This document shows, one piece after another, positions 1-64,000 of a stretch of 64,000 nt of DNA. Position 1 is the stretch's first letter; each line of letters starts with the position of its first letter. This DNA is from Paracrocinitomix mangrovi (GTDB lineage Bacteria; Bacteroidota; Bacteroidia; Flavobacteriales_D; Crocinitomicaceae), in the NCBI RefSeq assembly GCF_019740355.2, contig NZ_CP091819.1, positions 310,001 to 374,000 of the forward strand, written 5' to 3'. Both the position numbers and the translations under genes were made by a program. Below the pieces are notes generated by a model that saw only the letters and a program-made list of their open reading frames with translations, was not told where the DNA came from and made no database searches.

Positions 1-203
1 TTGGTTGTATTCATTAAATGATAGGATAGTGGACCATTTCCTTTTCTTAGGATACAATCTCCAGATTGCAGATTATCATAAACATCTGCAGGCAAAGAAG
101 GTGGAACATGCACATACTTTTTAGTGTTGTCTGCCACAGGTGCATCACTGCATGAGTAAAGTGACGCTAATAAAAGTGTAAATAGGAATAAGTACTTTTT
201 CAT
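1..203 (-). CDS. Lipoprotein, probable YiiX/YebB-like NlpC/P60 hydrolase (N-terminal part)
   Basis: The first 67 codons of a minus-strand gene that runs off the left edge; the ATG is at 203-201. It begins with Lys-Lys, has a hydrophobic core and a Cys after LYS at residue 18, which fits a lipoprotein signal. After a short linker comes a segment reading QSGDCILRKGNGPLSYHLM. A GD-I-xx-R-G-x-GxxS stretch like this opens the permuted papain-like fold of YiiX-type cysteine hydrolases, so a peptidoglycan or lipid amidase anchored in the envelope is likely. The catalytic Cys and His lie outside the window, so the family call rests on one motif. Confidence 0.6.
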   Translation of the reverse strand, partial: MKKYLFLFTLLLASLYSCSDAPVADNTKKYVHVPPSLPADVYDNLQSGDCILRKGNGPLSYHLMNTT

Positions 204-217
204 TTTTGTTTTGGCAA

Positions 218-252
218 TAAAAAAACCCGCTACAAAAGTAACGGGTTTTTTT
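218..252 (-). terminator. Rho-independent terminator after the DUF4878-like lipoprotein
   Basis: Arms AACCCG (224-229) and CGGGTT (242-247) enclose a second small pairing TAC/GTA around an AAAA loop. Read on minus, the stem is followed by a run of seven T. It lies just downstream of the 272-664 gene and just upstream of the 203 start, so it separates the two minus-strand transcripts. Confidence 0.85.
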
Positions 253-271
253 AAAATAATTGTAACCTGAA

Positions 272-664
272 TTACTCAGCAGAGTCACCTCCACCAAGAT
301 CCATGTTCATATCTTTAGCGTATTTAGATACTTTCCACTCTCCTTCAACTTTTTTCAAGTCGTAGTTGAAAGTCATATCTCCCATAACACCTCTTGTTTC
401 TTCACAAGTACAAGTAGCTGTTTCACCATCTTCTTGGCACTCAACTTTTTTAATTTCAGAATCGTAAGGCTCACATCCTGAGTCCATTGATCCTTCAACG
501 TTTGATTTTGCGTCGTCGATTGCCATACCTAATGCTTTTTCGCAATCTCCGTCAGCCATAGCTTTAGCGAATGATCTTGTAGCATCTTCAGCTGATCCTC
601 CACCACCGCAAGCAGTCATTACTAAACCAGCAACTGCTCCTACTAATAAAGTTCTTAATTTCAT
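272..664 (-). CDS. Small lipoprotein with DUF4878-like (NTF2-like) domain
   Basis: 130 aa. Signal with lipobox MTAC then a Gly-rich linker, so a lipid-anchored envelope protein. The body (about 25-115) has the pattern of DUF4878/NTF2-like lipoproteins: an amphipathic helix with SFAKAMADGDCEKAL, then strands ending in a GEWKVSKY segment. Five Cys in the body (C41, then four between about 64 and 88) could form disulfides; that is inference. The C-terminal tail is short and acidic/Gly-rich. It is a single-gene unit with its own terminator. No catalytic residues are recognisable and the role is unknown. Confidence 0.7.
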   Translation of the reverse strand: MKLRTLLVGAVAGLVMTACGGGGSAEDATRSFAKAMADGDCEKALGMAIDDAKSNVEGSMDSGCEPYDSEIKKVECQEDGETATCTCEETRGVMGDMTFNYDLKKVEGEWKVSKYAKDMNMDLGGGDSAE

Positions 665-772
665 AACTTGGTTTTACTTACTTAAATATTAATTACCGTG
701 CAAATATATACTCATTTTCTATAAATCAAAATTTTTTTCAAATAAAAGATGTTTTTTTGATTTTGAAGATCG

Positions 773-780
773 TAACTTTG
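773..780 (+). promoter_or_regulatory. Bacteroidota -7 element of the ABC-F gene
   Basis: TAACTTTG matches the TAnnTTTG consensus. The -33 element is weak (T-rich, about 752-759). The predicted start of transcription near 787 would give a leader of about 55 nt that begins with a hairpin (CAACTG 787-792 paired with CAGTTG 808-813). Confidence 0.6.
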
Positions 781-837
781 CGCTTTCAACTGATATGACT
801 GCATTTGCAGTTGACTAATTTTAAGCAGAATATTTAA

Positions 838-2462
<1,625 letters not shown>

Positions 2463-2463
<1 letters not shown>

Positions 2464-2588
2464 TCAAATTTGATTTTATCAAAAAGCTAAAAGAATACTA
2501 TAAAAAGTACGGTAAGTACTTTGTAGATATTTGGCAATACCTGTTGATTATTATAATTTTTATAATTGCTGCACTTTTTGTGCTTTGA
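2463..2588 (+). CDS. Candidate 41-aa single-pass membrane microprotein (ATC start?)
   Basis: An open frame directly after the ABC-F gene codes a basic, Tyr/Lys-rich head (FIKKLKEYYKKYGKYF) and a perfect hydrophobic helix (about 26-41, LLIIIIFIIAALFVL) ending at TGA 2586-2588. There is no ATG, GTG or TTG in the open part of the frame. The junction reads TAATC, which is the common stop-start overlap TAATG with the last base changed, so translation may start by coupling at ATC 2463. The composition is that of a real inner-membrane microprotein. It could instead be a decayed or frameshifted remnant. No family is recognised. Confidence 0.45.
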
Positions 2589-2672
2589 TATTCAGCAACT
2601 TAATGTTTTTTACTTGCAAATACCCTTTTTGTGGTATTGCATAGAATCATTCTAAATAACATCTTTGTATTC

Positions 2673-2813
2673 ATGAATGATTTATCAAATATCATCCACT
2701 TTGATCCTTTTCTTTCTGAAGTAGATTTGGTAAATGCTTGCGGCAAAAAGAAAAAATGCTGTAAAAAATATAAGCGTAAAGGTAAGCACTGCGGTGGTTG
2801 TCCTAAACGTTAA
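2673..2813 (+). CDS. Cys/Lys-rich small protein (46 aa)
   Basis: ATG at 2673; a longer GTG frame from 2631 is less likely because a near-consensus promoter (TTG 2637-2639, 20 bp, CATCTTTG 2660-2667) sits inside it and places the transcript start at about the ATG. The first 20 residues are acidic/hydrophobic (FDPFLSEVDLVNA); the rest is a knot of five Cys among Lys: CG, CC, HC, GC, ending CPKR. Spacing C-x5-CC-x9-C-x2-C suggests metal binding or disulfides, but no known domain is recognised. I recall similar Lys/Cys tails in other Flavobacteriales but cannot cite one. Confidence 0.6.
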   Translation: MNDLSNIIHFDPFLSEVDLVNACGKKKKCCKKYKRKGKHCGGCPKR

Positions 2814-2928
2814 TTCATTTTCCTTTTAAAGTTTTATTTAGTAGAATTTAATCATTAATATTATTGATTAATGTCAGGTATGTTCATCTATACATATATG
2901 ATATTTATACCCTAAAACTTTTGAACTA

Positions 2929-4092
2929 GTGAAAAGAAAAAGGATAGTAAAATCAATAGTTTGGTCAATTGTTGCGCTCTTAGCATTGGTACTAATCTAT
3001 TTCCAATTTATTCGTAAACCCGATCCTATCATAAATTTTAAATTGGAAACCATTCAAAATGAAGCTTTGTACTATGAAGTGTCAGCAACTGGAACCATTC
3101 TTCCTGAAAAGTCAGTTGATGTAGGTACACAAGTTTCAGGTCAAATTTCAGAGATTTATGTAGATGTAAATGATGAAGTGAAGAAAGGTCAATTACTGGC
3201 AAAAATGGATACTCGTAGTATGGTTATATCTCTCAAAGAAAGTCAGTCAAACTATGAGCGTTCAAAATTGGCGGTAGAACAAACCAAGCGAACTTATGAG
3301 CTGGAAAAAAAGTTATTTGAGCAGGGAGCGTCATATGAAGTTGCCTTAAATAAAGCCAAAGATGCTTATGAAAGTGCAGTAATTGCATTGGATCTTGCCA
3401 AAGTTCAACAACAAAAAATCAAATTAAATCTCGGATATGCTGAAATTGTTTCGCCAATTGACGGAGTAGTAATATCTGTCAATGTTAATGTAGGCCAAAC
3501 AGTAGCAGCAACATTTACATCCCCAACGCTATTTTCAATTGTGAATGATTTAACTAAAATGAAAATTGAAGCAAGTGTAGATGAAGCAGATGTAGGAAAA
3601 GTAAAAAGAGGGCAGGAGGTTAAATTTACTGTTGATGCCTATCCTGAAGAAGAATTCATGGGTGTTGTTGAAGAAGTTCAAATTCAACCAATTGTAGTGC
3701 AGGGAGTGGTAACGTACAAGACGATTATTTTAATTGATAATCCCGATCAAAAATTATTACCGGGAATGACTGCAACATTGTTGATCAAAACGGATGAACA
3801 TCCTGTTTCTAAAACAATTCCGAATGCGGCACTTTCTTTTGATCCTAATAATTTAGATTGGAAAATCTTAAAGAAACAGGGCTACAAAATGACAGCAGTT
3901 GAATCAGACTCGGTAGAATCAATTTGGGTATTAAAAAATAAAATGTTTTCAGAGATTCCAGTATCTGTAGCTTATACAAATGGTATCAGATCAGCAATTG
4001 AAGGTGAGGTTACTGAACAAGATTCTGTAATAACCTATTGTAGAATTCAGCTTTCAGAAGATGAAAATGAAGGCTTATTCAATGGGAACTAA
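2929..4092 (+). CDS. MacA/HlyD-like periplasmic adaptor of an ABC efflux system
   Basis: 387 aa from a GTG start. One N-terminal membrane anchor (about 9-27), then the order typical of membrane-fusion proteins: a biotinyl-lipoyl half (GTILPEKSVDVGTQVSGQI), an alpha-hairpin coiled coil (about 95-165), the second lipoyl half (SPIDGVVISVNVNVGQTV), a beta-barrel and a membrane-proximal domain. It links an inner-membrane MacB-type transporter to an outer-membrane channel. The next two genes follow at 7 bp spacing and overlap, so the three form a MacAB operon; no TolC-like gene lies nearby. The substrate (antibiotic, lipid, peptide) cannot be read from sequence. Confidence 0.88.
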   Translation: MKRKRIVKSIVWSIVALLALVLIYFQFIRKPDPIINFKLETIQNEALYYEVSATGTILPEKSVDVGTQVSGQISEIYVDVNDEVKKGQLLAKMDTRSMVISLKESQSNYERSKLAVEQTKRTYELEKKLFEQGASYEVALNKAKDAYESAVIALDLAKVQQQKIKLNLGYAEIVSPIDGVVISVNVNVGQTVAATFTSPTLFSIVNDLTKMKIEASVDEADVGKVKRGQEVKFTVDAYPEEEFMGVVEEVQIQPIVVQGVVTYKTIILIDNPDQKLLPGMTATLLIKTDEHPVSKTIPNAALSFDPNNLDWKILKKQGYKMTAVESDSVESIWVLKNKMFSEIPVSVAYTNGIRSAIEGEVTEQDSVITYCRIQLSEDENEGLFNGN

Positions 4093-4099
4093 GTAAAGG

Positions 4100-4843
4100 A
4101 TGGGCAATTCAGATTTTGTCATAAAAACAGAAGGAATCACCAAAGTATTTAATCCTGGAGTGAACGAAGTGAGAGCTTTAAGAGGGATTGATTTACAAGT
4201 AGAAAACGGTGAATTTATTTCGCTCATGGGATCCAGTGGAAGTGGTAAATCTACCTTGCTTAATATTTTAGGTTGTCTTGATAAACCTTCAGAAGGGAAG
4301 TATTATCTAGATGGTCAGGATGTAAGTCAACTCAAAACTTCAGAATTATCAAAAATCCGAAATAGAAAATTTGGTTTTGTTTTTCAATCATACAACTTAC
4401 TTAAGAAAACCACAGCACTTGAAAATGTGGAACTTCCATTGCTCTATAATCCAGATTTTTCATATGCCAATAGAAAAGCAAAAGCAAAAGAAGCTTTAGA
4501 CAGAGTTGGTTTAGGAGATAGAATCTATCACAAGACAAATGAATTGTCAGGAGGGCAGCAACAAAGAGTTGCCATTGCCAGAGCGTTAATTAATGATCCA
4601 GTGGTGATTTTTGCAGATGAACCTACCGGTAATTTGGATACTAAAACCAGCTATCAGGTAATGGAATATTTTCAAGAGTTAAATAATTCGGGTAAGTTGA
4701 TTGTAATGGTGACCCATGAGCCTGATATCATGAAATTTTCAAAAAGAAAAGTTGTGTTACAAGATGGGCTCATTATAGAGGATGAAAAAATTGAAAATCC
4801 TAACAATGCCAGTGAAATGTATAAAAACCTGTATGCTGAATGA
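4100..4843 (+). CDS. MacB/LolD-like ABC transporter ATP-binding protein
   Basis: 247 aa. Walker [10 protein letters not shown] (44-52), Q-loop in FVFQSYNLL, signature LSGGQQQR (149-156) and Walker B with DEPTGNLD (D173, E174) are all intact. The VFQSYNLL and DEPTGNLD forms are typical of the LolD/MacB/FtsE branch. Its stop overlaps the permease start by ATGA, so the two are translationally coupled. The ATPase is a separate polypeptide here, unlike E. coli MacB, where it is fused to the permease; split versions are usual in Bacteroidota. Confidence 0.93.
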
Positions 4844-6057
4844 AAGCCATTGATCTCATAAAGTCTGCTTTTCGTTCTATAAACAGAAATAGAACCAGAT
4901 CATTACTGACAATGTTGGGGATAATTATTGGTGTGGGATCAGTAATAGGCATGATGGCAATTGGTAAGGGGTCTGAAGAAAGCATTAGGTCTGAGCTTGG
5001 CAAATTGGGAACAAACATGATCATTATCTCACCAGGTCCTGATAGAAGAGGAGGTGTAAGGGTTGATGAGGCTAATATGGATGTTTTGAAAGAGAGGGAT
5101 GTTGCATCAATTTCTCAGAACTGTGATAAGGTAAAGTACATTTCTCCCCTGGTTCAAACGAGATCACAGGTCGTAGTTGGCTCTAATAATATGCGTACAA
5201 ATGTAATAGGGGCTTATGAAGATTATTTTGTAATTAACAACTACATGGTGAGTGACGGTCAGCTTTTTGATGCTAAAACCGGTAAATCTTTTCAGAAAAT
5301 ATGCGTGATTGGAAAAACAGTAGCACTTGAATTGTTTGATACAGAAGAGGAAGCTGTAGGTTCAATTATCCGATTAGATAAAATTCCTTTCAGAGTAATT
5401 GGCGTGTTAGAAGAAAAAGGACGAACCTTTGGAATGGATAGAGATAATCTGATCATAGCACCGTTTCAAACAGTTCAAAAAAGAATGCTAGGTGTAAATT
5501 ATGCGCATCAAATATTGGCATCTACAGATTATGAAGATGACGTGGAAGAAGCTAAAACTCAAATAAATGATCTGTTTATAAACGAACTCAAAAAGCAGAG
5601 TGGAGGAGAACCATTATTCAACATTCAAACTCAAAAAGAGCTGATGGATATTATGGGCTCTATTACAGGGATTCTAACACTTTTGTTGGCAGCGATAGCT
5701 TCAATTTCGTTATTGGTTGGGGGGATTGGGATCATGAATATTATGCTTGTTTCAGTGACAGAAAGAACCAGAGAAATTGGTTTAAGATTGGCAATTGGAG
5801 CGCCAACACGAGTAATTTTACTTCAATTTTTAATCGAATCAATTGTGCTGAGTTTGATTGGTGGGATGATAGGTATTTTTCTTGGGCATTTAATAGCACA
5901 GATAGCAAGTAAATATCTTGGAGTACTCGCAATAGTCTCAATAGATTCAATCCTATTAGCTTTTGGATTCTCGTTTATGGTTGGAGTTTTGTTTGGTTAT
6001 TTTCCTGCACGTAAAGCAGCTAGATTAAATCCGATTCAGGCTCTAAGGCATGAATAA
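4840..6057 (+). CDS. MacB-like ABC transporter permease
   Basis: 405 aa. An N-terminal segment with SLLTMLGIIIGVGSVIGMM marks TM1 (about 20-42), followed by a large periplasmic MacB_PCD domain (about 50-260) and an FtsX domain with three C-terminal helices (about 280-395). The ERTREIGLRLAIGA motif before the last helices is the coupling segment that touches the ATPase in MacB. It ends PARKAARLNPIQALRHE, the usual tail of this family. Its TAA is directly followed, with no gap, by the stop of the convergent DCC gene, and no terminator hairpin is seen. Confidence 0.92.
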   Translation: MKAIDLIKSAFRSINRNRTRSLLTMLGIIIGVGSVIGMMAIGKGSEESIRSELGKLGTNMIIISPGPDRRGGVRVDEANMDVLKERDVASISQNCDKVKYISPLVQTRSQVVVGSNNMRTNVIGAYEDYFVINNYMVSDGQLFDAKTGKSFQKICVIGKTVALELFDTEEEAVGSIIRLDKIPFRVIGVLEEKGRTFGMDRDNLIIAPFQTVQKRMLGVNYAHQILASTDYEDDVEEAKTQINDLFINELKKQSGGEPLFNIQTQKELMDIMGSITGILTLLLAAIASISLLVGGIGIMNIMLVSVTERTREIGLRLAIGAPTRVILLQFLIESIVLSLIGGMIGIFLGHLIAQIASKYLGVLAIVSIDSILLAFGFSFMVGVLFGYFPARKAARLNPIQALRHE

Positions 6058-6459
6058 TTAAATGTTGCTGAGAAAAAACTTTCGCTCTTCAACTGTTGGT
6101 AAAACACAATGTGCGTCTTTTATTTTATGCCTTCTTTTTGCGATTGCATTGTAAAAAACATCACGTATGAATTTAGGAACGATATAAAATGCCATCATAA
6201 GTGGATAGCCTCCTTTTAACCCTTTACAAATCTGCAGAGCTGCTGAAGAACGATCGTAAAGTTTTCCATTTTTGATGAAATAAATGGTATCAAGATTTAT
6301 TTGGATATTCTTTTCACCAAGTTTTTCTTTGGCGTAATCTGATTGCAATGGGACAAAATAAAAATCCGTTTTTCTCTTGTCAAGAATAAACTGCACAGAT
6401 GTGTTGCAAAAGCCACAATCACCATCATAAAAAACTATTGGATCTTTCTTAGTTTCCAT
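6058..6459 (-). CDS. DCC-family (DUF393, YuxK-like) thiol-disulfide oxidoreductase-like protein
   Basis: 133 aa. It starts with YDGDCGFCN, the DxDCxxC signature that names the DCC family (C15 and C18 in a CxxC), followed by a SVQFILDKRK helix and a late hydrophobic segment near LMMAFYIVPKF. The CxxC suggests redox or metal chemistry in the cytoplasm; substrates are unknown for the family. It is a single-gene unit, divergent from elbB, converging with the efflux permease with zero intergenic bases. Confidence 0.85.
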   Translation of the reverse strand: METKKDPIVFYDGDCGFCNTSVQFILDKRKTDFYFVPLQSDYAKEKLGEKNIQINLDTIYFIKNGKLYDRSSAALQICKGLKGGYPLMMAFYIVPKFIRDVFYNAIAKRRHKIKDAHCVLPTVEERKFFLSNI

Positions 6460-6508
6460 CTCTTACAAAATTACTTAATTTTATGGAGACGAATAAAAAT
6501 ACGAAAAC

Positions 6509-7189
6509 ATGAAATTTGGAATATTATTATCCGGTTGTGGAGTTTATGACGGAGCAGAAATACATGAAGCAACTATGGCTATGTTGGCAATTAAAGAATC
6601 AGGTCATGATTATCAATGTATCTCAGTAGATAAGAATCAATATCATGTTGTCAATCATCTTACGGGAGAAGAAATGAACGAAACCAGGAATGTAATGGTG
6701 GAGTCAGCCAGGATAGCAAGAGGGGATATTAAGGAAATCAGTGAAATTAATCCAAGCGACATTGATGCCTTAGTAATTCCGGGAGGTTTTGGATCAGCCA
6801 AGAACTTTTCAACTTGGGCTTTTTCAGGACCTGAAGGAGAAATTGACCCCAAAGTAAAGCTGTTAATAGTTAATATGGTTAATGTAGGGAAACCCATTTG
6901 TGCATTATGTGTAAGTCCTGTAGTTGTTGCTAAGGCACTTCAAGGGTCAGATGTTCATGCTAACCTAACCTTAGGAACAGATGCTGAATCATCACCATAT
7001 GATATACCGGGTTTTAATGCAGGAATTGAAAGTGTTGGAGCTGTAGCAGAAATGAAAACCGTAAGAGAGATTTTGGTTGATCATGGAAATAATATAGTTA
7101 CTGCACCTTGTTACATGATGGATGCAGATATATTGGAAGTTAGAAATAATGTAAAACAAGCGATAGAAGCTACTATCAAATTAATGTAA
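6509..7189 (+). CDS. elbB: ElbB, DJ-1/PfpI-type glyoxalase-like protein
   Basis: 226 aa, close in length and sequence pattern to E. coli ElbB: it opens with ILLSGCGVYDGAEIHEA and carries NHLTGE-MxETRNV and ALVIPGGFGSAKN. The nucleophile elbow is ALCVSP (C134). Members are type 1 glutamine amidotransferase-like proteins with glyoxalase activity reported in E. coli, once linked to isoprenoid synthesis. The usual nucleophile context in E. coli is FMCIAP, so the Cys is conserved. It is followed after 6 bp by a secreted T9SS substrate, which has no obvious functional link. Confidence 0.92.
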   Translation: MKFGILLSGCGVYDGAEIHEATMAMLAIKESGHDYQCISVDKNQYHVVNHLTGEEMNETRNVMVESARIARGDIKEISEINPSDIDALVIPGGFGSAKNFSTWAFSGPEGEIDPKVKLLIVNMVNVGKPICALCVSPVVVAKALQGSDVHANLTLGTDAESSPYDIPGFNAGIESVGAVAEMKTVREILVDHGNNIVTAPCYMMDADILEVRNNVKQAIEATIKLM

Positions 7190-7195
7190 TCAATT

Positions 7196-7885
7196 ATGAA
7201 GTGGTTAATCTCAATTGTATTATTGCCGTTTACTGGATTTACACAAGTAAATACTCCTACCTGGGGCATTGAAGATACTGTATTAATAATTAGTAAAACT
7301 ACCGATTTTGGACCCGTGCATGATTATTTGGCTTTAACCAATAATTCTGGTCAGGATTTGAATATGAGATGGATTTGCCATGAGCCACAAAGCTGGCCAA
7401 CACTATGGATTACAGATTTTACAGATCCTAGCAATTCATTTGATGATGTGCAGCATTTAGATAGTTCAGACTTCGTTTTATTGAATCCGCCTGAATGGAA
7501 CAACAAGTTAATTATTGGTGTGCAACATCAATCATTTGCTCATACGGATACGTTGAAATTTAAAGTGTTTCCGGTGGATTTTCCTGAAGATACATTGTGG
7601 TTGTATTACATCATAGAGGTAGCGCAAGGAAATGCCTGGGCAAATATTGAAGATGAAGATGCTGATCAAATACTACAATTCAATGCTACAACCAATCAAT
7701 TAAGCTGGACTAGCAGTGGTTTGAATCCGAAAATTGAAATTTATAGCTTGTCTGGACAGCTGGTTAAACAACTTGAATCAAACGAGAATAGTTTAATTAT
7801 TTCGGATTTAAAAAAGGGAGTTTACATTGTGAGATATCAAGACGGTAAAGTAGAGGAGAAGCTCAAGATTTCAATCGTCAATTAG
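7196..7885 (+). CDS. Secreted protein with T9SS type A C-terminal sorting domain
   Basis: 229 aa. A Sec signal peptide (about 1-16, cleaved after GFTQ) is followed by a beta-rich region (20-145) with no recognised domain, then a short linker and a C-terminal domain (about 155-229) reading IEIYSLSGQLVKQL ... LKKGVYIVRYQDGK. That is the type A sorting signal of the Bacteroidota type IX secretion system, so the protein is likely exported to the surface or medium. The cargo part is small and Trp/Asp-rich. It is a single gene 6 bp after elbB. Confidence 0.85.
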   Translation: MKWLISIVLLPFTGFTQVNTPTWGIEDTVLIISKTTDFGPVHDYLALTNNSGQDLNMRWICHEPQSWPTLWITDFTDPSNSFDDVQHLDSSDFVLLNPPEWNNKLIIGVQHQSFAHTDTLKFKVFPVDFPEDTLWLYYIIEVAQGNAWANIEDEDADQILQFNATTNQLSWTSSGLNPKIEIYSLSGQLVKQLESNENSLIISDLKKGVYIVRYQDGKVEEKLKISIVN

Positions 7886-7948
7886 TATTCACCCAGTTTA
7901 AATAAAAAGCTGTTGGTTTTATTATCCTTACAACTTGAATTGAATGAT

Positions 7949-7956
7949 TATCTTTG
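7949..7956 (+). promoter_or_regulatory. -7 promoter element of the methyltransferase gene
   Basis: TATCTTTG, a perfect TAnnTTTG match. It overlaps the in-frame TTG at 7954, which rules that codon out as a start and supports the ATG at 7975. The -33 region is weak. Confidence 0.6.
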
Positions 7957-7974
7957 CGCTCAACTTTTATCGAG

Positions 7975-8754
7975 ATGAAGAAATTATACAAATGGCTTTT
8001 AAACACTATTCCAAGACCATGGCTCATTAGGTTGAGTTATGTTTTTAGAGTTTTTGCTCCATTGTTTTACAAAGGAAATAATGTTGAATGTCCTGTTTGT
8101 GAAAAGTCATTTCGTAAATTTTTATCTTACGGATCAAAGGTGAAACACAGAGATAATGTACTTTGTCCTTATGATTTAACTTTAGAAAGACACAGATTAA
8201 TGTGGCTTTATCTGAAAGAAAAAACTGATTTCTTTACTAAAGAAAATCTCAGTGTAATGCACATTGCGCCTGAGCAATGTTTTCATAAGAAATTCAAGCA
8301 TCAAAAGAATTTGAAGTATACAACAGGTGATTTAGTTTCTCCAATTGTTGATATGCACTTTGATTTGCATGACATTCCTTTAGAGGATAACCAATATGAG
8401 GTGATCTTCTGTAATCACGTGATGGAACATGTTAAAGATGATTTGAGATGTATGCAAGAATTGTTGCGTATTATGAAGCCCGGAGGATGGGGAATTATGC
8501 AGGTTCCTATTGATCATACTAGAAATACCACATACGAAGATTGGTCAATTACTTCACCGGAAGAAAGAGAGAAACACTTTTGGCAATATGATCATGTTCG
8601 ATTATATGGAACAAACTATCCTGATAGATTGCGTGAAGCAGGATTTGAGGTAGATGTGGTAGATTACTCTAAAGAAATGCCTGAAGAGCAATTCAATCGT
8701 TACAGAATACCAAAAGAAGAGTTGCTGTACGTTGTTAGAAAGCCTCAGTCCTGA
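7975..8754 (+). CDS. SAM-dependent methyltransferase with N-terminal Zn-ribbon-like motif
   Basis: 259 aa from ATG 7975. After a basic/hydrophobic head comes ECPVCEKSFRKFL and later LCPYDLTLERHR, the zinc-ribbon plus ERHR pattern seen in a group of class I methyltransferases; here the fourth ligand position is Asp instead of Cys (CPYD), so zinc binding may be weakened. The Rossmann core has the SAM loop at HIAPEQ, an acidic VDMHFDLHDIP strand and NHVMEHVKDD...RIMKPGGWG typical of Methyltransf_11. The target is unknown; sugar or lipid methylation is possible. Its end overlaps the convergent downstream gene by 10 bp. Confidence 0.8.
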   Translation: MKKLYKWLLNTIPRPWLIRLSYVFRVFAPLFYKGNNVECPVCEKSFRKFLSYGSKVKHRDNVLCPYDLTLERHRLMWLYLKEKTDFFTKENLSVMHIAPEQCFHKKFKHQKNLKYTTGDLVSPIVDMHFDLHDIPLEDNQYEVIFCNHVMEHVKDDLRCMQELLRIMKPGGWGIMQVPIDHTRNTTYEDWSITSPEEREKHFWQYDHVRLYGTNYPDRLREAGFEVDVVDYSKEMPEEQFNRYRIPKEELLYVVRKPQS

Positions 8755-9344
8755 ACGAATTCTTGCAACATTCTAAGTCCGTGTTGATAAATGAGTGTAT
8801 TGTCTTTATCATCCACAGACTCCTTTTCATTAACTGTTTCTGATAAATCAGGCTCTTCTTCTGAAGGAAACTCTTTTTCTTTATGAAGTTTGCGAATACA
8901 TTTCCCGTCGCTATCATAATAATAACGTTCTTCAAAAGCTACAATAGTTTTTGCTTCACCTCCACGGTTCCATAATTCTTCTTCTGTTATCTCCAATTCT
9001 TCTGCTGTATACATTTCTCCCGGACCACTTCCTTCTGTGAAGATAAAAAACAACTGACCTTCATGAAAATAATAGGATGTAATGGCATATGCCCAATCAT
9101 ATGAGGCTTGCTCTTCAAATTTTATATAAGAATTTGATATCGTATCAAAGTATCCGAAAACTTCAACGTATCCTCCTATAACATATTCACTATCATTAAA
9201 GTCTTGTAAAGTATCAACTCTGCAATTTTCCAATTGTGATTCAATTGAAGCATACCATTTTCTGATATCTTTTATTCTTTGTTCTTCGTCCTGACTAAAA
9301 CTGTTGAAACTCAACAATACTAATAAAAATGCAATAGGTTTCAT
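8745..9344 (-). CDS. Secreted hypothetical protein, acidic tail
   Basis: 199 aa with a Sec signal peptide (about 1-17, ending NSFSQ). The body has an Arg-Lys-Trp-Tyr helix near the start, an aromatic Y/W-rich middle (YDWAYAITSYYFHEGQLFFIF) and an acidic C-terminal third (EKEFPSEEEPDLSE). No domain is recognised. It lies 59 bp downstream of a TPR-SpoIIE gene on the same strand and may share its transcript. The stop lies inside the methyltransferase gene on the other strand. Confidence 0.65.
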   Translation of the reverse strand: MKPIAFLLVLLSFNSFSQDEEQRIKDIRKWYASIESQLENCRVDTLQDFNDSEYVIGGYVEVFGYFDTISNSYIKFEEQASYDWAYAITSYYFHEGQLFFIFTEGSGPGEMYTAEELEITEEELWNRGGEAKTIVAFEERYYYDSDGKCIRKLHKEKEFPSEEEPDLSETVNEKESVDDKDNTLIYQHGLRMLQEFVQD

Positions 9345-9403
9345 GTGTGTTTTTCTTTAAATGAAAGGTATGAAAAAGACTCGTTGATTGTACTTTAAAG
9401 GAA

Positions 9404-11518
9404 TTAAAATCTAACACCAATCACGCAAATGTCATCTAACTGTTCCAAATCACCTTTCCAATCTTTGAATTCTTGTTCAATAATCTGGCCAATTTCTGTC
9501 ATTGATTTGGATTGATTATCAATTATTAGGTTTCGGAATCTGGCATGTTTGTATTTTTTACCATCCGGTCCTCCAAATTGATCCATAAAACCATCAGAGA
9601 AAAGATAAATGGTGTCCCCCGTGTTTAGTAGGGTTTCTTGAAGTTTAAAATCAGTAGCTTTCTCAAAATTACCGATAGGTTGTTTGTCGGCATTTAATAC
9701 CTCTAATTCACTGTTTGATCTTACAATATAAAGTGGATTGTTTGCGCCGGAAAAATTCAATGAAACTGTGCTGTCATTGTTCTTTTTTAATGAGATCAAT
9801 GCTATGTCCATTCCATCTTTTACAACACTATTAGTAGCTGCAAACGTATCAATAACAATTCCTCTTGTTTTATTCAATATTTGATCAGGTTGGGTGATAT
9901 CAAATTCTCTTACCGCTCTATTAAGAGCATTATTACATACAACTGATACCATTGCTCCCGGAACTCCATGTCCGGTACAATCCGCAACAGCTAATAGAGT
10001 AGTATCACCTTTTTGGGTCATCCAATAAAAGTCACCTGAAACCACATCTTTTGGAGCAAAAAATACAAAACCTTGATTTAAAATCTTTTGCATGTCTTCG
10101 TTAGAAGGTAATATAGCATCTTGGATTCTTTTGGCGTAACTTATTGAATCAGAAATTTCTTTATGAGTTGATGCCAATGCTACATGTTGCTTTTCAATTT
10201 CTTCTTTTTGTGATTCAACTTCTTGCTTTTGATCATTAATTTTCTGGTTATCTTTTTTCTTTTGTTGGTATGATCTAATGACTACTAAGAAAAGAACAAA
10301 CAGTAATCCAAGTCCTCCAAAAAGAGCATAGTTCTGGGTTTCTTTCTCCTTTATTTTTACTTCCTGTACTTCTTTTTCTTTGGCATGTTCAAGACTGTCC
10401 TTTAAGGCAATTTTTTGATACTCATATTGCATGGTCTTTTTCATGACAGATTGGGTGCTCTCAATACTTTTAACTTTGTCTTTCATATCCATATACAAAT
10501 CAGCATATTTCATGGCTTTTTCAAAATCACCCTTAGCTCTATATATCTGCATTAAGGTGCGAGAAGAATTTTCAATGTCTGCAGGAAATCCAAGTTTTTG
10601 AGCAATTTCAAGACTTTGTAGTCCAGTATTTTCTGCCTCTGAAAGATTGCCCATTTGTAAATAAACATTGGAAAGATTATTAAGACTGGTGGTAATACCT
10701 ACCTCAATTTGAGCTTCAGACCACAGTTGATATCCTTTTTGATAGTATTGATGCGCTTTGCCATAAATTTCTTCTTCAAAATAAATGTCACCGATATTGT
10801 CATAAGACATGGCAATTCCTCTTACATCATTGATTTCTTGTCTGATTTTCAAACTGGCTTCATAATATTCCAAAGCTTTAAATGGTTGATGCGAGTTTTC
10901 ATAAATAGTACCAATGTTATTGTAACTCATGGCAACACCCTCTTGATCACCTATTTCCTTTTTGTATGCTAAACTCTTACTATGAAATTCCAAAGCCTTT
11001 GAGGTATCTCCAATGATACTGTAAATAACTCCCAGATTATTGTAGTTGGTTGAGATTCCTTCTTTATTGTGGATGCTTTCATAAAGTTCTAATCCTTTAT
11101 GGTAATAATCCAATGAACGCATAAGTTCACCTTTCTCATCATAATAAAAACCAATATTACTTACAGCTCCGGCCAAAAAATAAGTCAATTGATCTCTTTT
11201 TTGCTCATTTGTTTCGTAAGTCAGTTTATTAATTGACTCATTAAGCATGAATTCATTATACTTTGGCCAAACAAGTGGATTCCAACAGCGGTCAACAATG
11301 AACTGAATTTGTTTCAACTTTATAGAATCATCTTCTGCAGAATGGTACTTTGTAAGTAGGGTGTCCAGTAACTCCTGATCAACTTCTGGCAAAGATTCAT
11401 ATTCAAGAGAATCAATTAGATAGAAAGATTTGTCTGCAAAATTTTGACTCCACAGTTGAGCAGGATTATTGAATATAATCCACAAAAAAATGAAATAATA
11501 GCCAAAAAAATGACGCAA
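9404..11518 (-). CDS. TPR-SpoIIE serine/threonine phosphatase (paralogue 1)
   Basis: 704 aa from a TTG start at 11518; no ATG is available, and a TATATTTG promoter lies just upstream. Order: signal peptide (1-25), about six TPR repeats (60-350), one membrane helix (about 398-417), a charged coiled coil (420-470), and a SpoIIE/PP2C domain (about 480-704) with SGDFYWM, VADCTGHGVPGAMVS, KDGMDIALISL, LFSDGFMDQFGG and the tail DLEQLDDICVIGVRF. The PP2C metal-ligand Asp residues are in place. The layout suggests a periplasmic TPR sensor controlling a cytoplasmic phosphatase, which in other bacteria acts on anti-anti-sigma proteins; no such partner lies here. It sits in tandem with paralogue 2. Confidence 0.9.
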   Translation of the reverse strand: MRHFFGYYFIFLWIIFNNPAQLWSQNFADKSFYLIDSLEYESLPEVDQELLDTLLTKYHSAEDDSIKLKQIQFIVDRCWNPLVWPKYNEFMLNESINKLTYETNEQKRDQLTYFLAGAVSNIGFYYDEKGELMRSLDYYHKGLELYESIHNKEGISTNYNNLGVIYSIIGDTSKALEFHSKSLAYKKEIGDQEGVAMSYNNIGTIYENSHQPFKALEYYEASLKIRQEINDVRGIAMSYDNIGDIYFEEEIYGKAHQYYQKGYQLWSEAQIEVGITTSLNNLSNVYLQMGNLSEAENTGLQSLEIAQKLGFPADIENSSRTLMQIYRAKGDFEKAMKYADLYMDMKDKVKSIESTQSVMKKTMQYEYQKIALKDSLEHAKEKEVQEVKIKEKETQNYALFGGLGLLFVLFLVVIRSYQQKKKDNQKINDQKQEVESQKEEIEKQHVALASTHKEISDSISYAKRIQDAILPSNEDMQKILNQGFVFFAPKDVVSGDFYWMTQKGDTTLLAVADCTGHGVPGAMVSVVCNNALNRAVREFDITQPDQILNKTRGIVIDTFAATNSVVKDGMDIALISLKKNNDSTVSLNFSGANNPLYIVRSNSELEVLNADKQPIGNFEKATDFKLQETLLNTGDTIYLFSDGFMDQFGGPDGKKYKHARFRNLIIDNQSKSMTEIGQIIEQEFKDWKGDLEQLDDICVIGVRF

Positions 11519-11540
11519 TGTGTACTGGTTTATAGTATTG

Positions 11541-11548
11541 CAAATATA
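11541..11548 (-). promoter_or_regulatory. -7 promoter element of TPR-SpoIIE paralogue 1
   Basis: TATATTTG on the minus strand, a TAnnTTTG match. It lies 22 bp before the TTG start and so separates this gene from the upstream tandem paralogue (55 bp gap), which argues for independent expression. Confidence 0.5.
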
Positions 11549-11572
11549 GACAAACAGTGCATTAAACGATAA

Positions 11573-13531
11573 TTAGACTCTAACTCCAATAATGCAAATG
11601 TCATCTAACTGTTCTAATTCCCCTTTCCAACTTAGAAACTCATGTTCAAATAAATCATGTTGTTCTTTCATATTCTTTTTAAAATGTGAAAGCAAGAAGT
11701 TTCTAAATCTGGCGTATTTATATTTTTTGCCTTCCAGTCCGCCAAACTGGTCAACGAATCCATCTGAGAAGAGGTAAAGGGTGTCACCGGTAAATAAGTT
11801 TACCTTGTGATTAGTGTAGTGATATGAGTTTTCAAATTGTCCAATTGGTTGTTTATCAGGATTAATTATTTCTAACTCCTCACTTTCTTTTCGGATAATA
11901 TACAAAGGATTATTGGCTCCGGCCCATTCAATTTCATTTGTTTTTGGATCCCAGCAGCATAAAGTGATGTCCATACCATCTCGTACATTTTCTTTACTCT
12001 TACTAAACGTCTCAACAACAAGTTCTTTGGTTTTGTCAAGTATCTTTCCTGGCTGTTCCAAATTAAATTCTCTCACCGCTCTGTTCAATGCATTATTGCA
12101 TACCACTGATACCATTGCTCCCGGAACTCCATGTCCTGTACAATCAGCAACCGCAAATAAGATCTTATTATTTATAATTTCCATCCAGTAAAAATCACCG
12201 GCAACAATATCTTTTGGACGGTAATAAACAAAACTGTTGGCTAAATATCTGTTGACAATATCATCTGATGGTATGATGGCATTTTGAATACGTTTAGCAT
12301 AGCGAATTGAATCAAGAATTTCTCTGTTCTTTTCTTCAATAATCATGTTTTTGTCTGCCAATACAGCTGCGGTTTTTTGTTTTTGAAAATAGGCGTTAAG
12401 TGCAACAATAACCAGAACTAATAATACTGCTGATCCACCAATAGCAAAATTCAAAAGTCGCTTACTGCTTTTGTTTTCCAAATCACTTAAAGCGGCCTGA
12501 TGACTTAAAGCTGCAATTTTTTTCTCATTGTTAGCTTTGTCATATTTGGCGTTCATTTCTTCCATGGCTTTAGCTTGATTAACCTCATTCAAACTGTCCT
12601 TTAACTCATCAAATTTTAAAATGGTTTGATAGGCGTCTCGGTATTTCCCGGCATCTGCATAAATTTCAGAGAGCGATTTGTAAGCTCGTTTAACGTCTAA
12701 TTGAGCGTTAATAAATTTAAAATCCTCAATGGCCAGATTCGCATTGATAATAGCTTCATTGTATTTTTTATCATTTGCAGCCCATCTTGATTCCATCATT
12801 TTAATACTGCCACTGTAGTATTTGTTGCCAATTAATTCATTAGTCTTTCGTGCTTTTTCAAGCCAATTTTCAGCTTCATCATGTCTTTTTAAAGAATAGG
12901 CATAATCTGCAGCATTAAAATAACATACAATCATAGCATCAATTCTATTGATTGACTCAAACAATCCTGCTGCTTCAGAAGTTCTTTTTAAAGCTTCTTC
13001 TGTTTTACCTTCCTGCTCATAAAGTATTGACATGCCAACCAAGGGAACAGCCATGGCATTTGTATCACGACATATTATTGCTGCATCATATGATTTTTTA
13101 TAATATTCTTCAGATTTTTCATAGTCATCAATTCCTAAATAAGCATTTGCAATGTTGTTTGTAGTACTGGCAACTTTTCTATAATCATTTAGTTCTTCAT
13201 AAATGTGTAAGGCTTCAAGCTCTAGTTCAACTGATTTTTTAAAATTTCCGTTTGAACCATAAACCATGGCACGTACAGATTTTGACTCAGCAATTATTTC
13301 AGGATTTTCAGTCTTTTCAGCCAGGTTGATAGCAATAACTGCATATTTCTCGGCCTTATCATTGTCTACATGATTTGTCTCATGAGCAATTTCTATTGCT
13401 AACCGGGCTTTCTTTTCTGAATCATTTTCATTTTGAAATGCCTGTTCTAAACTATCCAGCTTTTCCAGGTCCTGAGAATAGGAAATGCAGGCAATTAAAT
13501 GACCTAATATGAATAAAATAAGTTTGTTCAT
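11573..13531 (-). CDS. TPR-SpoIIE serine/threonine phosphatase (paralogue 2)
   Basis: 652 aa with the same plan as its neighbour: signal peptide (1-20), TPR array (about 30-320), membrane helix (about 360-382, IGGSAVLLVLVIVALNAYF), short coiled coil, then SpoIIE/PP2C (about 420-652) with AGDFYWME, VADCTGHGVPGAMVS, RDGMDITLCC and LFSDGFVDQFGG, ending LEQLDDICIIGVRV. The catalytic half is far more alike between the tandem copies than the TPR half, as expected if they duplicated and then diverged in input. A TATCTTTA element at 13549-13542 may be its promoter. Confidence 0.9.
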   Translation of the reverse strand: MNKLILFILGHLIACISYSQDLEKLDSLEQAFQNENDSEKKARLAIEIAHETNHVDNDKAEKYAVIAINLAEKTENPEIIAESKSVRAMVYGSNGNFKKSVELELEALHIYEELNDYRKVASTTNNIANAYLGIDDYEKSEEYYKKSYDAAIICRDTNAMAVPLVGMSILYEQEGKTEEALKRTSEAAGLFESINRIDAMIVCYFNAADYAYSLKRHDEAENWLEKARKTNELIGNKYYSGSIKMMESRWAANDKKYNEAIINANLAIEDFKFINAQLDVKRAYKSLSEIYADAGKYRDAYQTILKFDELKDSLNEVNQAKAMEEMNAKYDKANNEKKIAALSHQAALSDLENKSSKRLLNFAIGGSAVLLVLVIVALNAYFQKQKTAAVLADKNMIIEEKNREILDSIRYAKRIQNAIIPSDDIVNRYLANSFVYYRPKDIVAGDFYWMEIINNKILFAVADCTGHGVPGAMVSVVCNNALNRAVREFNLEQPGKILDKTKELVVETFSKSKENVRDGMDITLCCWDPKTNEIEWAGANNPLYIIRKESEELEIINPDKQPIGQFENSYHYTNHKVNLFTGDTLYLFSDGFVDQFGGLEGKKYKYARFRNFLLSHFKKNMKEQHDLFEHEFLSWKGELEQLDDICIIGVRV

Positions 13532-13613
13532 TCGAGTATGCTAAAGATAGCAATCTGATACTAAAATTTGTTCTTTTCTGTTTTAGAGATTTGAATCCTA
13601 ATGGGATAAAAAA

Positions 13614-13638
13614 AGACTCCGCCAAAGTAGGGGAGTCT
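13614..13638 (-). terminator. Rho-independent terminator after the 521-aa secreted protein gene
   Basis: Arms AGACTCC (13614-13620) and GGAGTCT (13632-13638), followed on the minus strand by seven T. It sits 30 bp downstream of the stop at 13668. Confidence 0.85.
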
Positions 13639-13667
13639 CTTTATTAGGTATAATTTCAGAAGAAATC

Positions 13668-15233
13668 TTAGAACTTGATTCTTCCTAATCTTTCTTGTCT
13701 AGATTTTTTACCGTAGATGAAAAGAACATTTTCTTTTCTGTCAGAATGATAAATTTTTGGAACCGCAATTGTTTTTAGTTCTGATTTACCAAAAAGTTGA
13801 TTTTTCGTGTATTTCCCATCAGAGATATTCATCTCAACAAGAGAAGTAACATTTTTCTTATTACTTGCAAATGAGGCAGCATAAGTTTTACCTCCAACAA
13901 CATTACCTTTTGTATAATTTTTCATGTTGTCATTAAACATAAAATAAAGCTTGCCATTTCCTACATGAAATGAAAAAGATGAAAAGTATCCACCATCATT
14001 TGTAGAAACTTGATATTTAGGGATTTTTGCATACCAATCAAACTTACCTTCTTTATTTAGTTTCATTACTATGATATCATTGTAATAGTAATAATAAGTA
14101 GTTCTGGTAGCTCCTGTATTTGGGTCACGTGTTGTTACTACTCTGATGTAGAATTGTTCTGCTGTCAATACTGCTCCTCCGTCATCCAATGGAACAATAT
14201 CTCTAACATCATACTCATATAAAGTAGGATTTCCTTTTCCTTTGCTTTGTTTCTTTTCAGCTTTTTCCTTGGCTCTGTCACTCCACCCGGCAGTGATAAA
14301 ATCTAAAGGGAAATCTTTAAAGCTAGATTCAGCAATATCACCTGTGCTTCCGTCAATTCTTAGATAAAAACCTCCATCAACACCACTGGTTCTATTGTCT
14401 CTGTTTCCGTATAACCCTGAGCAAATAAGATCTTCGTTTTCATTTGTGCTATATGAATACTGACTTATGTATTTATTAGGAAGGTCAATTTTGTAATCTT
14501 TTAATTCACCTTTATCGTTTATTTTGTAGATATGGTGAATTACATCTTTTGGTCTTCCAAAAAATGATTTTTCTGTTACCTCAGTAGCTGAAATATAGAA
14601 TGTTCCTTTATCAGATACGTGTGGTCCGCCCAAATGCATTAGCTCATCATTCACAGGAAGCTTAGCCTCAACTGAATACATTTTTTCAGCATTTTCATTA
14701 TAGATTGAGAAACCAAATTTTTCTTCAGCACCTTTTTCATAAGGCATATTATAATAAGCTGCAAACTTTGTCTCTTTTTCTGATAAGTGAATACTGAAGC
14801 TACCGTATCTATTGAATAATTTTTTCTGGAATTCGTATTGCGCCACCTGAATGTTTGATTTAACTGGTGACATGGTTTTATGATCGTAAACATCATAATA
14901 CATATTCACTGTTCCGGCATCTTTATCTTTTTCAGTTTGAAAAATCAAAATTTTACCATTAAAAATTCGCATTCCTTCAAAATTCTTGTTCTTAATGTCT
15001 AAATCAACTTCATTAGCAATTTCAAGCGTTTGTGGATCAAATTGATGCAAAGTGTGTTTTTCTACACCAAGTGGTAGGGCTCTGAATTTGTAAACGTAGA
15101 TTTTACCGTTGATCTGCCCAAGTAACTGAATTCTATTTCTTTTTGCAGATGTTTCTGCAGGTCCAAAATTTACTTCGTAAGCAAAAGTTAAAGCTGACAT
15201 CAATAGACAGCTCATTAGAAATAACTTTCTCAT
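13668..15233 (-). CDS. Secreted hypothetical protein, beta-propeller-like
   Basis: 521 aa. Signal peptide (about 1-18, LMSALTFA). The rest is beta-rich with repeated GxxY-V/L-Y-xF and D-G-x-Y/F blocks, such as INGKIYVYKF, FNGKILIFQT, DKGTFYISATE, GNGKLYFMFND, and ends ENVLFIYGKK. The pattern of repeated short strands with GK turns suggests a propeller. A basic stretch (KEKAEKKQSKGKG) sits mid-protein. The closest thing I can recall is the set of large Bacteroidota secreted proteins of unknown function. It is monocistronic with a clear terminator. Confidence 0.65.
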   Translation of the reverse strand: MRKLFLMSCLLMSALTFAYEVNFGPAETSAKRNRIQLLGQINGKIYVYKFRALPLGVEKHTLHQFDPQTLEIANEVDLDIKNKNFEGMRIFNGKILIFQTEKDKDAGTVNMYYDVYDHKTMSPVKSNIQVAQYEFQKKLFNRYGSFSIHLSEKETKFAAYYNMPYEKGAEEKFGFSIYNENAEKMYSVEAKLPVNDELMHLGGPHVSDKGTFYISATEVTEKSFFGRPKDVIHHIYKINDKGELKDYKIDLPNKYISQYSYSTNENEDLICSGLYGNRDNRTSGVDGGFYLRIDGSTGDIAESSFKDFPLDFITAGWSDRAKEKAEKKQSKGKGNPTLYEYDVRDIVPLDDGGAVLTAEQFYIRVVTTRDPNTGATRTTYYYYYNDIIVMKLNKEGKFDWYAKIPKYQVSTNDGGYFSSFSFHVGNGKLYFMFNDNMKNYTKGNVVGGKTYAASFASNKKNVTSLVEMNISDGKYTKNQLFGKSELKTIAVPKIYHSDRKENVLFIYGKKSRQERLGRIKF

Positions 15234-15306
15234 AATTTGTTCTGAGTTAAATTTAAGTTTAGTTGTAAGCTTATAAAGCTAGTTATAAATATTGATTCAA
15301 GTAGAA

Positions 15307-15945
15307 TCAAGCCTTTAGTTGATCAGATTTGAAGACGTATTTAACATACAACCAATGACATAAAAAGAAAACTGCTATGCCTAAAATAGAACCGGCTAAG
15401 ATGTCTTCATAAAAGTGTTGAGAAAGGTAAACGCGTGAAAAAGCTACTAAGACGGCTAGGAAACCAAGTATAACTTGCATTTTAGAGTTTTTTCTAAAGT
15501 AAAATGCTAAAAACGTAAACAAGGCAAAAGCTGCAGTTGAATGGCCTGAAGGAAAAGAATAGCTTCCGTGCATGGAAACTCCATCAACCAGATTTAAATT
15601 TTCTGCACCAAAAATTTTAATCGGTCTGTTGGCAGTACTGAAAATAACACGTTTAAAGAATTGGGCTAGTAAACCTGAGATGACAAAAGTTGACATTCCC
15701 AATGCAAAGTTTGGAAGATAAGTTTTAGGATTAATCAAAGGAATAGTCACAATCACTATTGCCGCAATTAATCCATCTCCTACATGCGTAAGGTATTTGA
15801 AAAATGAATCCCAGTTTCCTCCAACCATTGCGTTCGTTGACAGGTGCAGCAGTTTTTTGTCTGCAATAGTTAACAAAATTCCCAGGGTAAGTACAAATAA
15901 CATACAAACCACAAAGTAGGGGAGCATTCTTCGGATTAAATCCAT
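15307..15945 (-). CDS. PAP2-family membrane phosphatase
   Basis: 212 aa, about six hydrophobic helices. The three PAP2 motifs are visible: a KR-x7-RPIK segment (motif 1), FPSGHS (motif 2) and SRVYLSQHFYEDILAG (motif 3, with catalytic His and Asp). Members remove phosphate from lipids such as undecaprenyl pyrophosphate, phosphatidate or lipid A at the outer face of the inner membrane. Substrate cannot be assigned. Its start lies 3 bp after the stop of the upstream carboxylase gene, so they are co-transcribed, although no functional link is evident. Confidence 0.88.
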   Translation of the reverse strand: MDLIRRMLPYFVVCMLFVLTLGILLTIADKKLLHLSTNAMVGGNWDSFFKYLTHVGDGLIAAIVIVTIPLINPKTYLPNFALGMSTFVISGLLAQFFKRVIFSTANRPIKIFGAENLNLVDGVSMHGSYSFPSGHSTAAFALFTFLAFYFRKNSKMQVILGFLAVLVAFSRVYLSQHFYEDILAGSILGIAVFFLCHWLYVKYVFKSDQLKA

Positions 15946-15948
15946 GAA

Positions 15949-17592
15949 TTAAGTTTGTAATGCACCAACATTATAACGTTGATCTGCTTTTTTGTGATCC
16001 GCCATTTCAATTCCCATTGAAATCACTTTTCTGGTATCTAAAGGATCAATGATAGCATCAACCCATAGTCTGGCTGCTGAATAATATGGAGAGATTTGTT
16101 CATCATATCTTGATTTGATTTTGTTGAACAATTCATCTTGTTTCTTCTCATCTACTTTTTCACCTTTTGCTTCAAGAGATGCTACCTCAATTTGCAATAA
16201 AGTTTTTGCAGCAGACGCACCTGACATTACCGCTAATTCAGCAGTTGGCCATGATACGATTAGTCTTGGGTCGTAAGCTTTTCCACACATTGCATAATTT
16301 CCTGCACCGTATGAATTTCCTAAAATTACAGTGAATTTTGGAACCACTGAATTAGACATGGTGTTAACCATTTTTGCTCCATCCTTAATAATACCGGCAT
16401 GTTCAGATTTTGATCCAACCATGAATCCACTTACATCCTGTAAGAATACTAACGGAATGTTTTTTTGATTACAAACCATAATGAATCTGGCAGCTTTGTC
16501 TGCTGAATCAGTGTAAATTACCCCACCAAATTGCATTTCTCCTTTGGCGCTTTTTACTACCTGTCTTTGATTGGCAACAATTCCGACACTCCAACCATCT
16601 ATTCTTGCATATCCGCAGATGATCGTTTGTCCGTAATCTTTTTTGTATTCAGTAAATTTAGAATCATCCACCAGGCGATCAATAATGTCGTACATATTGT
16701 ACTGTTTCGCTCTGTCTATTGGAAAGATTCCATAAATATCTTCTTGTTTTTTCTTTGGAGCTTTGCTTTCTTTTCTATCAAAACCAGCAGATTCTGCTGC
16801 TCCAATTTTATCCATTAAATCACGAATAGTTTGAAGACATTCTTCATCATTTTCAGATTTATAATCGCAAACTCCTGAAATGGCGGTATGCGTTGTTGCT
16901 CCGCCCAAAGTTTCATTGTCAATGCTTTCTCCTATGGCTGCTTTTACAAGGTATGATCCCGCTAAAAAGATAGTTCCGGTTTTATTGACAATCAAAGATT
17001 CATCTGACATGATTGGAAGGTAAGCTCCACCTGCAACACAGCTTCCCATTACTGCTGCAATTTGTGTGATGCCCATTGATGACATTACCGCATTGTTTCT
17101 GAAAATTCTACCAAAATGTTCTTTATCCGGGAAAATTTCATCTTGCATTGGTAAGTAAACTCCTGCACTATCTACCAAATAAATAATAGGTAGATGATTT
17201 TCCATGGCAATTTCTTGAGCTCTTAGATTCTTTTTACCGGTAATTGGAAACCAGGCTCCTGCTTTAACTGTTGCATCATTGGCTACAATTATACATTGGC
17301 GTCCACTTACGTAACCAATTTTTATCACTACACCTCCGGCAGGACATCCTCCATGCTCTTTGTACATTCCTTCTCCTGCAAAGGCTCCAATTTCTATTGT
17401 TTCTGTTCCTTCATCAATAAGTTTTTCTATTCGCTCTCTGGCGGTAAGTTTACCTTTTGAATGGTGTTTCTCAATTCTCTTTTTTCCTCCTCCTTCATAA
17501 ACTACCTTGAGCTTACGCTCCATATCAGAGATTAATAACTTGATTCCGTCTTCGTTCTTGTTGAATTCTAATTCTTCTTTCTTAATAGCCAT
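15949..17592 (-). CDS. Acyl-CoA carboxylase carboxyltransferase (beta) subunit, probably methylcrotonyl-CoA type
   Basis: 547 aa, the usual length for biotin-dependent acyl-CoA carboxylase beta subunits. The N half has GKLTARERIEKLID, IVANDATVKAGAWFPIT, YLVDSAGVYLPMQDEIFPD and MGSCVAGGAYLP; the C half has QRQVVKSAKGEMQFGGVIY, FLQDVSGFMVGS and NSYGAGNYAM. The DSAGVYLPMQ-xxFPDKEHFGRIF and NDATVKAGAW patterns match 3-methylcrotonyl-CoA carboxylase beta (leucine breakdown) better than propionyl-CoA carboxylase. The biotin-carrying alpha subunit is not in the window. Co-transcribed with the PAP2 gene. Confidence 0.88.
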   Translation of the reverse strand: MAIKKEELEFNKNEDGIKLLISDMERKLKVVYEGGGKKRIEKHHSKGKLTARERIEKLIDEGTETIEIGAFAGEGMYKEHGGCPAGGVVIKIGYVSGRQCIIVANDATVKAGAWFPITGKKNLRAQEIAMENHLPIIYLVDSAGVYLPMQDEIFPDKEHFGRIFRNNAVMSSMGITQIAAVMGSCVAGGAYLPIMSDESLIVNKTGTIFLAGSYLVKAAIGESIDNETLGGATTHTAISGVCDYKSENDEECLQTIRDLMDKIGAAESAGFDRKESKAPKKKQEDIYGIFPIDRAKQYNMYDIIDRLVDDSKFTEYKKDYGQTIICGYARIDGWSVGIVANQRQVVKSAKGEMQFGGVIYTDSADKAARFIMVCNQKNIPLVFLQDVSGFMVGSKSEHAGIIKDGAKMVNTMSNSVVPKFTVILGNSYGAGNYAMCGKAYDPRLIVSWPTAELAVMSGASAAKTLLQIEVASLEAKGEKVDEKKQDELFNKIKSRYDEQISPYYSAARLWVDAIIDPLDTRKVISMGIEMADHKKADQRYNVGALQT

Positions 17593-17678
17593 AGAAAAAC
17601 ATATGAAATATAGGCTTCCAAATATAGTGGTTTGCCCATAGATTTTATATTTACATTGCAGATTATTTATTCTCTATA

Positions 17679-18110
17679 ATGTCAGTTACTAATTATAACA
17701 TCAGAGTTTACGGATTGTTGAAGCATAATGGAAAAATTCTTGTCACCAGAGAAAATAGGATGGGTATTGATATGTTGAAATTTCCGGGAGGTGGGCATGA
17801 ATTCGGCGAAGGTCTTGCAGATTGCTTACAAAGAGAAATTCAAGAAGAGATGGGAATAACCGTTGAAGTAGGTGAGTTGTTCTACGTCAATGATTTTATA
17901 CAAATATCAAGATTTAACCCTCAAGATCAGCTTATATCATTTTACTATTGGATGACAAGCAATCAAATAGATCAAATAATTATTGACAAACCTGTTGATA
18001 CTCCGGATGGGGAGCAAATATTTGAATGGCTAGAAATTGAAAAACTAGATCCTTCAATTTTTACATTTCCAATAGATAAAATTGTAGCAGAGAAGTTGAA
18101 GAATAATTAA
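17679..18110 (+). CDS. NUDIX hydrolase
   Basis: 143 aa. A complete NUDIX box, GX5EX7REUXEEXGU, begins at the glycine of PGGGHEFGEG and ends REIQEEMGI. The protein hydrolyses a nucleoside diphosphate linked to another group; the exact substrate is unknown. Single-gene unit; its last 4 bp overlap the end of the convergent DUF4328 gene. Confidence 0.9.
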   Translation: MSVTNYNIRVYGLLKHNGKILVTRENRMGIDMLKFPGGGHEFGEGLADCLQREIQEEMGITVEVGELFYVNDFIQISRFNPQDQLISFYYWMTSNQIDQIIIDKPVDTPDGEQIFEWLEIEKLDPSIFTFPIDKIVAEKLKNN

Positions 18111-18832
18111 TCTAATATGTCATCACTTTCACTTATAACAAAATCTTCTGAATGTTCATTATCTCTTTCTCTCCAAGCAATCATGAATTTGTTTTGCATC
18201 TTTTGAGACTCTTTAATGATTTTAAGGATGACAAAAATGTTTATGATTTCAACAACTGATTGACTGATAGATAGAATATCTGCTGTTTTGAAACTTTCTA
18301 TATCATAACTGTTTCTACTGATCTGTGTTGTTGCCACTCCAAGCAAATAAGATATGATCCATAAAGTCCACCAAATTCCTATTATACTAACAGATGGATA
18401 ATTACTTTCTTCCATGTCTGAAAGTTCTGAAGGCTTATTTTTTCTAACGTACTGACGAGTTTCTACCCAAATTTCACGCATTATTTGGTAAGGTCTAAAT
18501 AAATTTAAAATAGGTACAAACCAAGTTCCTGCTGCCCAGCCTTCACTAGCGGTCAATCCTTTTACATCAGCTTTGTGTAGATTGTGATATGCTCGTCTAA
18601 ACCATTGTATGAAAGTGATGATAACACCGATTGCTGTTCCTAATAAGAGTATGGCAACTAATATTTGTCTAAAATCATTACTGGTAGCTTCTTCCATTGA
18701 GAAAAAAACTTTTGATAAAAGCTGATATTCAAAATAATCAGAAACAATGGAAACCAGATGAGCAGCTATTAAAATGTAAAAGGCAATAGTTACGTTTTTT
18801 GCTCTTTGTTGGTTGTCAAGAACATTTTTCAT
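18107..18832 (-). CDS. DUF4328 membrane protein
   Basis: 241 aa with four to five hydrophobic segments (about 15-35, 55-80, 150-170, 190-210). The WFRRAYHNLHK ... SEGWAAGTWFVPILNLFRPYQIMREIW block is the hallmark of DUF4328, an integral membrane domain of unknown function. The C-terminal tail is acidic and cytoplasmic. Single gene. Confidence 0.85.
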   Translation of the reverse strand: MKNVLDNQQRAKNVTIAFYILIAAHLVSIVSDYFEYQLLSKVFFSMEEATSNDFRQILVAILLLGTAIGVIITFIQWFRRAYHNLHKADVKGLTASEGWAAGTWFVPILNLFRPYQIMREIWVETRQYVRKNKPSELSDMEESNYPSVSIIGIWWTLWIISYLLGVATTQISRNSYDIESFKTADILSISQSVVEIINIFVILKIIKESQKMQNKFMIAWRERDNEHSEDFVISESDDILD

Positions 18833-18876
18833 TGGGTTAAATGATTAGATTTATATCGTCAAAAATAAAAGAAATT

Positions 18877-19449
18877 TTAAGCTAGTCGCTTAAAAACATA
18901 CCTTTCTATTGAGCTATAGAATTGTTGGGGAGTCATGGTTCTCCAGCTAAAATCCTCTAATTCACCACCTAACACAAAATAAGAATCTATGCTAATGGTT
19001 TGCATTTCTTGAAGGACATGATCTCTTAGATTAATTACAGCAATCCAACCTTCATTGTCTTCTACTTCTTCAAACCATTCTTCATAATAGTCGTCAGTGT
19101 CTGCATGAAAGTTGAGAATGTTTTCTGCGATAAGAATGAACTTGTTTATACCACATTCCATCAGTGCTTCAACTATATCTCTTTTGAAAATCATAATGTC
19201 ATTTTGAACTACATCATTCCATTCTCCAAACATCTCAATTATGCAAAACCCTTCATCATAATCTGCAAACAATATTTTAATAAAAAGGGAAGGTGACCCA
19301 ATGTTATCCCACTGTGGGTGAATACAGTAGTTATAAATGGCATCTGTGAATTCAAATTCCGAGTATTCACGGCCATAAAAAGGGGATTGAATGTCCTCTG
19401 ACGCAACATAAAATCCTCTCCAGTTATAATATGGTTCAATTGTATGCAT
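18877..19449 (-). CDS. Hypothetical cytoplasmic protein, acidic and aromatic
   Basis: 190 aa, no signal peptide, rich in acidic residues and Tyr/Phe/Trp. Recognisable stretches are EPYYNWRGFY at the start, EMFGEWNDVVQND in the middle, and a late SIERYVFKRLA helix. No domain recognised. An alternating strand/helix pattern (FCIIEMFGEW, NKFILIAENIL, WIAVINLRD) suggests an alpha/beta fold. It is divergent from the DUF4836-like lipoprotein gene with promoters facing away from each other. Confidence 0.6.
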   Translation of the reverse strand: MHTIEPYYNWRGFYVASEDIQSPFYGREYSEFEFTDAIYNYCIHPQWDNIGSPSLFIKILFADYDEGFCIIEMFGEWNDVVQNDIMIFKRDIVEALMECGINKFILIAENILNFHADTDDYYEEWFEEVEDNEGWIAVINLRDHVLQEMQTISIDSYFVLGGELEDFSWRTMTPQQFYSSIERYVFKRLA

Positions 19450-19460
19450 AAACTTACTTG

Positions 19461-19468
19461 CAAAGATA
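19461..19468 (-). promoter_or_regulatory. -7 promoter element of the 190-aa hypothetical gene
   Basis: TATCTTTG on the minus strand, 11 bp before the ATG at 19449, leaving a 5' leader of only a few bases. Confidence 0.5.
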
Positions 19469-19502
19469 ATCCTGTTTTAGGTATAAACAAAGCATAATTG
19501 AT

Positions 19503-19510
19503 TAACTTTG
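19503..19510 (+). promoter_or_regulatory. -7 promoter element of the DUF4836-like lipoprotein gene
   Basis: TAACTTTG, a TAnnTTTG match 28 bp before the ATG at 19539. It forms a divergent promoter pair with the element at 19461-19468. Confidence 0.55.
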
Positions 19511-19538
19511 AAGCACTAAAAAAGAATTAAAAATTGAG

Positions 19539-21257
19539 ATGAAAAGAATAAGTAAATTCCTTTTGTTTGTTGCCCTTACAGTTGTAGCTGTATCTTGCGG
19601 AAAGGATAAAACCAGAGAAGAAAAGGTTGCCATAATGATTCAACAAATTGAATCGCCATTTTTGGTGGCAAATATGAATGTGCAAACCTTGATGGATAAA
19701 TCACAGGTAATGGAAGAAGGTACTTTGCCTTATACCTATTATCAAGTGATTAGCTTTTTTCTAGGAAAAGAATTAACCGGGATTGATTACAATACTAAAG
19801 CACAATTAGTTGTAGGTGAAGGAGAATCATTTTTACCTAGTTATTATGGAATCTTCAAAATTGAAGATGAAAAAGTGTTTACAGAGCTTTTAGAAGTAGA
19901 AGCTAATGCGGATATTAAGGAAGAAGATGGGATGAAGTATGCGATTAAAGAAAAAGAGCAATACTGTGTTGTATGGAATGAAGAGTTTGCAATTATTTCT
20001 GACGTACAATCGGGATTAATGGCGTTATTCAGTGGAGGTAAAGATAATGGTGATAAGAAGGTTAAAAAGTTAATTCGAATCATTGCTTCAGCTGAAGAAG
20101 GAGAAGCAGATCCTGAAATGTTAGCTTTTTTACAAAAGGATGCTGATATCGCTATCCACTTTGATGGTGAAGGATTTTACGGATATATGGGTGCAATGAT
20201 GGAAATTGGAGAAGCTTTCTCTGATCAACCAAAAGATCCAAGTCAAGAAGCTGTAAAAGACTTGTATAAAGGAACTCTTTGCGATATGTATATCAACTTT
20301 AATGATGGAAGTGTAGATATGGAGATTGAAGCAGATTTTAGCGAAGACCTTAAAGAAAAATTAAATTTCCTTGCAGATAAGGGAGTTGATGACAAGCTTT
20401 TGAACTTCGGTAAAACTGAAAATCCATTGATGACTATGGCGTACAGCATGGATATTCAAGGTGGAGTTGATTATATGAAAGAAGTGAATGGGGATGATGC
20501 TGAAGAAATGTTTGAAGACATGGAAAATTCAGGAATGAGCATTGACGAAATTCAAGAAGCATTGACTGGAGAATTTGTAGTAATGGTAGACGAAGTGATT
20601 AAACAAGAAGAAGTTTATGACTTTGGTTATGATGAGCCCATTACAGTTAAAAACGATAAAGGTATTTTCGGAATTGTATTAGCTGTTAGTGATAAAGGAT
20701 TGATCGAAAATAAGATAGCAGAGATCATGGCTAAACAAGATGTTGCCATGAATAGTCAAGAGGAAGCGGCTATGAATAAAGCAACAATGGAGTTGTTACC
20801 AAATGGTGTTATCCACTCTGGTGAGGCGTTTGTGTTTTTAACTGATGCTATTTTGTTTGCTTCAAATGATAGTTCTTGGACCAATATGGTTGTGAATGGT
20901 ACAACTAAAAAGGTGAAGAACCCTGAGGGTGTTTTACAACAAAAGCCAATCACAATGTATGCTAATTTGAATAAGTTGTCTTCTATGGAGTCTGTTGAGG
21001 ATGATCAAAAACAAATAGCAGGAATGTTTGATTCATTCAGAATGGTGTTGGATTTAGAAGGAGGGAGCCTTACTTTGAAAATGAAAGATGGTTCTAAAAA
21101 TTCTTTGTATTTATTAACTCAGGCTGTTGGAGCAATTTTAGCTGATGTAGAGAAAATGTCTAATCCGGATATGGAGGCTGAGTTAGAAGATGCTTTGCAG
21201 GACACTGAAGATTCTTTTGATAAATTAGAGGAAGATTTAAAACAAGAAGCACACTAA
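19539..21257 (+). CDS. DUF4836-like lipoprotein
   Basis: 572 aa. Lipoprotein signal with Cys after VAVS. The body is long, acidic and built of repeated helix/strand units, with phrases such as DADIAIHFDGEGFYGYM, TLCDMYINFNDGSVDMEIEADFS and ITMYANLNKL. These alternate 'state of an object' strands are typical of DUF4836-family lipoproteins of Bacteroidota, function unknown. The C-terminus (from about 535) is a highly acidic helix. A strong terminator follows. Confidence 0.7.
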   Translation: MKRISKFLLFVALTVVAVSCGKDKTREEKVAIMIQQIESPFLVANMNVQTLMDKSQVMEEGTLPYTYYQVISFFLGKELTGIDYNTKAQLVVGEGESFLPSYYGIFKIEDEKVFTELLEVEANADIKEEDGMKYAIKEKEQYCVVWNEEFAIISDVQSGLMALFSGGKDNGDKKVKKLIRIIASAEEGEADPEMLAFLQKDADIAIHFDGEGFYGYMGAMMEIGEAFSDQPKDPSQEAVKDLYKGTLCDMYINFNDGSVDMEIEADFSEDLKEKLNFLADKGVDDKLLNFGKTENPLMTMAYSMDIQGGVDYMKEVNGDDAEEMFEDMENSGMSIDEIQEALTGEFVVMVDEVIKQEEVYDFGYDEPITVKNDKGIFGIVLAVSDKGLIENKIAEIMAKQDVAMNSQEEAAMNKATMELLPNGVIHSGEAFVFLTDAILFASNDSSWTNMVVNGTTKKVKNPEGVLQQKPITMYANLNKLSSMESVEDDQKQIAGMFDSFRMVLDLEGGSLTLKMKDGSKNSLYLLTQAVGAILADVEKMSNPDMEAELEDALQDTEDSFDKLEEDLKQEAH

Positions 21258-21280
21258 TAAGCTCTTTGTTTAAAAAGATA

Positions 21281-21316
21281 AAAAAAAGCCCGTCCATTTC
21301 TGGTCGGGCTTTTTTT
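21281..21316 (+). terminator. Rho-independent terminator, usable on both strands
   Basis: Arms AGCCCG (21287-21292) and CGGGCT (21305-21310) flanked by runs of seven A and seven T. It ends the lipoprotein transcript and can also stop minus-strand transcription from hsp20. Confidence 0.9.
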
Positions 21317-21372
21317 AACTAAATCAAACTATGAAAAATGACCGGCTTACTTAGATTTCGACCGGTATTACC

Positions 21373-21822
21373 TTATGAAACCTCAATCAATTTCTTTTTC
21401 TCTATTGCTGCTTCTTTCATTTTAGGAATCTCAATTTTTAGTATTCCATCTGTATAGGCAGCTTTAATTTCTTCTTCCTGAGCGTTTTCAGGCATTGTAA
21501 ATTTTCTTTCAAAAGAAGAGTAGTTATATTCTCTTCTGGTATAGTTTTCAGCTGAAGACTCATTTTCTTCACTTTTTTCACTTGAAATAGTAAGAACGCC
21601 TTCGTTGATTTCTATTTTAAAGTCTTCTTTTTTCATTCCGGGAGCAGCTACTGAAATGTTGTAACCCTCTTCTCCTTCTTGAATATTGACTGCTGGTGTT
21701 TCGCCAAACAATCTTCTTTTTCCTTCTTTGATCGTGTTTGCCGGAGCAAAGAAAAAATCATTAAAAAACTGATCGAATTCATTTGCTACTGTAAACGGCT
21801 TGTTCATTCTTCTTAAAGTCAT
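21373..21822 (-). CDS. Small heat-shock protein, Hsp20/alpha-crystallin family
   Basis: 149 aa when started at ATG 21822 (MTLRRMN); an upstream in-frame ATG would add eight residues, but the closer one follows an A-rich stretch and matches the usual family start. Short N-terminal arm with FDQFFNDFF, then the alpha-crystallin domain (about 45-140): VNIQEGEEGYNISVAAPGM, EGVLTISSEK, YNYSSFERKF, AAYTDGILKIEIPK. An IEKKKLIEV tail follows, close to an I-x-I anchor. An ATP-independent holdase that binds unfolding proteins. Single gene. Confidence 0.93.
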   Translation of the reverse strand: MTLRRMNKPFTVANEFDQFFNDFFFAPANTIKEGKRRLFGETPAVNIQEGEEGYNISVAAPGMKKEDFKIEINEGVLTISSEKSEENESSAENYTRREYNYSSFERKFTMPENAQEEEIKAAYTDGILKIEIPKMKEAAIEKKKLIEVS

Positions 21823-22126
21823 ATCTAAATTTTTTATTGGTTTCAAATTCAGTTTGCATAGTTCAAATGCTGTACCAATACAATTTTAATGACATATTGG
21901 CTGAAAAAGAAAATTCAGCATGCCATAATGACTGAAATACTAATAAAAAGGTGACAAAATAAAGATGGGGTGCTAATAATTAGGGTGTTTATTGAAAATA
22001 AATACTTTTTTAAAATAATAGGTATAAAAAAATAGGGGGTATGTTAATAAAAAAATGACTTTTATTTAATGAGACCCCTAAAATATATACTACCTTTGCC
22101 AAAAAAATAGATAAAATCATATTTAA
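21823..22126. other. Divergent intergenic region between hsp20 and glnN
   Basis: About 300 bp with no gene. It holds the presumed hsp20 promoter on minus and the glnN promoter on plus. AGGGG near 22034 and CCCCT at 22074-22078 could pair around a long AT-rich loop just before the glnN -7 element. No riboswitch is recognised. Confidence 0.5.
22091..22098 (+). promoter_or_regulatory. -7 promoter element of glnN
   Basis: TACCTTTG, a TAnnTTTG match 28 bp before the ATG at 22127. Confidence 0.6.
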
Positions 22127-24316
22127 ATGTCAAAATCTAGAGAAAAAGCATTCGACGAGGTGTTAAATAGAATTCCTCAAGTCATGAAAGATCCTGAAAG
22201 AAGAGTTTCAGAGTATTTTGGTGAAAACATTTTCCATCTTGACAAGATGCGCGAATGCTTAACTGAAGATGCGTATAAAGTAGTTAAGTCAGCTATTGAG
22301 CATGGTACTCCGGTAGATAGAACACATGCTGATCAAATTGCTACAGCAATGAAAGATTGGGCAATTTCTAAAGGGGCTACGCATTATACACACTGGTTTC
22401 AGCCTTTGACTGGTTCAACTGCTGAAAAACATGATTCATTCTTCAAGCCAATTTCTGCTGGTAAGGCAATTGAAAGATTTGAAGGAGATTTATTGGTTCA
22501 ACAAGAACCTGATGCATCTTCTTTTCCGCACGGAGGAATTAGAAATACATTTGAAGCAAGAGGTTATACAGCCTGGGATCCAACATCTCCGGCTTTCGTA
22601 ATAGGTAAAACTCTTTGTATTCCTACTGTATTTATATCATATACAGGTGAAGCATTGGATTATAAAATGCCATTACTTAAAGCATTGCAAGCTGTAGGAG
22701 ATGCCGCTACAGATGTGTGTCAGTATTTTGACAAAAATGTTTCTGTAGTTAAGCCTACACTAGGGTGGGAACAAGAGTATTTTCTTGTAGATAGTGCTTT
22801 ATATAATGCACGTCCAGATCTAGTGTTAGCAGGTAGAGCAGTTTTTGGACATGAACCAGCCAAAGGGCAGCAGTTAGATGATCATTATTTTGGTTCTATT
22901 CCTGAAAGAGCTACAGCTTTTATGAAAGAATTTGAATATGAGAGTCACCTTTTAGGAATTCCTGTAACAACCAGACATAATGAGGTAGCACCAAATCAAT
23001 TTGAGTGTGCACCAATGTTTGAAGAAGTTAACGTGGCAAATGACCACAACTTATTATTGATGGATGTAATGGAAAAGATTGCAAGAAAACACAACTTTAG
23101 AGTGTTGTTGCATGAAAAACCATTTGCTGGTATCAATGGATCGGGAAAACACAATAACTGGTCTTTAGGAACAAATACCGGAGTGAATTTATTGCAGCCT
23201 GGAAAAAATCCTAAATCCAACTTACAGTTCTTGACATTTTTTGTAAACACAATTAAAGCTATTCACGACAATGCTGATTTGCTAAGAGCGGCAATTGCTT
23301 CGGCATCAAATGATCATAGACTTGGAGCAAATGAAGCTCCTCCTGCTATTATCTCAGTGTTTATTGGAAGTCAGCTTACAAAAATGCTTGATGATTTAGA
23401 GAAAAACGTCAAGGCAGGTAAAATGACACCAGAAGACAAGACTAAGTTGAAGTTGGATATTGGAAAGATTCCGGAAATATTATTGGACAATACTGATAGA
23501 AACAGAACTTCTCCTTTTGCCTTTACTGGGAATAAATTTGAGTTTAGAGCTGTTGGGTCATCAGCAAACTGTGCACAAGCAATGTTGGTGTTAAATACCA
23601 TCATGGCTAATCAGTTAATTGACTTCAAAAAGACTGTTGATGCTAGAATAAAAAAAGGTGAGAAAAAGGATGAGGCTATCTTAAAAGAGCTTCAGGTGCT
23701 GATAAAAGAATCTAAGAAAATTAGATTTGAAGGTAATGGATATGGTGATGAATGGGTTAAAGAAGCTGAGAAAAGAGGTTTGTCTAACTTAAAAGATACT
23801 CCAAGAGCCCTTGATGTTTGGTCTAAAAAAGAATCAAAACAATTGTTTGGAAAATTAGGAATATTAAGTGAGAGAGAAATTGAGGCTAGACACGAGATTG
23901 AGTTAGAAAATTACATTTTAAAACTTCAAATTGAAGGGAGAGTGATTGGTGATTTGGCTAAAAATCACATCATGCCTGCAGCACTTGAATATCAAAATGT
24001 ATTGATTAAAAACGTTCAAGGATTGATTAGTGTACTTGGAGAGAAAGAGGGTAGAGAAGCAGCAAGAACACAAATCAACTTTATAAAGTCAATTTCAAAG
24101 CACGTTAACAACTTAAATGATAAGGTGAATTTGATGATTGATGAGCGTAAAAAAGCTAGAGAAATGGATGATACTCGTGAAAAAGCTTACGCTTATTGCG
24201 ATAATGTGAAATCTATGTTTGATGAAATCAGATACCATGCAGATAAGTTAGAGATCATGGTAGATGACGAAATGTGGCCAATTCCTAAATTGAGAGAATT
24301 GTTGTTCACTAAATAA
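22127..24316 (+). CDS. glnN: Glutamine synthetase type III
   Basis: 729 aa, the size of GSIII (about 725-730), far longer than GSI. Recognisable stretches are THYTHWFQPLTGSTAEKHDSFF, the catalytic core with EQEYFLVD, and NEVAPNQFECAPMFEEVNVANDHN, HEKPFAGINGSGKHNNWSLGTN and NRTSPFAFTGNKFEFRAVGSS. It makes glutamine from glutamate, ammonia and ATP in the cytoplasm. GSIII is the standard enzyme of many Bacteroidota. The long C-terminal helical part (about 560-729) is family-typical. It is monocistronic with its own promoter and terminator. Confidence 0.97.
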   Translation: MSKSREKAFDEVLNRIPQVMKDPERRVSEYFGENIFHLDKMRECLTEDAYKVVKSAIEHGTPVDRTHADQIATAMKDWAISKGATHYTHWFQPLTGSTAEKHDSFFKPISAGKAIERFEGDLLVQQEPDASSFPHGGIRNTFEARGYTAWDPTSPAFVIGKTLCIPTVFISYTGEALDYKMPLLKALQAVGDAATDVCQYFDKNVSVVKPTLGWEQEYFLVDSALYNARPDLVLAGRAVFGHEPAKGQQLDDHYFGSIPERATAFMKEFEYESHLLGIPVTTRHNEVAPNQFECAPMFEEVNVANDHNLLLMDVMEKIARKHNFRVLLHEKPFAGINGSGKHNNWSLGTNTGVNLLQPGKNPKSNLQFLTFFVNTIKAIHDNADLLRAAIASASNDHRLGANEAPPAIISVFIGSQLTKMLDDLEKNVKAGKMTPEDKTKLKLDIGKIPEILLDNTDRNRTSPFAFTGNKFEFRAVGSSANCAQAMLVLNTIMANQLIDFKKTVDARIKKGEKKDEAILKELQVLIKESKKIRFEGNGYGDEWVKEAEKRGLSNLKDTPRALDVWSKKESKQLFGKLGILSEREIEARHEIELENYILKLQIEGRVIGDLAKNHIMPAALEYQNVLIKNVQGLISVLGEKEGREAARTQINFIKSISKHVNNLNDKVNLMIDERKKAREMDDTREKAYAYCDNVKSMFDEIRYHADKLEIMVDDEMWPIPKLRELLFTK

Positions 24317-24336
24317 TATTGGTTAATTCAATTTTG

Positions 24337-24369
24337 AAAGCCCGGATTTTAACATAGAATTCGGGCTTT
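24337..24369 (+). terminator. Rho-independent terminator after glnN
   Basis: Arms AAAGCCCG (24337-24344) and CGGGCTTT (24362-24369) then more T. The stop of the convergent esterase gene begins 3 bp later, so the same hairpin also lies at the end of that transcript. Confidence 0.88.
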
Positions 24370-24371
24370 TT

Positions 24372-25199
24372 TTATTCGCTTTTTGTAGCGAACAGCTTTT
24401 TTAAAGCATGATATACTGAAAGATGAAGAGCGTCCCCATGATCCAGTTCTTTATAATAAGCAAAAGATAGATTTTCTTTGCTCAATTTTTTACTCAGCTT
24501 TTTGTAAAGTTGTTTTGCGTCCTTAATCATTATTTTTCCCTCATTTCCAACAGCTATATGAACATGGTTAATACGAAGGTATTCTACCGGAATTAATTCT
24601 AGTAAAGATTCATTATCCCACCACAAGCTTGGGCTAACAATAATATAGTTGTTAAATAGATTTCCGTTTTTAAATAGAATTTCTGTGGCCAATAATCCTC
24701 CAAGAGATTGGCCAATTAAGGTATTATTGCCATTTGTTTTGAATTTGTCGTTTACTAATGGTTGAAGTTCTGTTTCAATAAATTTGATGAATGCTGAAGA
24801 ACCGCCACTGCTTGGAAAATCTCTTTGATCCGCTTCAATGGTGGTGGGGAATGTGAAATCTCTTTTACGATCAACATTGCTGATACCCACAATAATGCAT
24901 TCGGGTGCCATATTTATCCATGGAAAAGAAGCAAATTGAAAAATTCCGGATACATGAATTAAATCCTCTTGGATTGATCCATCTAATAGGTAAATAACTG
25001 AATATGTTTTATTGGAGTCAGGATGATAATTGCTGGGCAAGTAAATGTTAACCTCTCTATTTTCCTTTAATACTTCTGAATAGAAGTAAACTGATTCACC
25101 TATGTTAAGGGACTTTGTAGAGTCAATTTTGACACTGCTTTGGCAGTAAATATAGAAAGGCAATAAAGTTAAGAGAAGTAAAAATGATTTTAGATTCAT
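24372..25199 (-). CDS. Secreted esterase, putative esterase D / Fes-like alpha/beta hydrolase
   Basis: 275 aa from ATG 25199, chosen because it begins a clean signal peptide (LLLLTLLPFYIYCQ); the longer frame to 25256 would overlap the previous gene. The alpha/beta hydrolase elbow is IGQSLGGLL (GxSxGG), after VNIYLPSNYHP and VIYLLDGS, which open this family; the His is in LDHGDALH. Such proteins cleave esters of sugars or siderophores (IroE/Fes-like); the substrate is unknown. It follows the TPR-SpoIIE gene at 29 bp and is probably the last gene of that operon. Confidence 0.83.
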   Translation of the reverse strand: MNLKSFLLLLTLLPFYIYCQSSVKIDSTKSLNIGESVYFYSEVLKENREVNIYLPSNYHPDSNKTYSVIYLLDGSIQEDLIHVSGIFQFASFPWINMAPECIIVGISNVDRKRDFTFPTTIEADQRDFPSSGGSSAFIKFIETELQPLVNDKFKTNGNNTLIGQSLGGLLATEILFKNGNLFNNYIIVSPSLWWDNESLLELIPVEYLRINHVHIAVGNEGKIMIKDAKQLYKKLSKKLSKENLSFAYYKELDHGDALHLSVYHALKKLFATKSE

Positions 25200-25228
25200 A
25201 AAGGTTGAACGGCTAAGTAATTTTTGAA

Positions 25229-27334
25229 TTAAGAAAATTTGATTCCAATTACACAAATGTCATCAATTTGTTCAAGATCGCCTTTCCATTTAAAGAACTC
25301 TTTTTCAATTTGTTGAAATTGTTCTTTCATAGAATAATTCTGCATTTCTAAAAACATCTTTTTCATTGATTTATACATGAATTTTTTTCCTTTCTCACCG
25401 CCAAATTGATCTGCATATCCATCTGAGAAGAAATATATAGTGTCTCCTTTTTGAATCTCTAATGTTGTTTGTTTGAAAGGTTCCATTTTATCATATAATC
25501 CAATGGGTTGTTTGTCTCCTTTTATTTCTATAAGATCAAATCCGTTTTCAGTAATACTTACGTTTTCTGACTTTCCGGTGCTTTTCCTTACAATCCAAAG
25601 TGGGTTATTAGCACCTGAAAAATTGATGAAATTTTCATTTATTGCACAAAGTGATATATCCATTCCATCTTTAACTTCTTCACCATTCTGTGCAAACGAT
25701 CCAATTACGATTTCCCTTGTTTTATTCAGAATGTCACTAGGTTCTTCGAGATTAAATTCATTTACCGCTTTATTAAGCGCATTTGAACAAACTAAACTTA
25801 CCATTGCTCCCGGAACACCATGGCCGGTACAGTCTGCTACTGCTAAATAAGTGTACTTGTTGGATTTTTCAAGCCAGTAAAAATCACCACTTACTACATT
25901 TTTAGGTAAATAGAAAATGAAGTTTTCAGATATTTCCTTATTTAATTTTTCAACTGAGGGTAAAATTGCGTTCTGCAATCTTTTAGCGTATTGGATACTA
26001 TCTGTAATTTCTTTGTGAGTTTCTTCAATTATTTCTTTTTGCTTTTCAACTTTACTTTTTTGTTCTTCAATTACGCTCTTTTGTTGTCTTGTAATCCTTA
26101 ACCTGTTGAATAATATTATTGAAAATATAATAACAAGAGCAAGTCCAATAATGCTTCCTATGGCTAGGATTGATTGTTTTTGTTTTGCTGCTTTTTCTAT
26201 AGCAAGAGCTTTTTCATGTTCTGAATTTTTGATCGCGATTTCTTTTTGATGTTCAGCTTCATCTAGCGCTTTTTGTTTTTCATATTCATATTGTGCTTGT
26301 TCTTGTAAAGTTTTGCGTTGGACTTCATCATTGTTTAAGCTGTCTTTCATTTCAATGTATAGCTTGTGCATCTCCAATGCTTTCATTCCTTTTCCTTGCT
26401 TTTCATAAACAAGGTGGAGTAGATTGGCTGCATTTTTAATACTAGTTCTGAACCCAATTTCTTCAGCCAATGCAAATGCATTTTCACCCATCTCTTTAGC
26501 TTTTCCAATCTTTCCTTGGTCTATATAGATAAATCCCAGATTAGAATAACTATTGGATAATCTACTTTTGTTGTTGAGTTCTTTGAAGATGATTATTGAT
26601 TCATTGAAATAATTAATGGCTAATTCAATTAAAGAGTCTTTTTGAAATTGATTGTAAATTTCTTTTTGATGCAATTTATTATGCATTAAACCTAAGTTGC
26701 TTAATGATATAGCTTCTCCGTTTTTATCTTTTATTTCTTTGCAAATCTCCAAGGAAGTTCTCATATCACTTAGGCCTTCATCAATTTCACCATTTGAAAA
26801 TTTAATAAAACCAATGTTGTTGTAACATGTGGCGACTGATCCAAGGTTGTTCAAGGCTTTGTTTATTATCAGAGCTTTATTGTAGTATAATAGCGCATTT
26901 TCGTAGTCTCCTTGATCATCATAAAGTACACCAATGTTGTTGTAAGCTGTAGACATTCCATTACTGTCTTTTAATGTCTCCTTTATTTTTAATGACTTAT
27001 GGTTATATTCAAGTGCTTTTAATATGTTGCCTTGTCTTTGTGATAAAAAACCAATCCATGCATAGGATTCACCTTTACCGGCTATAAAGTCATTTTTTTC
27101 AGAAAGCTCTTTTGCGTTTTCGCATAACGACAGCGCAGAATCAGGATTGGAGATGTAGAAATAAAGCGCTTTTTCCAGTAAGGTCCATACTTTTGTGGTG
27201 TCATGTTGTTCAGGGTTGTCTATAATTCTGTCCATGCTGTCCAGAGCATGCAATTCATCAGGTGTGAAACTTTGTGCCTCAGAGTGAAGAAAAAGAGAAA
27301 GGACTAGAATGGTTAAAATTGACTTCATGAACAT
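25229..27334 (-). CDS. TPR-SpoIIE serine/threonine phosphatase (paralogue 3)
   Basis: 701 aa. Same plan as the pair at 9.4-13.5 kb: signal peptide (to about 21), TPR array (about 50-330), a charged helix with EYEKQKALDEAEHQKE, a membrane helix (about 388-408, ILAIGSIIGLALVIIFSIILF), coiled coil, then SpoIIE/PP2C (about 470-701) with SGDFYWLE, VADCTGHGVPGAMVS, KDGMDISLCA and FFSDGYADQFGG, ending DLEQIDDICVIGIKF. It lies between a secreted regulatory-domain protein and an esterase on the same strand. Two Mets at 27334 and 27328 are possible starts. Confidence 0.9.
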   Translation of the reverse strand: MFMKSILTILVLSLFLHSEAQSFTPDELHALDSMDRIIDNPEQHDTTKVWTLLEKALYFYISNPDSALSLCENAKELSEKNDFIAGKGESYAWIGFLSQRQGNILKALEYNHKSLKIKETLKDSNGMSTAYNNIGVLYDDQGDYENALLYYNKALIINKALNNLGSVATCYNNIGFIKFSNGEIDEGLSDMRTSLEICKEIKDKNGEAISLSNLGLMHNKLHQKEIYNQFQKDSLIELAINYFNESIIIFKELNNKSRLSNSYSNLGFIYIDQGKIGKAKEMGENAFALAEEIGFRTSIKNAANLLHLVYEKQGKGMKALEMHKLYIEMKDSLNNDEVQRKTLQEQAQYEYEKQKALDEAEHQKEIAIKNSEHEKALAIEKAAKQKQSILAIGSIIGLALVIIFSIILFNRLRITRQQKSVIEEQKSKVEKQKEIIEETHKEITDSIQYAKRLQNAILPSVEKLNKEISENFIFYLPKNVVSGDFYWLEKSNKYTYLAVADCTGHGVPGAMVSLVCSNALNKAVNEFNLEEPSDILNKTREIVIGSFAQNGEEVKDGMDISLCAINENFINFSGANNPLWIVRKSTGKSENVSITENGFDLIEIKGDKQPIGLYDKMEPFKQTTLEIQKGDTIYFFSDGYADQFGGEKGKKFMYKSMKKMFLEMQNYSMKEQFQQIEKEFFKWKGDLEQIDDICVIGIKFS

Positions 27335-27371
27335 AATATTCTGTAAAGAAGTTTAAAATTAACCTTTTAAC

Positions 27372-29120
27372 TCAATTTTCAAATGTCACCTGAAAGATAT
27401 CTAAGTTGTCAATTCCTAAGTTTCCTTTGATGTAGGAATTCCATTTAATCATTTCATCTGCTTCAGTGCCATGTTGAACTTCCTTGAAAAACCGAGTAGT
27501 AATTTCATTTAGATCGGCAATCTCTTTTGTGTACAAAGTTTTGATTTCGCTAAAATCCTTGATATTCATTAATTGATTATCTAGTTGTCTTCTTTTAATT
27601 TCGATCAAGTCAAAAAACATATTTATAAATGCTAAAGAAGCATTGTTAATATCCAATGAATAGTAGCTTCTGAAAGGATCCAGAATTGATTTAGTATAAA
27701 TTACAACTGTATCATTCACCGTGTTTACGTCTAAAAATATTTGAGCCTCCAAATTATATCTGCTGCCCGCAATAATTCCTTTATCCTGATAATTGTTGTC
27801 CAATTTTCGCTCGGTAATAACGATTCTGTTTTCATTCCATCCCACATATTCATTGTTGAAAAATCCTCTATCTCTGTACTGATTGTGTCTGAATATGTCA
27901 TCATTGCTGATTTGAGCATCATTTTTAATAAAGTTGGTGACTTTTTGATGGTGTTGGTAAAGTTCAAATTGTGGGTCACTTTGCCAAAAGCTCTCAACAT
28001 ACGGAAAGGCGCTAATTGAAAGATAGTCCTGATGCATTCCTTCTACAAAATCAAAGAAGGGGAGGTCAAATATTTCTTCGTAGTTAAAGGCGTATAAATA
28101 TGCTTTTGAGTTGACGGTATAAACTGACCCGTTTTGAGAGACCAGGTCAAATTGATAGTTGAATTGAATCTCACTTAAATAAGTTTCGTCTTCTATATTG
28201 TTAAAGGTTTTGCTTATTTGAATATCAACTGCTGAGATCTTACTTGTAGAGCCAGATGGAGCAAAAGGAGATATATTACTGTTTTCAATTTCTAATTGAA
28301 TTTTACGCAGGGAGCTAGATGCTGAATCTATCCAAATGATCCCGCTAAAAAAATTGTTAGCTTCCTTTCTAGGTGTGAATCTTATGGCAAAAATTTGATT
28401 CTCACCTTCTGCGAATTTTTGACTCAAGGAAAGCGAATAGTTAGTGTACAATTCTTTTTTACTCTGACTTAGTGGGTTTGCGGGGAATAGGGAAGTGGGC
28501 TTGAATAAGTCTTGTTCTAAAATTGCTTTGGATGTTTCAGTTGATAATACAAAATGTCCATTTTGATGAGCGAGTCCAACTCGTCCTGCTTTTATATCAA
28601 GCTTGGATACATTGTAATCTTTGAATGTGCCATTATAATATGATTCAAGCATTTCAACTGTTTTCCCATTGCTGCTAGATTCTAGTTGAAAATACGTCTT
28701 TGCTTGTTGACTTGGGGTTTTCTTATTTTTGGCGCAGCTGATCACTAATTGATATAAAAAGCTGTTGTCTGCCAGTACATTTACAGTAGAAAGTAGATTT
28801 TCTTTTTCGTTAAGTTTAATTGTATTAGAAACAATAAGGTCAACTACTGAGATGGTTTTGGTTTCAAATCCTATGAATGATATTCTTAAACTATCATAAC
28901 AAGAAATTTCTTTCAGTTTAAATTCACCTAGCTCGTTTGTAACTGTTCCTTTTCCTGATTTTACGCTATAAACTTTGGCAAATGCAACCGCTTCTTTGGT
29001 GTTATTGTTAACCACTTTTGCTCCTAGATTCATTCCAATACAATCGTCATCAGATTGTGACAATAATGGGAGCTTAAATAAAGTTAGTACGGTAAATAGT
29101 ATGTATTTCAGAATCTTCAA
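27372..29120 (-). CDS. Secreted protein with carboxypeptidase-regulatory-like domain
   Basis: 582 aa from a TTG start; the signal peptide (ILFTVLTLFKLPLLSQ) fits and there is no ATG upstream in frame. The N-terminal beta-sandwich (about 30-115: VNNNTKEAVAFAKVYS ... GTVTNELGEFKL ... LRISFIGFETK) is a CarboxypepD_reg-like domain, as seen at the start of SusC/TonB receptors and surface proteins. The rest is unassigned and beta-rich up to about 400, then helical. No TonB plug or barrel, so it is not a receptor. It heads a likely operon with the phosphatase and esterase. Confidence 0.72.
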   Translation of the reverse strand: MKILKYILFTVLTLFKLPLLSQSDDDCIGMNLGAKVVNNNTKEAVAFAKVYSVKSGKGTVTNELGEFKLKEISCYDSLRISFIGFETKTISVVDLIVSNTIKLNEKENLLSTVNVLADNSFLYQLVISCAKNKKTPSQQAKTYFQLESSSNGKTVEMLESYYNGTFKDYNVSKLDIKAGRVGLAHQNGHFVLSTETSKAILEQDLFKPTSLFPANPLSQSKKELYTNYSLSLSQKFAEGENQIFAIRFTPRKEANNFFSGIIWIDSASSSLRKIQLEIENSNISPFAPSGSTSKISAVDIQISKTFNNIEDETYLSEIQFNYQFDLVSQNGSVYTVNSKAYLYAFNYEEIFDLPFFDFVEGMHQDYLSISAFPYVESFWQSDPQFELYQHHQKVTNFIKNDAQISNDDIFRHNQYRDRGFFNNEYVGWNENRIVITERKLDNNYQDKGIIAGSRYNLEAQIFLDVNTVNDTVVIYTKSILDPFRSYYSLDINNASLAFINMFFDLIEIKRRQLDNQLMNIKDFSEIKTLYTKEIADLNEITTRFFKEVQHGTEADEMIKWNSYIKGNLGIDNLDIFQVTFEN

Positions 29121-29203
29121 TTGTTAGCTGTTTCTCCTAAAGTACAAAATTGTCACATCCACTTAAATCACTTAATTGAAGGGTTTAATGAATTATATAC
29201 CTG

Positions 29204-29749
29204 TCAAAGTTCAAATTTGGTCTTATAATCATTGATGCTTTTTTGTATGATTTCTTTTGCTAATTGGGCATTTTGGAAATCTTCAACTTCAACGGTTTTA
29301 TTCTCCAGTTTTTTGTAATCCTCAAAGAAGTTTTTAAGCTCTTTAATAAAGTGATTTGGTAGTTCTGAGATGTCGTTAATATGATTTACACTCATGTCGT
29401 TTTCAGCAACGGCAATTATTTTGTCATCTAATTCTCCTCCATCTAACATTCGCATTACGCCTATAACTTTAGCTGATACAAGGCACATTGGAACAATGGT
29501 TATTTGAGATAGAACTAAAATATCCAGAGGATCTTTATCGTCACAATAGGTTTGTGGGATAAAACCGTAATTCGCCGGGTAATACATAGATGAGTAAAGT
29601 ACCCTATCCATTAATAAAAGACCGCTTTCTTTGTCTAGTTCGTATTTAGCTCTGGTATTAGCTGGAATTTCAATGATGGCATTTACAAAATCAGGTTGTC
29701 TTTCTCCAACATTTACTTTGTGCCAGGGATTTGTGTGATCTATTTTCAT
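29204..29749 (-). CDS. ppa: Inorganic pyrophosphatase (family I)
   Basis: 181 aa, the expected length for the soluble hexameric enzyme. The metal-binding signature is [11 protein letters not shown], preceded by [17 protein letters not shown] and followed by [20 protein letters not shown]. It hydrolyses pyrophosphate from biosynthesis to pull those reactions forward. Start at ATG 29749. A terminator of the upstream mscS gene separates the two, so it is likely a single-gene unit. Confidence 0.95.
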
Positions 29750-29766
29750 TTTTAGTAAATAAAAAA

Positions 29767-29785
29767 GGGAATGAAATTCATTCCC
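29767..29785 (-). terminator. Rho-independent terminator after the MscS-type gene
   Basis: Perfect inverted repeat GGGAATGAA-A-TTCATTCCC, followed on minus by six T. It lies 9 bp after the mscS stop and ahead of ppa. Confidence 0.88.
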
Positions 29786-29794
29786 TAAGTTTTG

Positions 29795-30664
29795 TTATTT
29801 GTTATGTAAGTGAACATCCATTTGTGGGAAAGGGATGTTTAGTCCTTCTTTACCAAACTCTTCATATATCTTTTGGTTCATCTTAAAATGCACTTCCCAA
29901 TAATCTTCTGTTTTGGCCCAAACTCTTAGTGTGATGTTAACTGAACTGTCTGCTAATGCTCCTAAACCAATGAATGGTGCGGGATCTTGAAGTATTTTTT
30001 CATCTTCAGAAATAAATCTTTGAAGCACTTTTACTGCGTCCTGATAACTGTCTCCATAAGCAATTCCTACAACAAAATCTACTCTTCTATTTTTTTGCAT
30101 GGTGAAGTTTGTAATGTTTCCATTTGCCATTGCTCCGTTAGGAACAATGACAGTTTTGTTGTCAACTGTTAATAGTACAGTGTTGAATATTTGAATCTCA
30201 TAAACAACTCCTTCTTCTCCTTGAGCTTTGATGTAATCACCAACTTTATAAGGTCTGAAAACTAGAATCATAACGCCTCCGGCAAAATTTCCAAGGGTTC
30301 CTGAAAATGCCATACCTATAGCTAAACCGGCGGCACCAATTAAAGCAACAAAGGATGTCATTTCTACCCCCAATTGACCTAAAGCAGATACAACAACTAG
30401 GATTCGTAAAGTGTTGCCAACTAAGCTTTTTAAGAATTTTTTTAGGGAAACATCAAATTCTTTTTTGTCGAGTGCTTTGCCTATCATTTTGGTGATTCTC
30501 TTTGCTAAGAAAAATCCAATGAATAATACTGCTAAAGCAATTGCCAGGTTGATTCCCCATTCTTGAAGTTTGTCTAGAATTGAGTGCCAGCTGAATTGAT
30601 ATGATCCACTTCCTTCAACTACTTCTGAGGTTGTAGTGGCTAATGAATCTGCATCTTGTAACAT
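29795..30664 (-). CDS. MscS-family small-conductance mechanosensitive channel
   Basis: 289 aa. Three membrane helices (about 35-55, 78-97 and 100-130); the third is Gly/Ala-rich (LIGAAGLAIGMAFSGTLGNFAGGVM), the pore-lining pattern of MscS. The cytoplasmic beta domain follows, with VFRPYKVGDYI, VDNKTVIVPNGAMANGNITNFT and a final MDVHLHNK. It opens on membrane tension to release solutes under osmotic downshift. Single gene, divergent from the imelysin operon. Confidence 0.93.
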   Translation of the reverse strand: MLQDADSLATTTSEVVEGSGSYQFSWHSILDKLQEWGINLAIALAVLFIGFFLAKRITKMIGKALDKKEFDVSLKKFLKSLVGNTLRILVVVSALGQLGVEMTSFVALIGAAGLAIGMAFSGTLGNFAGGVMILVFRPYKVGDYIKAQGEEGVVYEIQIFNTVLLTVDNKTVIVPNGAMANGNITNFTMQKNRRVDFVVGIAYGDSYQDAVKVLQRFISEDEKILQDPAPFIGLGALADSSVNITLRVWAKTEDYWEVHFKMNQKIYEEFGKEGLNIPFPQMDVHLHNK

Positions 30665-30859
30665 AGTAGTGTGATTTTAAATAAAGAACAAAATTATTGG
30701 TTTTAAGTGCTTGATTTGAAATAATTCAGTTTGATTTTTAACAATTAAGCTGCTATTAAGATTAAATAATTAGTTGAACAGAAAAATGAATAAAAATATA
30801 TTGTTTTTAATAATTGAAAAACAACACTATAGAGTTGTTGTTTAGAATCATTATAAATA

Positions 30860-30881
30860 AAATACCACAAAAAAGGTATTT
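30860..30881. promoter_or_regulatory. Perfect inverted repeat at the imelysin operon promoter (operator candidate)
   Basis: AAATACC (30860-30866), 8 bp AT-rich spacer, GGTATTT (30875-30881). The right arm overlaps the -33 element, so a dimeric regulator bound here would block or recruit polymerase. With iron-type genes downstream, an iron-responsive repressor is the natural suspect, but the half-site does not look like a standard Fur box. Confidence 0.55.
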
Positions 30882-30909
30882 CAAAATAAATATCTCAACG
30901 GTAGTTTTG
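30879..30909 (+). promoter_or_regulatory. Promoter of the imelysin / di-heme oxidase operon
   Basis: -33 TTTC (30879-30882) and -7 TAGTTTTG (30902-30909), separated by about 20 bp; the transcript would begin about 17-20 bp before the ATG at 30933. Confidence 0.6.
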
Positions 30910-30932
30910 TGCACTCAACAATTAACTAAACA

Positions 30933-32105
30933 ATGAAAATATTTATTCCAATTTTAACAATCACTGCATTGATGGCTACTACTTCATGCAAAAAACAAAA
31001 AGTAAATAACCTTAAAGAGGATTTTAAAAACAATTATTCAGAGATAGTATATGCAAACTATCAAGATGCTTATCAGGATGCACAGTCACTACAAAATTCA
31101 ATTATTGATTTTGTAGATAATCCTTCTGAGGCAAGTCATCAAGATGCTAAACAGGTTTGGTTACAAGCAAGAGAGTCGTATGGAACTACAGAAGCTTTCA
31201 GGTTTTCTGGTGGTCCTATTGATGATGAAGATGGACCGGAAGGGGAGTTGAATGCCTGGCCATTAGATGAGGCATTTGTAGATTATGTAGAGGGAAATGC
31301 ATTAAGTGGAATCATTAATAATTCTGCGATTACAATTGATGCAGCAACTTTAAGATCCATGAATGAAGAAGGAGGTGAAACCAATATCAGTATAGGTTAT
31401 CACGCTATCGAATTTCTGTTATGGGGTCAAGATGATGCTAATACGTCATTAAAAACAGCAGGCGATAGACCTTATACTGATTATGTTGTTGGTTCTGGGG
31501 GTACAGCTGATAACCAGGATAGAAGAGGCTTATATCTTAAAACTTGTGCGGCTATATTGGTAGAAGATTTAGCAAGTTTAGTTGATGAATGGAAAAATGG
31601 TGGTGCATATAGATCAACTTTCTTAGCACAGGATGCTGATTTAAGTATGCAGCATATCTTAACCGGAATAGGAGTATTGGCAAAATCTGAACTTGCTGGA
31701 GAAAGAATTTTTACGGCACTTGATAATCAAAATCAAGAAGATGAACATTCATGTTTTTCAGATAATACACACAGAGATATAATCTTGAATTTTGAAGGGA
31801 TTCAGCAAATTTACACTGGAATTTATATCAAAAATGATGGGTCTGAAGTTTCTGGAGTTGGTTTAAGCGATATTATTGATAAACAGGATAAAAAATTAAA
31901 TGCAGAATTAAGTGATTTGTTCACTGCTTGTGAAGCAAGTGTTAATTCAATATCTGTTCCTTTTGATGATGCTTTAACACAAGAAACTCCTGGTGGAACG
32001 GGTTCAATTAATGAATCTGTTGTAAATTTGAGAAAGCTAGGTGATAAAATTGCGGAAGCTGCAGCAGCTCTAGGTTTAACTATAGATACGTCATTACCAG
32101 AGTAG
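30933..32105 (+). CDS. Imelysin-family lipoprotein (peptidase M75-like)
   Basis: 390 aa. Lipoprotein signal with lipobox TTSC. The helical body carries the imelysin signature GYHAIEFLLWGQD (GxHxxE with H157 and E160) plus WLQARESYGTTEAFRFSGGPID, typical of the insulin-cleaving membrane protease/IrpA group. Members bind iron or help its uptake in the periplasm or at the surface; protease activity is doubtful for most. First gene of a three-gene operon (7 bp gap, then a 1-bp overlap) with a di-heme protein and a second imelysin. Confidence 0.9.
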   Translation: MKIFIPILTITALMATTSCKKQKVNNLKEDFKNNYSEIVYANYQDAYQDAQSLQNSIIDFVDNPSEASHQDAKQVWLQARESYGTTEAFRFSGGPIDDEDGPEGELNAWPLDEAFVDYVEGNALSGIINNSAITIDAATLRSMNEEGGETNISIGYHAIEFLLWGQDDANTSLKTAGDRPYTDYVVGSGGTADNQDRRGLYLKTCAAILVEDLASLVDEWKNGGAYRSTFLAQDADLSMQHILTGIGVLAKSELAGERIFTALDNQNQEDEHSCFSDNTHRDIILNFEGIQQIYTGIYIKNDGSEVSGVGLSDIIDKQDKKLNAELSDLFTACEASVNSISVPFDDALTQETPGGTGSINESVVNLRKLGDKIAEAAAALGLTIDTSLPE

Positions 32106-32112
32106 AAAAAAT

Positions 32113-33498
32113 ATGACCATAAAACCCCAAATATTCTTGCTTGCAGGCCTTTTATTGGTGGCTTGTAGAAAAGATCTTGATCATTATGATCAAGAGGAAT
32201 TGAGTGGTGGATATAACGGTACGGTTTTTTTAACATCTTCTGGGGCGTTTTCGCAACAAATGCCTGGGATTGGAGCTGATAAAGAGCTCCAATTCTTTGT
32301 TGGTAATAGTTTTTTTAATCAAAATTGGGTGTCGGCTCCTTCGTCAACTACCGCCAGAGATGGTCTAGGTCCCTTGTTTAATGCGCGTTCTTGTTCGGCG
32401 TGTCATTTTCAAGATGGAAGAGGAGAGCCGGTTCAAGATTTAGGTGACAATTCAAATGGCTTTTTACTAAGGCTAAGTGTACCTGGTGAAGGAGTTCATG
32501 GAGAGCCTTTGCCTGATCCTGTGTACGGTCCTCAATTCAATGATTTGGCGGTAAGTAATGCATTGGATGAGGGTGATATTTTTGTTACTTATGAATATAT
32601 ATCCGGCACTTATGAAGACGGAACACCTTATGAGCTTAGAAAGCCTTTTTATTATGTGAGTAATCTCAATTATGGAAGTATTGCTTCAAATGTTATGATG
32701 TCTCCTCGAATTGGGCAGCAAATGATAGGGTTGGGGTTATTGGAAGCTATTGATGAACAAGATATTTTAGCGCTGGCAGATGAAGCAGATGTTGATGGTG
32801 ATGGAATTTCAGGTAAGCCAAATTATGTTTGGGATTTCCAAAGTGAATCAGAGAAAATGGGGAGATTTGGATGGAAATCAGGTCACCCTTCTGTGATGCA
32901 GCAGGTAGCAGGAGCTTTAATTGGTGATTTAGGGATAAAATCAAACTTATTTGATACTGAGAATCATTCTGCTGCACAATCAAATTTGGATACTTTGCCT
33001 GATGGAGGGATAGTTGAAATAGAGGAGGATGATTTTGGAAAACTGGTGCTGTACTGCAGTTCGTTGGCTGTTCCGGCTAGAAGAAATGTGGATGATGAAT
33101 CTGTTGTAAGAGGACGAGAGTTGTTCAGAAGCCTAGATTGTGCAAAATGTCATACAGTGGCTTTTAATACTGGAAATTCGCATTATCTGAGCTATTTGAA
33201 TAATCAAACAATTCATCCGTATTCAGATTTGTTGTTGCACGATATGGGACCTGGATTGGCTGATAATAGACCTGATTTTAAAGCTAATGGACAGGAATGG
33301 AGAACCCAGCCTTTGTGGGGGATCGGCTTAATTTCAATTGTCAATGGTCATACTTTTTTCTTGCATGATGGCAGAGCAAGAAGTTTGGAAGAGGCCATAC
33401 TATGGCACGGAGGAGAGGCGGAAAATGCTAAAAATCAGTTCAAATCTCTCGAATCTTCTGATAGACAGGCATTAATAGATTATTTAAATTCACTTTAA
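32113..33498 (+). CDS. Di-heme oxidoreductase-like lipoprotein (DHOR/DUF1111 family)
   Basis: 461 aa. Signal with lipobox LVAC. Two c-type heme motifs are visible: CSACH in NARSCSACHFQDGRGEP, and CAKCH in LFRSLDCAKCHTV, both CxxCH. Late landmarks are QPLWGIGLI, HDGRARSLEEAILWHGGEAE and DRQALIDYLNSL. The family resembles di-heme cytochrome c peroxidases and is often next to imelysin genes, as here. It probably passes electrons in the periplasm, perhaps for iron reduction; that is inference. Last base of its TAA is the first base of the next gene. Confidence 0.9.
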   Translation: MTIKPQIFLLAGLLLVACRKDLDHYDQEELSGGYNGTVFLTSSGAFSQQMPGIGADKELQFFVGNSFFNQNWVSAPSSTTARDGLGPLFNARSCSACHFQDGRGEPVQDLGDNSNGFLLRLSVPGEGVHGEPLPDPVYGPQFNDLAVSNALDEGDIFVTYEYISGTYEDGTPYELRKPFYYVSNLNYGSIASNVMMSPRIGQQMIGLGLLEAIDEQDILALADEADVDGDGISGKPNYVWDFQSESEKMGRFGWKSGHPSVMQQVAGALIGDLGIKSNLFDTENHSAAQSNLDTLPDGGIVEIEEDDFGKLVLYCSSLAVPARRNVDDESVVRGRELFRSLDCAKCHTVAFNTGNSHYLSYLNNQTIHPYSDLLLHDMGPGLADNRPDFKANGQEWRTQPLWGIGLISIVNGHTFFLHDGRARSLEEAILWHGGEAENAKNQFKSLESSDRQALIDYLNSL

Positions 33499-34523
33499 TG
33501 AGATTTTCTTTTTTAGTTTTTTTGATCTTCCTAATTGGTTTTAGTTCATGTAAAAAAAGTCGATTTAAAAGGAGTGATTTTCTACAAGAATTTTATGATT
33601 ATAAAGTGAAGCCAGACCTGCTTAATTTGAATTCACAAGTATTTGATTTACAAAATAAATGGTTAGATTACTTAAATAATCAAAGTAATAGTAATTTTGA
33701 TTTATTCAAAGATCAGTTTGATTTAACTTTTGCTGCTATTGATAATGCGACTTTTTATAATTTGGGGGATATTTCTCAAACCTATATTTACAATAAATTC
33801 AATAAGTCGGGGATTGATACAGTAAACGCCTGGGGTTTTTATGCTGATAATACAGTTGTTACAACATCTGCAGTTGCTTCTTTACCTAATAATCAAAAAG
33901 GATTTTATTTTATTGAATATCTGGTGTTTAGCGATTTTTCTCAGGATTCATTATCAAGTTTGAAATACCAAAGTTGGATTTCTTCTTGTATTGAGGATTT
34001 GTCAAACAATGTTGGAGATTTGGAGTTTTCCTGGAGTATCTACGAAAAAAACTTTACATCTAACACAGATGATGGTGTCAGTGGGTCATTTAATGTTGTT
34101 TGCAATAGAATTATTCATTCATTGGAAGATTTGATTGATAAGCGCCTAAATCCGGTATTGGAAGCAATGGATACTGATCAGATAATAGGAGGGAATTCAG
34201 GTAATGGGTTGAAAAGCGTTAAGCGATTGTTCTTTCAATTAGAAGCGGTTTATCTGGGGAATGGAGATCAACAATTTAATGCCATTCATAATTATTTAAA
34301 AAAGAAAGATAAAAAGCTAGCGGATTCAGTAACGGAGCGGTTTTCCGACATCTCTTCAGATTTAAATTCAATGAATAATGAAATGGAATGGTATCTGTTG
34401 AATGATGTTGCTGCTTTAGAATCATTGAAACAGAAATTAACTGATTTGTTAGTAGTTTTTAAGTTGGATGTTACCAATGCAATGGGGGTGATTTTAACTT
34501 TTGGAGATACAGATGGTGATTAA
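33498..34523 (+). CDS. Imelysin-like lipoprotein with the signature His replaced
   Basis: 341 aa. Lipobox GFSSC. Helical, same overall layout as the first gene of the operon, including a C-terminal helical repeat. The position of GYHAIEFLLW reads GFYFIEYLVF (135-144), so the conserved His is Tyr 137 while the Glu (E140) is kept. Metal binding at that site is likely changed. It may be a structural or scaffold partner of the intact imelysin and the di-heme protein. Assignment rests on position and pattern, not on the motif. Confidence 0.75.
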   Translation: MRFSFLVFLIFLIGFSSCKKSRFKRSDFLQEFYDYKVKPDLLNLNSQVFDLQNKWLDYLNNQSNSNFDLFKDQFDLTFAAIDNATFYNLGDISQTYIYNKFNKSGIDTVNAWGFYADNTVVTTSAVASLPNNQKGFYFIEYLVFSDFSQDSLSSLKYQSWISSCIEDLSNNVGDLEFSWSIYEKNFTSNTDDGVSGSFNVVCNRIIHSLEDLIDKRLNPVLEAMDTDQIIGGNSGNGLKSVKRLFFQLEAVYLGNGDQQFNAIHNYLKKKDKKLADSVTERFSDISSDLNSMNNEMEWYLLNDVAALESLKQKLTDLLVVFKLDVTNAMGVILTFGDTDGD

Positions 34524-34592
34524 ATTAGTGTTTTTTAATTAATTGATAATCAGTGTTTAATAACTGTTTTAAAATAAATTTTCAATTTTTTA

Positions 34593-34625
34593 TTTGGAAT
34601 TAAAATTAATTCTGTTTTACCTTTG
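34593..34625 (+). promoter_or_regulatory. Promoter of the methionine operon leader
   Basis: -33 TTTG (34593-34596), 21 bp, -7 TACCTTTG (34618-34625). Transcription would start near 34632, giving about 325 nt of leader before metX. Confidence 0.75.
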
Positions 34626-34659
34626 TCGCGTCGATTGCGGTTCTCGTAACTTGTGGTCG

Positions 34660-34771
34660 ATTTATAAAGAAGAGGCGAGAGATCAGGCTCGTTGACCCTC
34701 TGGCAACCCTCAAGAAGGACTTGAAAGGTGCCAATTCCTGCCTCCCGATTAAAAGGGATGGAAATATAAAT
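34660..34771 (+). promoter_or_regulatory. SAM-I riboswitch
   Basis: Closing stem P1 is ATTTATA (34660-34666) with TATAAAT (34765-34771). Inside are the SAM-I landmarks in order: AAGAAGAGGCGAGAGATCAG, CTCGTTGACCCTCTGGCAACC (the GCAACC element), GGTGCCAATTCCTGCC, and a P4 hairpin with CCC/GGG arms. The aptamer senses S-adenosylmethionine and lowers expression when it is high. No T-tract terminator directly follows P1; instead a poly-Cys leader ORF starts 11 nt later, so the expression platform is unusual. Confidence 0.93.
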
Positions 34772-34781
34772 TGGAAACAAG

Positions 34782-34886
34782 ATGACAATTTACATTCAAA
34801 ATCAGGTTTTAAAAAGTTCATTATCTAACGCATTAATGCGTCATTTTAATTGTTGCTGTTGTAGCACTTGCATGTGCTGTTGTTAG
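34782..34886 (+). CDS. Cys/Met-rich leader peptide (probable attenuator)
   Basis: A 34-codon ORF between the SAM-I aptamer and metX, ATG 34782 to TAG 34886. The first 23 residues are ordinary (ending NALMRHFN); the last 11 are CCCCSTCMCCC: eight Cys, one Met, one Ser, one Thr, with four Cys codons in a row at 34851-34862 and three at 34875-34883. A shorter start at ATG 34836 would still cover the run. This is what a ribosome-stalling leader that senses cysteine/methionine supply looks like. ACGCATTAATGCGT (34828-34841) overlaps the inner ATG, AGCAC/GTGCT (34863-34878) lies in the Cys run, and GAAGTG/CACTTC (34916-34931) follows the stop. Confidence 0.8.
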   Translation: MTIYIQNQVLKSSLSNALMRHFNCCCCSTCMCCC

Positions 34887-34915
34887 TCTGAAACAATAGT
34901 CCAAGTATCGTTCAG

Positions 34916-34931
34916 GAAGTGTAATCACTTC
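34916..34931 (+). promoter_or_regulatory. Hairpin between leader peptide and metX
   Basis: GAAGTG-TAAT-CACTTC, a perfect 6-bp stem, 30 nt after the leader stop and 28 nt before the metX ATG. The following bases lack a strong T-run, so it is a weak terminator at best, or part of an anti-terminator or start-occluding structure controlled by leader translation. Confidence 0.5.
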
Positions 34932-34958
34932 TAAAATCAACCTTTATAAACAATTAAA

Positions 34959-35993
34959 ATGTTAGAATACTATATACATAATCAAGAGTTTGCGTTTGAG
35001 TCTGGCGAAAAGTTAGATCACTTAAAAATTGCATATCAAATTATCGGAAATCCTGAAGCTAAAAAGTTGATATGGGTTTGTCATGCATTGTCGGGGAATA
35101 CAGATGTCCTGGATTGGTGGGGAGGTTTGTTTGGGATAAATAGACTGTTTGATCCTTCAGAATATAAGATTGTTTGTGCAAATGTGCTAGGGTCTTGCTA
35201 TGGTTCAACCGGGCCGGATGATTTTGAGGAAGGATCAGTGTTTCCTTTGGTGACAATCAGAGACATGGTTAATGCGCATGAGGTCCTTCGCAAGGTGTTG
35301 GGAATTGAAAGGGTGGATGTCTTAATTGGTGCTTCTCTTGGTGGGCAACAGGCTTTGGAATGGTCTATTCAAAATCCGGAATTTTCTGATCATTTGATTT
35401 TGATAGCTACAAATGCTGTGCATTCTCCTTATGGAAGAGGTTTTAATGAAGCTCAGCGAATGGCATTAAAGGCTGATCCAACATTTGGACAAGAAAATGG
35501 AGGAAAGCAAGGTTTGGCTGCTGCCAGAGCAATTGCAATGCTTTCATACAGGTCTTATAATGATTTTAGCATAAAACAGGCAGACACAGAAGGGCGAATA
35601 AATGATTTTAATGCTTCTTCCTATTTGAATTATCAAGGATCAAAATTCATTGAAAGGTTTCAGGCTAAGTCATATTATGTCTTGTCAAAATCCATGGATA
35701 GTCATGATGTAGGAAGGGAGAGAGGAGGAGTTGAGAAGGCTTTAAAGCTGATCAGTGCCAAAACATTAGTTGTTGCTGTTGATTCTGATGTATTGTTTCC
35801 TCAGTTGGAGCAGAAAAGGTTGGTTGAGGGGATTCCTGATGCAGTTTTAGGCTTTATTAAATCGCCTTATGGGCATGATGCTTTTTTGATAGAATATGAG
35901 CAGTTAAGCGGGATAATAAAAGACTTTTTATACAATGATTTTAAAATAAACAAACCAACTGTAGTGAAAACTACATTAAAAAATGTGAGATGA
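34959..35993 (+). CDS. metX: Homoserine O-acetyltransferase (MetX)
   Basis: 344 aa alpha/beta hydrolase-fold acyltransferase. Landmarks: CHALSGNTDVLDWWGGLFG (oxyanion region), NVLGSCYGSTGP, the nucleophile elbow GASLGGQQALEW (S126), a late VAVDSDVLFP (Asp) and YGHDAFLIE (His). It acetylates homoserine as the first committed step of methionine synthesis. The N-terminus is direct with no extra domain. The start follows the riboswitch/leader region, and the stop overlaps the next start by ATGA, so the two are coupled. Confidence 0.95.
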   Translation: MLEYYIHNQEFAFESGEKLDHLKIAYQIIGNPEAKKLIWVCHALSGNTDVLDWWGGLFGINRLFDPSEYKIVCANVLGSCYGSTGPDDFEEGSVFPLVTIRDMVNAHEVLRKVLGIERVDVLIGASLGGQQALEWSIQNPEFSDHLILIATNAVHSPYGRGFNEAQRMALKADPTFGQENGGKQGLAAARAIAMLSYRSYNDFSIKQADTEGRINDFNASSYLNYQGSKFIERFQAKSYYVLSKSMDSHDVGRERGGVEKALKLISAKTLVVAVDSDVLFPQLEQKRLVEGIPDAVLGFIKSPYGHDAFLIEYEQLSGIIKDFLYNDFKINKPTVVKTTLKNVR

Positions 35994-37222
35994 GAAAAGA
36001 ATTAAAAATAGGATTATTTGGATTTGGATGCGTGGGATCAGGGCTTTATGATGTGCTGAATAAGAGTAAGTTATTAAATGCTTCCATTGATAAAATAGTG
36101 GTTAAAGATCCTTTAAAGCAAAGGTCTTTGCCGGAAGATCAATTTTATTATGACCCCAATGTTATTCTTGATGATCCTGAAATAAATGTGGTGGTTGAAT
36201 TGATTGATGATGCTGATGCGGCATTTGATATCGTTACAAAGGCTTTTAAAAAAGGAAAACATGTGGTAAGTGCTAATAAAAAGATGATAGCAGAGCACTT
36301 GATTGAGTTGTTGACATTAAAAGATGAATATGGTGTTTCATTTTTATATGAGGCTTCTTCTTGCGCTAGTATACCGGTGATCAGAAACTTAGAAGAATAT
36401 TATAATAATGATAGTTTAGCGGGGATAGAAGGGATTTGTAACGGTACCACTAATTATATTTTGACCCGTTTGCAGAATGAATTAAAGTCTTTTGATGAAA
36501 TCTTAAAAGATGCGCAAGATGTAGGTTTTGCTGAATCTGATCCAACTTTAGATATTGATGGATTTGACAGTAAGTACAAGTTGCAAATTTTGATTTTGCA
36601 CACCTTTGGCTTGATTACACAGCCTGAGGAGGTATTGAATTTGGGGATTCGCTATATAAAACAAAGAGATATTCAATATGCCAAGGAAAAAGGTTTGCGT
36701 ATAAAGTTGGTTTCATTTGCTCGACGTATTGATGATAAGATTGTAGCATATGTAGCTCCACAAATAGTTGACGATCAGAATTTTGCTTTTGAAATCAATT
36801 ACGAGTTTAATGGGGTTTCTATTGAGGCATTGTTTTCTGATAAGCAAGTGTTTATAGGAAAGGGAGCGGGTAGTCATCCTACCGCTTCAGCAGTTCTTTC
36901 TGATGTTTCGGCTCTTCAGTTTGATTACAAATATGAATACAAAAAGTTTGATGAATGCAAAGCGCAAATGGCTAAAGATGCTATAGTGAAAGTGTTTGTA
37001 TCAACTGAACAAGTTGATTTGCTTGAAAAAGTTGATTTTATTGAAGTAGAAGAGGAGTTTGTTGCGGTAGATTATGCTTATAAAGTAGGAAGACTGAAGT
37101 TGTCGCAATTATCGCATACTTTTTACAGAGAAAATCCTGAATTGTTTATTTCTTTTTATGGAGATAATGACATTGAATTACTTTCTTTAAGAGAAGAATT
37201 TAAAGAATCTGTAACGGTATGA
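35990..37222 (+). CDS. hom: Homoserine dehydrogenase
   Basis: 410 aa. NAD(P)-binding fold at the N-terminus (FGFGCVGSGLYDVL), then VVELIDDADAAFDIV, GKHVVSANKKMIAEH, and catalytic-domain landmarks NGTTNYILTRL and ESDPTLDIDGFDSKYKLQIL. It reduces aspartate semialdehyde to homoserine, feeding MetX next door. The tail beyond about 330 (FVSTEQVDLLEKVDFIEVEE) may be a small regulatory domain, not clearly ACT. ATGA overlaps link it to metX before and the OsmC-like gene after. Confidence 0.93.
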   Translation: MRKELKIGLFGFGCVGSGLYDVLNKSKLLNASIDKIVVKDPLKQRSLPEDQFYYDPNVILDDPEINVVVELIDDADAAFDIVTKAFKKGKHVVSANKKMIAEHLIELLTLKDEYGVSFLYEASSCASIPVIRNLEEYYNNDSLAGIEGICNGTTNYILTRLQNELKSFDEILKDAQDVGFAESDPTLDIDGFDSKYKLQILILHTFGLITQPEEVLNLGIRYIKQRDIQYAKEKGLRIKLVSFARRIDDKIVAYVAPQIVDDQNFAFEINYEFNGVSIEALFSDKQVFIGKGAGSHPTASAVLSDVSALQFDYKYEYKKFDECKAQMAKDAIVKVFVSTEQVDLLEKVDFIEVEEEFVAVDYAYKVGRLKLSQLSHTFYRENPELFISFYGDNDIELLSLREEFKESVTV

Positions 37223-37632
37223 AAATTAAACTAGAAAGAATAGGTGAGCCATTTCATTTACTTGCTACAAATGAAGAAGGGGCTAAAATAGAATATGACG
37301 CTAAAGAAGATATTGGTGGGACAGGCAAAGGGTTTAGACCAATGCAGGCTGTGGCGAGCTCTTTAGCAGCTTGTTCGTCAATAGATGTTTTGCTCATTTT
37401 AAAAAAGCAGAAAATTGAATTAGAGTATTACAATGTGAGTGTTGAGGCAGAAAGAAGAGAGGAGCATCCAAGAGTGTTTACTCATATTCATTTAGAATTT
37501 GAGTTCAAAACAAATGGTCCGTCAGATAAACTTGAAAGAGCGGTAGGTTTAAGTGTTGACAAGTATTGTTCGGTGGCACGCATGCTGGAGTCTACCGTAA
37601 AAATAACTTCAAGTGTTAAGTTAGTACAATAG
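37219..37632 (+). CDS. OsmC-like peroxiredoxin-fold protein
   Basis: 137 aa. The two active-site cysteines of the OsmC/Ohr family are in place: C52 in LAACSSIDVL and C117 in VDKYCSVARML. The rest matches the short OsmC fold (YDAKEDIGGTGKGFRPMQAVASSLA). Members reduce organic hydroperoxides or sulfur species with lipoyl or thiol partners. Being coupled by ATGA to hom, inside a sulfur amino-acid operon, suggests it handles reactive sulfur or persulfide by-products of sulfhydrylation; that link is inference. Confidence 0.88.
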   Translation: MKIKLERIGEPFHLLATNEEGAKIEYDAKEDIGGTGKGFRPMQAVASSLAACSSIDVLLILKKQKIELEYYNVSVEAERREEHPRVFTHIHLEFEFKTNGPSDKLERAVGLSVDKYCSVARMLESTVKITSSVKLVQ

Positions 37633-37666
37633 TCATAACTATTTGAAAAATAAATTATTAATGTAA

Positions 37667-38824
37667 ATGAAAACAGAGACAAGACTCATAAGAACTCAAG
37701 TTGAAAGAAGTGATAATAAGGAACATTCAGTACCTCTTTACATGACTTCAAGTTATGTGTTTGATGATGCCGATCATATGGCAGCCTTGTTCAATGATGA
37801 AGAAGAAGGTTATATATATAGTAGGTATTCAAATCCCAATATTTCTGAGTTTGTACAAAAGGTAGCCGACTTGGAGAGGACCGAAACGGGCTGGGCTACA
37901 GCATCCGGAATGGCTGCGATATTCTCTGTTTTTGGAGCATTTTTGGAGAGTGGAGATGAAATTTTGTCTTCAAGATCTGTATTCGGCTCTACCCATAAGT
38001 TGTTTACTGAAATACTACCTAAATGGGGGATTAAAACTACTTATGTAGACTTTGATGATGTAGATAATTGGGCTGATTCCATTAATAAAAGAACTAAAAT
38101 TTTATATCTGGAAACTCCTACTAATCCTGGGGTTGATATAATTGATTTGGCCAAAGTAGGGGTGATTACTAAGCAAAACGGATTACTTTACGTAGTAGAC
38201 AACTGTTTTGCGACTCCAATCAATCAAAAACCTGCTGATTTTGGTGCTGATTTAGTGATTCACTCTGCTACAAAGTATTTTGATGGACAGGGAAGAACAA
38301 TGGGAGGTATAATACTTGGAAGCGAAGAGCATATTCTTAAAATTCAAGGTTTCGCAAGGCATACGGGTCCGGCTTTATCTCCTTTTAATGCCTGGACCTT
38401 GTCAAAATCTTTGGAAACATTAGCGTTAAGAGTAGAAAGACACAATGATAATGCCCTTGAAATTGCCAAAAGATTAGAAAAACATGAGGCGGTTGAATGG
38501 GTTAAATATCCATTTTTGGCATCACACCCTCAATATGAAATAGCTAAAAGTCAAATGAAAGGTGGTGGTGGAATTGTGACTTTTGAAGTAAAAGGTGGTT
38601 TAGAAAAAGGAAAGTCATTTTTGAATTCACTTAAAATGCTCAGTTTAACAGCCAATTTAGGGGATTCTAGATCAATAGCTACTCATCCAGCAAGCACAAC
38701 GCATTCTAAGTTAACAGAAGAAGATAGAATGAAAGTAGGTATTAGTCCCGGTTTGATTAGGATTTCTGCAGGATTAGAGCATTTGGAAGATATTTGGGCA
38801 GATATAGAGCAGGCTTTAAGTTAA
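37667..38824 (+). CDS. O-acetyl/O-succinylhomoserine sulfhydrylase or cystathionine gamma-synthase (MetZ type)
   Basis: 385 aa, Cys/Met-metabolism PLP family. Landmarks: YSRYSNPN, the ATASGMAAI segment, YLETPTNPG, VVDNCFATP and the PLP lysine in HSATKYFDGQG (K203). The late SLGD/NLGDSRSIATHPASTTHSK block is typical. With MetX making O-acetylhomoserine, direct sulfhydrylation to homocysteine is the most likely job, though cystathionine synthase cannot be excluded from motifs. It follows the OsmC gene by 34 bp and ends the operon; its last 9 bp overlap the convergent YqcC gene. Confidence 0.88.
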   Translation: MKTETRLIRTQVERSDNKEHSVPLYMTSSYVFDDADHMAALFNDEEEGYIYSRYSNPNISEFVQKVADLERTETGWATASGMAAIFSVFGAFLESGDEILSSRSVFGSTHKLFTEILPKWGIKTTYVDFDDVDNWADSINKRTKILYLETPTNPGVDIIDLAKVGVITKQNGLLYVVDNCFATPINQKPADFGADLVIHSATKYFDGQGRTMGGIILGSEEHILKIQGFARHTGPALSPFNAWTLSKSLETLALRVERHNDNALEIAKRLEKHEAVEWVKYPFLASHPQYEIAKSQMKGGGGIVTFEVKGGLEKGKSFLNSLKMLSLTANLGDSRSIATHPASTTHSKLTEEDRMKVGISPGLIRISAGLEHLEDIWADIEQALS

Positions 38825-39118
38825 ACTGTTTATCAGTTTATCAAATTCATATAGCAGTTTGAGTAAATTTTGAGCTTCAGGTACAAATGAATGATAGTCG
38901 TATTGCCGCATTGCAGCTAATCCAACATTGGATTCCTTTGGGAAGTTTCTTGTTTTGACCGCCTCTCTAGCATTTGGAATGAATACAAATTGTAGCCAGT
39001 GTTCAAAAGTGTGTGGATCGGGAAGGGTTTTGAGTTTTTTGTTCCAAAAACCTATTTGCTTCAATTCTGATTCAATTAAGTTAAGTTGTTCTTCAATTTT
39101 TAGGATAGTAGAAGTCAT
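38816..39118 (-). CDS. YqcC-like protein (DUF446)
   Basis: 100 aa. The EHWLQFVFIPNAREAVK segment matches the family's LEWLQWVLIPRM core, and AAMRQYDYHSF and LLYEFDKLINSL complete the short all-helical DUF446 fold. Function unknown; the E. coli gene neighbours a tRNA pseudouridine synthase, which is not the case here. Its ATG lies 1 bp after the stop of the SpoIIE fossil, implying it was once the second gene of a phosphatase transcription unit. Confidence 0.82.
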   Translation of the reverse strand: MTSTILKIEEQLNLIESELKQIGFWNKKLKTLPDPHTFEHWLQFVFIPNAREAVKTRNFPKESNVGLAAMRQYDYHSFVPEAQNLLKLLYEFDKLINSLT

Positions 39119-39119
39119 T

Positions 39120-39179
39120 TTAAAACTTTACACCAATTACGCAATCGTCATCAAGCTGTTCTAACTCAACTTTTTTCAT
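39120..39179 (-). pseudogene. Remnant of a fourth TPR-SpoIIE phosphatase (C-terminal tail only)
   Basis: A 19-codon frame whose last 16 residues are VELEQLDDDCVIGVKF followed by TAA. Paralogue 1 ends DLEQLDDICVIGVRF, paralogue 3 DLEQIDDICVIGIKF. Upstream the frame is closed by TAG at 39183-39185, and the sequence up to the next gene at 39207 shows no further phosphatase homology, so almost the whole gene has been deleted. It retains an ATG by chance and could be expressed as a tiny peptide, but deletion scar is the simpler reading. Confidence 0.8.
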
Positions 39180-39206
39180 AATCTAAATATATGAATTGAA
39201 AATCAA

Positions 39207-39497
39207 CTAACTATCAATATCCAAAATCTCATTATCTTCTTTTTTCTGTGTTCTTTTCACTAAGAACTTTTGCAAAAACACATACACAAAAACAAGTATC
39301 CCCATGGATAAAGCCAGGATTACTTTAAATGCCAGGGTGAGGGGGAAAGTTAGAATGTAAGCAAAGCTCACAAAGGCTAAAACAAAACTGATTAATAAGC
39401 TCCACTTTTTGTTTTTAGAGACGTCAATTATTAGTGCAATAATTGGAATTAGCTGAAGTAACAGCAATATCAATCCAAGAAGAGCATAATTTGACAT
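39207..39497 (-). CDS. Small membrane protein (about three TM helices)
   Basis: 96 aa. Hydrophobic helices at about 5-24, 33-53 and 57-78, with a short charged loop VSKNKKW between the first two and a basic, then acidic, cytoplasmic tail (KRTQKKEDNEILDIDS). This resembles PLDc_N-like small membrane proteins but no family is certain. It starts 3 bp after the M42 peptidase stop, so the two are co-transcribed. The region behind it holds the SpoIIE remnant. Confidence 0.65.
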   Translation of the reverse strand: MSNYALLGLILLLLQLIPIIALIIDVSKNKKWSLLISFVLAFVSFAYILTFPLTLAFKVILALSMGILVFVYVFLQKFLVKRTQKKEDNEILDIDS

Positions 39498-39499
39498 GT

Positions 39500-40432
39500 T
39501 TACAGTTTTTGCATCAACAATTTATACAATTCAACCATTTGAACTATATCAAATTTGTTAACCAATTCGTTGGCTGTATGCACGTTTTGTTCCGGCGCAC
39601 CAATAAAACACCAATCAAAAGGCAAATCTGTTTGTTGAAGCATTGTTCCGTCAGATCCTCCTGCGCTTTCAACCTCAAATTGGTAGGTGATTTCAGATTG
39701 ACGAGCAACTTCAATTATTTTATTGACAAAAGCTCTACGTGGAATTCCTTTGTCATGCATTGAAATGGCAACGCCTCCACCTTCCAATATCCCTTCAGTA
39801 ACCCATGTGATATCCGAAATAAGTGCCTGATAAACATTGTGCTTTTCAATCAAGTATCTTCCTAAAAATCCAACAGATCCTCCACCATGCTCTTCATAGG
39901 TAGAAAATACAATTGCTCCATTTTCCAAGGTCTTTGCAACTTCCAGAGCAACCCAAACTCCTAATCTATTGTCCATGTACGGTGACTGAATATGGGTGTC
40001 ACTTTCTCTGTAATTTGGCTTAAATGTCAAACAGGTTCCTCTGTCTACAATTCTATCCGATACCAATTTCACAGTTTTTGATCCATCCTCATCTTCAATA
40101 ACCATCATTTCTGTGTCTATTTCTCCTTTACTGTCTTCTCCTACTAATTCGGTGCCATCAATCAGTCTGGGGCCACCTATTGGAACTAAAACATTGTCAT
40201 ATCCAACCATGAATCCAATTGAATCTAAATGAGAAAAAATTGCAGTTGTTGGTTTGCCAAAAATCAGAATAAAGGCATCTTGAAATCCTTTGCCTTCAAT
40301 AATTTGAGGTTGAACCTTCCAATTGGCTTGGTTCTGTTTGATATAATTTAAAATGTAATTCTTGATATTGGCTTCATCTCCCGAAGCGCTTCGAACTGCA
40401 ACTAGTTCTTCTAATCCCTTTAGATCAATCAT
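39500..40432 (-). CDS. M42-family metallo-aminopeptidase
   Basis: 310 aa, slightly short for the family (about 330-360). Metal ligands are visible in FSHLDSIGF (H68, D70), SPYMDNRLGVW (bridging Asp) and STYEEHGGG (two Glu), with a final His in APEQNVHTANE. Such enzymes release amino acids from peptides with two zinc or cobalt ions in a large cytoplasmic assembly. It starts inside the last 4 bp of yigZ and precedes the small membrane protein, forming one transcript. Confidence 0.87.
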   Translation of the reverse strand: MIDLKGLEELVAVRSASGDEANIKNYILNYIKQNQANWKVQPQIIEGKGFQDAFILIFGKPTTAIFSHLDSIGFMVGYDNVLVPIGGPRLIDGTELVGEDSKGEIDTEMMVIEDEDGSKTVKLVSDRIVDRGTCLTFKPNYRESDTHIQSPYMDNRLGVWVALEVAKTLENGAIVFSTYEEHGGGSVGFLGRYLIEKHNVYQALISDITWVTEGILEGGGVAISMHDKGIPRRAFVNKIIEVARQSEITYQFEVESAGGSDGTMLQQTDLPFDWCFIGAPEQNVHTANELVNKFDIVQMVELYKLLMQKL

Positions 40433-41031
40433 TCAATTAATTCAATTTGATAATGTGGTAGTTGTTCAAAAGTATCTATAATCTCTTTTGATACGCTTTT
40501 AACAATGTCAATTTTCACTAAATGTAAAGCATTTTCAAATCCATGACTTTTTACTTCAACCCTCATTTTGTTAAGTCTTGACATAAGATCTCCAGTGTTT
40601 GACGGGTCAAATTTAATGATGGCCTTAATAACTTCTTCTTTCTGGATAATTGTATTTTTCTCAATAGCTTCTGCTGTTGCCGTTTTGTAAGCGTTGATAA
40701 GTCCTCCAACACCTAATTTGGTTCCTCCGTAATATCTAACAACTGCCACTAATACATTGGTAATTTCAGCAGCCAGGATTTGTCCAAAAATTGGTTTTCC
40801 TGCTGAATTATTGGGTTCTCCGTCATCTGAATATCTATCATGATAATTGCTCACTCCTAATCGCCAAGCAAAACAAACATGTACCGCCTTTGGGTGGAGC
40901 TCTCTTAATTCCTGAATTTTATCTTTAGCCTCATTTTCAGAAGTGATAGGGTAGGCAAATGCTAAAAATTTGGAGCCTTTTTCTTTGTAAAGTCCTTCTG
41001 ATGGTTTTGATATGGATTGGTAAGAGGCTAT
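40429..41031 (-). CDS. yigZ: YigZ/IMPACT-family protein with an apparent ATA start
   Basis: 200 aa if started at ATA 41031, matching the family length (E. coli 204). It opens ASYQSISKPSEGLYKEKGSK, where relatives as I recall them read M-x-x-Y-x-x-I-x-x-PSEG, and continues RYSDDGEPNNSAGKPI and NVLVAVVRYYGGTKLGVGGL, the UPF0029 core, then the DUF1949 ferredoxin-like end. The frame is closed by TGA at 41046-41044 and contains no ATG, GTG or TTG before a GTG at 40854, which would delete the first third of the conserved domain. A TATCTTTG element places the transcript start near 41051. The IMPACT family is linked to translation control; bacterial role unclear. Confidence 0.85.
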   Translation of the reverse strand: MASYQSISKPSEGLYKEKGSKFLAFAYPITSENEAKDKIQELRELHPKAVHVCFAWRLGVSNYHDRYSDDGEPNNSAGKPIFGQILAAEITNVLVAVVRYYGGTKLGVGGLINAYKTATAEAIEKNTIIQKEEVIKAIIKFDPSNTGDLMSRLNKMRVEVKSHGFENALHLVKIDIVKSVSKEIIDTFEQLPHYQIELIE

Positions 41032-41052
41032 GCCTTGGTGTTTTCAAATTTA

Positions 41053-41081
41053 CTCTCCAAAGATAGCTATCCTTTAGAGAG
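41053..41081. promoter_or_regulatory. 29-bp near-perfect palindrome over the yigZ promoter
   Basis: CTCTC (41053-41057) and GAGAG (41077-41081) flank a core of AAAG-ATAGCTAT-CTTT type with one unpaired base on each side. The yigZ -7 element TATCTTTG (minus strand, 41065-41058) is the left half. It could be an operator, or serve as a terminator for the upstream 41107-42204 gene, although no T-run follows. Confidence 0.55.
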
Positions 41082-41106
41082 TATTATAGATCAATTTTAT
41101 TTGAAA

Positions 41107-42204
41107 TTATTTGCTATATTTTTCAACTAGCTCTTTCTCTTCTTTTGTAAGATCATCCATGTTTGAAACGTAATTTGCATCCGCAACATACCAGGGTTGA
41201 CGTTCAAAAAATTCTTGTAATTCCTTTGTTTTAAAGACATATCCTCTTCTTGCGAATGGTAAGTTTCTAATTGCTTTTTTAGATAGTTCGTCTACAGGTT
41301 CTTGAATTTTCCATTGCTGCTTAATGTCAAATGGTAAAAAATCAGATTTGATGTCAAAAGTTTCTTTTTCAGGATATCCCGACCAACTAACCAGATTTAA
41401 TTCGCCTGCCGGTTTAAAATTTTTCTTTTGAAAGATGATGTTGCCATTTTGCAAATAAAATTGGGTTACCGGTCCTATTTCAAATTCACCATTTCCTTTT
41501 AAATCTAATTTTCTGCCTTTCCCTGTTATAATCCAATCTTTGGCTGCTTCAAAGAAAGATCTGTCAATACAAAATTCTTGAAAATCACCTAAGCTGACAA
41601 TTAATGTGAAATCATCTATTTGATTGTTGGCCCAACGATTTGCAGCTGTAAGAACATAGCTGAATTCATAAGCTGTCATAACAGATCCTGATAGATCAAA
41701 ATTGTAGTTATGTTTAATTGTGTTAAGTCCCTTTTTAAACTTTGCTTTGAAGTGGTATACGTAATAAAAATCTACATAATTAGGGTGCTCATCATAAACT
41801 AAGCTCTCAGGTCTGGGTTTTTTGAATTGACCGTTAGCATAGTAAACTTCCTCGTCAACCATAGACACACTATAAGGCAAAACAATATCATTTAATTGTA
41901 CGCTAAAATCTCTCATGTAAGGATGTTTACCGTCTTTAGGAGAGGCATCCACATCTCCACTTGGCGATTCTGCTTCAAATCCAACTAAAACTTCTTTTTC
42001 ATCTCCCGGATTAAAAAATTCATAATAAACCGAAATGTTTAGGCTGTTATTAGCTGCTCTGCTTATCTGAAGAATTTCTTTTTGAATTTTGATGTTAGAT
42101 TCAGTAATGGGAATAAGTTGATTTCCTTTAGCGTAAAAAACTCCGTCATTAGCATATCCTGCCATGGTAAATACCATAGCTATTGCAAAAAATACTTTTT
42201 TCAT
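41107..42204 (-). CDS. Secreted protein with C-terminal YARHG domain
   Basis: 365 aa. Signal peptide (about 1-18, MAGYA). N-terminal beta-rich half (20-270) with a hydrophobic strand pattern and phrases like ISVYYEFFNPGDEKEVLVGFE, resembling DUF4424-type extracellular domains. The C-terminus (about 318-350) reads AIRNLPFARRGYVFKTKELQEFFERQPWYV, the YARHG domain (here ARRG instead of ARHG), found on extracellular proteins. It follows the beta-flower gene by 2 bp in the same direction, so both are made together and probably act together at the surface. Confidence 0.8.
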   Translation of the reverse strand: MKKVFFAIAMVFTMAGYANDGVFYAKGNQLIPITESNIKIQKEILQISRAANNSLNISVYYEFFNPGDEKEVLVGFEAESPSGDVDASPKDGKHPYMRDFSVQLNDIVLPYSVSMVDEEVYYANGQFKKPRPESLVYDEHPNYVDFYYVYHFKAKFKKGLNTIKHNYNFDLSGSVMTAYEFSYVLTAANRWANNQIDDFTLIVSLGDFQEFCIDRSFFEAAKDWIITGKGRKLDLKGNGEFEIGPVTQFYLQNGNIIFQKKNFKPAGELNLVSWSGYPEKETFDIKSDFLPFDIKQQWKIQEPVDELSKKAIRNLPFARRGYVFKTKELQEFFERQPWYVADANYVSNMDDLTKEEKELVEKYSK

Positions 42205-42206
42205 TT

Positions 42207-42614
42207 TTAAAGCTGATCTGTGAAAAAGAAGAAAAAGAAAGCCGCAACATGTTCAACAGGTATAGACTTGTCGTAATATCCTATTGTTGAATATGATCCG
42301 TTTTGAACCTTCCCATCCTTAATGTATCCAATAGTTGAATATGAACCATTCTGAATTTTACCATCTGAATTTACATACCCAATTGTAGAATAAGAGCCAT
42401 TCTGCACTTTTCCATTTTTGATGTATCCAATTGTGGAATATGATCCGTTTTGAACCTTTCCGTCTTTGATGTATCCAATGGTAGAGTAGGAACTGCTTTG
42501 AACTTTTCCATCACTGTTGATATAGCCAACAGTTGAATAGCTTCCGTTTTGTAATTTTTGAGCATTTACGCTTATTGCGATAAAGAATACTGCTATTGAT
42601 AATAGTGCTTTCAT
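42207..42614 (-). CDS. Secreted beta-flower repeat protein
   Basis: 135 aa. Signal peptide (about 1-18, FFIAISVNAQ), then six repeats of 16-17 residues of the form K-V-Q-N-G-S-Y-S-T-I-G-Y-I-K-(D/N)-G, then a tail with AAFFFFFFTDQL. The GSYSTIGYI unit and Phe-run tail match the 5-fold beta-flower proteins of Bacteroidota, in which hairpins close into a small symmetric barrel. Six copies are present here. Repeats are also near-identical at the DNA level (about 48-51 bp each), so copy number may vary by slippage. Function unknown; co-transcribed with the YARHG protein. Confidence 0.85.
   Translation of the reverse strand: MKALLSIAVFFIAISVNAQKLQNGSYSTVGYINSDGKVQSSSYSTIGYIKDGKVQNGSYSTIGYIKNGKVQNGSYSTIGYVNSDGKIQNGSYSTIGYIKDGKVQNGSYSTIGYYDKSIPVEHVAAFFFFFFTDQL
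42270..42557 (-). repeat. Six tandem 48-51 bp repeats inside the beta-flower gene
   Basis: The repeat unit codes the beta-flower hairpin. Copies differ by a few bases, mostly in third positions and in the two turn codons (DG, NG, SDG). Confidence 0.85.
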
Positions 42615-42625
42615 GTTTTGTTAGT

Positions 42626-42985
42626 TTAACCGTCAATAGTACATTGATATCTAGCCTTTGTGTCGGATATTTTTTCTAGAATCCACATGTCAGGTGTATT
42701 TAGGTCAGTTTGTATTCCTGAAGTCAAAATACTGTAAGTGAAATAGTCAGTTGGATGCATGAATTTATCTAATCCTTCAACATTTGAAATCACCAATGCT
42801 GTTCCTGAAGGGATAGTGTACATAGCTGATCCTTGTCCAGGATTGTTAGCTTTATCCTTGTAATCCACTGAAACAATGATAGTTTGATCTGTCGCATTTA
42901 TGACATAATGATCAGTGTCTAATTTTTCTGTTTGTAGAGGAAGAATGCCTTGAAACATAAAGGCAAAAATCAATAATAACTGCAT
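42626..42985 (-). CDS. Secreted hypothetical protein, first gene of the beta-flower operon
   Basis: 119 aa. Hydrophobic N-terminus (LLLIFAFMFQGILPLQ) as a signal peptide. Beta-rich body with INATDQTIIVSVDYKD, SAMYTIPSGTALVISNVEG and ARYQCTIDG at the end; only one Cys. No family recognised. It lies 11 bp upstream of the beta-flower gene and shares its transcript; a palindrome sits in its presumed promoter. Confidence 0.62.
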   Translation of the reverse strand: MQLLLIFAFMFQGILPLQTEKLDTDHYVINATDQTIIVSVDYKDKANNPGQGSAMYTIPSGTALVISNVEGLDKFMHPTDYFTYSILTSGIQTDLNTPDMWILEKISDTKARYQCTIDG

Positions 42986-43009
42986 AAGGTTAAAAATTTG
43001 GTTAAGTTA

Positions 43010-43027
43010 TGTACTGTGTGCAGTACA
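43010..43027. promoter_or_regulatory. Perfect palindrome between the beta-flower operon and rocD
   Basis: TGTACTG-TGTG-CAGTACA, 7-bp arms. On the minus strand it lies between TTTTG (43030-43026) and TAACTTAA (43009-43002), which look like -33 and -7 elements for the beta-flower operon, so it is placed as an operator in the spacer. Confidence 0.5.
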
Positions 43028-43098
43028 AAATTTGTGCCTTAAGATAGACAATTTCTATTATCATTACTATCTTTATGCTTGGATGATTTCTCTCCATT

Positions 43099-43166
43099 CA
43101 CAGGTCGTGTTTCTATTGCGGTCTAAAAATGAGGAAAGGATGGGCACTCTCCGTGACGAGCCTGTG
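43099..43166 (+). promoter_or_regulatory. Structured leader upstream of rocD
   Basis: A long stem closes the region: CACAGGTCGT (43099-43108) pairs with ACGA-G-CCTGTG (43156-43166), 10 bp with one bulged G. The 47-nt apical part contains GAGGAAAGGATGGGCACTCTCCGTG and can form smaller helices. A TATCTTTA element at about 43067 would start the RNA just upstream; the ATG is at 43191. I cannot match it to a riboswitch class that I know. Confidence 0.5.
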
Positions 43167-43190
43167 TTATTAATCTAAATTCATTTAATT

Positions 43191-44432
43191 ATGGAAACAA
43201 TGGAAAAATTATCTTCAGAACAATTAATGAAAATGGAGGATAAGTATGGAGCGCACAATTATCATCCATTACCAGTTGTATTAGCTAAAGGAGAAGGAGT
43301 TTTTGTTTGGGATGTAGAAGGAAATAAATATTATGATTTTCTTTCGGCTTATTCAGCTGTAAATCAAGGTCATTGCCATCCTAAAATTGTTGATGCTGTT
43401 GTACAACAATCTAAAACCTTGGCTTTAACCTCAAGAGCTTTTTATAATGATTGTCTTGGACCTTATGAGAAATTCGCTTCAGAATTCTTTGGTTTTGACA
43501 AGCTATTACCAATGAATACTGGTGCAGAGGCTGTAGAAACTGCAATTAAATTGTGCAGAAAATGGGCTTATGAAGTAAAAGGTGTTCAGGAAAATAAAGC
43601 AAAAATCGTGGTTTGTGAAAAAAACTTCCACGGAAGAACTACTACCATAGTTTCTTTTTCTAGTGATGAAGACTCAAGAGATAACTTTGGTCCATTCCCC
43701 GGAGGATTTGAAGTAGTAGCTTACAATGATTTAGATGCTTTAGATAAAGCGTTGAATGATCCTAATATTGCTGGATTCATGGTAGAACCTATTCAAGGTG
43801 AAGCAGGTGTTTTTGTTCCGGATGATGGATATCTTGCAAAAGCTTACGAATTATGTAAAAAGCACAATGCCTTGTTTATTGCTGATGAAGTGCAAACAGG
43901 TATCGCAAGAACCGGTAAATTATTGGCTTGTGATCATGAAAATGTAAAACCGGATATCTTGATTCTAGGAAAAGCAATGTCTGGAGGAGCATATCCTGTA
44001 TCTGGTGTGTTGGCAAATGATGAAATCATGATGGTTATAAAACCAGGACAACATGGTTCAACTTTTGGAGGGAACCCTGTAGCTGGAAAAGTGGCTATTG
44101 CGGCTTTAGAAGTTGTTAGAGATGAGAAGTTAGCTGAAAATGCTCAGGAATTAGGAGAGTTGTTTAGATCTGAAGTTCAAAAACTAATTAAAAAGTATAA
44201 TATTTTAAAATTGGTGAGAGGTAAAGGATTGTTGAATGCAATTGTTGTAAATGATTCACCTGACAGCAAAACTGCCTGGAACATTTGTGTTAAACTGAAA
44301 GACAACGGTATGTTGGCTAAACCTACTCACGGGAATATTATCAGATTTGCACCACCATTGGTAATGACAAGAGAACAATTACTGGATTGTGTGTCTATTA
44401 TAGACAAGACAGTTGCAGAATTTGAAAAATAA
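43191..44432 (+). CDS. rocD: Ornithine aminotransferase
   Basis: 413 aa, PLP class III aminotransferase. Landmarks: [32 protein letters not shown] (OAT-specific), [40 protein letters not shown] (D232) and the PLP lysine in [14 protein letters not shown] (K261). It moves the delta-amino group of ornithine to 2-oxoglutarate, giving pyrroline-5-carboxylate, and so links arginine and proline. Single gene with a structured leader and its own terminator. Confidence 0.95.
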
Positions 44433-44438
44433 ATGAAG

Positions 44439-44466
44439 AAGGCTCTGAGAAATCAGGGCCTTTTTT
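44439..44466 (+). terminator. Rho-independent terminator after rocD
   Basis: AAGGCTCTGA (44439-44448), GAAA tetraloop, TCAGGGCCTT (44453-44462), T-run to 44466. Its tail overlaps the stop of the convergent gene at 44465. Confidence 0.88.
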
Positions 44467-45493
44467 AATACCTGACAATAAAAGTTTCACTGCCATCTAC
44501 ATATTCACCTTCATTAATGGCAGGAGTCCATGCAGGCATGTTTTTAACCATCTGTTGAATTTCCTCTAATTGACAAGGGGAAACATTACCGGCAATAATT
44601 TGTTCAAATGAAACTTCTCCTGAAGCTGAGACATGGATCATCACTTCAACTTCGTTTTTAAATCCTTCTTTACAAAATCCGGTAGTTGTTTTAATATACT
44701 TCTTTAAATCACTGAATCCGCTAGGGTAGTGGGCTCCTCTACTTAAACTAGAGAAGATGTCATTTTTACCCTTTCTGTAAATTTCACCTTTAATGAATCT
44801 ACCATCTTTGAAATGTAAAATGGATTGTTTTTTCTTTTTTCTTCCGGTATAATTAACCCATTTACCGTGTGGAAAACCATTTTGGAAATTAATTACACTT
44901 TTTACCTTCCCAGATAAAAAGTAATCTCTTTTAATTCCATTTCCATCTTTAACCTGAATTCCTCCATCTACACTGTAGGCCATAATTAATCTACGTTTCT
45001 TGTATTTGTCAGATGGGTTTTTATCTAGATATTCATCATTTTCAACCTGAATGGTATGAATCTGTCCGTTTGAATAGTATTCCCAACTAGTGTCAATTTG
45101 AGCACCTAAATCATAACGTTGAATAGATTTTAAATTTCCGTTTTCATAGTACTTTCGAATCTCTCCATGAGCTATTCCATATTGAAAATCATACGAAGCA
45201 CTCAAAGTACCATCTTCATAATAGAATAAGAATTTACCCATTCTGTTGGCATCATTCATTTTGCCTTTGTAATACCCCAACATTTGAAGATTGTTGGTAG
45301 AAACGTAATAGTCTTTTACCTCCAACAGAGAGTCGGGTCTGAATTTGGTTTTTCTATAGTAAGTAGCTTCATCTTTTTGAGTCACTACCCAATGTTGATC
45401 TAGATACAAGGTGTCAGATTCTCTTGTAGCTGCCTGGGTAAAGGACAGTTTAAATGTCAAAAGGAATAATATGGTAAATAGTAGTTTTTTCAA
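44465..45493 (-). CDS. Secreted MORN-repeat protein with TonB-C-like end
   Basis: 342 aa. Signal peptide (about 1-19, LTFKLSFTQ). Several MORN_2-type repeats of the YwqK kind: GKFLFYYEDGTLSASYDF, HGEIRKYYENGNLKS, TSWEYYSNGQIHTI, GKWVNYTG. The C-terminus (about 265-342) reads NEVEVMIHVSASGEVSFEQI ... WTPAINEGEYVDGSETF, the TonB C-terminal-like fold. Common in Bacteroidota outer-envelope proteins; partner unknown. It starts in the last 4 bp of mtaB, so it is translated from the same message. Confidence 0.8.
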   Translation of the reverse strand: MKKLLFTILFLLTFKLSFTQAATRESDTLYLDQHWVVTQKDEATYYRKTKFRPDSLLEVKDYYVSTNNLQMLGYYKGKMNDANRMGKFLFYYEDGTLSASYDFQYGIAHGEIRKYYENGNLKSIQRYDLGAQIDTSWEYYSNGQIHTIQVENDEYLDKNPSDKYKKRRLIMAYSVDGGIQVKDGNGIKRDYFLSGKVKSVINFQNGFPHGKWVNYTGRKKKKQSILHFKDGRFIKGEIYRKGKNDIFSSLSRGAHYPSGFSDLKKYIKTTTGFCKEGFKNEVEVMIHVSASGEVSFEQIIAGNVSPCQLEEIQQMVKNMPAWTPAINEGEYVDGSETFIVRY

Positions 45494-46800
45494 TTTGCCA
45501 GTTCGTGTATTTTAACTTTGACAGTACCATCTCTGTCAATTTCTGTCAATGTAACTTCAACTATTTGGTTGATTAATTGTGGATCAAATGCTGTTTTTAC
45601 TTTCACGTAATTTTCAGTAAATCCATTAATCATGCCTTCGTTGTCGTCAGCCTCAAACAATACTTTGAATGTCTTTCCTATTTGGCTTTCATAAAAAGCT
45701 CTTCTTTTCTTTTCAGAAAGTATTTGAAGTTGTTTGCTTCTCTCTCTTCTAACATTAACCGGAACAACTTCTCCTAATTTTCTTGCAGTAGTGTTTGCTC
45801 TTTCTGAATACGTAAATACATGTAAATAAGATACATCCAATTCCTTAACGAAATTAATAGTTTTATTGAATTCTTCATCAGTTTCGCCAGGATATCCTAC
45901 AATAACATCTACACCAATACAACAATCAGGCATTAATTTTTTGATAGTGGCAACCCTATCAGTATATAAATCAGTGAGATATTTTCTTCTCATGGATTTC
46001 AATAAGTTGTCTGATCCAGACTGCAGAGGGATGTGAAAATGCGGAACAAAATTATTTGAATTAGCTACAAAATGGATAATGTCATTCGACAACAAATTAG
46101 GTTCAATGGATGAAATTCTCCAGCGATCTATCCCTTCAATTTTGTCAAACTCCTGAACTAATTGGTAAAAATTTTCATCACCCTCCTGTCCAAAATCGCC
46201 AATATTTACGCCCGTTAAAACAACTTCTCTAACATCTGTTTTTGCAATAGCCTTAGCTTCTTCAACAGTTTCTGCAATACTTGCGTTTCTACTTTTACCT
46301 CTTGCTAAAGGGATGGTACAAAATGAACAGAAATAGTCACAGCCATCCTGAATTTTTAAAAAGGTTCTGGTGCGATCACCAATTGAATATGAAGGAACGA
46401 AAGTGTTAGTTTCCTTAATGTTATTATTTAAAACTGTAGCTTCTTCTTGTTTTTCAAGTGATTCAATATGCTCAAGAATATTGAATTTTTCATTGGCGCC
46501 TAAAACTAAATCTACACCTGGAATTTCAGAAATTTCTGTTGGTTTTAGTTGAGCATAGCAGCCAATCATAGTTATAAAAGCATCAGGATTAATTTTTAAT
46601 GCTCTTCTAACAATGTTTCTACATTTTTTATCAGCATTTTCTGTAACTGAACAGGTGTTTATCACAAAAATGTCAGGTCGATCATTGAAATCGACTTTTG
46701 CAAATCCTTGATCTTCGAAATTCCTAGCAATTGTAGAAGTTTCAGAGAAGTTTAATTTGCAACCCAATGTGTAAAACGCCACCTTTTTATACTGACTCAT
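45490..46800 (-). CDS. mtaB: tRNA threonylcarbamoyladenosine methylthiotransferase
   Basis: 436 aa. UPF0004 domain with three Fe-S cysteines (C14 in LGCKLN, C50 in NTCSVT, C81 in IGCYAQ), then a radical-SAM domain with CDYFCSFC (C154, C158, C161; CxxxCxxC) and a C-terminal TRAM domain. The TLGCKLN form and total length mark MtaB rather than MiaB or RimO. It adds a methylthio group to t6A37 of tRNAs. Its ATG lies only 4 bp after the TATCTTTG element, so the transcript may have almost no leader. Confidence 0.93.
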   Translation of the reverse strand: MSQYKKVAFYTLGCKLNFSETSTIARNFEDQGFAKVDFNDRPDIFVINTCSVTENADKKCRNIVRRALKINPDAFITMIGCYAQLKPTEISEIPGVDLVLGANEKFNILEHIESLEKQEEATVLNNNIKETNTFVPSYSIGDRTRTFLKIQDGCDYFCSFCTIPLARGKSRNASIAETVEEAKAIAKTDVREVVLTGVNIGDFGQEGDENFYQLVQEFDKIEGIDRWRISSIEPNLLSNDIIHFVANSNNFVPHFHIPLQSGSDNLLKSMRRKYLTDLYTDRVATIKKLMPDCCIGVDVIVGYPGETDEEFNKTINFVKELDVSYLHVFTYSERANTTARKLGEVVPVNVRRERSKQLQILSEKKRRAFYESQIGKTFKVLFEADDNEGMINGFTENYVKVKTAFDPQLINQIVEVTLTEIDRDGTVKVKIHELAN

Positions 46801-46804
46801 GCTG

Positions 46805-46812
46805 CAAAGATA
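46805..46812 (-). promoter_or_regulatory. -7 promoter element directly before mtaB
   Basis: TATCTTTG on minus with four bases (CAGC) before the ATG at 46800. Transcription a few bases past the element would begin at, or next to, the start codon. Confidence 0.6.
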
Positions 46813-46853
46813 GCTAATTACCTAAAAGCAATAGGTAAGGAGCAAGGCATAAA

Positions 46854-46881
46854 AAAAGCCCTTCAATATTGAAAGGCTTTT
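46854..46881 (-). terminator. Rho-independent terminator after the DUF3276 gene
   Basis: AAAAGCC (46854-46860) and GGCTTTT (46875-46881) around the palindrome TTCAATATTGAA, then seven T on minus. It separates the DUF3276 unit from mtaB. Confidence 0.87.
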
Positions 46882-46897
46882 AAATGATTTATCGTGA

Positions 46898-47215
46898 TTA
46901 AAGTTCCTCGAAAGTAACTTCTTCTTCTTCGGTTTCTGTTCTCTCTTCTGGTTTTTTGTACTCTCCAGTGTCCCACAACTCTTTTATTTTACCCAGCGCC
47001 TCGGTCATTCCTTCATTGAATTTTTCGAAGTCTTCTTTGTAAAGGAAAATTTTGTGTTTCTCATACTCCGGTCTACCATCATATTCTCCTGTTCTCTTGC
47101 TCTCCGTAATTGTCAAGTAAAGATCTTTTCCTCTGGTAGTTTTAACGTCAAAAAAATAAGTTCTTTTCCCTGCCTTAACTCGCTTCGAAAAAACTTCGTC
47201 GTTTCTCTCGTTCAT
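46898..47215 (-). CDS. PUR-like nucleic-acid-binding protein (DUF3276)
   Basis: 105 aa. The first 80 residues (VFSKRVKAGKRTYFFDVKTTRGKDLYLTITESKR ... KHKIFLYKEDFEKF) match the short DUF3276 domain, related to the PUR repeat of eukaryotic Pur-alpha, which binds single-stranded nucleic acid. The C-terminal 25 residues are almost all acidic or Thr. It is very widely conserved in Bacteroidota. Single gene with a clear terminator; located between miaA and mtaB, both tRNA-modification genes. Confidence 0.9.
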   Translation of the reverse strand: MNERNDEVFSKRVKAGKRTYFFDVKTTRGKDLYLTITESKRTGEYDGRPEYEKHKIFLYKEDFEKFNEGMTEALGKIKELWDTGEYKKPEERTETEEEEVTFEEL

Positions 47216-47276
47216 CTTTCCCTTTTATTTTAATTTAGATTTCACAAATTTATAATTTCTGAACAAATTCGGAAAT

Positions 47277-48200
47277 TTATTTGGATTTATTTAAATCGAT
47301 AAAGTCAATGATGCTTGAAGTGTCATCATGATTAAACCAATTTACATCCTCATTTTTCCTGAACCAGGTGTATTGCTTCTTAGCAAATCTCCTGCTGTTT
47401 CGTTTAACTAATTCAATTGTTTTTTCCAGATCATATTCTCCTTCAAAATAAGGTTCAAATTCTTGATATCCCACTGTTTTAAATGCTTTGCAAGTACTGT
47501 AAGGTAAAAGTTCTCGAACCTCATTTTCCAATCCGGATTCAATCATTTGATCAACTCTTTGATTAATCCGTTCATATAATCTTTCCAAATCCATTTCAAG
47601 TCCTATCCAAATGGTTTCAAAACCTCTTTCTTTTGGCTTTTGTTGACGTAGATTGGAATATTTTTCACCAGTAATTTGATAAACTTCAAGCGCTCTCATT
47701 ACCCTTCTGGGGTTTTTCATATCACTTTCATTATAAAATTCAGGATCAATTTGTTTAACTTCTTGAGATAAGACTTCTAAACCTTCCTTTTGCCAGCGGT
47801 CAAAAAGTTCTTTTCTAATTTGCTGGTCTGATGGAATATCGTCAATTCCGTAACACAATCCGTTAATATACAAACCACTGCCACCAACGGCTACACAATA
47901 ATCATTTTCTTTGAATATTTCATCCAAAGTTTGAATTGCATCTGCCTCATACATGCCGGCAGTGTAATAATCTTTAATAGATCTAGAGTTGATGAAATAG
48001 TGTTTAACGGCTTCAAGTTCAGATTTATCGGGTTTGGCAGTGCCAATTTCCATTTCTTTATAAAACTGCCTTGAATCTGTTGAAATAATGGGACAATTAA
48101 GATGCTGAGCAATTTTAATACTCATTGCAGTTTTACCTACTGCTGTAGGTCCAACGATTACAATTAAAGTTTTAGATTTCTGTTGATTTAGCTCAGCCAT
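47277..48200 (-). CDS. miaA: tRNA dimethylallyltransferase
   Basis: 307 aa. P-loop GPTAVGKT (17-24), ISTDSRQFYKEMEIGTAKP, the second-substrate region ALEVYQITGEKYS and the late SRRFAKKQYTWFRK. It transfers a dimethylallyl group to A37 of tRNAs reading codons beginning with U. Its start overlaps the end of the HTH-KdsC gene by 13 bp, so it is the last gene of the coupled operon that begins near 51.3 kb. Confidence 0.95.
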   Translation of the reverse strand: MAELNQQKSKTLIVIVGPTAVGKTAMSIKIAQHLNCPIISTDSRQFYKEMEIGTAKPDKSELEAVKHYFINSRSIKDYYTAGMYEADAIQTLDEIFKENDYCVAVGGSGLYINGLCYGIDDIPSDQQIRKELFDRWQKEGLEVLSQEVKQIDPEFYNESDMKNPRRVMRALEVYQITGEKYSNLRQQKPKERGFETIWIGLEMDLERLYERINQRVDQMIESGLENEVRELLPYSTCKAFKTVGYQEFEPYFEGEYDLEKTIELVKRNSRRFAKKQYTWFRKNEDVNWFNHDDTSSIIDFIDLNKSK

Positions 48201-48853
48201 TCGTCATACAGCTCTCTGATACAACCATGACCTCCATTTTTCTGTAAAATGATATCAACTTTGCGTTTTACTTCACTTACTGCATCTGCCGGACAGGCTG
48301 TTAATCCAACTGCTTCTATAATATCCATGTCATTGATGTCATCACCCACATAAGCCACTTCTTCTAGCTTAATATCTAAGTTTTTTAACCAGCCATTTAA
48401 TATTTCAAGCTTGCTTTCTGAACCTACATACACATGCTCAATCCCAAGTAAATCTGCTCTATCCTTAATGACTTGAAATTTTTTACCGTGTGAGATAATA
48501 CCAACTTTGGTTCCTTTTTTTACCAATGCTTTTATGGCAATACCATCCTTGGCGTTGTATCTTTTTATTTGATCACCATTCTCAGTAAAATACATTCCCC
48601 CATCAGTCATAGTGCCATCAACGTCAAGAATCAACATCTTAATATTATGATCATCAAACTGATGAAGTTTTTTAAGATCCTTTAGCACTAGTACATCAAT
48701 TGGCATATTAAAATAAGCAGCAATATCAATTAATTCATCCGGAGTAGGTTCAATTATTCGAACCTTAGGTATGCGAATACTTTTTTCAAATTCGGTTATG
48801 CTCATACCGTGTTTTTCACATAGATGAAGGATATTGCTGTTATATATATTCAT
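48188..48853 (-). CDS. KdsC-like HAD phosphatase fused to an N-terminal HTH-like domain
   Basis: 221 aa; plain KdsC is about 170-190. The HAD part (72-221) has LILDVDGTMTDGG (D77 nucleophile, D79), AKDGIAIKAL, IISHGKK, VGDDINDMDI (D171, D172) and the KdsC tail GGHGCIREL. KdsC removes phosphate from Kdo-8-phosphate in lipopolysaccharide synthesis. The extra head (about 6-60) reads NILHLCEKHGMSITEFEKS ... DELIDIAAYFNMPIDVLV, the pattern of an XRE/Cro helix-turn-helix but with a shortened recognition segment. It follows the DAHP synthase by 29 bp. The fusion could be regulatory, or simply an interaction domain. Confidence 0.82.
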   Translation of the reverse strand: MNIYNSNILHLCEKHGMSITEFEKSIRIPKVRIIEPTPDELIDIAAYFNMPIDVLVLKDLKKLHQFDDHNIKMLILDVDGTMTDGGMYFTENGDQIKRYNAKDGIAIKALVKKGTKVGIISHGKKFQVIKDRADLLGIEHVYVGSESKLEILNGWLKNLDIKLEEVAYVGDDINDMDIIEAVGLTACPADAVSEVKRKVDIILQKNGGHGCIRELYDEWLS

Positions 48854-48882
48854 TTAATATGTTTATTGAAATTTACTAAAAA

Positions 48883-49881
48883 CTAGACAATTTTACGACC
48901 AACAGCTGCAGCAATTGGTTGTAAAGAATCCAATAATTTTTCAAATGACGGGTGATCTAATTGTTGTGAAGCATCTGATTTAGCTACAGATGGGTCAGGG
49001 TGAACTTCAATTAATAATCCATCAACTCCCATAGCAACGCAAGCTCTGGTTAAGTCTGGAACTCCATATGCATGTCCCATAGCGTGTGATGGATCTAAAA
49101 CAACCGGTAGATTTGTATACTCTTTTAAATAGCTTACACCACATAAATCCAGCGTGAATCTTGTTTTAGTTTCAAATGTTCTGATACCCCTTTCGCACAA
49201 AATTACATTTGGATTTCCACCTGAAAGAATAAATTCAGCACATTGAACAAACTCCTGCAATGTTGTTCCAAACCCTCTTTTAATTAGAACTGGTTTTGTG
49301 GTTTTTGCGCAAGCTTTAAGAATCCCATGGTCATACATTGATTTTGCACCAATTTGAATCACGTCAGAATATTCTATTACTTCATCAACATGCGTGGCAT
49401 CTCTAACTTCTGTAATGATAGTCAAACCATGCTCTTCCTTCATTTTCTTAAGTAACTTCAAGCCTTCTAATCCTAATCCTTGAAAACTATAAGGAGAGGT
49501 TCTAGGTTTGTAACAACCTCCTCTAAGAGTTGTTAGATTTAAACTTTTCAATAAAGCAGATGATTGCTGAATTTGTGGTTCGCTTTCAACTGAACATGGA
49601 CCTGCAATTACAATTGTATTGTTAGAATTTCCTCCAATCTCAACATCACCAATTTTAACCGTTCTTGTTCTGTTCAAATAAGATCTGGCAGATAACTGCA
49701 TATCCGTATCAAATACAAACGTTTCAGTGGCTAATGATTTATATTCTTGAGGCAATTCTTTCATGCTTGAAGAAGTGATCACAACATATTTGTCCCCTTC
49801 TTTAAACATAAAAGCTTTTAAATCCTCTGCAATGGCTAATGCTTTTTCATTTCCAATGTTTTCGCTAAAATGTGCGATCAT
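48883..49881 (-). CDS. DAHP synthase, type I-beta
   Basis: 332 aa. An N-terminal ferredoxin-like domain (about 1-70), as in Thermotoga DAHP synthase, then the barrel with IAGPCSVES, LRGGCYKPRTSPYSFQG, IQIGAKSMYD, KPVLIKRGF, ILCERGIRTFETKTR, DPSHAMGHA and IEVHPDPSVAKSD. The KPRTS motif marks erythrose-4-phosphate use and separates it from Kdo-8-phosphate synthase (KANRSS). It condenses E4P with PEP in the first step of the shikimate pathway. The ATG overlaps the end of the RPE-CBS gene by 4 bp. Confidence 0.93.
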   Translation of the reverse strand: MIAHFSENIGNEKALAIAEDLKAFMFKEGDKYVVITSSSMKELPQEYKSLATETFVFDTDMQLSARSYLNRTRTVKIGDVEIGGNSNNTIVIAGPCSVESEPQIQQSSALLKSLNLTTLRGGCYKPRTSPYSFQGLGLEGLKLLKKMKEEHGLTIITEVRDATHVDEVIEYSDVIQIGAKSMYDHGILKACAKTTKPVLIKRGFGTTLQEFVQCAEFILSGGNPNVILCERGIRTFETKTRFTLDLCGVSYLKEYTNLPVVLDPSHAMGHAYGVPDLTRACVAMGVDGLLIEVHPDPSVAKSDASQQLDHPSFEKLLDSLQPIAAAVGRKIV

Positions 49882-50888
49882 AATTCTCCTTTAATTAGGT
49901 TCATAAAGTTGATGGTTCCTATAGCTTTATTGTGATCGTCTATAACCGGCAAATAAACTATAGGCATACTTTCTTTTTTAATAAATCTCAATAATTGATG
50001 AACAGTATAAGTTCCCTTAACGCTTAAAGGGTTTCTATTAATCATTTTTGAAACATTAATATTGTTCAAATCATTAATACTGGTTAACAATCCTCTTCTC
50101 AAATCAGCATTTCCAATAATCCCTACAAATTCTTCACTTTGATTTAATATCATAACAAAGCCTAACTTCCCTTCATTCATTGTTCTTAGCAAGCTTTGAA
50201 GATTTAAATCACTTTCAAAGATAACAGGTGATTCATCTAAATCTTTCATGAAATCGCGCACTTGAAAATGAGATTCAATTTCATTCAATTTAAGATTGAG
50301 TAAGGCAGAATTTATATTGGTAGAATTAAACAGGTAAGATCCGGACACTGAAGCATAAACTCCCATATTTCTTAATATGAAAGATACTTCTGCATTAACA
50401 CCTCCATCCACATGCACTTTTTTGTGCGGATACTTGCTTTGAAATGCTCTTATTCTTCTAAAATTTCGTTTATCAAAAACTCCTCCGCTTTCTCCAGGAA
50501 TAGTGCACATGAAAAGTATAAAATCAAAGTCTTGTGCATATTGACTAAAAACATCTATCGGCGTTTCAGTTGTAATTGCAAGTCCTAATTGACCCGAGAA
50601 TTCTTTAGGGATATCAAGGTTTTTATCTACTAAATCTTCGTATTGAAAAGTGACATATTCAATATCAAAAGACTGAAGCGCTGGAATAAACCTTTTTGCA
50701 TCAGTTGTAATGATGTGTAAATCTATTGGAATGTGAGACGATTGCTGTATTTGATCAATATCTGTAAAGACGTTTAAGTCATCTTTGCAATCAACATGAA
50801 TCATATCTACATGACTTTCATTTAAGTCTTGAATAGTCTGTGACAGTGCTTGTTGCTTGTCCGAGTATATTGATGCAGATATTTTCAT
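49878..50888 (-). CDS. Ribulose-phosphate 3-epimerase-like barrel fused to a CBS pair
   Basis: 336 aa from ATG 50888, which overlaps the lipoprotein stop by ATGA. The first 190 residues are an RPE-type barrel: SASIYS, MIHVDCKDD (H31, D33), PIDLHII (H58), FMCTIPGESGG and KVHVDGGVNAE (D161). All four metal ligands of RPE are kept, but the Met residues next to the first two differ (K35, I59), so the substrate may not be ribulose-5-phosphate. Residues 210-336 are two CBS domains of the type found on KdsD/KpsF arabinose-5-phosphate isomerase, with GIIGNADLRRGLL (KdsD: GIxTDGDLRR) and LPVIDDHNKAIGTINFMNLI. I know of no such fusion. It is coupled to DAHP synthase. Confidence 0.83.
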   Translation of the reverse strand: MKISASIYSDKQQALSQTIQDLNESHVDMIHVDCKDDLNVFTDIDQIQQSSHIPIDLHIITTDAKRFIPALQSFDIEYVTFQYEDLVDKNLDIPKEFSGQLGLAITTETPIDVFSQYAQDFDFILFMCTIPGESGGVFDKRNFRRIRAFQSKYPHKKVHVDGGVNAEVSFILRNMGVYASVSGSYLFNSTNINSALLNLKLNEIESHFQVRDFMKDLDESPVIFESDLNLQSLLRTMNEGKLGFVMILNQSEEFVGIIGNADLRRGLLTSINDLNNINVSKMINRNPLSVKGTYTVHQLLRFIKKESMPIVYLPVIDDHNKAIGTINFMNLIKGEL

Positions 50889-51280
50889 TTCTCGATTTCG
50901 TAAAAATTTTCGTTGCAAATAGCAATGCGAAAATTCGCTCCTAAAAATACGGCTTCTTTTAAATCTTCTTCTAATTGTTGAATGTTTTCCTTTTCATTTT
51001 CAGGAATTTCTTCAATGTCACTTGACTGTACCATTTTTAGTATAATAGATCCCTCTCCTTCAGACATGTCGGTAGAAGTCAGCTGTATTGAATGTTTATG
51101 TTCAAAAATGAGGTTGTTGGCTTCAAAGTAATCTGCTAAGGGCTCCACAAAAGACTTCATATCCTCTGAAAAATAGATCTCTAGATTTCCTCTGGTATAT
51201 TTTTCTCCAAAACTTGTTTGACAAGCCGATAATATCAGGATAGCTGAAAAAAGTAAGAAGTATGTAAATTTAGGACGAAT
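50885..51280 (-). CDS. Small lipoprotein with an apparent ATT start
   Basis: 131 aa if started at ATT 51280, giving an ideal lipoprotein signal: RPK, hydrophobic core FLLFSAILIL, lipobox SAC. The ATG at 51334 lies upstream of the TATCTTTG promoter element (51308-51301), inside the divergent gene, and its extra residues would spoil the signal; no ATG, GTG or TTG lies between. The mature part is acidic, with no recognised domain. It heads the RPE-CBS / DAHP synthase / HTH-KdsC / miaA operon and is coupled by ATGA to the RPE-CBS gene. Confidence 0.7.
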   Translation of the reverse strand: MRPKFTYFLLFSAILILSACQTSFGEKYTRGNLEIYFSEDMKSFVEPLADYFEANNLIFEHKHSIQLTSTDMSEGEGSIILKMVQSSDIEEIPENEKENIQQLEEDLKEAVFLGANFRIAICNENFYEIEK

Positions 51281-51300
51281 AACTATAAATATTTGGCTTG

Positions 51301-51308
51301 CAAAGATA
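51301..51308 (-). promoter_or_regulatory. -7 promoter element of the RPE-CBS operon
   Basis: TATCTTTG on minus, about 21 bp before the proposed ATT start. It lies 7 bp before the ATG of the divergent plus-strand gene. Confidence 0.6.
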
Positions 51309-51314
51309 GGAGAT

Positions 51315-52145
51315 ATGATTGACTTTACGAACAAGATTTATGAAGGAAGCGAAGGAAGATTGTCACTATTTGATTGTGAAATACCTGAAAACGCAAAAGC
51401 TGTGATTCTTTTTATTCACGGATACAAAGGGTATAAAGATTGGGGTGCCTGGAATTTGATGCAAAAATCTTTTGTAGATAATGGATTTGGTTTTGTCAAG
51501 TTTAATCTTTCTCACAATGGTGGTACAGTTGATGAACCCATTGATTTTCCTGACCTTGATGCCTTTGGGCATAATACATACAGTAAAGAATTATATGATA
51601 TAAAAGTGATGGTGAATGAAACGTATAGAATGATTCATCAAGAACTGGAGTTGGATATCCCTCTTTATTTGTTAGGTCATAGTAGAGGTGGAGGAGATGC
51701 TGTTTTGTATGCTTCAACTGATAATAGGGTGGCCAAAGTTGTTTCCTTAGCAGGGATTTCTGACATTGCCTCAAGATTTCCGAAGGGTGATGAATTGTTA
51801 GATTGGGAAAGAGAAGGAGTAAGGTATGTTCTCAACGGTAGAACGCATCAGGAGATGCCACATTTTTATGAGTTTTATACTGACTTTATTGCCCATCAAA
51901 GTGAGTTAGATATTCAAAAGGCTGCAGAAAACTTGAAAGTCCCTTTTTTACAAATACATGGTGATATGGATGAAGCTGTTTCAATCTCAGAAGGACTTTC
52001 GTTAGCTAATTGGACAGATACTCGTGTTCATATTATAAAAGGTGGAGGGCATACTTTTGGTATGCAACAACCCTGGGAAAAGGATAGTTTACCTGATGAA
52101 ATGTATGAAGTAATACAGGCAGCTTTGGAATTTTTTAATAGTTAG
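51315..52145 (+). CDS. Alpha/beta hydrolase (dienelactone hydrolase-like)
   Basis: 276 aa, no signal peptide. FIHGYKGYKDWGAWN opens the fold; the nucleophile elbow is LGHSRGGGDAV (S123), the acid is in HGDMDEAV (D219) and the His in GGGHTFG (H246). Substrate unknown. Its 5' end is divergent from the RPE-CBS operon and their transcripts start within 40 bp of each other. It is followed after 73 bp by a lipoprotein. Confidence 0.85.
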   Translation: MIDFTNKIYEGSEGRLSLFDCEIPENAKAVILFIHGYKGYKDWGAWNLMQKSFVDNGFGFVKFNLSHNGGTVDEPIDFPDLDAFGHNTYSKELYDIKVMVNETYRMIHQELELDIPLYLLGHSRGGGDAVLYASTDNRVAKVVSLAGISDIASRFPKGDELLDWEREGVRYVLNGRTHQEMPHFYEFYTDFIAHQSELDIQKAAENLKVPFLQIHGDMDEAVSISEGLSLANWTDTRVHIIKGGGHTFGMQQPWEKDSLPDEMYEVIQAALEFFNS

Positions 52146-52218
52146 GTATTTTTTACTTAAACGTTTAGTTTGTGGCATGAAACTTGTTTGATACCGGTCG
52201 AACGCAAAAAATAGTTTT

Positions 52219-52803
52219 ATGAAACAATTAATTTATTCAACCTTAGTTGCACTACCACTTATGGCCACTTTAAATAGTTGCAACAAACCAGATTTTACAA
52301 ATGGAGTATCTACATCAATTGAAGTGAGTGAACCTGGTAGGCAAATAATTCATTCAGGTGAAGAATTGACCAGTTTGACCTATGTTAGTACATCAAATTT
52401 TGTGCATGAAGAGAGAGGGAAAGTAGAGGAAGAGGAGTTTAAAAAAGGATATTCGGTAATGGACTTTACTGTGAATCGAGTATGGGTTTCAACAGTAGAA
52501 GTAGTTGACTACAGTCATGTTGATCTTGATCCAAACATCACTGATTTAAGTGATCATTTAGAAAGTTTTGAGTTACAAATTTGGAACAGTAATTTTGAAG
52601 GAGAACCTAAGGTGTTAGCAATTGGAACTGCTGAGGGGTATTTGGAATCATCTGATTTAAATTTTTACCAATACACACAACTTTACCCAGACTTTATATT
52701 GACTTTGAATGGGAAATATACTTCCCAACCCGGAACAAGGTCACTTTTAATTAATGTTCATATAGGAATTTCGTATGACTATACAGTTAAGAAAATCAAA
52801 TAG
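52219..52803 (+). CDS. Lipoprotein, unknown function
   Basis: 194 aa. Lipobox LNSC. The body is beta-strand-like with few Lys and an Asp/Glu/Ser-rich composition (SEPGRQIIHSGEELTSLTYVSTSN, DLSDHLESFELQIWNS) and ends SLLINVHIGISYDYTVKKIK. No domain is recognised. It has a clear terminator after its stop. Confidence 0.65.
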   Translation: MKQLIYSTLVALPLMATLNSCNKPDFTNGVSTSIEVSEPGRQIIHSGEELTSLTYVSTSNFVHEERGKVEEEEFKKGYSVMDFTVNRVWVSTVEVVDYSHVDLDPNITDLSDHLESFELQIWNSNFEGEPKVLAIGTAEGYLESSDLNFYQYTQLYPDFILTLNGKYTSQPGTRSLLINVHIGISYDYTVKKIK

Positions 52804-52810
52804 AATTGAA

Positions 52811-52838
52811 AAGGGGAGAATAATTGCTCCTCTTTTTT
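52811..52838 (+). terminator. Rho-independent terminator after the 194-aa lipoprotein gene
   Basis: AAGGGGAG (52811-52818) and CTCCTCTT (52827-52834) around AATAATTG, then a T-run. It also faces the convergent dacB gene, whose stop is 33 bp away. Confidence 0.87.
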
Positions 52839-52870
52839 TATGAATAATTTGTAAGATTCTATGAGATTTT

Positions 52871-54349
52871 TTAATAGTTAGCCATGTTCTTCATTAAACC
52901 TTCAAAGTAATTACGCATTTGATAATTGCTACAGGTATAATTGTTCATGATCATAGCATATCCCAATCTTCTGCCACTTTTAGTGTGTACATATCCGGCA
53001 TAAGATTTTACTCTGGTCATAGTTCCACTTTTACCATAAACTCTACCGGAAGCAACAGTTCCCTTACACATGCTGGCCATTGTACCGCGTTTACCAGCTA
53101 ATGCCATACTGGTTTCTAATCTATCTCCATTACCAGATTTGTACATGTATCCAAGCATTTCAACCAGGAATCTTGCACTTACTGAATTTGATCTTGATAA
53201 TCCACTTCCATCAGTCATGTTTAAATCAGCAGCACCTATTTTATTACTCCAATAATTCATGCAAATCAAGGCGCCGTTATAAGTTGAGCCATAACCAGAT
53301 CTTTCCACTGAAATTTGACATAAAATATGTTCAGCAAAAAGGTTGATACTTTGCTGGTTAGTGACATTTATAATTGTTGATAAATAAGGTGATTTATGCA
53401 CGTGAATTTCCTTTAATTCGGGTTTTTCAAATGGAATATGCTTGTTTAGTTCACGCATGGTAAATACTTTGTAAGCTACATCTATTCCAGATTGCTCAAG
53501 CGCATAATCAAATTCTAATCCCATTACAAGTTCAGGGTCTGGGATACTTGCTTTAACTTCAAAATCATCTTTTTGCTTGGGAATTGAGCCTTCTACAAAC
53601 CATTCGTATGACCAGGGTGCACCATAAACATATGCATTGTCTTTTGAAGAATTAGCTGATGTTACGTTGTTCACTACTTGAATTCCCGGAATATGTGGTG
53701 TAATACATGTCAATTCAGTAGAATCTCCCTCGCTTGCACCGGTTTTAAAATGATAGATGCACATATTGTCAAAAATGGTAAGTCCGGCAGGACCTGCGCC
53801 ATAGTAGTTTCCCATATCTCCCCAAACCCAACCAGAAGGCATTCCCTGGTATTTGTATAGTGATCCATCAGCAATGACGTGTCCATTAATTTTCTTAATG
53901 CCTTTAGCCTTTACACTATCAGCCCATTCATATAAAAAATCTCTCTCTTCTCCGTATTTAGTGAAGTACTTAGAACCTAAAGTTGGATCTCCTCCTCCTA
54001 TAATGTATAAATCTCCATTTAATGTACCTGTAGAGTCAATCTCACCTGAATACATGATTTTAGTCTCAAATCTATATCCACTTCCCAATAACTGAAACGC
54101 ACTTGCTGTAGTTACTAATTTCATAGTAGAGGCGGAAGGTAAACTCATATTTTTATTGTAATCCGCTAACACCTCACCGGTTTTTAAATCCTTCACAAAA
54201 AAACTGAAAGCAGAGTATTTTAACTTGCTAAAAGTCATCATGTTTTCAGCTGAGCTTTGTACTAATGTGTTTGGTCTTTCGTCTGCATTTTGCGCAATTA
54301 ACACAGATGGAAAGATGAATAACCAAGAAAGAATTGTTAAATACTTCAT
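52871..54349 (-). CDS. dacB: D-alanyl-D-alanine carboxypeptidase/endopeptidase (PBP4, S13)
   Basis: 492 aa. Signal peptide (to about 20). Active-site motifs: SxxK as STMK (S74, K77), the DGSGLSRSN region and KSGT near the C-terminus (KSGTMTR). A large insert between the first two motifs is typical of PBP4. It trims or cuts peptidoglycan cross-links in the periplasm. Single gene; its 5' side is divergent from the polysaccharide operon, within about 60 bp. Confidence 0.92.
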   Translation of the reverse strand: MKYLTILSWLFIFPSVLIAQNADERPNTLVQSSAENMMTFSKLKYSAFSFFVKDLKTGEVLADYNKNMSLPSASTMKLVTTASAFQLLGSGYRFETKIMYSGEIDSTGTLNGDLYIIGGGDPTLGSKYFTKYGEERDFLYEWADSVKAKGIKKINGHVIADGSLYKYQGMPSGWVWGDMGNYYGAGPAGLTIFDNMCIYHFKTGASEGDSTELTCITPHIPGIQVVNNVTSANSSKDNAYVYGAPWSYEWFVEGSIPKQKDDFEVKASIPDPELVMGLEFDYALEQSGIDVAYKVFTMRELNKHIPFEKPELKEIHVHKSPYLSTIINVTNQQSINLFAEHILCQISVERSGYGSTYNGALICMNYWSNKIGAADLNMTDGSGLSRSNSVSARFLVEMLGYMYKSGNGDRLETSMALAGKRGTMASMCKGTVASGRVYGKSGTMTRVKSYAGYVHTKSGRRLGYAMIMNNYTCSNYQMRNYFEGLMKNMANY

Positions 54350-54356
54350 TTTATAA

Positions 54357-54388
54357 TTGATGAGCTAGAGTTCTACTATTTATATTTG
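54357..54388 (+). promoter_or_regulatory. Promoter of the asnB polysaccharide operon
   Basis: -33 TTG (54357-54359), 21 bp, -7 TATATTTG (54381-54388); transcription would start about 13 bp before the TTG start of asnB. Confidence 0.65.
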
Positions 54389-54407
54389 TGTATCAAAATT
54401 AGAAACT

Positions 54408-56264
54408 TTGTGCGGGATAATTGGCATATGGGCAAAAAATAGCGAAGGACAGTCGTCTTTTGGTCAAATGACTAGTGCTCTTAATGTTATGTCTCACCGC
54501 GGACCCGATTATCAGGGTATCAAAACATATTCCAAAGTTTGTTTAGGTCATGCCAGGCTTTCAATTATTGATTTGTCTGCAGATGCCAATCAGCCTATGG
54601 AAGACAGTACTGGCAGATATAGTCTGATTTTTAACGGAGAAATTTATAATTATCAAGAGCTGAGATCACAGTTAGAATTGGAAGGATGTAGATTCCATAC
54701 TAATTCAGACACGGAAGTGTTAATGCAATTGCTGCTTACAAAAGGACTTTCAGCTTTAGAAAAGTTGAATGGTTTTTTTGCCTTTGTTTTTTATGACAAG
54801 GAAGAGGATAGAATGTTGTTTGCAAGAGATCGTTTTGGGATCAAACCTTTGCTATTTTATGAAGATGATGAGAAGATCATTTTAACTTCTGAACTTTCTC
54901 CCTTATTCAAATTTAATATTGATAAAACAATTGATGATGTAGCGCTTAATCAGTATTTTAGGCTGACATATATTCCAGCACCTTCATCTATTCTAAAAAG
55001 AGCTTTTAAAGTACTGCCTGGTCAATATGGTATCATAGATCAAGAAGGATTACAATTAAAGAGATATTATAAACTTGAAAGAAAACCCATTGTTCCTCAA
55101 GATTTTATTGCCTGTGCAGAAGAATTGAAATCAAGATTGACGATTTCTGTAAAGGATAGAATGATAGCAGATGTTCCCGTAGGAGCATTTTTAAGTGGGG
55201 GGGTAGATTCAAGCATAATAGCTGCAGTAGCTAAACATCAAAAAGAAGATTTAAAGACTTTCTCAATTGGGTTTGACCATCCTTATTTTAATGAATCACA
55301 ATACAGTGATTTAATGGCTAAACATATAGGAACAGATCATCATGAATTTATTGTGGGTAAAAAGGAGTTTCAATCTTATTTTGAACGCTTTTTAGATTCT
55401 ATTGATGAGCCTTTTGGAGATTCTTCAGCTTTTGCAGTTTACTTTTTAGCGGAACAAACCAAGAAAGAAGTAACTGTCGCATTAAGCGGAGATGGAGCAG
55501 ATGAATTGTTTGGTGGATATAAAAAGCACCAAGCCGAATATAAAATGCGAAGGGCTAGTTCAAGTAAAAAACGCTCTGTGAAATGGGTTTCGAAAATACT
55601 TAAAAACAAAGCTGTTTCAAGATCTGACAAGTTTGGAGATTTTAATAGAAAACTTCAAAAATTCAGTAATGGAATTGGAATGACTCCGGAAGAAAGGTAT
55701 TTTGAGTGGTGCACATTTGTTGATAAACAAGAAGTGTACGATATGCTTGAGCCTTCTTTTCGAACAGATTTTGATTTAAATATTCCTGACCTCTATGATA
55801 TGGGAGATTACCTCATTGCAGATCAAAAACTGGTACTTCCTAATGATATGTTGAAAAAGGTAGATATGATGTCAATGGCACATGCATTAGAAGTTAGAAC
55901 TCCTTTTTTAGATCATAGGGTAGTAGAATACGCTAATTCTGTTCCACTTGAATTTAAGTTAAATCCAAATGCAGGAAAGTTGTTGCTAAAAAAGGCATTT
56001 GATAAAGAGGTTCCCAAAGAAATATTATTCAGAGAGAAAAGAGGATTTGAAGTGCCAATTCAAGATTGGTTAGGAGATGAAATTAATGGTATTTTGAATT
56101 CAGAATTGTTTTCTGCTAAGTTTTTGGAAGATCAAAATATGTTTGATAAAGAATATATAGGTCAATTGATAAAAGGAATCACCAATAACAATTTTGGGGA
56201 ACGAATTTACCTGATTTGGTCATTGATCGTTTTTCAAAACTGGTATAAAAAATTTTACTGTTAA
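54408..56264 (+). CDS. asnB: Asparagine synthetase, glutamine-hydrolysing type
   Basis: 618 aa. It starts at TTG, which is forced because the enzyme needs Cys at position 2 (MCGIIG). N-terminal glutaminase domain (1-200; SHRGPD, FNGEIYN, DTEVLM), then the synthetase domain with the PP motif SGGVDSS (263-269), SIGFDHPYFNES, ALSGDGADELFGG and the EVRTPFLDHR segment. It amidates an acid using glutamine. As the first gene of a surface-polysaccharide operon (TAATG overlap with the next gene), it may amidate a sugar acid rather than make asparagine; sequence alone cannot decide. Confidence 0.9.
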   Translation: MCGIIGIWAKNSEGQSSFGQMTSALNVMSHRGPDYQGIKTYSKVCLGHARLSIIDLSADANQPMEDSTGRYSLIFNGEIYNYQELRSQLELEGCRFHTNSDTEVLMQLLLTKGLSALEKLNGFFAFVFYDKEEDRMLFARDRFGIKPLLFYEDDEKIILTSELSPLFKFNIDKTIDDVALNQYFRLTYIPAPSSILKRAFKVLPGQYGIIDQEGLQLKRYYKLERKPIVPQDFIACAEELKSRLTISVKDRMIADVPVGAFLSGGVDSSIIAAVAKHQKEDLKTFSIGFDHPYFNESQYSDLMAKHIGTDHHEFIVGKKEFQSYFERFLDSIDEPFGDSSAFAVYFLAEQTKKEVTVALSGDGADELFGGYKKHQAEYKMRRASSSKKRSVKWVSKILKNKAVSRSDKFGDFNRKLQKFSNGIGMTPEERYFEWCTFVDKQEVYDMLEPSFRTDFDLNIPDLYDMGDYLIADQKLVLPNDMLKKVDMMSMAHALEVRTPFLDHRVVEYANSVPLEFKLNPNAGKLLLKKAFDKEVPKEILFREKRGFEVPIQDWLGDEINGILNSELFSAKFLEDQNMFDKEYIGQLIKGITNNNFGERIYLIWSLIVFQNWYKKFYC

Positions 56265-57445
56265 TGATCAAAATACTTCGTATAATCAATCGGTTTAATT
56301 TGGGTGGACCTACTTATAATGCTACTTATCTAACGGCATATTTGCCAGAGCAATACCAAACTAAGCTGATTGGAGGAAGTCATGAAGAACATGAAGGTGC
56401 TTCTACATTTATACTTGATGAGCACAAGGTGAAATATGAGATTGTAGATAGCATGCAAAGAGAAATATCCTTTGCCAATGATAAAAAAGCCTTAAAAGAA
56501 TTAAGACAAATCATCCGAGAATTTAAACCTGACATTGTTCATACACATGCTTCAAAAGCAGGCTTTTTGGGAAGATTGGCTGCAGCCAAAGAAAATGTTC
56601 CTATTGTAGTTCATACTTTTCACGGACATGTTTTTCACTCTTATTTTGGTAATCTTAAAACTGGACTTTATAAGAAGTTAGAACGCTATGTAGCAAAAAA
56701 GACTGATGTAATAATTGCCATATCAGAAATTCAAAAAAAGGAGCTTTGTGAAATTCATAAAATAGCACCTTGCGGCAAGTTTAGAGTGATTCCCTTGGGT
56801 TTTGACTTAGATAGGTTTAGAGAAAACAAAGATAGTAAGAGACTAGCCTTCAGAAACAAGTATGAAATTAAAGATGATGAATTAGCCATTGGTATAATTG
56901 GAAGATTAACGGCCATTAAAAATCATTCGTTGTTTATTCAATCTATTAGTGCAAGTTTGACAAGAACAGATAAGAAATTAAAGGTGTTGATTATTGGTGA
57001 TGGAGAATTAATGAAGGAGATCAAAGAAGAGTGTGCTGAAGTTGAGCAACAAATTGGTAAGCAAATCTTTGTGTTCACCTCTTGGATTAAAAATATTTCG
57101 GAAGCTTTACCAGGATTAGATTTGGTATGTTTGTCTTCTAAAAATGAGGGAACACCTGTAAGTTTAATTGAAGCTCAAGCTGCTGGAGTACCTGTAGTGA
57201 CAACCAACGTAGGTGGTGTTTTAAACGTCGTAGACAATGGAAATACAGGGATTGTCGTTGATGGTTTTGAAGTAAAGGATTATGCTAACGCTTTGTTAGA
57301 TTTAATTAATAATGAAGAAAAACGTGCGAAAATGTCACAAAATGGCTGGAATCACGTAGAAGAAAAATTCCATTACTTACGTTTGTGCAAGGATATGGAT
57401 AATTTATATCAAGAATTACTTGAAAAAAAGGGATTAAAAAAATGA
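56264..57445 (+). CDS. Glycosyltransferase family 4 (GT-B fold)
   Basis: 393 aa. The N-terminal part has INRFNLGGPTYNATYL, DIVHTHASKAGFLGRLAA and HTFHGHVFHSYFG; the C-terminal donor-binding half has IGRLTAIKNHSLFI, LIIGDGELMKE and the EX7E-like SKNEGTPVSLIEAQAAGVPVVTTNVGG. Acts in the cytoplasm adding a sugar to a lipid-linked oligosaccharide. Its ATG overlaps the asnB stop (TAATG) and its stop overlaps the next start (ATGA), so it is a fully coupled member of the operon. Confidence 0.92.
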   Translation: MIKILRIINRFNLGGPTYNATYLTAYLPEQYQTKLIGGSHEEHEGASTFILDEHKVKYEIVDSMQREISFANDKKALKELRQIIREFKPDIVHTHASKAGFLGRLAAAKENVPIVVHTFHGHVFHSYFGNLKTGLYKKLERYVAKKTDVIIAISEIQKKELCEIHKIAPCGKFRVIPLGFDLDRFRENKDSKRLAFRNKYEIKDDELAIGIIGRLTAIKNHSLFIQSISASLTRTDKKLKVLIIGDGELMKEIKEECAEVEQQIGKQIFVFTSWIKNISEALPGLDLVCLSSKNEGTPVSLIEAQAAGVPVVTTNVGGVLNVVDNGNTGIVVDGFEVKDYANALLDLINNEEKRAKMSQNGWNHVEEKFHYLRLCKDMDNLYQELLEKKGLKK

Positions 57446-58224
57446 TTAATTGGGCAAGAAGTATCGGTTTTGTAGGGATCATTCTCTTAATTGGTAGCTG
57501 TGGTATTAATAGCAACTGGATGCTAAGAACTCATAAGGATTACGATTTTTCAGACATTGACAGTTTGAATGAAAGTAAGAATGACTATAAAATCGATATC
57601 AATGATATTTTACAATTGAGATTTTTTACCAATGATGGGATAAAGGTTTTAGATATTAGTTCAAATGCAACAGGAAATCAAAGTGCTTTATTTAATCCAA
57701 ATAATTCACTTAACTATGTTATTCAAAATGATTCAATGGTTGAATTACCTGTTGTAGGTCAAGTAAACTTAGTAGGTATGACCATTAGACAGGCAGAGTT
57801 GTATCTCGAAGATCAATTTAGGGGGTATTATATAGATCCTTTTGTTCAATTAAGTGTGACAAACAGAAGAGTAGTGGTGTTTCCCGGAAATGGAGGAGAA
57901 GCAAAAGTGATTTATCTACAAAACAATAATACAACCTTGTTAGAAGCAATTGCATTGGCCGGAGGAATTACAGAGAGAGGTCGAGCGTCTAAAATTAAGT
58001 TGATAAGAAAAAATGCTCAAGGGCAACGAGAAGTTTATAAAATAGATTTGTCTACCATTGAAGGTTTGGCTTATACTGATATAATTGTTCAAGCCAATGA
58101 TTATATTTATGTAGATCCTGTTCCTGAATTGGGAAGAGAAGTGCTAAAAGAAGTAACACCAATAGTTTCATTAATTTCAAGTGCTGCAGTTATTATTGCG
58201 ACTATATCAGCATTAACACCATAA
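57442..58224 (+). CDS. Wza-like polysaccharide export lipoprotein
   Basis: 260 aa. Lipobox IGSC. A polysaccharide export sequence domain (YKIDINDILQLRFF ... LPVVGQVNLVGMTIRQAE) then an SLBB-like region (TTLLEAIALAGGITERGRASKIKLIR) and a C-terminal hydrophobic helix (VSLISSAAVIIATISAL). The shorter Bacteroidota Wza/GumB type forms the outer-membrane channel of a polysaccharide exporter with the Wzc-like protein encoded next. Confidence 0.9.
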   Translation: MINWARSIGFVGIILLIGSCGINSNWMLRTHKDYDFSDIDSLNESKNDYKIDINDILQLRFFTNDGIKVLDISSNATGNQSALFNPNNSLNYVIQNDSMVELPVVGQVNLVGMTIRQAELYLEDQFRGYYIDPFVQLSVTNRRVVVFPGNGGEAKVIYLQNNNTTLLEAIALAGGITERGRASKIKLIRKNAQGQREVYKIDLSTIEGLAYTDIIVQANDYIYVDPVPELGREVLKEVTPIVSLISSAAVIIATISALTP

Positions 58225-58231
58225 TATAATA

Positions 58232-60607
58232 GTGCTAGAGACTGAAAAAAAATCAATAATAGCTTCTAGTTTAAACAAGGAGTTCGATATTAATCTAGCG
58301 ATTACTGTCTTAAAAAAGAACTTTTTTATTCCTCTGATCATATTATTGCTTGGTTTGGGGATTAGTTTTGTTTATTTGAGATATACAAAACCTGTATATG
58401 AGTCAAAAGCAGTAATTCAAAGAAGTACTCAAGATGAAGGAAAACGAATTCTGGATATTGAAGGCTTTGAAAAAGAACAAGAAGTTTCTGAAGACGTTGA
58501 ATTACTAAAATCAACTTTTTTACTAGAAAAAGCACTAAAGAACTTAAATCTTCAAATATCTTATTTTGCTGAAGGGCAAATTCTTACTGAAGAAAAGTAT
58601 TTAATGTCTAGTTATCATGTTACCTTATTGGAATTAAGGGATAGTAGTTTGATAGGTAAACCTGTTTTAGTTACAACCAAAGGAAGTGATGTAGTAAATC
58701 TAAATTTTACCTCAAGTACAGGAAACCATAGCCTGGACATTAAAGTGGATGAGAAAGTTGAGAACGAATTTTTTAGCTTGTCCTTTAAAATATCAAATCC
58801 TGAGCAATTTAGAGTAAATGCTGCTGAAAATAAACTCTATTTTGTGATCAATAATTTTAGTGATCTTACTAGAAGAATGCATCCTAATTTACAGGTGTTT
58901 GCATTGAATCCCGAAGCTAAAACTATTCAAATCAATTTTAAATCAAATAACCATAGGCTGAGTAAAGATGTGGTAACATCAATTATCAATACCTTTTTTC
59001 AGTATGATTTAGAAAAGAAAAGGCAGAGTTCGGCAAGTATTCTTGACTTTATTGATTCACAGTTGGATACTGTTTTTCTTCAATTAAAAGAGTCAGAATC
59101 AGCCATTCAAAATTTTAAAGACAGTAACTCCGTTAATGATCCGGCTTATTTCACGGCAAACATTATGGAGAGAACCAATGAGCTACAAAATCAAATGATG
59201 GATGTAGACATTGAATTGGAATTGATAGAGGACATTGAAAACAAAGTGGAGTTGAATGATAGAGTTGAGATTTTTAGAATTATTCCTGCGGTTACAGGAA
59301 CTGATTATGAAAATCTTTTAGTTGGTGAATTAGAAGAATTACATGAATTTTTAATTGAAAAAGAGGATCTTGTGTACAGAGTTACTGAAGATCATCAAGA
59401 AATTCAAAAAATTGATCGTAAGATTAAGTCTCAATCAGAGAACATTTTCAGAATCATTAATACCATAAGAAAACAATTGGAATTTAAGTTAAGCAGTTTA
59501 CAAGACAGAGTGTTTAAATTGGAAATGGAGCTTTATGGGATTCCTGCAAAAGAAATGGAATTAAGTAGGCTTAACAGAATGTTCTCCTTGAATGAAAAAT
59601 ACTATTCACTTTTAATTGAAAAGAAAACACAATATGCCATTTCAAAAGCAGGGTTTACAATGGATAACATGGTGCTACAAGCCCCTACTGAAGCTGTTTT
59701 AATTTCACCTAACCATAGGTTTGTTTATGTTTTATCTGTGGTTCTAACAATTATGTTAAGCATGGTATATCTATTAATTAGATACCTAACGTTTAACGAT
59801 ATTCACGAGCCTGAAGAGCTGAAAAAATTACTACCGGATCAAGTGGGGTTCTTAGGTGTTATTCCTAAAGTAGACACCGAGAATAGGTATTCTACATTAA
59901 TGGTTCACCTTAAACCGAAGTCAGCATTAGCAGAGAGTTATAGACATATTAGATCTAATTTGCAATTTATTCTAAAGAAGAATGAACCCAATTTAATAGC
60001 GGTTTCATCTTCTGTTTCAGGAGAAGGTAAAACGTTCGTAACTGTTAATCTTGCAGGAATTATCGCTATGTCGGGTAAAAAGGTATTAGTGATTGATTTG
60101 GATTTAAGAAAACCTAAAGTGCATGAAGCTTTTAATGCAGATAACAAGTTAGGAATGAGTTCTGTTTTGGTAAAATCTGAAAACTGGAAGGATTGTGTGC
60201 AAAAAAGTGAAATTGAAGGATTAGATTTTATTACAGCCGGTCCTATCCCCCCAAACCCATCTGAATTAATTATTGGAGGATATTTAGATAGTTTATTGGT
60301 TGAATTCAAAAAGGAATATGATTTTGTAATCGTAGATAATCCTCCTGTTGGAATAGTATCTGATGGTTTGTATGTAATGAAAGATGCTGATTGCCCTATT
60401 TACATGTTTAGAGCTAATTATTCCAAAAGATATTACGCCAGAAGAGTTGAAGAACTTGTCTATAATAAGCAATTAAATAAGTTGTTTGTTATTCTCAATG
60501 GTATGGAATCGGGAGTAAGAGGGTATGGCTATGGTTATGGCTATGGTGGAGATTATTATTCTGATGATATTAAAAAGAAAAAGGTTTGGCAATTTTGGAA
60601 AAAATAA
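58232..60607 (+). CDS. Wzc-like chain-length regulator / BY-kinase
   Basis: 791 aa from a GTG start. Wzz domain with two membrane helices (about 33-52 and 500-520), long periplasmic coiled coil (about 270-480), then a cytoplasmic tyrosine-kinase domain with Walker A SVSGEGKT (594-601), Walker A' VIDLDLRKPKVHEAF and Walker B FVIVDNPPVG. The C-terminus is a Tyr cluster, GYGYGYGYGGDYYSDD, then KKKK and WQFWKK. BY-kinases autophosphorylate such clusters to control polysaccharide chain length and export. Confidence 0.93.
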   Translation: MLETEKKSIIASSLNKEFDINLAITVLKKNFFIPLIILLLGLGISFVYLRYTKPVYESKAVIQRSTQDEGKRILDIEGFEKEQEVSEDVELLKSTFLLEKALKNLNLQISYFAEGQILTEEKYLMSSYHVTLLELRDSSLIGKPVLVTTKGSDVVNLNFTSSTGNHSLDIKVDEKVENEFFSLSFKISNPEQFRVNAAENKLYFVINNFSDLTRRMHPNLQVFALNPEAKTIQINFKSNNHRLSKDVVTSIINTFFQYDLEKKRQSSASILDFIDSQLDTVFLQLKESESAIQNFKDSNSVNDPAYFTANIMERTNELQNQMMDVDIELELIEDIENKVELNDRVEIFRIIPAVTGTDYENLLVGELEELHEFLIEKEDLVYRVTEDHQEIQKIDRKIKSQSENIFRIINTIRKQLEFKLSSLQDRVFKLEMELYGIPAKEMELSRLNRMFSLNEKYYSLLIEKKTQYAISKAGFTMDNMVLQAPTEAVLISPNHRFVYVLSVVLTIMLSMVYLLIRYLTFNDIHEPEELKKLLPDQVGFLGVIPKVDTENRYSTLMVHLKPKSALAESYRHIRSNLQFILKKNEPNLIAVSSSVSGEGKTFVTVNLAGIIAMSGKKVLVIDLDLRKPKVHEAFNADNKLGMSSVLVKSENWKDCVQKSEIEGLDFITAGPIPPNPSELIIGGYLDSLLVEFKKEYDFVIVDNPPVGIVSDGLYVMKDADCPIYMFRANYSKRYYARRVEELVYNKQLNKLFVILNGMESGVRGYGYGYGYGGDYYSDDIKKKKVWQFWKK

Positions 60608-60613
60608 CATCTG

Positions 60614-61162
60614 ATGGAAGTAATTAAATATCGAATTGAAGGACTTATAGCCTTTAAACCAAGAATATTTACAGATGATAGAGGTTATTTTTTTGAGTCA
60701 TTCAACGAAAAAATAATGCGCGAACATATAGGTGATTTTAATTTCGTACAGGATAATCAATCATCTTCTCATAAAAATGTTCTTAGAGGTTTACACTTTC
60801 AAAAACCTCCTTATGATCAAGGTAAATTGGTTCGTGTAATTTCCGGCGAAGTACTAGATGTTGCCGTGGATATTAGAAAAAATTCTCCCACCTATGGGCA
60901 ATACGAAAAAGTCTTGTTAACTGGAGAAAACAATGTCATGTTTTGGATTCCACCAGGATTTGCTCATGGCTTTTTGTCTCTTAAAGATGATTCAATTTTC
61001 TCATACAAATGCACCAATTTCTATAATAAAGAAAGTGAAGATGCAATTATTTGGAATGATCCAGAAATTGGGATAGACTGGGAAGTAGAATATCCTTTAG
61101 TTTCAGAAAAAGATGATGAAGCAAAAACTTTAAAAGAATTTGAAAGCCCTTTTATATTGTGA
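60614..61162 (+). CDS. rfbC: dTDP-4-dehydrorhamnose 3,5-epimerase
   Basis: 182 aa cupin-fold epimerase. Landmarks: DDRGYFFESFNE, FVQDNQSSSHKNVLRGLHFQ (catalytic His), GKLVRVISGEVLDVAVDIR, FWIPPGFAHGFLSL and EIGIDW. It converts dTDP-4-keto-6-deoxyglucose for rhamnose synthesis. rfbA, rfbB and rfbD are not in the window, so they must lie elsewhere, or the enzyme works on a related sugar. Coupled to the next gene by a GTGA overlap. Confidence 0.93.
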   Translation: MEVIKYRIEGLIAFKPRIFTDDRGYFFESFNEKIMREHIGDFNFVQDNQSSSHKNVLRGLHFQKPPYDQGKLVRVISGEVLDVAVDIRKNSPTYGQYEKVLLTGENNVMFWIPPGFAHGFLSLKDDSIFSYKCTNFYNKESEDAIIWNDPEIGIDWEVEYPLVSEKDDEAKTLKEFESPFIL

Positions 61163-62235
61163 AAGATAGTTTCGAATCTATAATAAATCTAACCGGCTTT
61201 TTTGGTGGTGCCTTTTTAGTATCTGTTTTAATTAACAGATTCCTATTAAAGTTTGCCAAAAGTCTTGGAATCAGAAACAAAAATGACCTTACTATTCGTT
61301 GGAGTAATGAGTCAAAACCTTCTTTGGGCGGAATCAGCTTTTACATGACTTTTTTGTTAGGGTTTATGATTTACGCCATTGTTTTTGGTGAAGATGACGT
61401 ATTTAGAAATGAAAAATTACTCGGCTTATTTTTCACGATAAATATCGGATTCTTACTCGGTTTATCTGATGATGCCTATGATACGAAACCTATCATCAAA
61501 TTGCTTTCTCAAATTCTATGCGGAGTTATATTGGTTTCTACAGACAGTGGCATTCAATTATTTAATCAAGAATGGTTGAACATTACCATAACAGTACTTT
61601 GGGTAGTTGGTATAATGAATTCAATAAATATGCTGGATAATATGGATGGAATAACCACCATTGCTTCCATTTTTATCATCCTGATCATCATTGGAATTTC
61701 ACTGCCATTTAAACTGATGAATAATGTTGATTTATTTCTGTTGATCACCACTCTTGGTGCTTTAAGTGGATTTTTACTGTTTAATTGGAATCCTTCAAAG
61801 ATGTTCATGGGAGACACGGGATCTCAGTTTTTGGGAATGTTCTTGGCTTATTTTTCAATAAAGTTTTTGTGGAATGCAGGAATTGAAGAGGGTTCTTATA
61901 GTGTCTTTTCAAATCTTTCACTTGTTTTGATTGCTTTCTCTGTACCAATTATGGATACCACTTTTGTAACCATAAGAAGACTCAGAAAGGGCAAATCGCC
62001 TATGGTGGGTGGTAAAGATCATACTACGCATACGCTTTCTTACCGTGGTTTAACGGATAGGCAAGTAGGTTATGTTTTTATTATTCTAGGAATTGTATCG
62101 AGCTTGTTGGCATACAATGTTGCAAATTTTATTCCTCATGGTTCTCTAAGCCTTATTCTGATTTGGGTTTACGTGCTAATGCTATTGATAATATTCTTCA
62201 GTATTGCAAAAAAGCATAGCAAGGATGAAGATTAG
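61159..62235 (+). CDS. WecA/TagO-like undecaprenyl-phosphate sugar-1-phosphate transferase
   Basis: 358 aa from a GTG start, about ten to eleven membrane helices. Active-site loops: LGLSDDAYDTKP (Asp pair), NSINMLDNMDGI (NxxNxxDN), FMGDTGSQFLG and HTTHTLSYRGLTDRQ (His motif of the WecA branch, not MraY). It puts the first sugar phosphate on undecaprenyl phosphate to start polysaccharide repeat synthesis. As the last gene of the operon, it likely supplies the primer for the transferases upstream. Confidence 0.92.
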   Translation: MKDSFESIINLTGFFGGAFLVSVLINRFLLKFAKSLGIRNKNDLTIRWSNESKPSLGGISFYMTFLLGFMIYAIVFGEDDVFRNEKLLGLFFTINIGFLLGLSDDAYDTKPIIKLLSQILCGVILVSTDSGIQLFNQEWLNITITVLWVVGIMNSINMLDNMDGITTIASIFIILIIIGISLPFKLMNNVDLFLLITTLGALSGFLLFNWNPSKMFMGDTGSQFLGMFLAYFSIKFLWNAGIEEGSYSVFSNLSLVLIAFSVPIMDTTFVTIRRLRKGKSPMVGGKDHTTHTLSYRGLTDRQVGYVFIILGIVSSLLAYNVANFIPHGSLSLILIWVYVLMLLIIFFSIAKKHSKDED

Positions 62236-62285
62236 TGATTAAATTTGACTGATAATTGCTAAATTCAATACCCCTTAATCAGTCA

Positions 62286-64000
62286 ATGTCAACAGAAATA
62301 TCTCAAGAAGAATATATTGAAATCTACGGTGCTAAGGAACATAACCTTAAAAACGTTGATTTAAAAATCCCAAGAAACAAGCTGGTTGTTTTTACCGGAC
62401 TCTCAGGTAGTGGAAAGTCTTCACTGGCTTTTGATACCATATTTGCTGAAGGTCAAAGAAGGTACATTGAAACATTTTCGGCCTATGCCAGACAATTTCT
62501 GGGCGGATTAGAGCGACCTCATGTTGATGAGATTTTAGGTTTGAGTCCTGTAATTTCAATTGAGCAAAAAACAGTGAACCGCTCTCCAAGGTCAACGGTT
62601 GGGACAGTAACTGAGGTTTATGATTTTATGAGATTATTGTATGCAAGGGTTGCAGATGCTTATTCATACAATACAGGCGAAAAAATGGTGAAGTACACCG
62701 ATCAACAAATTATCGATTTAATTATTGAAAAATTTGAAGGTCAAAAAATTGTTGTGCTTTCGCCCAAAGTAAAAGGACGTAAGGGGCATTACAGAGAACT
62801 TTTTGAACAAACAGCAAAGCTTGGTTATTCTAAGGTTCGTGTTGATGGTGAGATTAAAGATATAGTTTCCGGAATGAAGCTGGATCGATATAAAATCCAT
62901 GATATTGAGATTGTTATAGACAGAATCCAGGTAAGTGAGGAAAATAAAAACCGCGTAACGCAGGCTGTACAATCTGCATTGAAATATGGACAGGATGTAA
63001 TGATGGTTGAAGACTTTGATACGCATGAAGTAAGTCAATTCAGCCGTTTTTTAATGTGTCCAACTACAGGCATATCTTATGCAGAACCTGAACCAAATTT
63101 GTTTTCTTTCAACTCACCATACGGAGCGTGCAAAAAGTGTAATGGAATTGGAACAGTTTCAGAGGTTAACCTTAAAAAAGTGATTCCTGATGATAAGCTA
63201 AGTATCAAGCAAGGTGCAATTGAACCATTAGGAAAACTTGGGAATAACTGGATTTCATCAAAGATTGAATTCATTTTAGAAGCTTATGGCTTTAGCATAA
63301 AAGATCCTGTTAAAGAAATTGATGAGGAAATTATCAATAAGATTTTATACGGTTTTGAGGAGGTGATGGAAATAGATGGTTTAAATAAGAATTTCTCTTT
63401 TGAAGGAATAACTTCTTATTTGTCAAGACAGTTTGAAGACTCTCCTTCACCTGCTGTTAGAAGATGGGTAGAGAATTTTATGAACCAAATAGTTTGTGAT
63501 GAATGTAATGGTTCCAGGTTGAAAAAAGAAGCGGATTATTTTAAGATAAATGACAAAAATATTGGCGAATTAGCGTCATTGGATTTAGCGTCATTATCAG
63601 ATTGGTTCAAGGATTTAGATAAACATCTTACTGAAAAACAACTTAAAATAGGACGCGAAATATTAAAGGAAATCAACAACCGCATGCAGTTTTTAATGGA
63701 TGTAGGTTTGCATTACTTGGCTTTAAACAGATCGTCAAAATCACTCTCAGGTGGTGAAGCGCAAAGAATTCGTTTGGCAACTCAAATAGGATCTGAACTA
63801 GTTAATGTGCTATATATTTTGGATGAACCAAGTATTGGACTACATCAAAGAGATAACACCAGGTTAATTAATTCCTTAAAAAAATTAAGGGATGCAGGTA
63901 ATTCTGTTATTGTAGTCGAGCACGACAAGGAAATGATGGAAGAATCTGACTTTATTGTAGATATTGGTCCTAAAGCCGGTTTGCATGGTGGAGAAATTGT
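62286..64000 (+). CDS. uvrA: Excinuclease ABC subunit A (first 571 codons)
   Basis: ATG 62286, open to the window edge. Walker [10 protein letters not shown] (38-46), the [14 protein letters not shown] and PVISIEQKT blocks, signature [17 protein letters not shown], Walker [15 protein letters not shown]. Zinc-finger Cys pairs CKKC ([12 protein letters not shown]) and CDEC (CDECNGSRL) are intact. UvrA scans DNA for damage and loads UvrB. Separated from the polysaccharide operon by 50 bp. Confidence 0.97.

Follow-up and report, generated by a model that had tools for sequence, protein, structure and literature searches.

Why does the leader of a methionine operon carry a SAM-I riboswitch and, close behind it, a short open reading frame that ends in a run of cysteine codons, and what might the two do together? 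The leader lies in the window (the whole 64,000-nucleotide stretch of DNA that was analysed), where all features described here are on the forward strand. Using cmscan, we located a SAM-I (S-box) aptamer at 34659-34772 (Rfam RF00162; 78.7 bits, E-value 7.7e-17, gathering cut-off 44.4, model positions 1-108 of 108), in agreement with the 34660-34771 that a first-pass annotation, made from the letters alone, had given. It is the sole Rfam match above cut-off within the 64-kb window; SAM binding and an effect on expression are inferred. Nine bases separate the match from the ATG at 34782 of a 34-codon leader ORF (uORF; MTIYIQNQVLKSSLSNALMRHFNCCCCSTCMCCC; 34782-34886, with a TAG ending at 34886), which is in the ORF list and has counterparts in related leaders. 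The annotation had placed this ORF 11 positions past 34771 and noted its cysteine-run end, and both points hold: the C-terminus reads NCCCCSTCMCCC, with 8 Cys and 1 Met among the last 11 codons (34851-34883). From the sequence and from enrichment in relatives, we propose that this cluster contains the stall sites.

The gene order downstream of the uORF, starting at 34959, is metX-hom-osmC-metZ. The genes are metX, homoserine O-acetyltransferase-like (34959-35993; NCBIfam TIGR01392, 2e-93, under the model's curated cut-off), a homoserine dehydrogenase gene (35990-37222; NF004976, 3.2e-94, over cut-off), an OsmC-family gene (37219-37632; NF008009, 1.2e-23, under cut-off), and a metZ-like gene of the O-succinyl/acetylhomoserine sulfhydrylase family (37667-38824; NF006003, 8.7e-150, slightly under cut-off). 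Only the dehydrogenase gene thus exceeds the curated cut-off of its best model, and the uORF peptide had no NCBIfam family match. A promoter-like site, for which we assumed a TTTG at -33 with its spacing, was picked out by eye at 34593-34625 (TTTG at 34593-34596, 21 nt, then TACCTTTG at 34618-34625). The part of PMC9723704 that was available gives TAnnTTTG as the flavobacterial sigma-A box. Farther 5' of the operon, 30933-34523 holds three lipoprotein-like genes, with one weak cytochrome c match and one weak EfeO match; this group is perhaps an iron-uptake cluster.

A terminator scan of 34520-35000 detected no terminator directly 3' of the SAM-I P1, as the annotation had remarked. Its single terminator-like match (1 against 0.3 expected) was a weak hairpin inside the uORF, at 34828-34841 (ACGCATTAATGCGT, tail CATTTTAATT). 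Between the uORF and metX (34887-34958), there was no intrinsic terminator match, and the leader does not meet this criterion of a classical transcription attenuator. All three hairpins named in the annotation are present in the sequence. The 34828-34841 hairpin also appears in the predicted minimum-free-energy (MFE) fold, as does GGAAGTG-TAAT-CACTTCT at 34915-34932, which has no T tract 3' and no terminator match; hairpin-capable AGCACTTGCATGTGCT within the Cys run (34863-34878) is absent from the leader MFE. The MFE fold contains a further hairpin that spans the uORF stop codon (CTGTTGTT with AACAATAG; 34876-34900).

The Cys run is not readily produced by base composition. At least 8 Cys in the last 12 residues occurred in 0/20000 dinucleotide shuffles of the 186-nt leader, and at least 3 Cys in 836/20000. 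TGYTGYTGYTGY occurs 44 times in the organism's own genome, versus 6 times for the reversed control. Among 30 of these 44 places, only this locus has an in-frame Cys run that ends a short ORF outside a longer open frame; one further short frame with CCCCC (two overlapping TGYTGYTGYTGY matches) lies inside a 462-nt open frame. A search of 59 genomes with the uORF peptide gave 18 matches at E-values up to 1, the best non-self one (E 0.004) with an internal stop, and these were not taken further because the query is too short. No second RNA family was found in 20 loci (19 distinct places, L141 lying inside L124) at Rfam E-values up to 0.5.

Recurrence and composition of the uORF in relatives

The annotation had proposed a search for a Cys-ending ORF 3' of SAM-I in related leaders. 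We scored a uORF when its ATG was at most 26 nt from the model end, its length was 8-69 codons, and at least 3 Cys fell in its last 16 residues. MetX was present in 62/120 family genomes (the G070 match is weak) and 28/150 order genomes (14 of these 28 belong to other families); an RF00162 search of those 76 genomes returned 140 matches in 71 genomes, and all 140 leaders were inspected. Further leaders came from the 30 best SAM-I matches of a 200-genome family search, which served as negatives because 29 precede metH and one a CGS-type gene, from a class draw of 90 genomes (87/90 rows used; two were the window's own and already counted, and G353:C32 was under cut-off) and from a phylum draw of 41 (40/50 rows new and used, some from genomes of the same class), for a total of 292. 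Genes were labelled from their N-termini and from motif patterns. Four leaders were scored as lacking the uORF despite a nearby Cys-rich frame: G007 (TTG start) and, with the uORF farther 3', G343, G361:C22, and G422.

Within the family, the uORF was found in 34/56 metX-first and 7/7 metY-first leaders (together 41/63), in 6/6 dehydrogenase-first leaders, all of genus g2, and in no leader of other targets (metH 0/81, CGS-type 0/1, other 0/1, unassigned 0/1). Other families of the order had it in 1/2 hom-first leaders and in none before metX (0/1), osmC (0/3), or metH (0/7). The class draw yielded 6/9 metY-first leaders and 1/8 unassigned ones, with metH at 0/55, CGS-type at 0/9, metE and metF at 0/1 each, and probable metX at 0/3. 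All phylum-draw counts were zero (metY-first 0/21, metH 0/2, CGS-type 0/5, probable metX 0/2, unassigned 0/10). The proposed search thus came out positive, at 41/63 in the family and 6/9 in the class versus 0/136 for metH. When family, order, and class are taken together and the phylum draw is excluded, metX/metY leaders stand at 47/73 and metH leaders at 0/143 (Fisher p 4.7e-29, descriptive only because the leaders are related), with CGS-type at 0/10. AT-rich leaders often contain short ORFs, and a functionless chance ORF behind a riboswitch would be one more of them; against this metX/metY versus metH split and the absence of a comparable run from the 20000 window shuffles, we find that explanation scarcely credible.

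The relatives' uORFs include MKKFKTSRVNILTPILGVDYNAIFLSSMNCCCCCCMC and MEAQEKITFQISSRETRLSQVILSSFSSTMCCCCWCMCCC. A contig search with MetX gave one locus, L058 (a Bacteroidetes MAG), which was excluded from all counts; its order is SAM-I at 2332-2463, a uORF ending MRWCCGTCCPLC 13 nt on, an 81-codon ORF, and metX. The association has a limit, in that 22/63 metX/metY-first family leaders have no Cys run. All 22 are among the 56 metX-first leaders: in 8 the uORF is poor in Cys, in 13 metX follows P1 immediately, and in G007 no uORF opens with ATG. One genome, G065, has both forms, a metY-first leader with a Cys-run uORF (ending CCSCICCCCMHC; L339) and a metX-first leader without one, in which metX starts 8 nt after P1 (L335). 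Outside the family, G426 (L287) likewise has no Cys-run uORF; there the SAM-I P1 is followed, 11 nt on, by the start of an ORF whose N-terminus resembles MetX.

Spacing and composition are what the related leaders share. Of 51 uORFs, 50 begin 5-14 nt past P1 and the remaining one begins at 23, where the model end is apparently misplaced. In the 13 family leaders without a uORF, six of them of genus g2, metX itself begins 8-11 nt past P1, so what appears fixed is the distance from the riboswitch to the first ORF, whatever its product. The metH start is about 27-78 nt away, on the assumption of an aptamer of fixed length. The 51 uORFs are 28-46 codons long, apart from three of 12-21. Their last 16 codons hold 234 Cys versus 6 elsewhere, and Met accounts for 76/784 codons there versus 1/902 elsewhere; both Cys codons are in use (TGT 138, TGC 87). 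Counts of isolated TGY triplets by frame were not used, being confounded by ATG followed by T, and uORFs from the later-added family leaders are not in the composition tests. The uORFs thus meet the criterion of a leader-peptide attenuator: a short ORF with clustered codons for amino acids of the pathway, conserved in related leaders.

By contrast, the peptide outside the run is not conserved, with mainly non-synonymous differences in most of 15 pairs; judged by eye and by these pair comparisons, Cys/Met content is common and residue order is not, which fails the criterion of a nascent-chain arrest peptide. We infer codon counting rather than an arrest peptide because composition is shared and the peptide outside the run is not conserved. 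The very Cys-rich C-terminus, at times with His, Met, or Trp, could still mean that the peptide itself functions, in metal or thiol/redox binding or as a small-molecule-sensing arrest peptide, and not as a codon counter. Besides the non-synonymous change, the varying number and spacing of Cys speak against such a role, and the enrichment of Met alongside Cys and the association with met genes point to codons; we consider a functional peptide improbable.

Predicted pairing of the uORF with the metX start

A feature absent from the annotation is a perfect 13-nt complement between the uORF and the metX start. An anti-start strand at 34842-34854 (CATTTTAATTGTT; codons H21 F22 N23 C24 and the first base of C25), directly 3' of the 34828-34841 hairpin, matches the metX start strand at 34949-34961 (AACAATTAAAATG), which includes the metX ATG (34959-34961). 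Ranked by length across 46 window genes, it comes first, the runner-up reaching 10 nt. The 13-nt complement is not decisive in the window alone because 5/5000 shuffled window uORFs reach at least 13 nt. The leader MFE (-40.9 kcal/mol) contains the anti-start helix, with a z of -2.25 and 6/200 shuffles equally stable. The three hairpins that the annotation had stressed are, in this prediction, not the key structure; that place is taken by the long-range helix between Cys-run codons and the metX start.

We compared cognate and swapped pairing of the uORF segment from 36 nt 5' of the first Cys to the stop with the start region (-25 to +6). The set of 52 uORF leaders became 51 (G045 out) and then 40 for the metX-first tests, after six metY-first leaders, G054 (hom-first), G077 and G088 (dehydrogenase-first), G119 (238-nt spacer), and G083 (contig ends) were left out; G251 and G037 were excluded throughout, and uORFs of the later-added family leaders are also absent. 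In the 40 metX-first leaders, cognate pairing was predicted to be 2.94 kcal/mol stronger than swapped pairing (p 5e-5). With one leader per genus (13 genera), the median p was 0.001 (range 0.001-0.025), which is the fairest figure because related leaders are not independent. The controls gave a weak cognate excess for the 5' part of the uORF (-0.58, p 0.02) and for the 31 nt 3' of the stop (-0.78, p 0.013), and none for metX codons 3-12 (+0.29, p 0.79). When the partner position was scanned, the effect was maximal for the segment centred at position -10 relative to the start codon (-2.98, p 0.0002), with others at -0.08 to -1.26. Across all 51 uORF leaders, metY-first included, it was weaker, with a genus mean z of about -0.9 to -1.0 (19 groups; versus other uORFs and versus shuffles). 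The attenuator criterion of a structure that a stalled ribosome could switch is therefore met for metX-first leaders (p 5e-5) and not for metY-first start regions. The window's genus provides three species with different sequences, and each is predicted to pair best with its own partner (cognate -13.2, -15.4, and -13.7; swapped -7.5 to -12.1), a pattern as expected of compensatory change.

We then considered the predicted effect of ribosome position. In 28/51 leaders, a 31-nt footprint at the first Cys made the downstream start more than 1 kcal/mol cheaper to open. For the window, opening the metX start would cost 7.06 kcal/mol in the free leader, 4.45 with a ribosome at the first Cys, and 6.93 with one at the stop codon; the best footprint lies two codons 5' of the first Cys (3.05), and the first Cys ranks 14 among 34 positions. 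In the 40 metX-first leaders, a footprint at the first Cys gave a mean change of -2.06. This compares with -1.31 for a footprint at the stop (Wilcoxon p 0.024) and -1.20 for one placed ten codons 5' of the first Cys (p 0.085, not significant). The genus mean was below -1 at the first Cys in 9/13 metX-first genera (not g8, g11, g4, or g17). Opening of metX by a stall is thus the favoured direction, not a proven one; the models place the effect only broadly along the run, and whether Cys shortage would raise or lower metX output is inferred from predicted structures.

We regard it as probable that the leader is a serial sulfur switch, in which SAM gates the uORF and stalling at Cys/Met codons unmasks the metX start, with no expression, probing, or ribosome data to draw on. 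The annotation had suggested that cysteine/methionine supply exerts control, possibly under a SAM gate; the codon content, the uniform position of the uORF start just past P1, and the uORF-metX pairing agree with this, again in the absence of ribosome or codon-swap data. Judging by position, SAM-bound SAM-I would block initiation at the first start codon past P1, here that of the uORF. The codons that open the Cys/Met run would pair with the metX start region and its ATG, a pairing whose function is inferred, and would keep metX closed. At low SAM the uORF would be translated; if Cys-tRNA or Met-tRNA were short, the ribosome would stall on the run, cover the anti-start strand, and let metX open. 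If SAM were low and charged Cys/Met-tRNA plentiful, the ribosome would reach the stop codon and the helix would re-form. Maximal metX-hom-osmC-metZ output would be expected when SAM and charged Cys/Met-tRNA are both scarce.

Alternatively, SAM-I alone might regulate, with the uORF only coupling translation to a distant metX and the Cys codons incidental to a TGY-rich pairing strand. The 13 family leaders with SAM-I directly before metX fit this account, as do TGY repeats that double as pairing strand in some genera. On the other hand, the Cys codons stay in frame though interspersed with Met, Trp, and other codons, TGT serves as well as TGC, and metY-first leaders have Cys runs without start pairing; we give this alternative little weight.

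Known leader systems, metY-first leaders, and other targets

Systems with related logic are known. In ermC a stalled ribosome frees a start site, and mgtA/mgtL combines a metal-sensing leader with a leader peptide; both respond to other signals, and neither is known to have SAM-I or a Cys run. Polycysteine leaderless uORFs of mycobacteria are reportedly cysteine-responsive attenuators, to judge from the title of Canestrari et al. 2020. The sources cited below were available only in part, and what we say of them, including what they lack, holds for those parts. Cys-rich uORFs are described in mycobacteria (PMC4633059), and a 2026 discussion states that regulation of M. smegmatis cysteine genes by translation attenuation has been shown (PMC13236596). 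The mycobacterial uORFs share with ours a short ORF with a C-terminal Cys codon cluster before sulfur genes; the mycobacterial ones are leaderless and precede cysteine genes of Actinobacteria, whereas the Bacteroidia uORFs stand behind SAM-I and before metX/metY, with Met codons mixed in. The window uORF sits 3' of an aptamer that must be transcribed to act (an observation without start-site data behind it), and its context is a met operon, with the MetX relative L058 in a Bacteroidetes MAG.

Cys-run leader peptides are also described in Actinobacteria, together with the LEU element, in which a run of Leu codons base-pairs with the Shine-Dalgarno box of leuA (PMC1262725). Regulatory codon runs near the stop are common to these systems and ours, and the LEU design resembles the anti-start strand in idea; they differ in having no riboswitch described, another amino acid or no conserved cys structure, and another phylum. 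The uORFC-8-2 motif before cysS in Rhodobacterales likewise has Cys codons in its uORF, with a stall on low Cys-tRNA proposed (PMC8632094), but only two of them, with an intrinsic terminator and without SAM-I. Closer in phylum, sORFs in long 5' UTRs are described for Bacteroides thetaiotaomicron (PMC7366714); the accessible text on leader peptides of that species and of F. psychrophilum names neither SAM-I nor Cys runs (PMC9723704, PMC7366714; supplements not covered). Direct translation attenuation by SAM-I is known (PMC2258182) and has in common with the window the aptamer class and control at a start site beside P1; in the window, however, the first start codon is that of the leader peptide and not of the regulated enzyme.

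No published pairing of SAM-I with a Cys-run uORF was found in the open full-text literature; subscription papers were mostly uncovered, so absence from print is not established. We class the combination, which passes the Rfam test for SAM-I and would behave as a translational attenuator, apart from the actinobacterial systems. Neither a SAM riboswitch nor a leader peptide with a Cys codon run is new by itself; a serial arrangement in which the first acts on the second would make a composite regulator. The case also shows that an ORF 3' of an annotated riboswitch may go unnoticed because Rfam scans end at the aptamer.

The metY-first leaders behave differently in the pairing tests. In six from the family, the cognate segment paired no better with the start region than swapped ones did (+0.4, p 0.76). 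In 11 metY-first leaders (these six plus five of the six class leaders with a uORF, G361 left out), the Cys-proximal segment is predicted to pair weakly just 3' of the uORF stop (-1.55 kcal/mol, p 0.024) and not at the start codon, and some metY-first leaders, such as G014 and G074, have terminator-like hairpins with T tracts. These metY-first observations are compatible with ribosome-mediated transcription attenuation, in which a stall on the Cys run alters a terminator or Rho access and not start-codon accessibility, and classical amino-acid leader peptides act in this way. Leader-peptide attenuation has also been suggested for F. psychrophilum amino-acid operons, in the portion of PMC9723704 at hand. 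As an account of the window it is met by the lack of a terminator-like match from uORF to metX, which does not cover Rho-dependent control, and by the peak of cognate pairing at the start codon in the 40 metX-first leaders; we hold it to be unlikely there, without ruling it out. The metY-first leaders are perhaps, by inference, a second back end: SAM-I with a Cys-run uORF, without start-codon pairing, may act there on transcription termination. In five of six family metY-first leaders examined (L114, L123, L124, L129, and L130), GGGCCC occurs 34-47 nt past the uORF stop.

Returning to SAM-gated translation of the uORF, we lean slightly towards a two-layer sulfur gate in Bacteroidia, in which the output of the riboswitch would be translation of a leader peptide that counts Cys- and Met-tRNA and unmasks the metX start, with one front end and different back ends in metX-first and metY-first leaders. 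If true, a single leader would read SAM, cysteine, and methionine; it would account for the adjustment of direct sulfhydrylation (MetX/MetY) in Bacteroidia to cysteine supply as well as to the end product, and riboswitch and ribosome logic within one RNA would be a directly testable case.

Other targets also occur. In G422 (L297), the order 3' of SAM-I is a terminator-like hairpin plus T tract, judged by eye, then a separate uORF with CCCCQKFAACCCKC at its end, then a PAPS reductase gene (PF01507, 3.6e-36), and this Cys-run uORF, because it precedes a PAPS reductase gene, points to cysteine supply as a signal. Six genomes of genus g2 have SAM-I and a 12-15-codon uORF (e.g., MKKRMCCCCYEK) before a Glu/Leu/Phe/Val dehydrogenase-family gene (L138, L139, L338, L368, L369, and L370; PF00208 and PF02812 checked for L139 only), an unexpected target for sulfur control. 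G361 has four SAM-I matches, three of which are followed by Cys-run frames (L199, L214, and L217); one of these frames sits 5' of an ORF that, by eye, resembles a TonB-dependent receptor.
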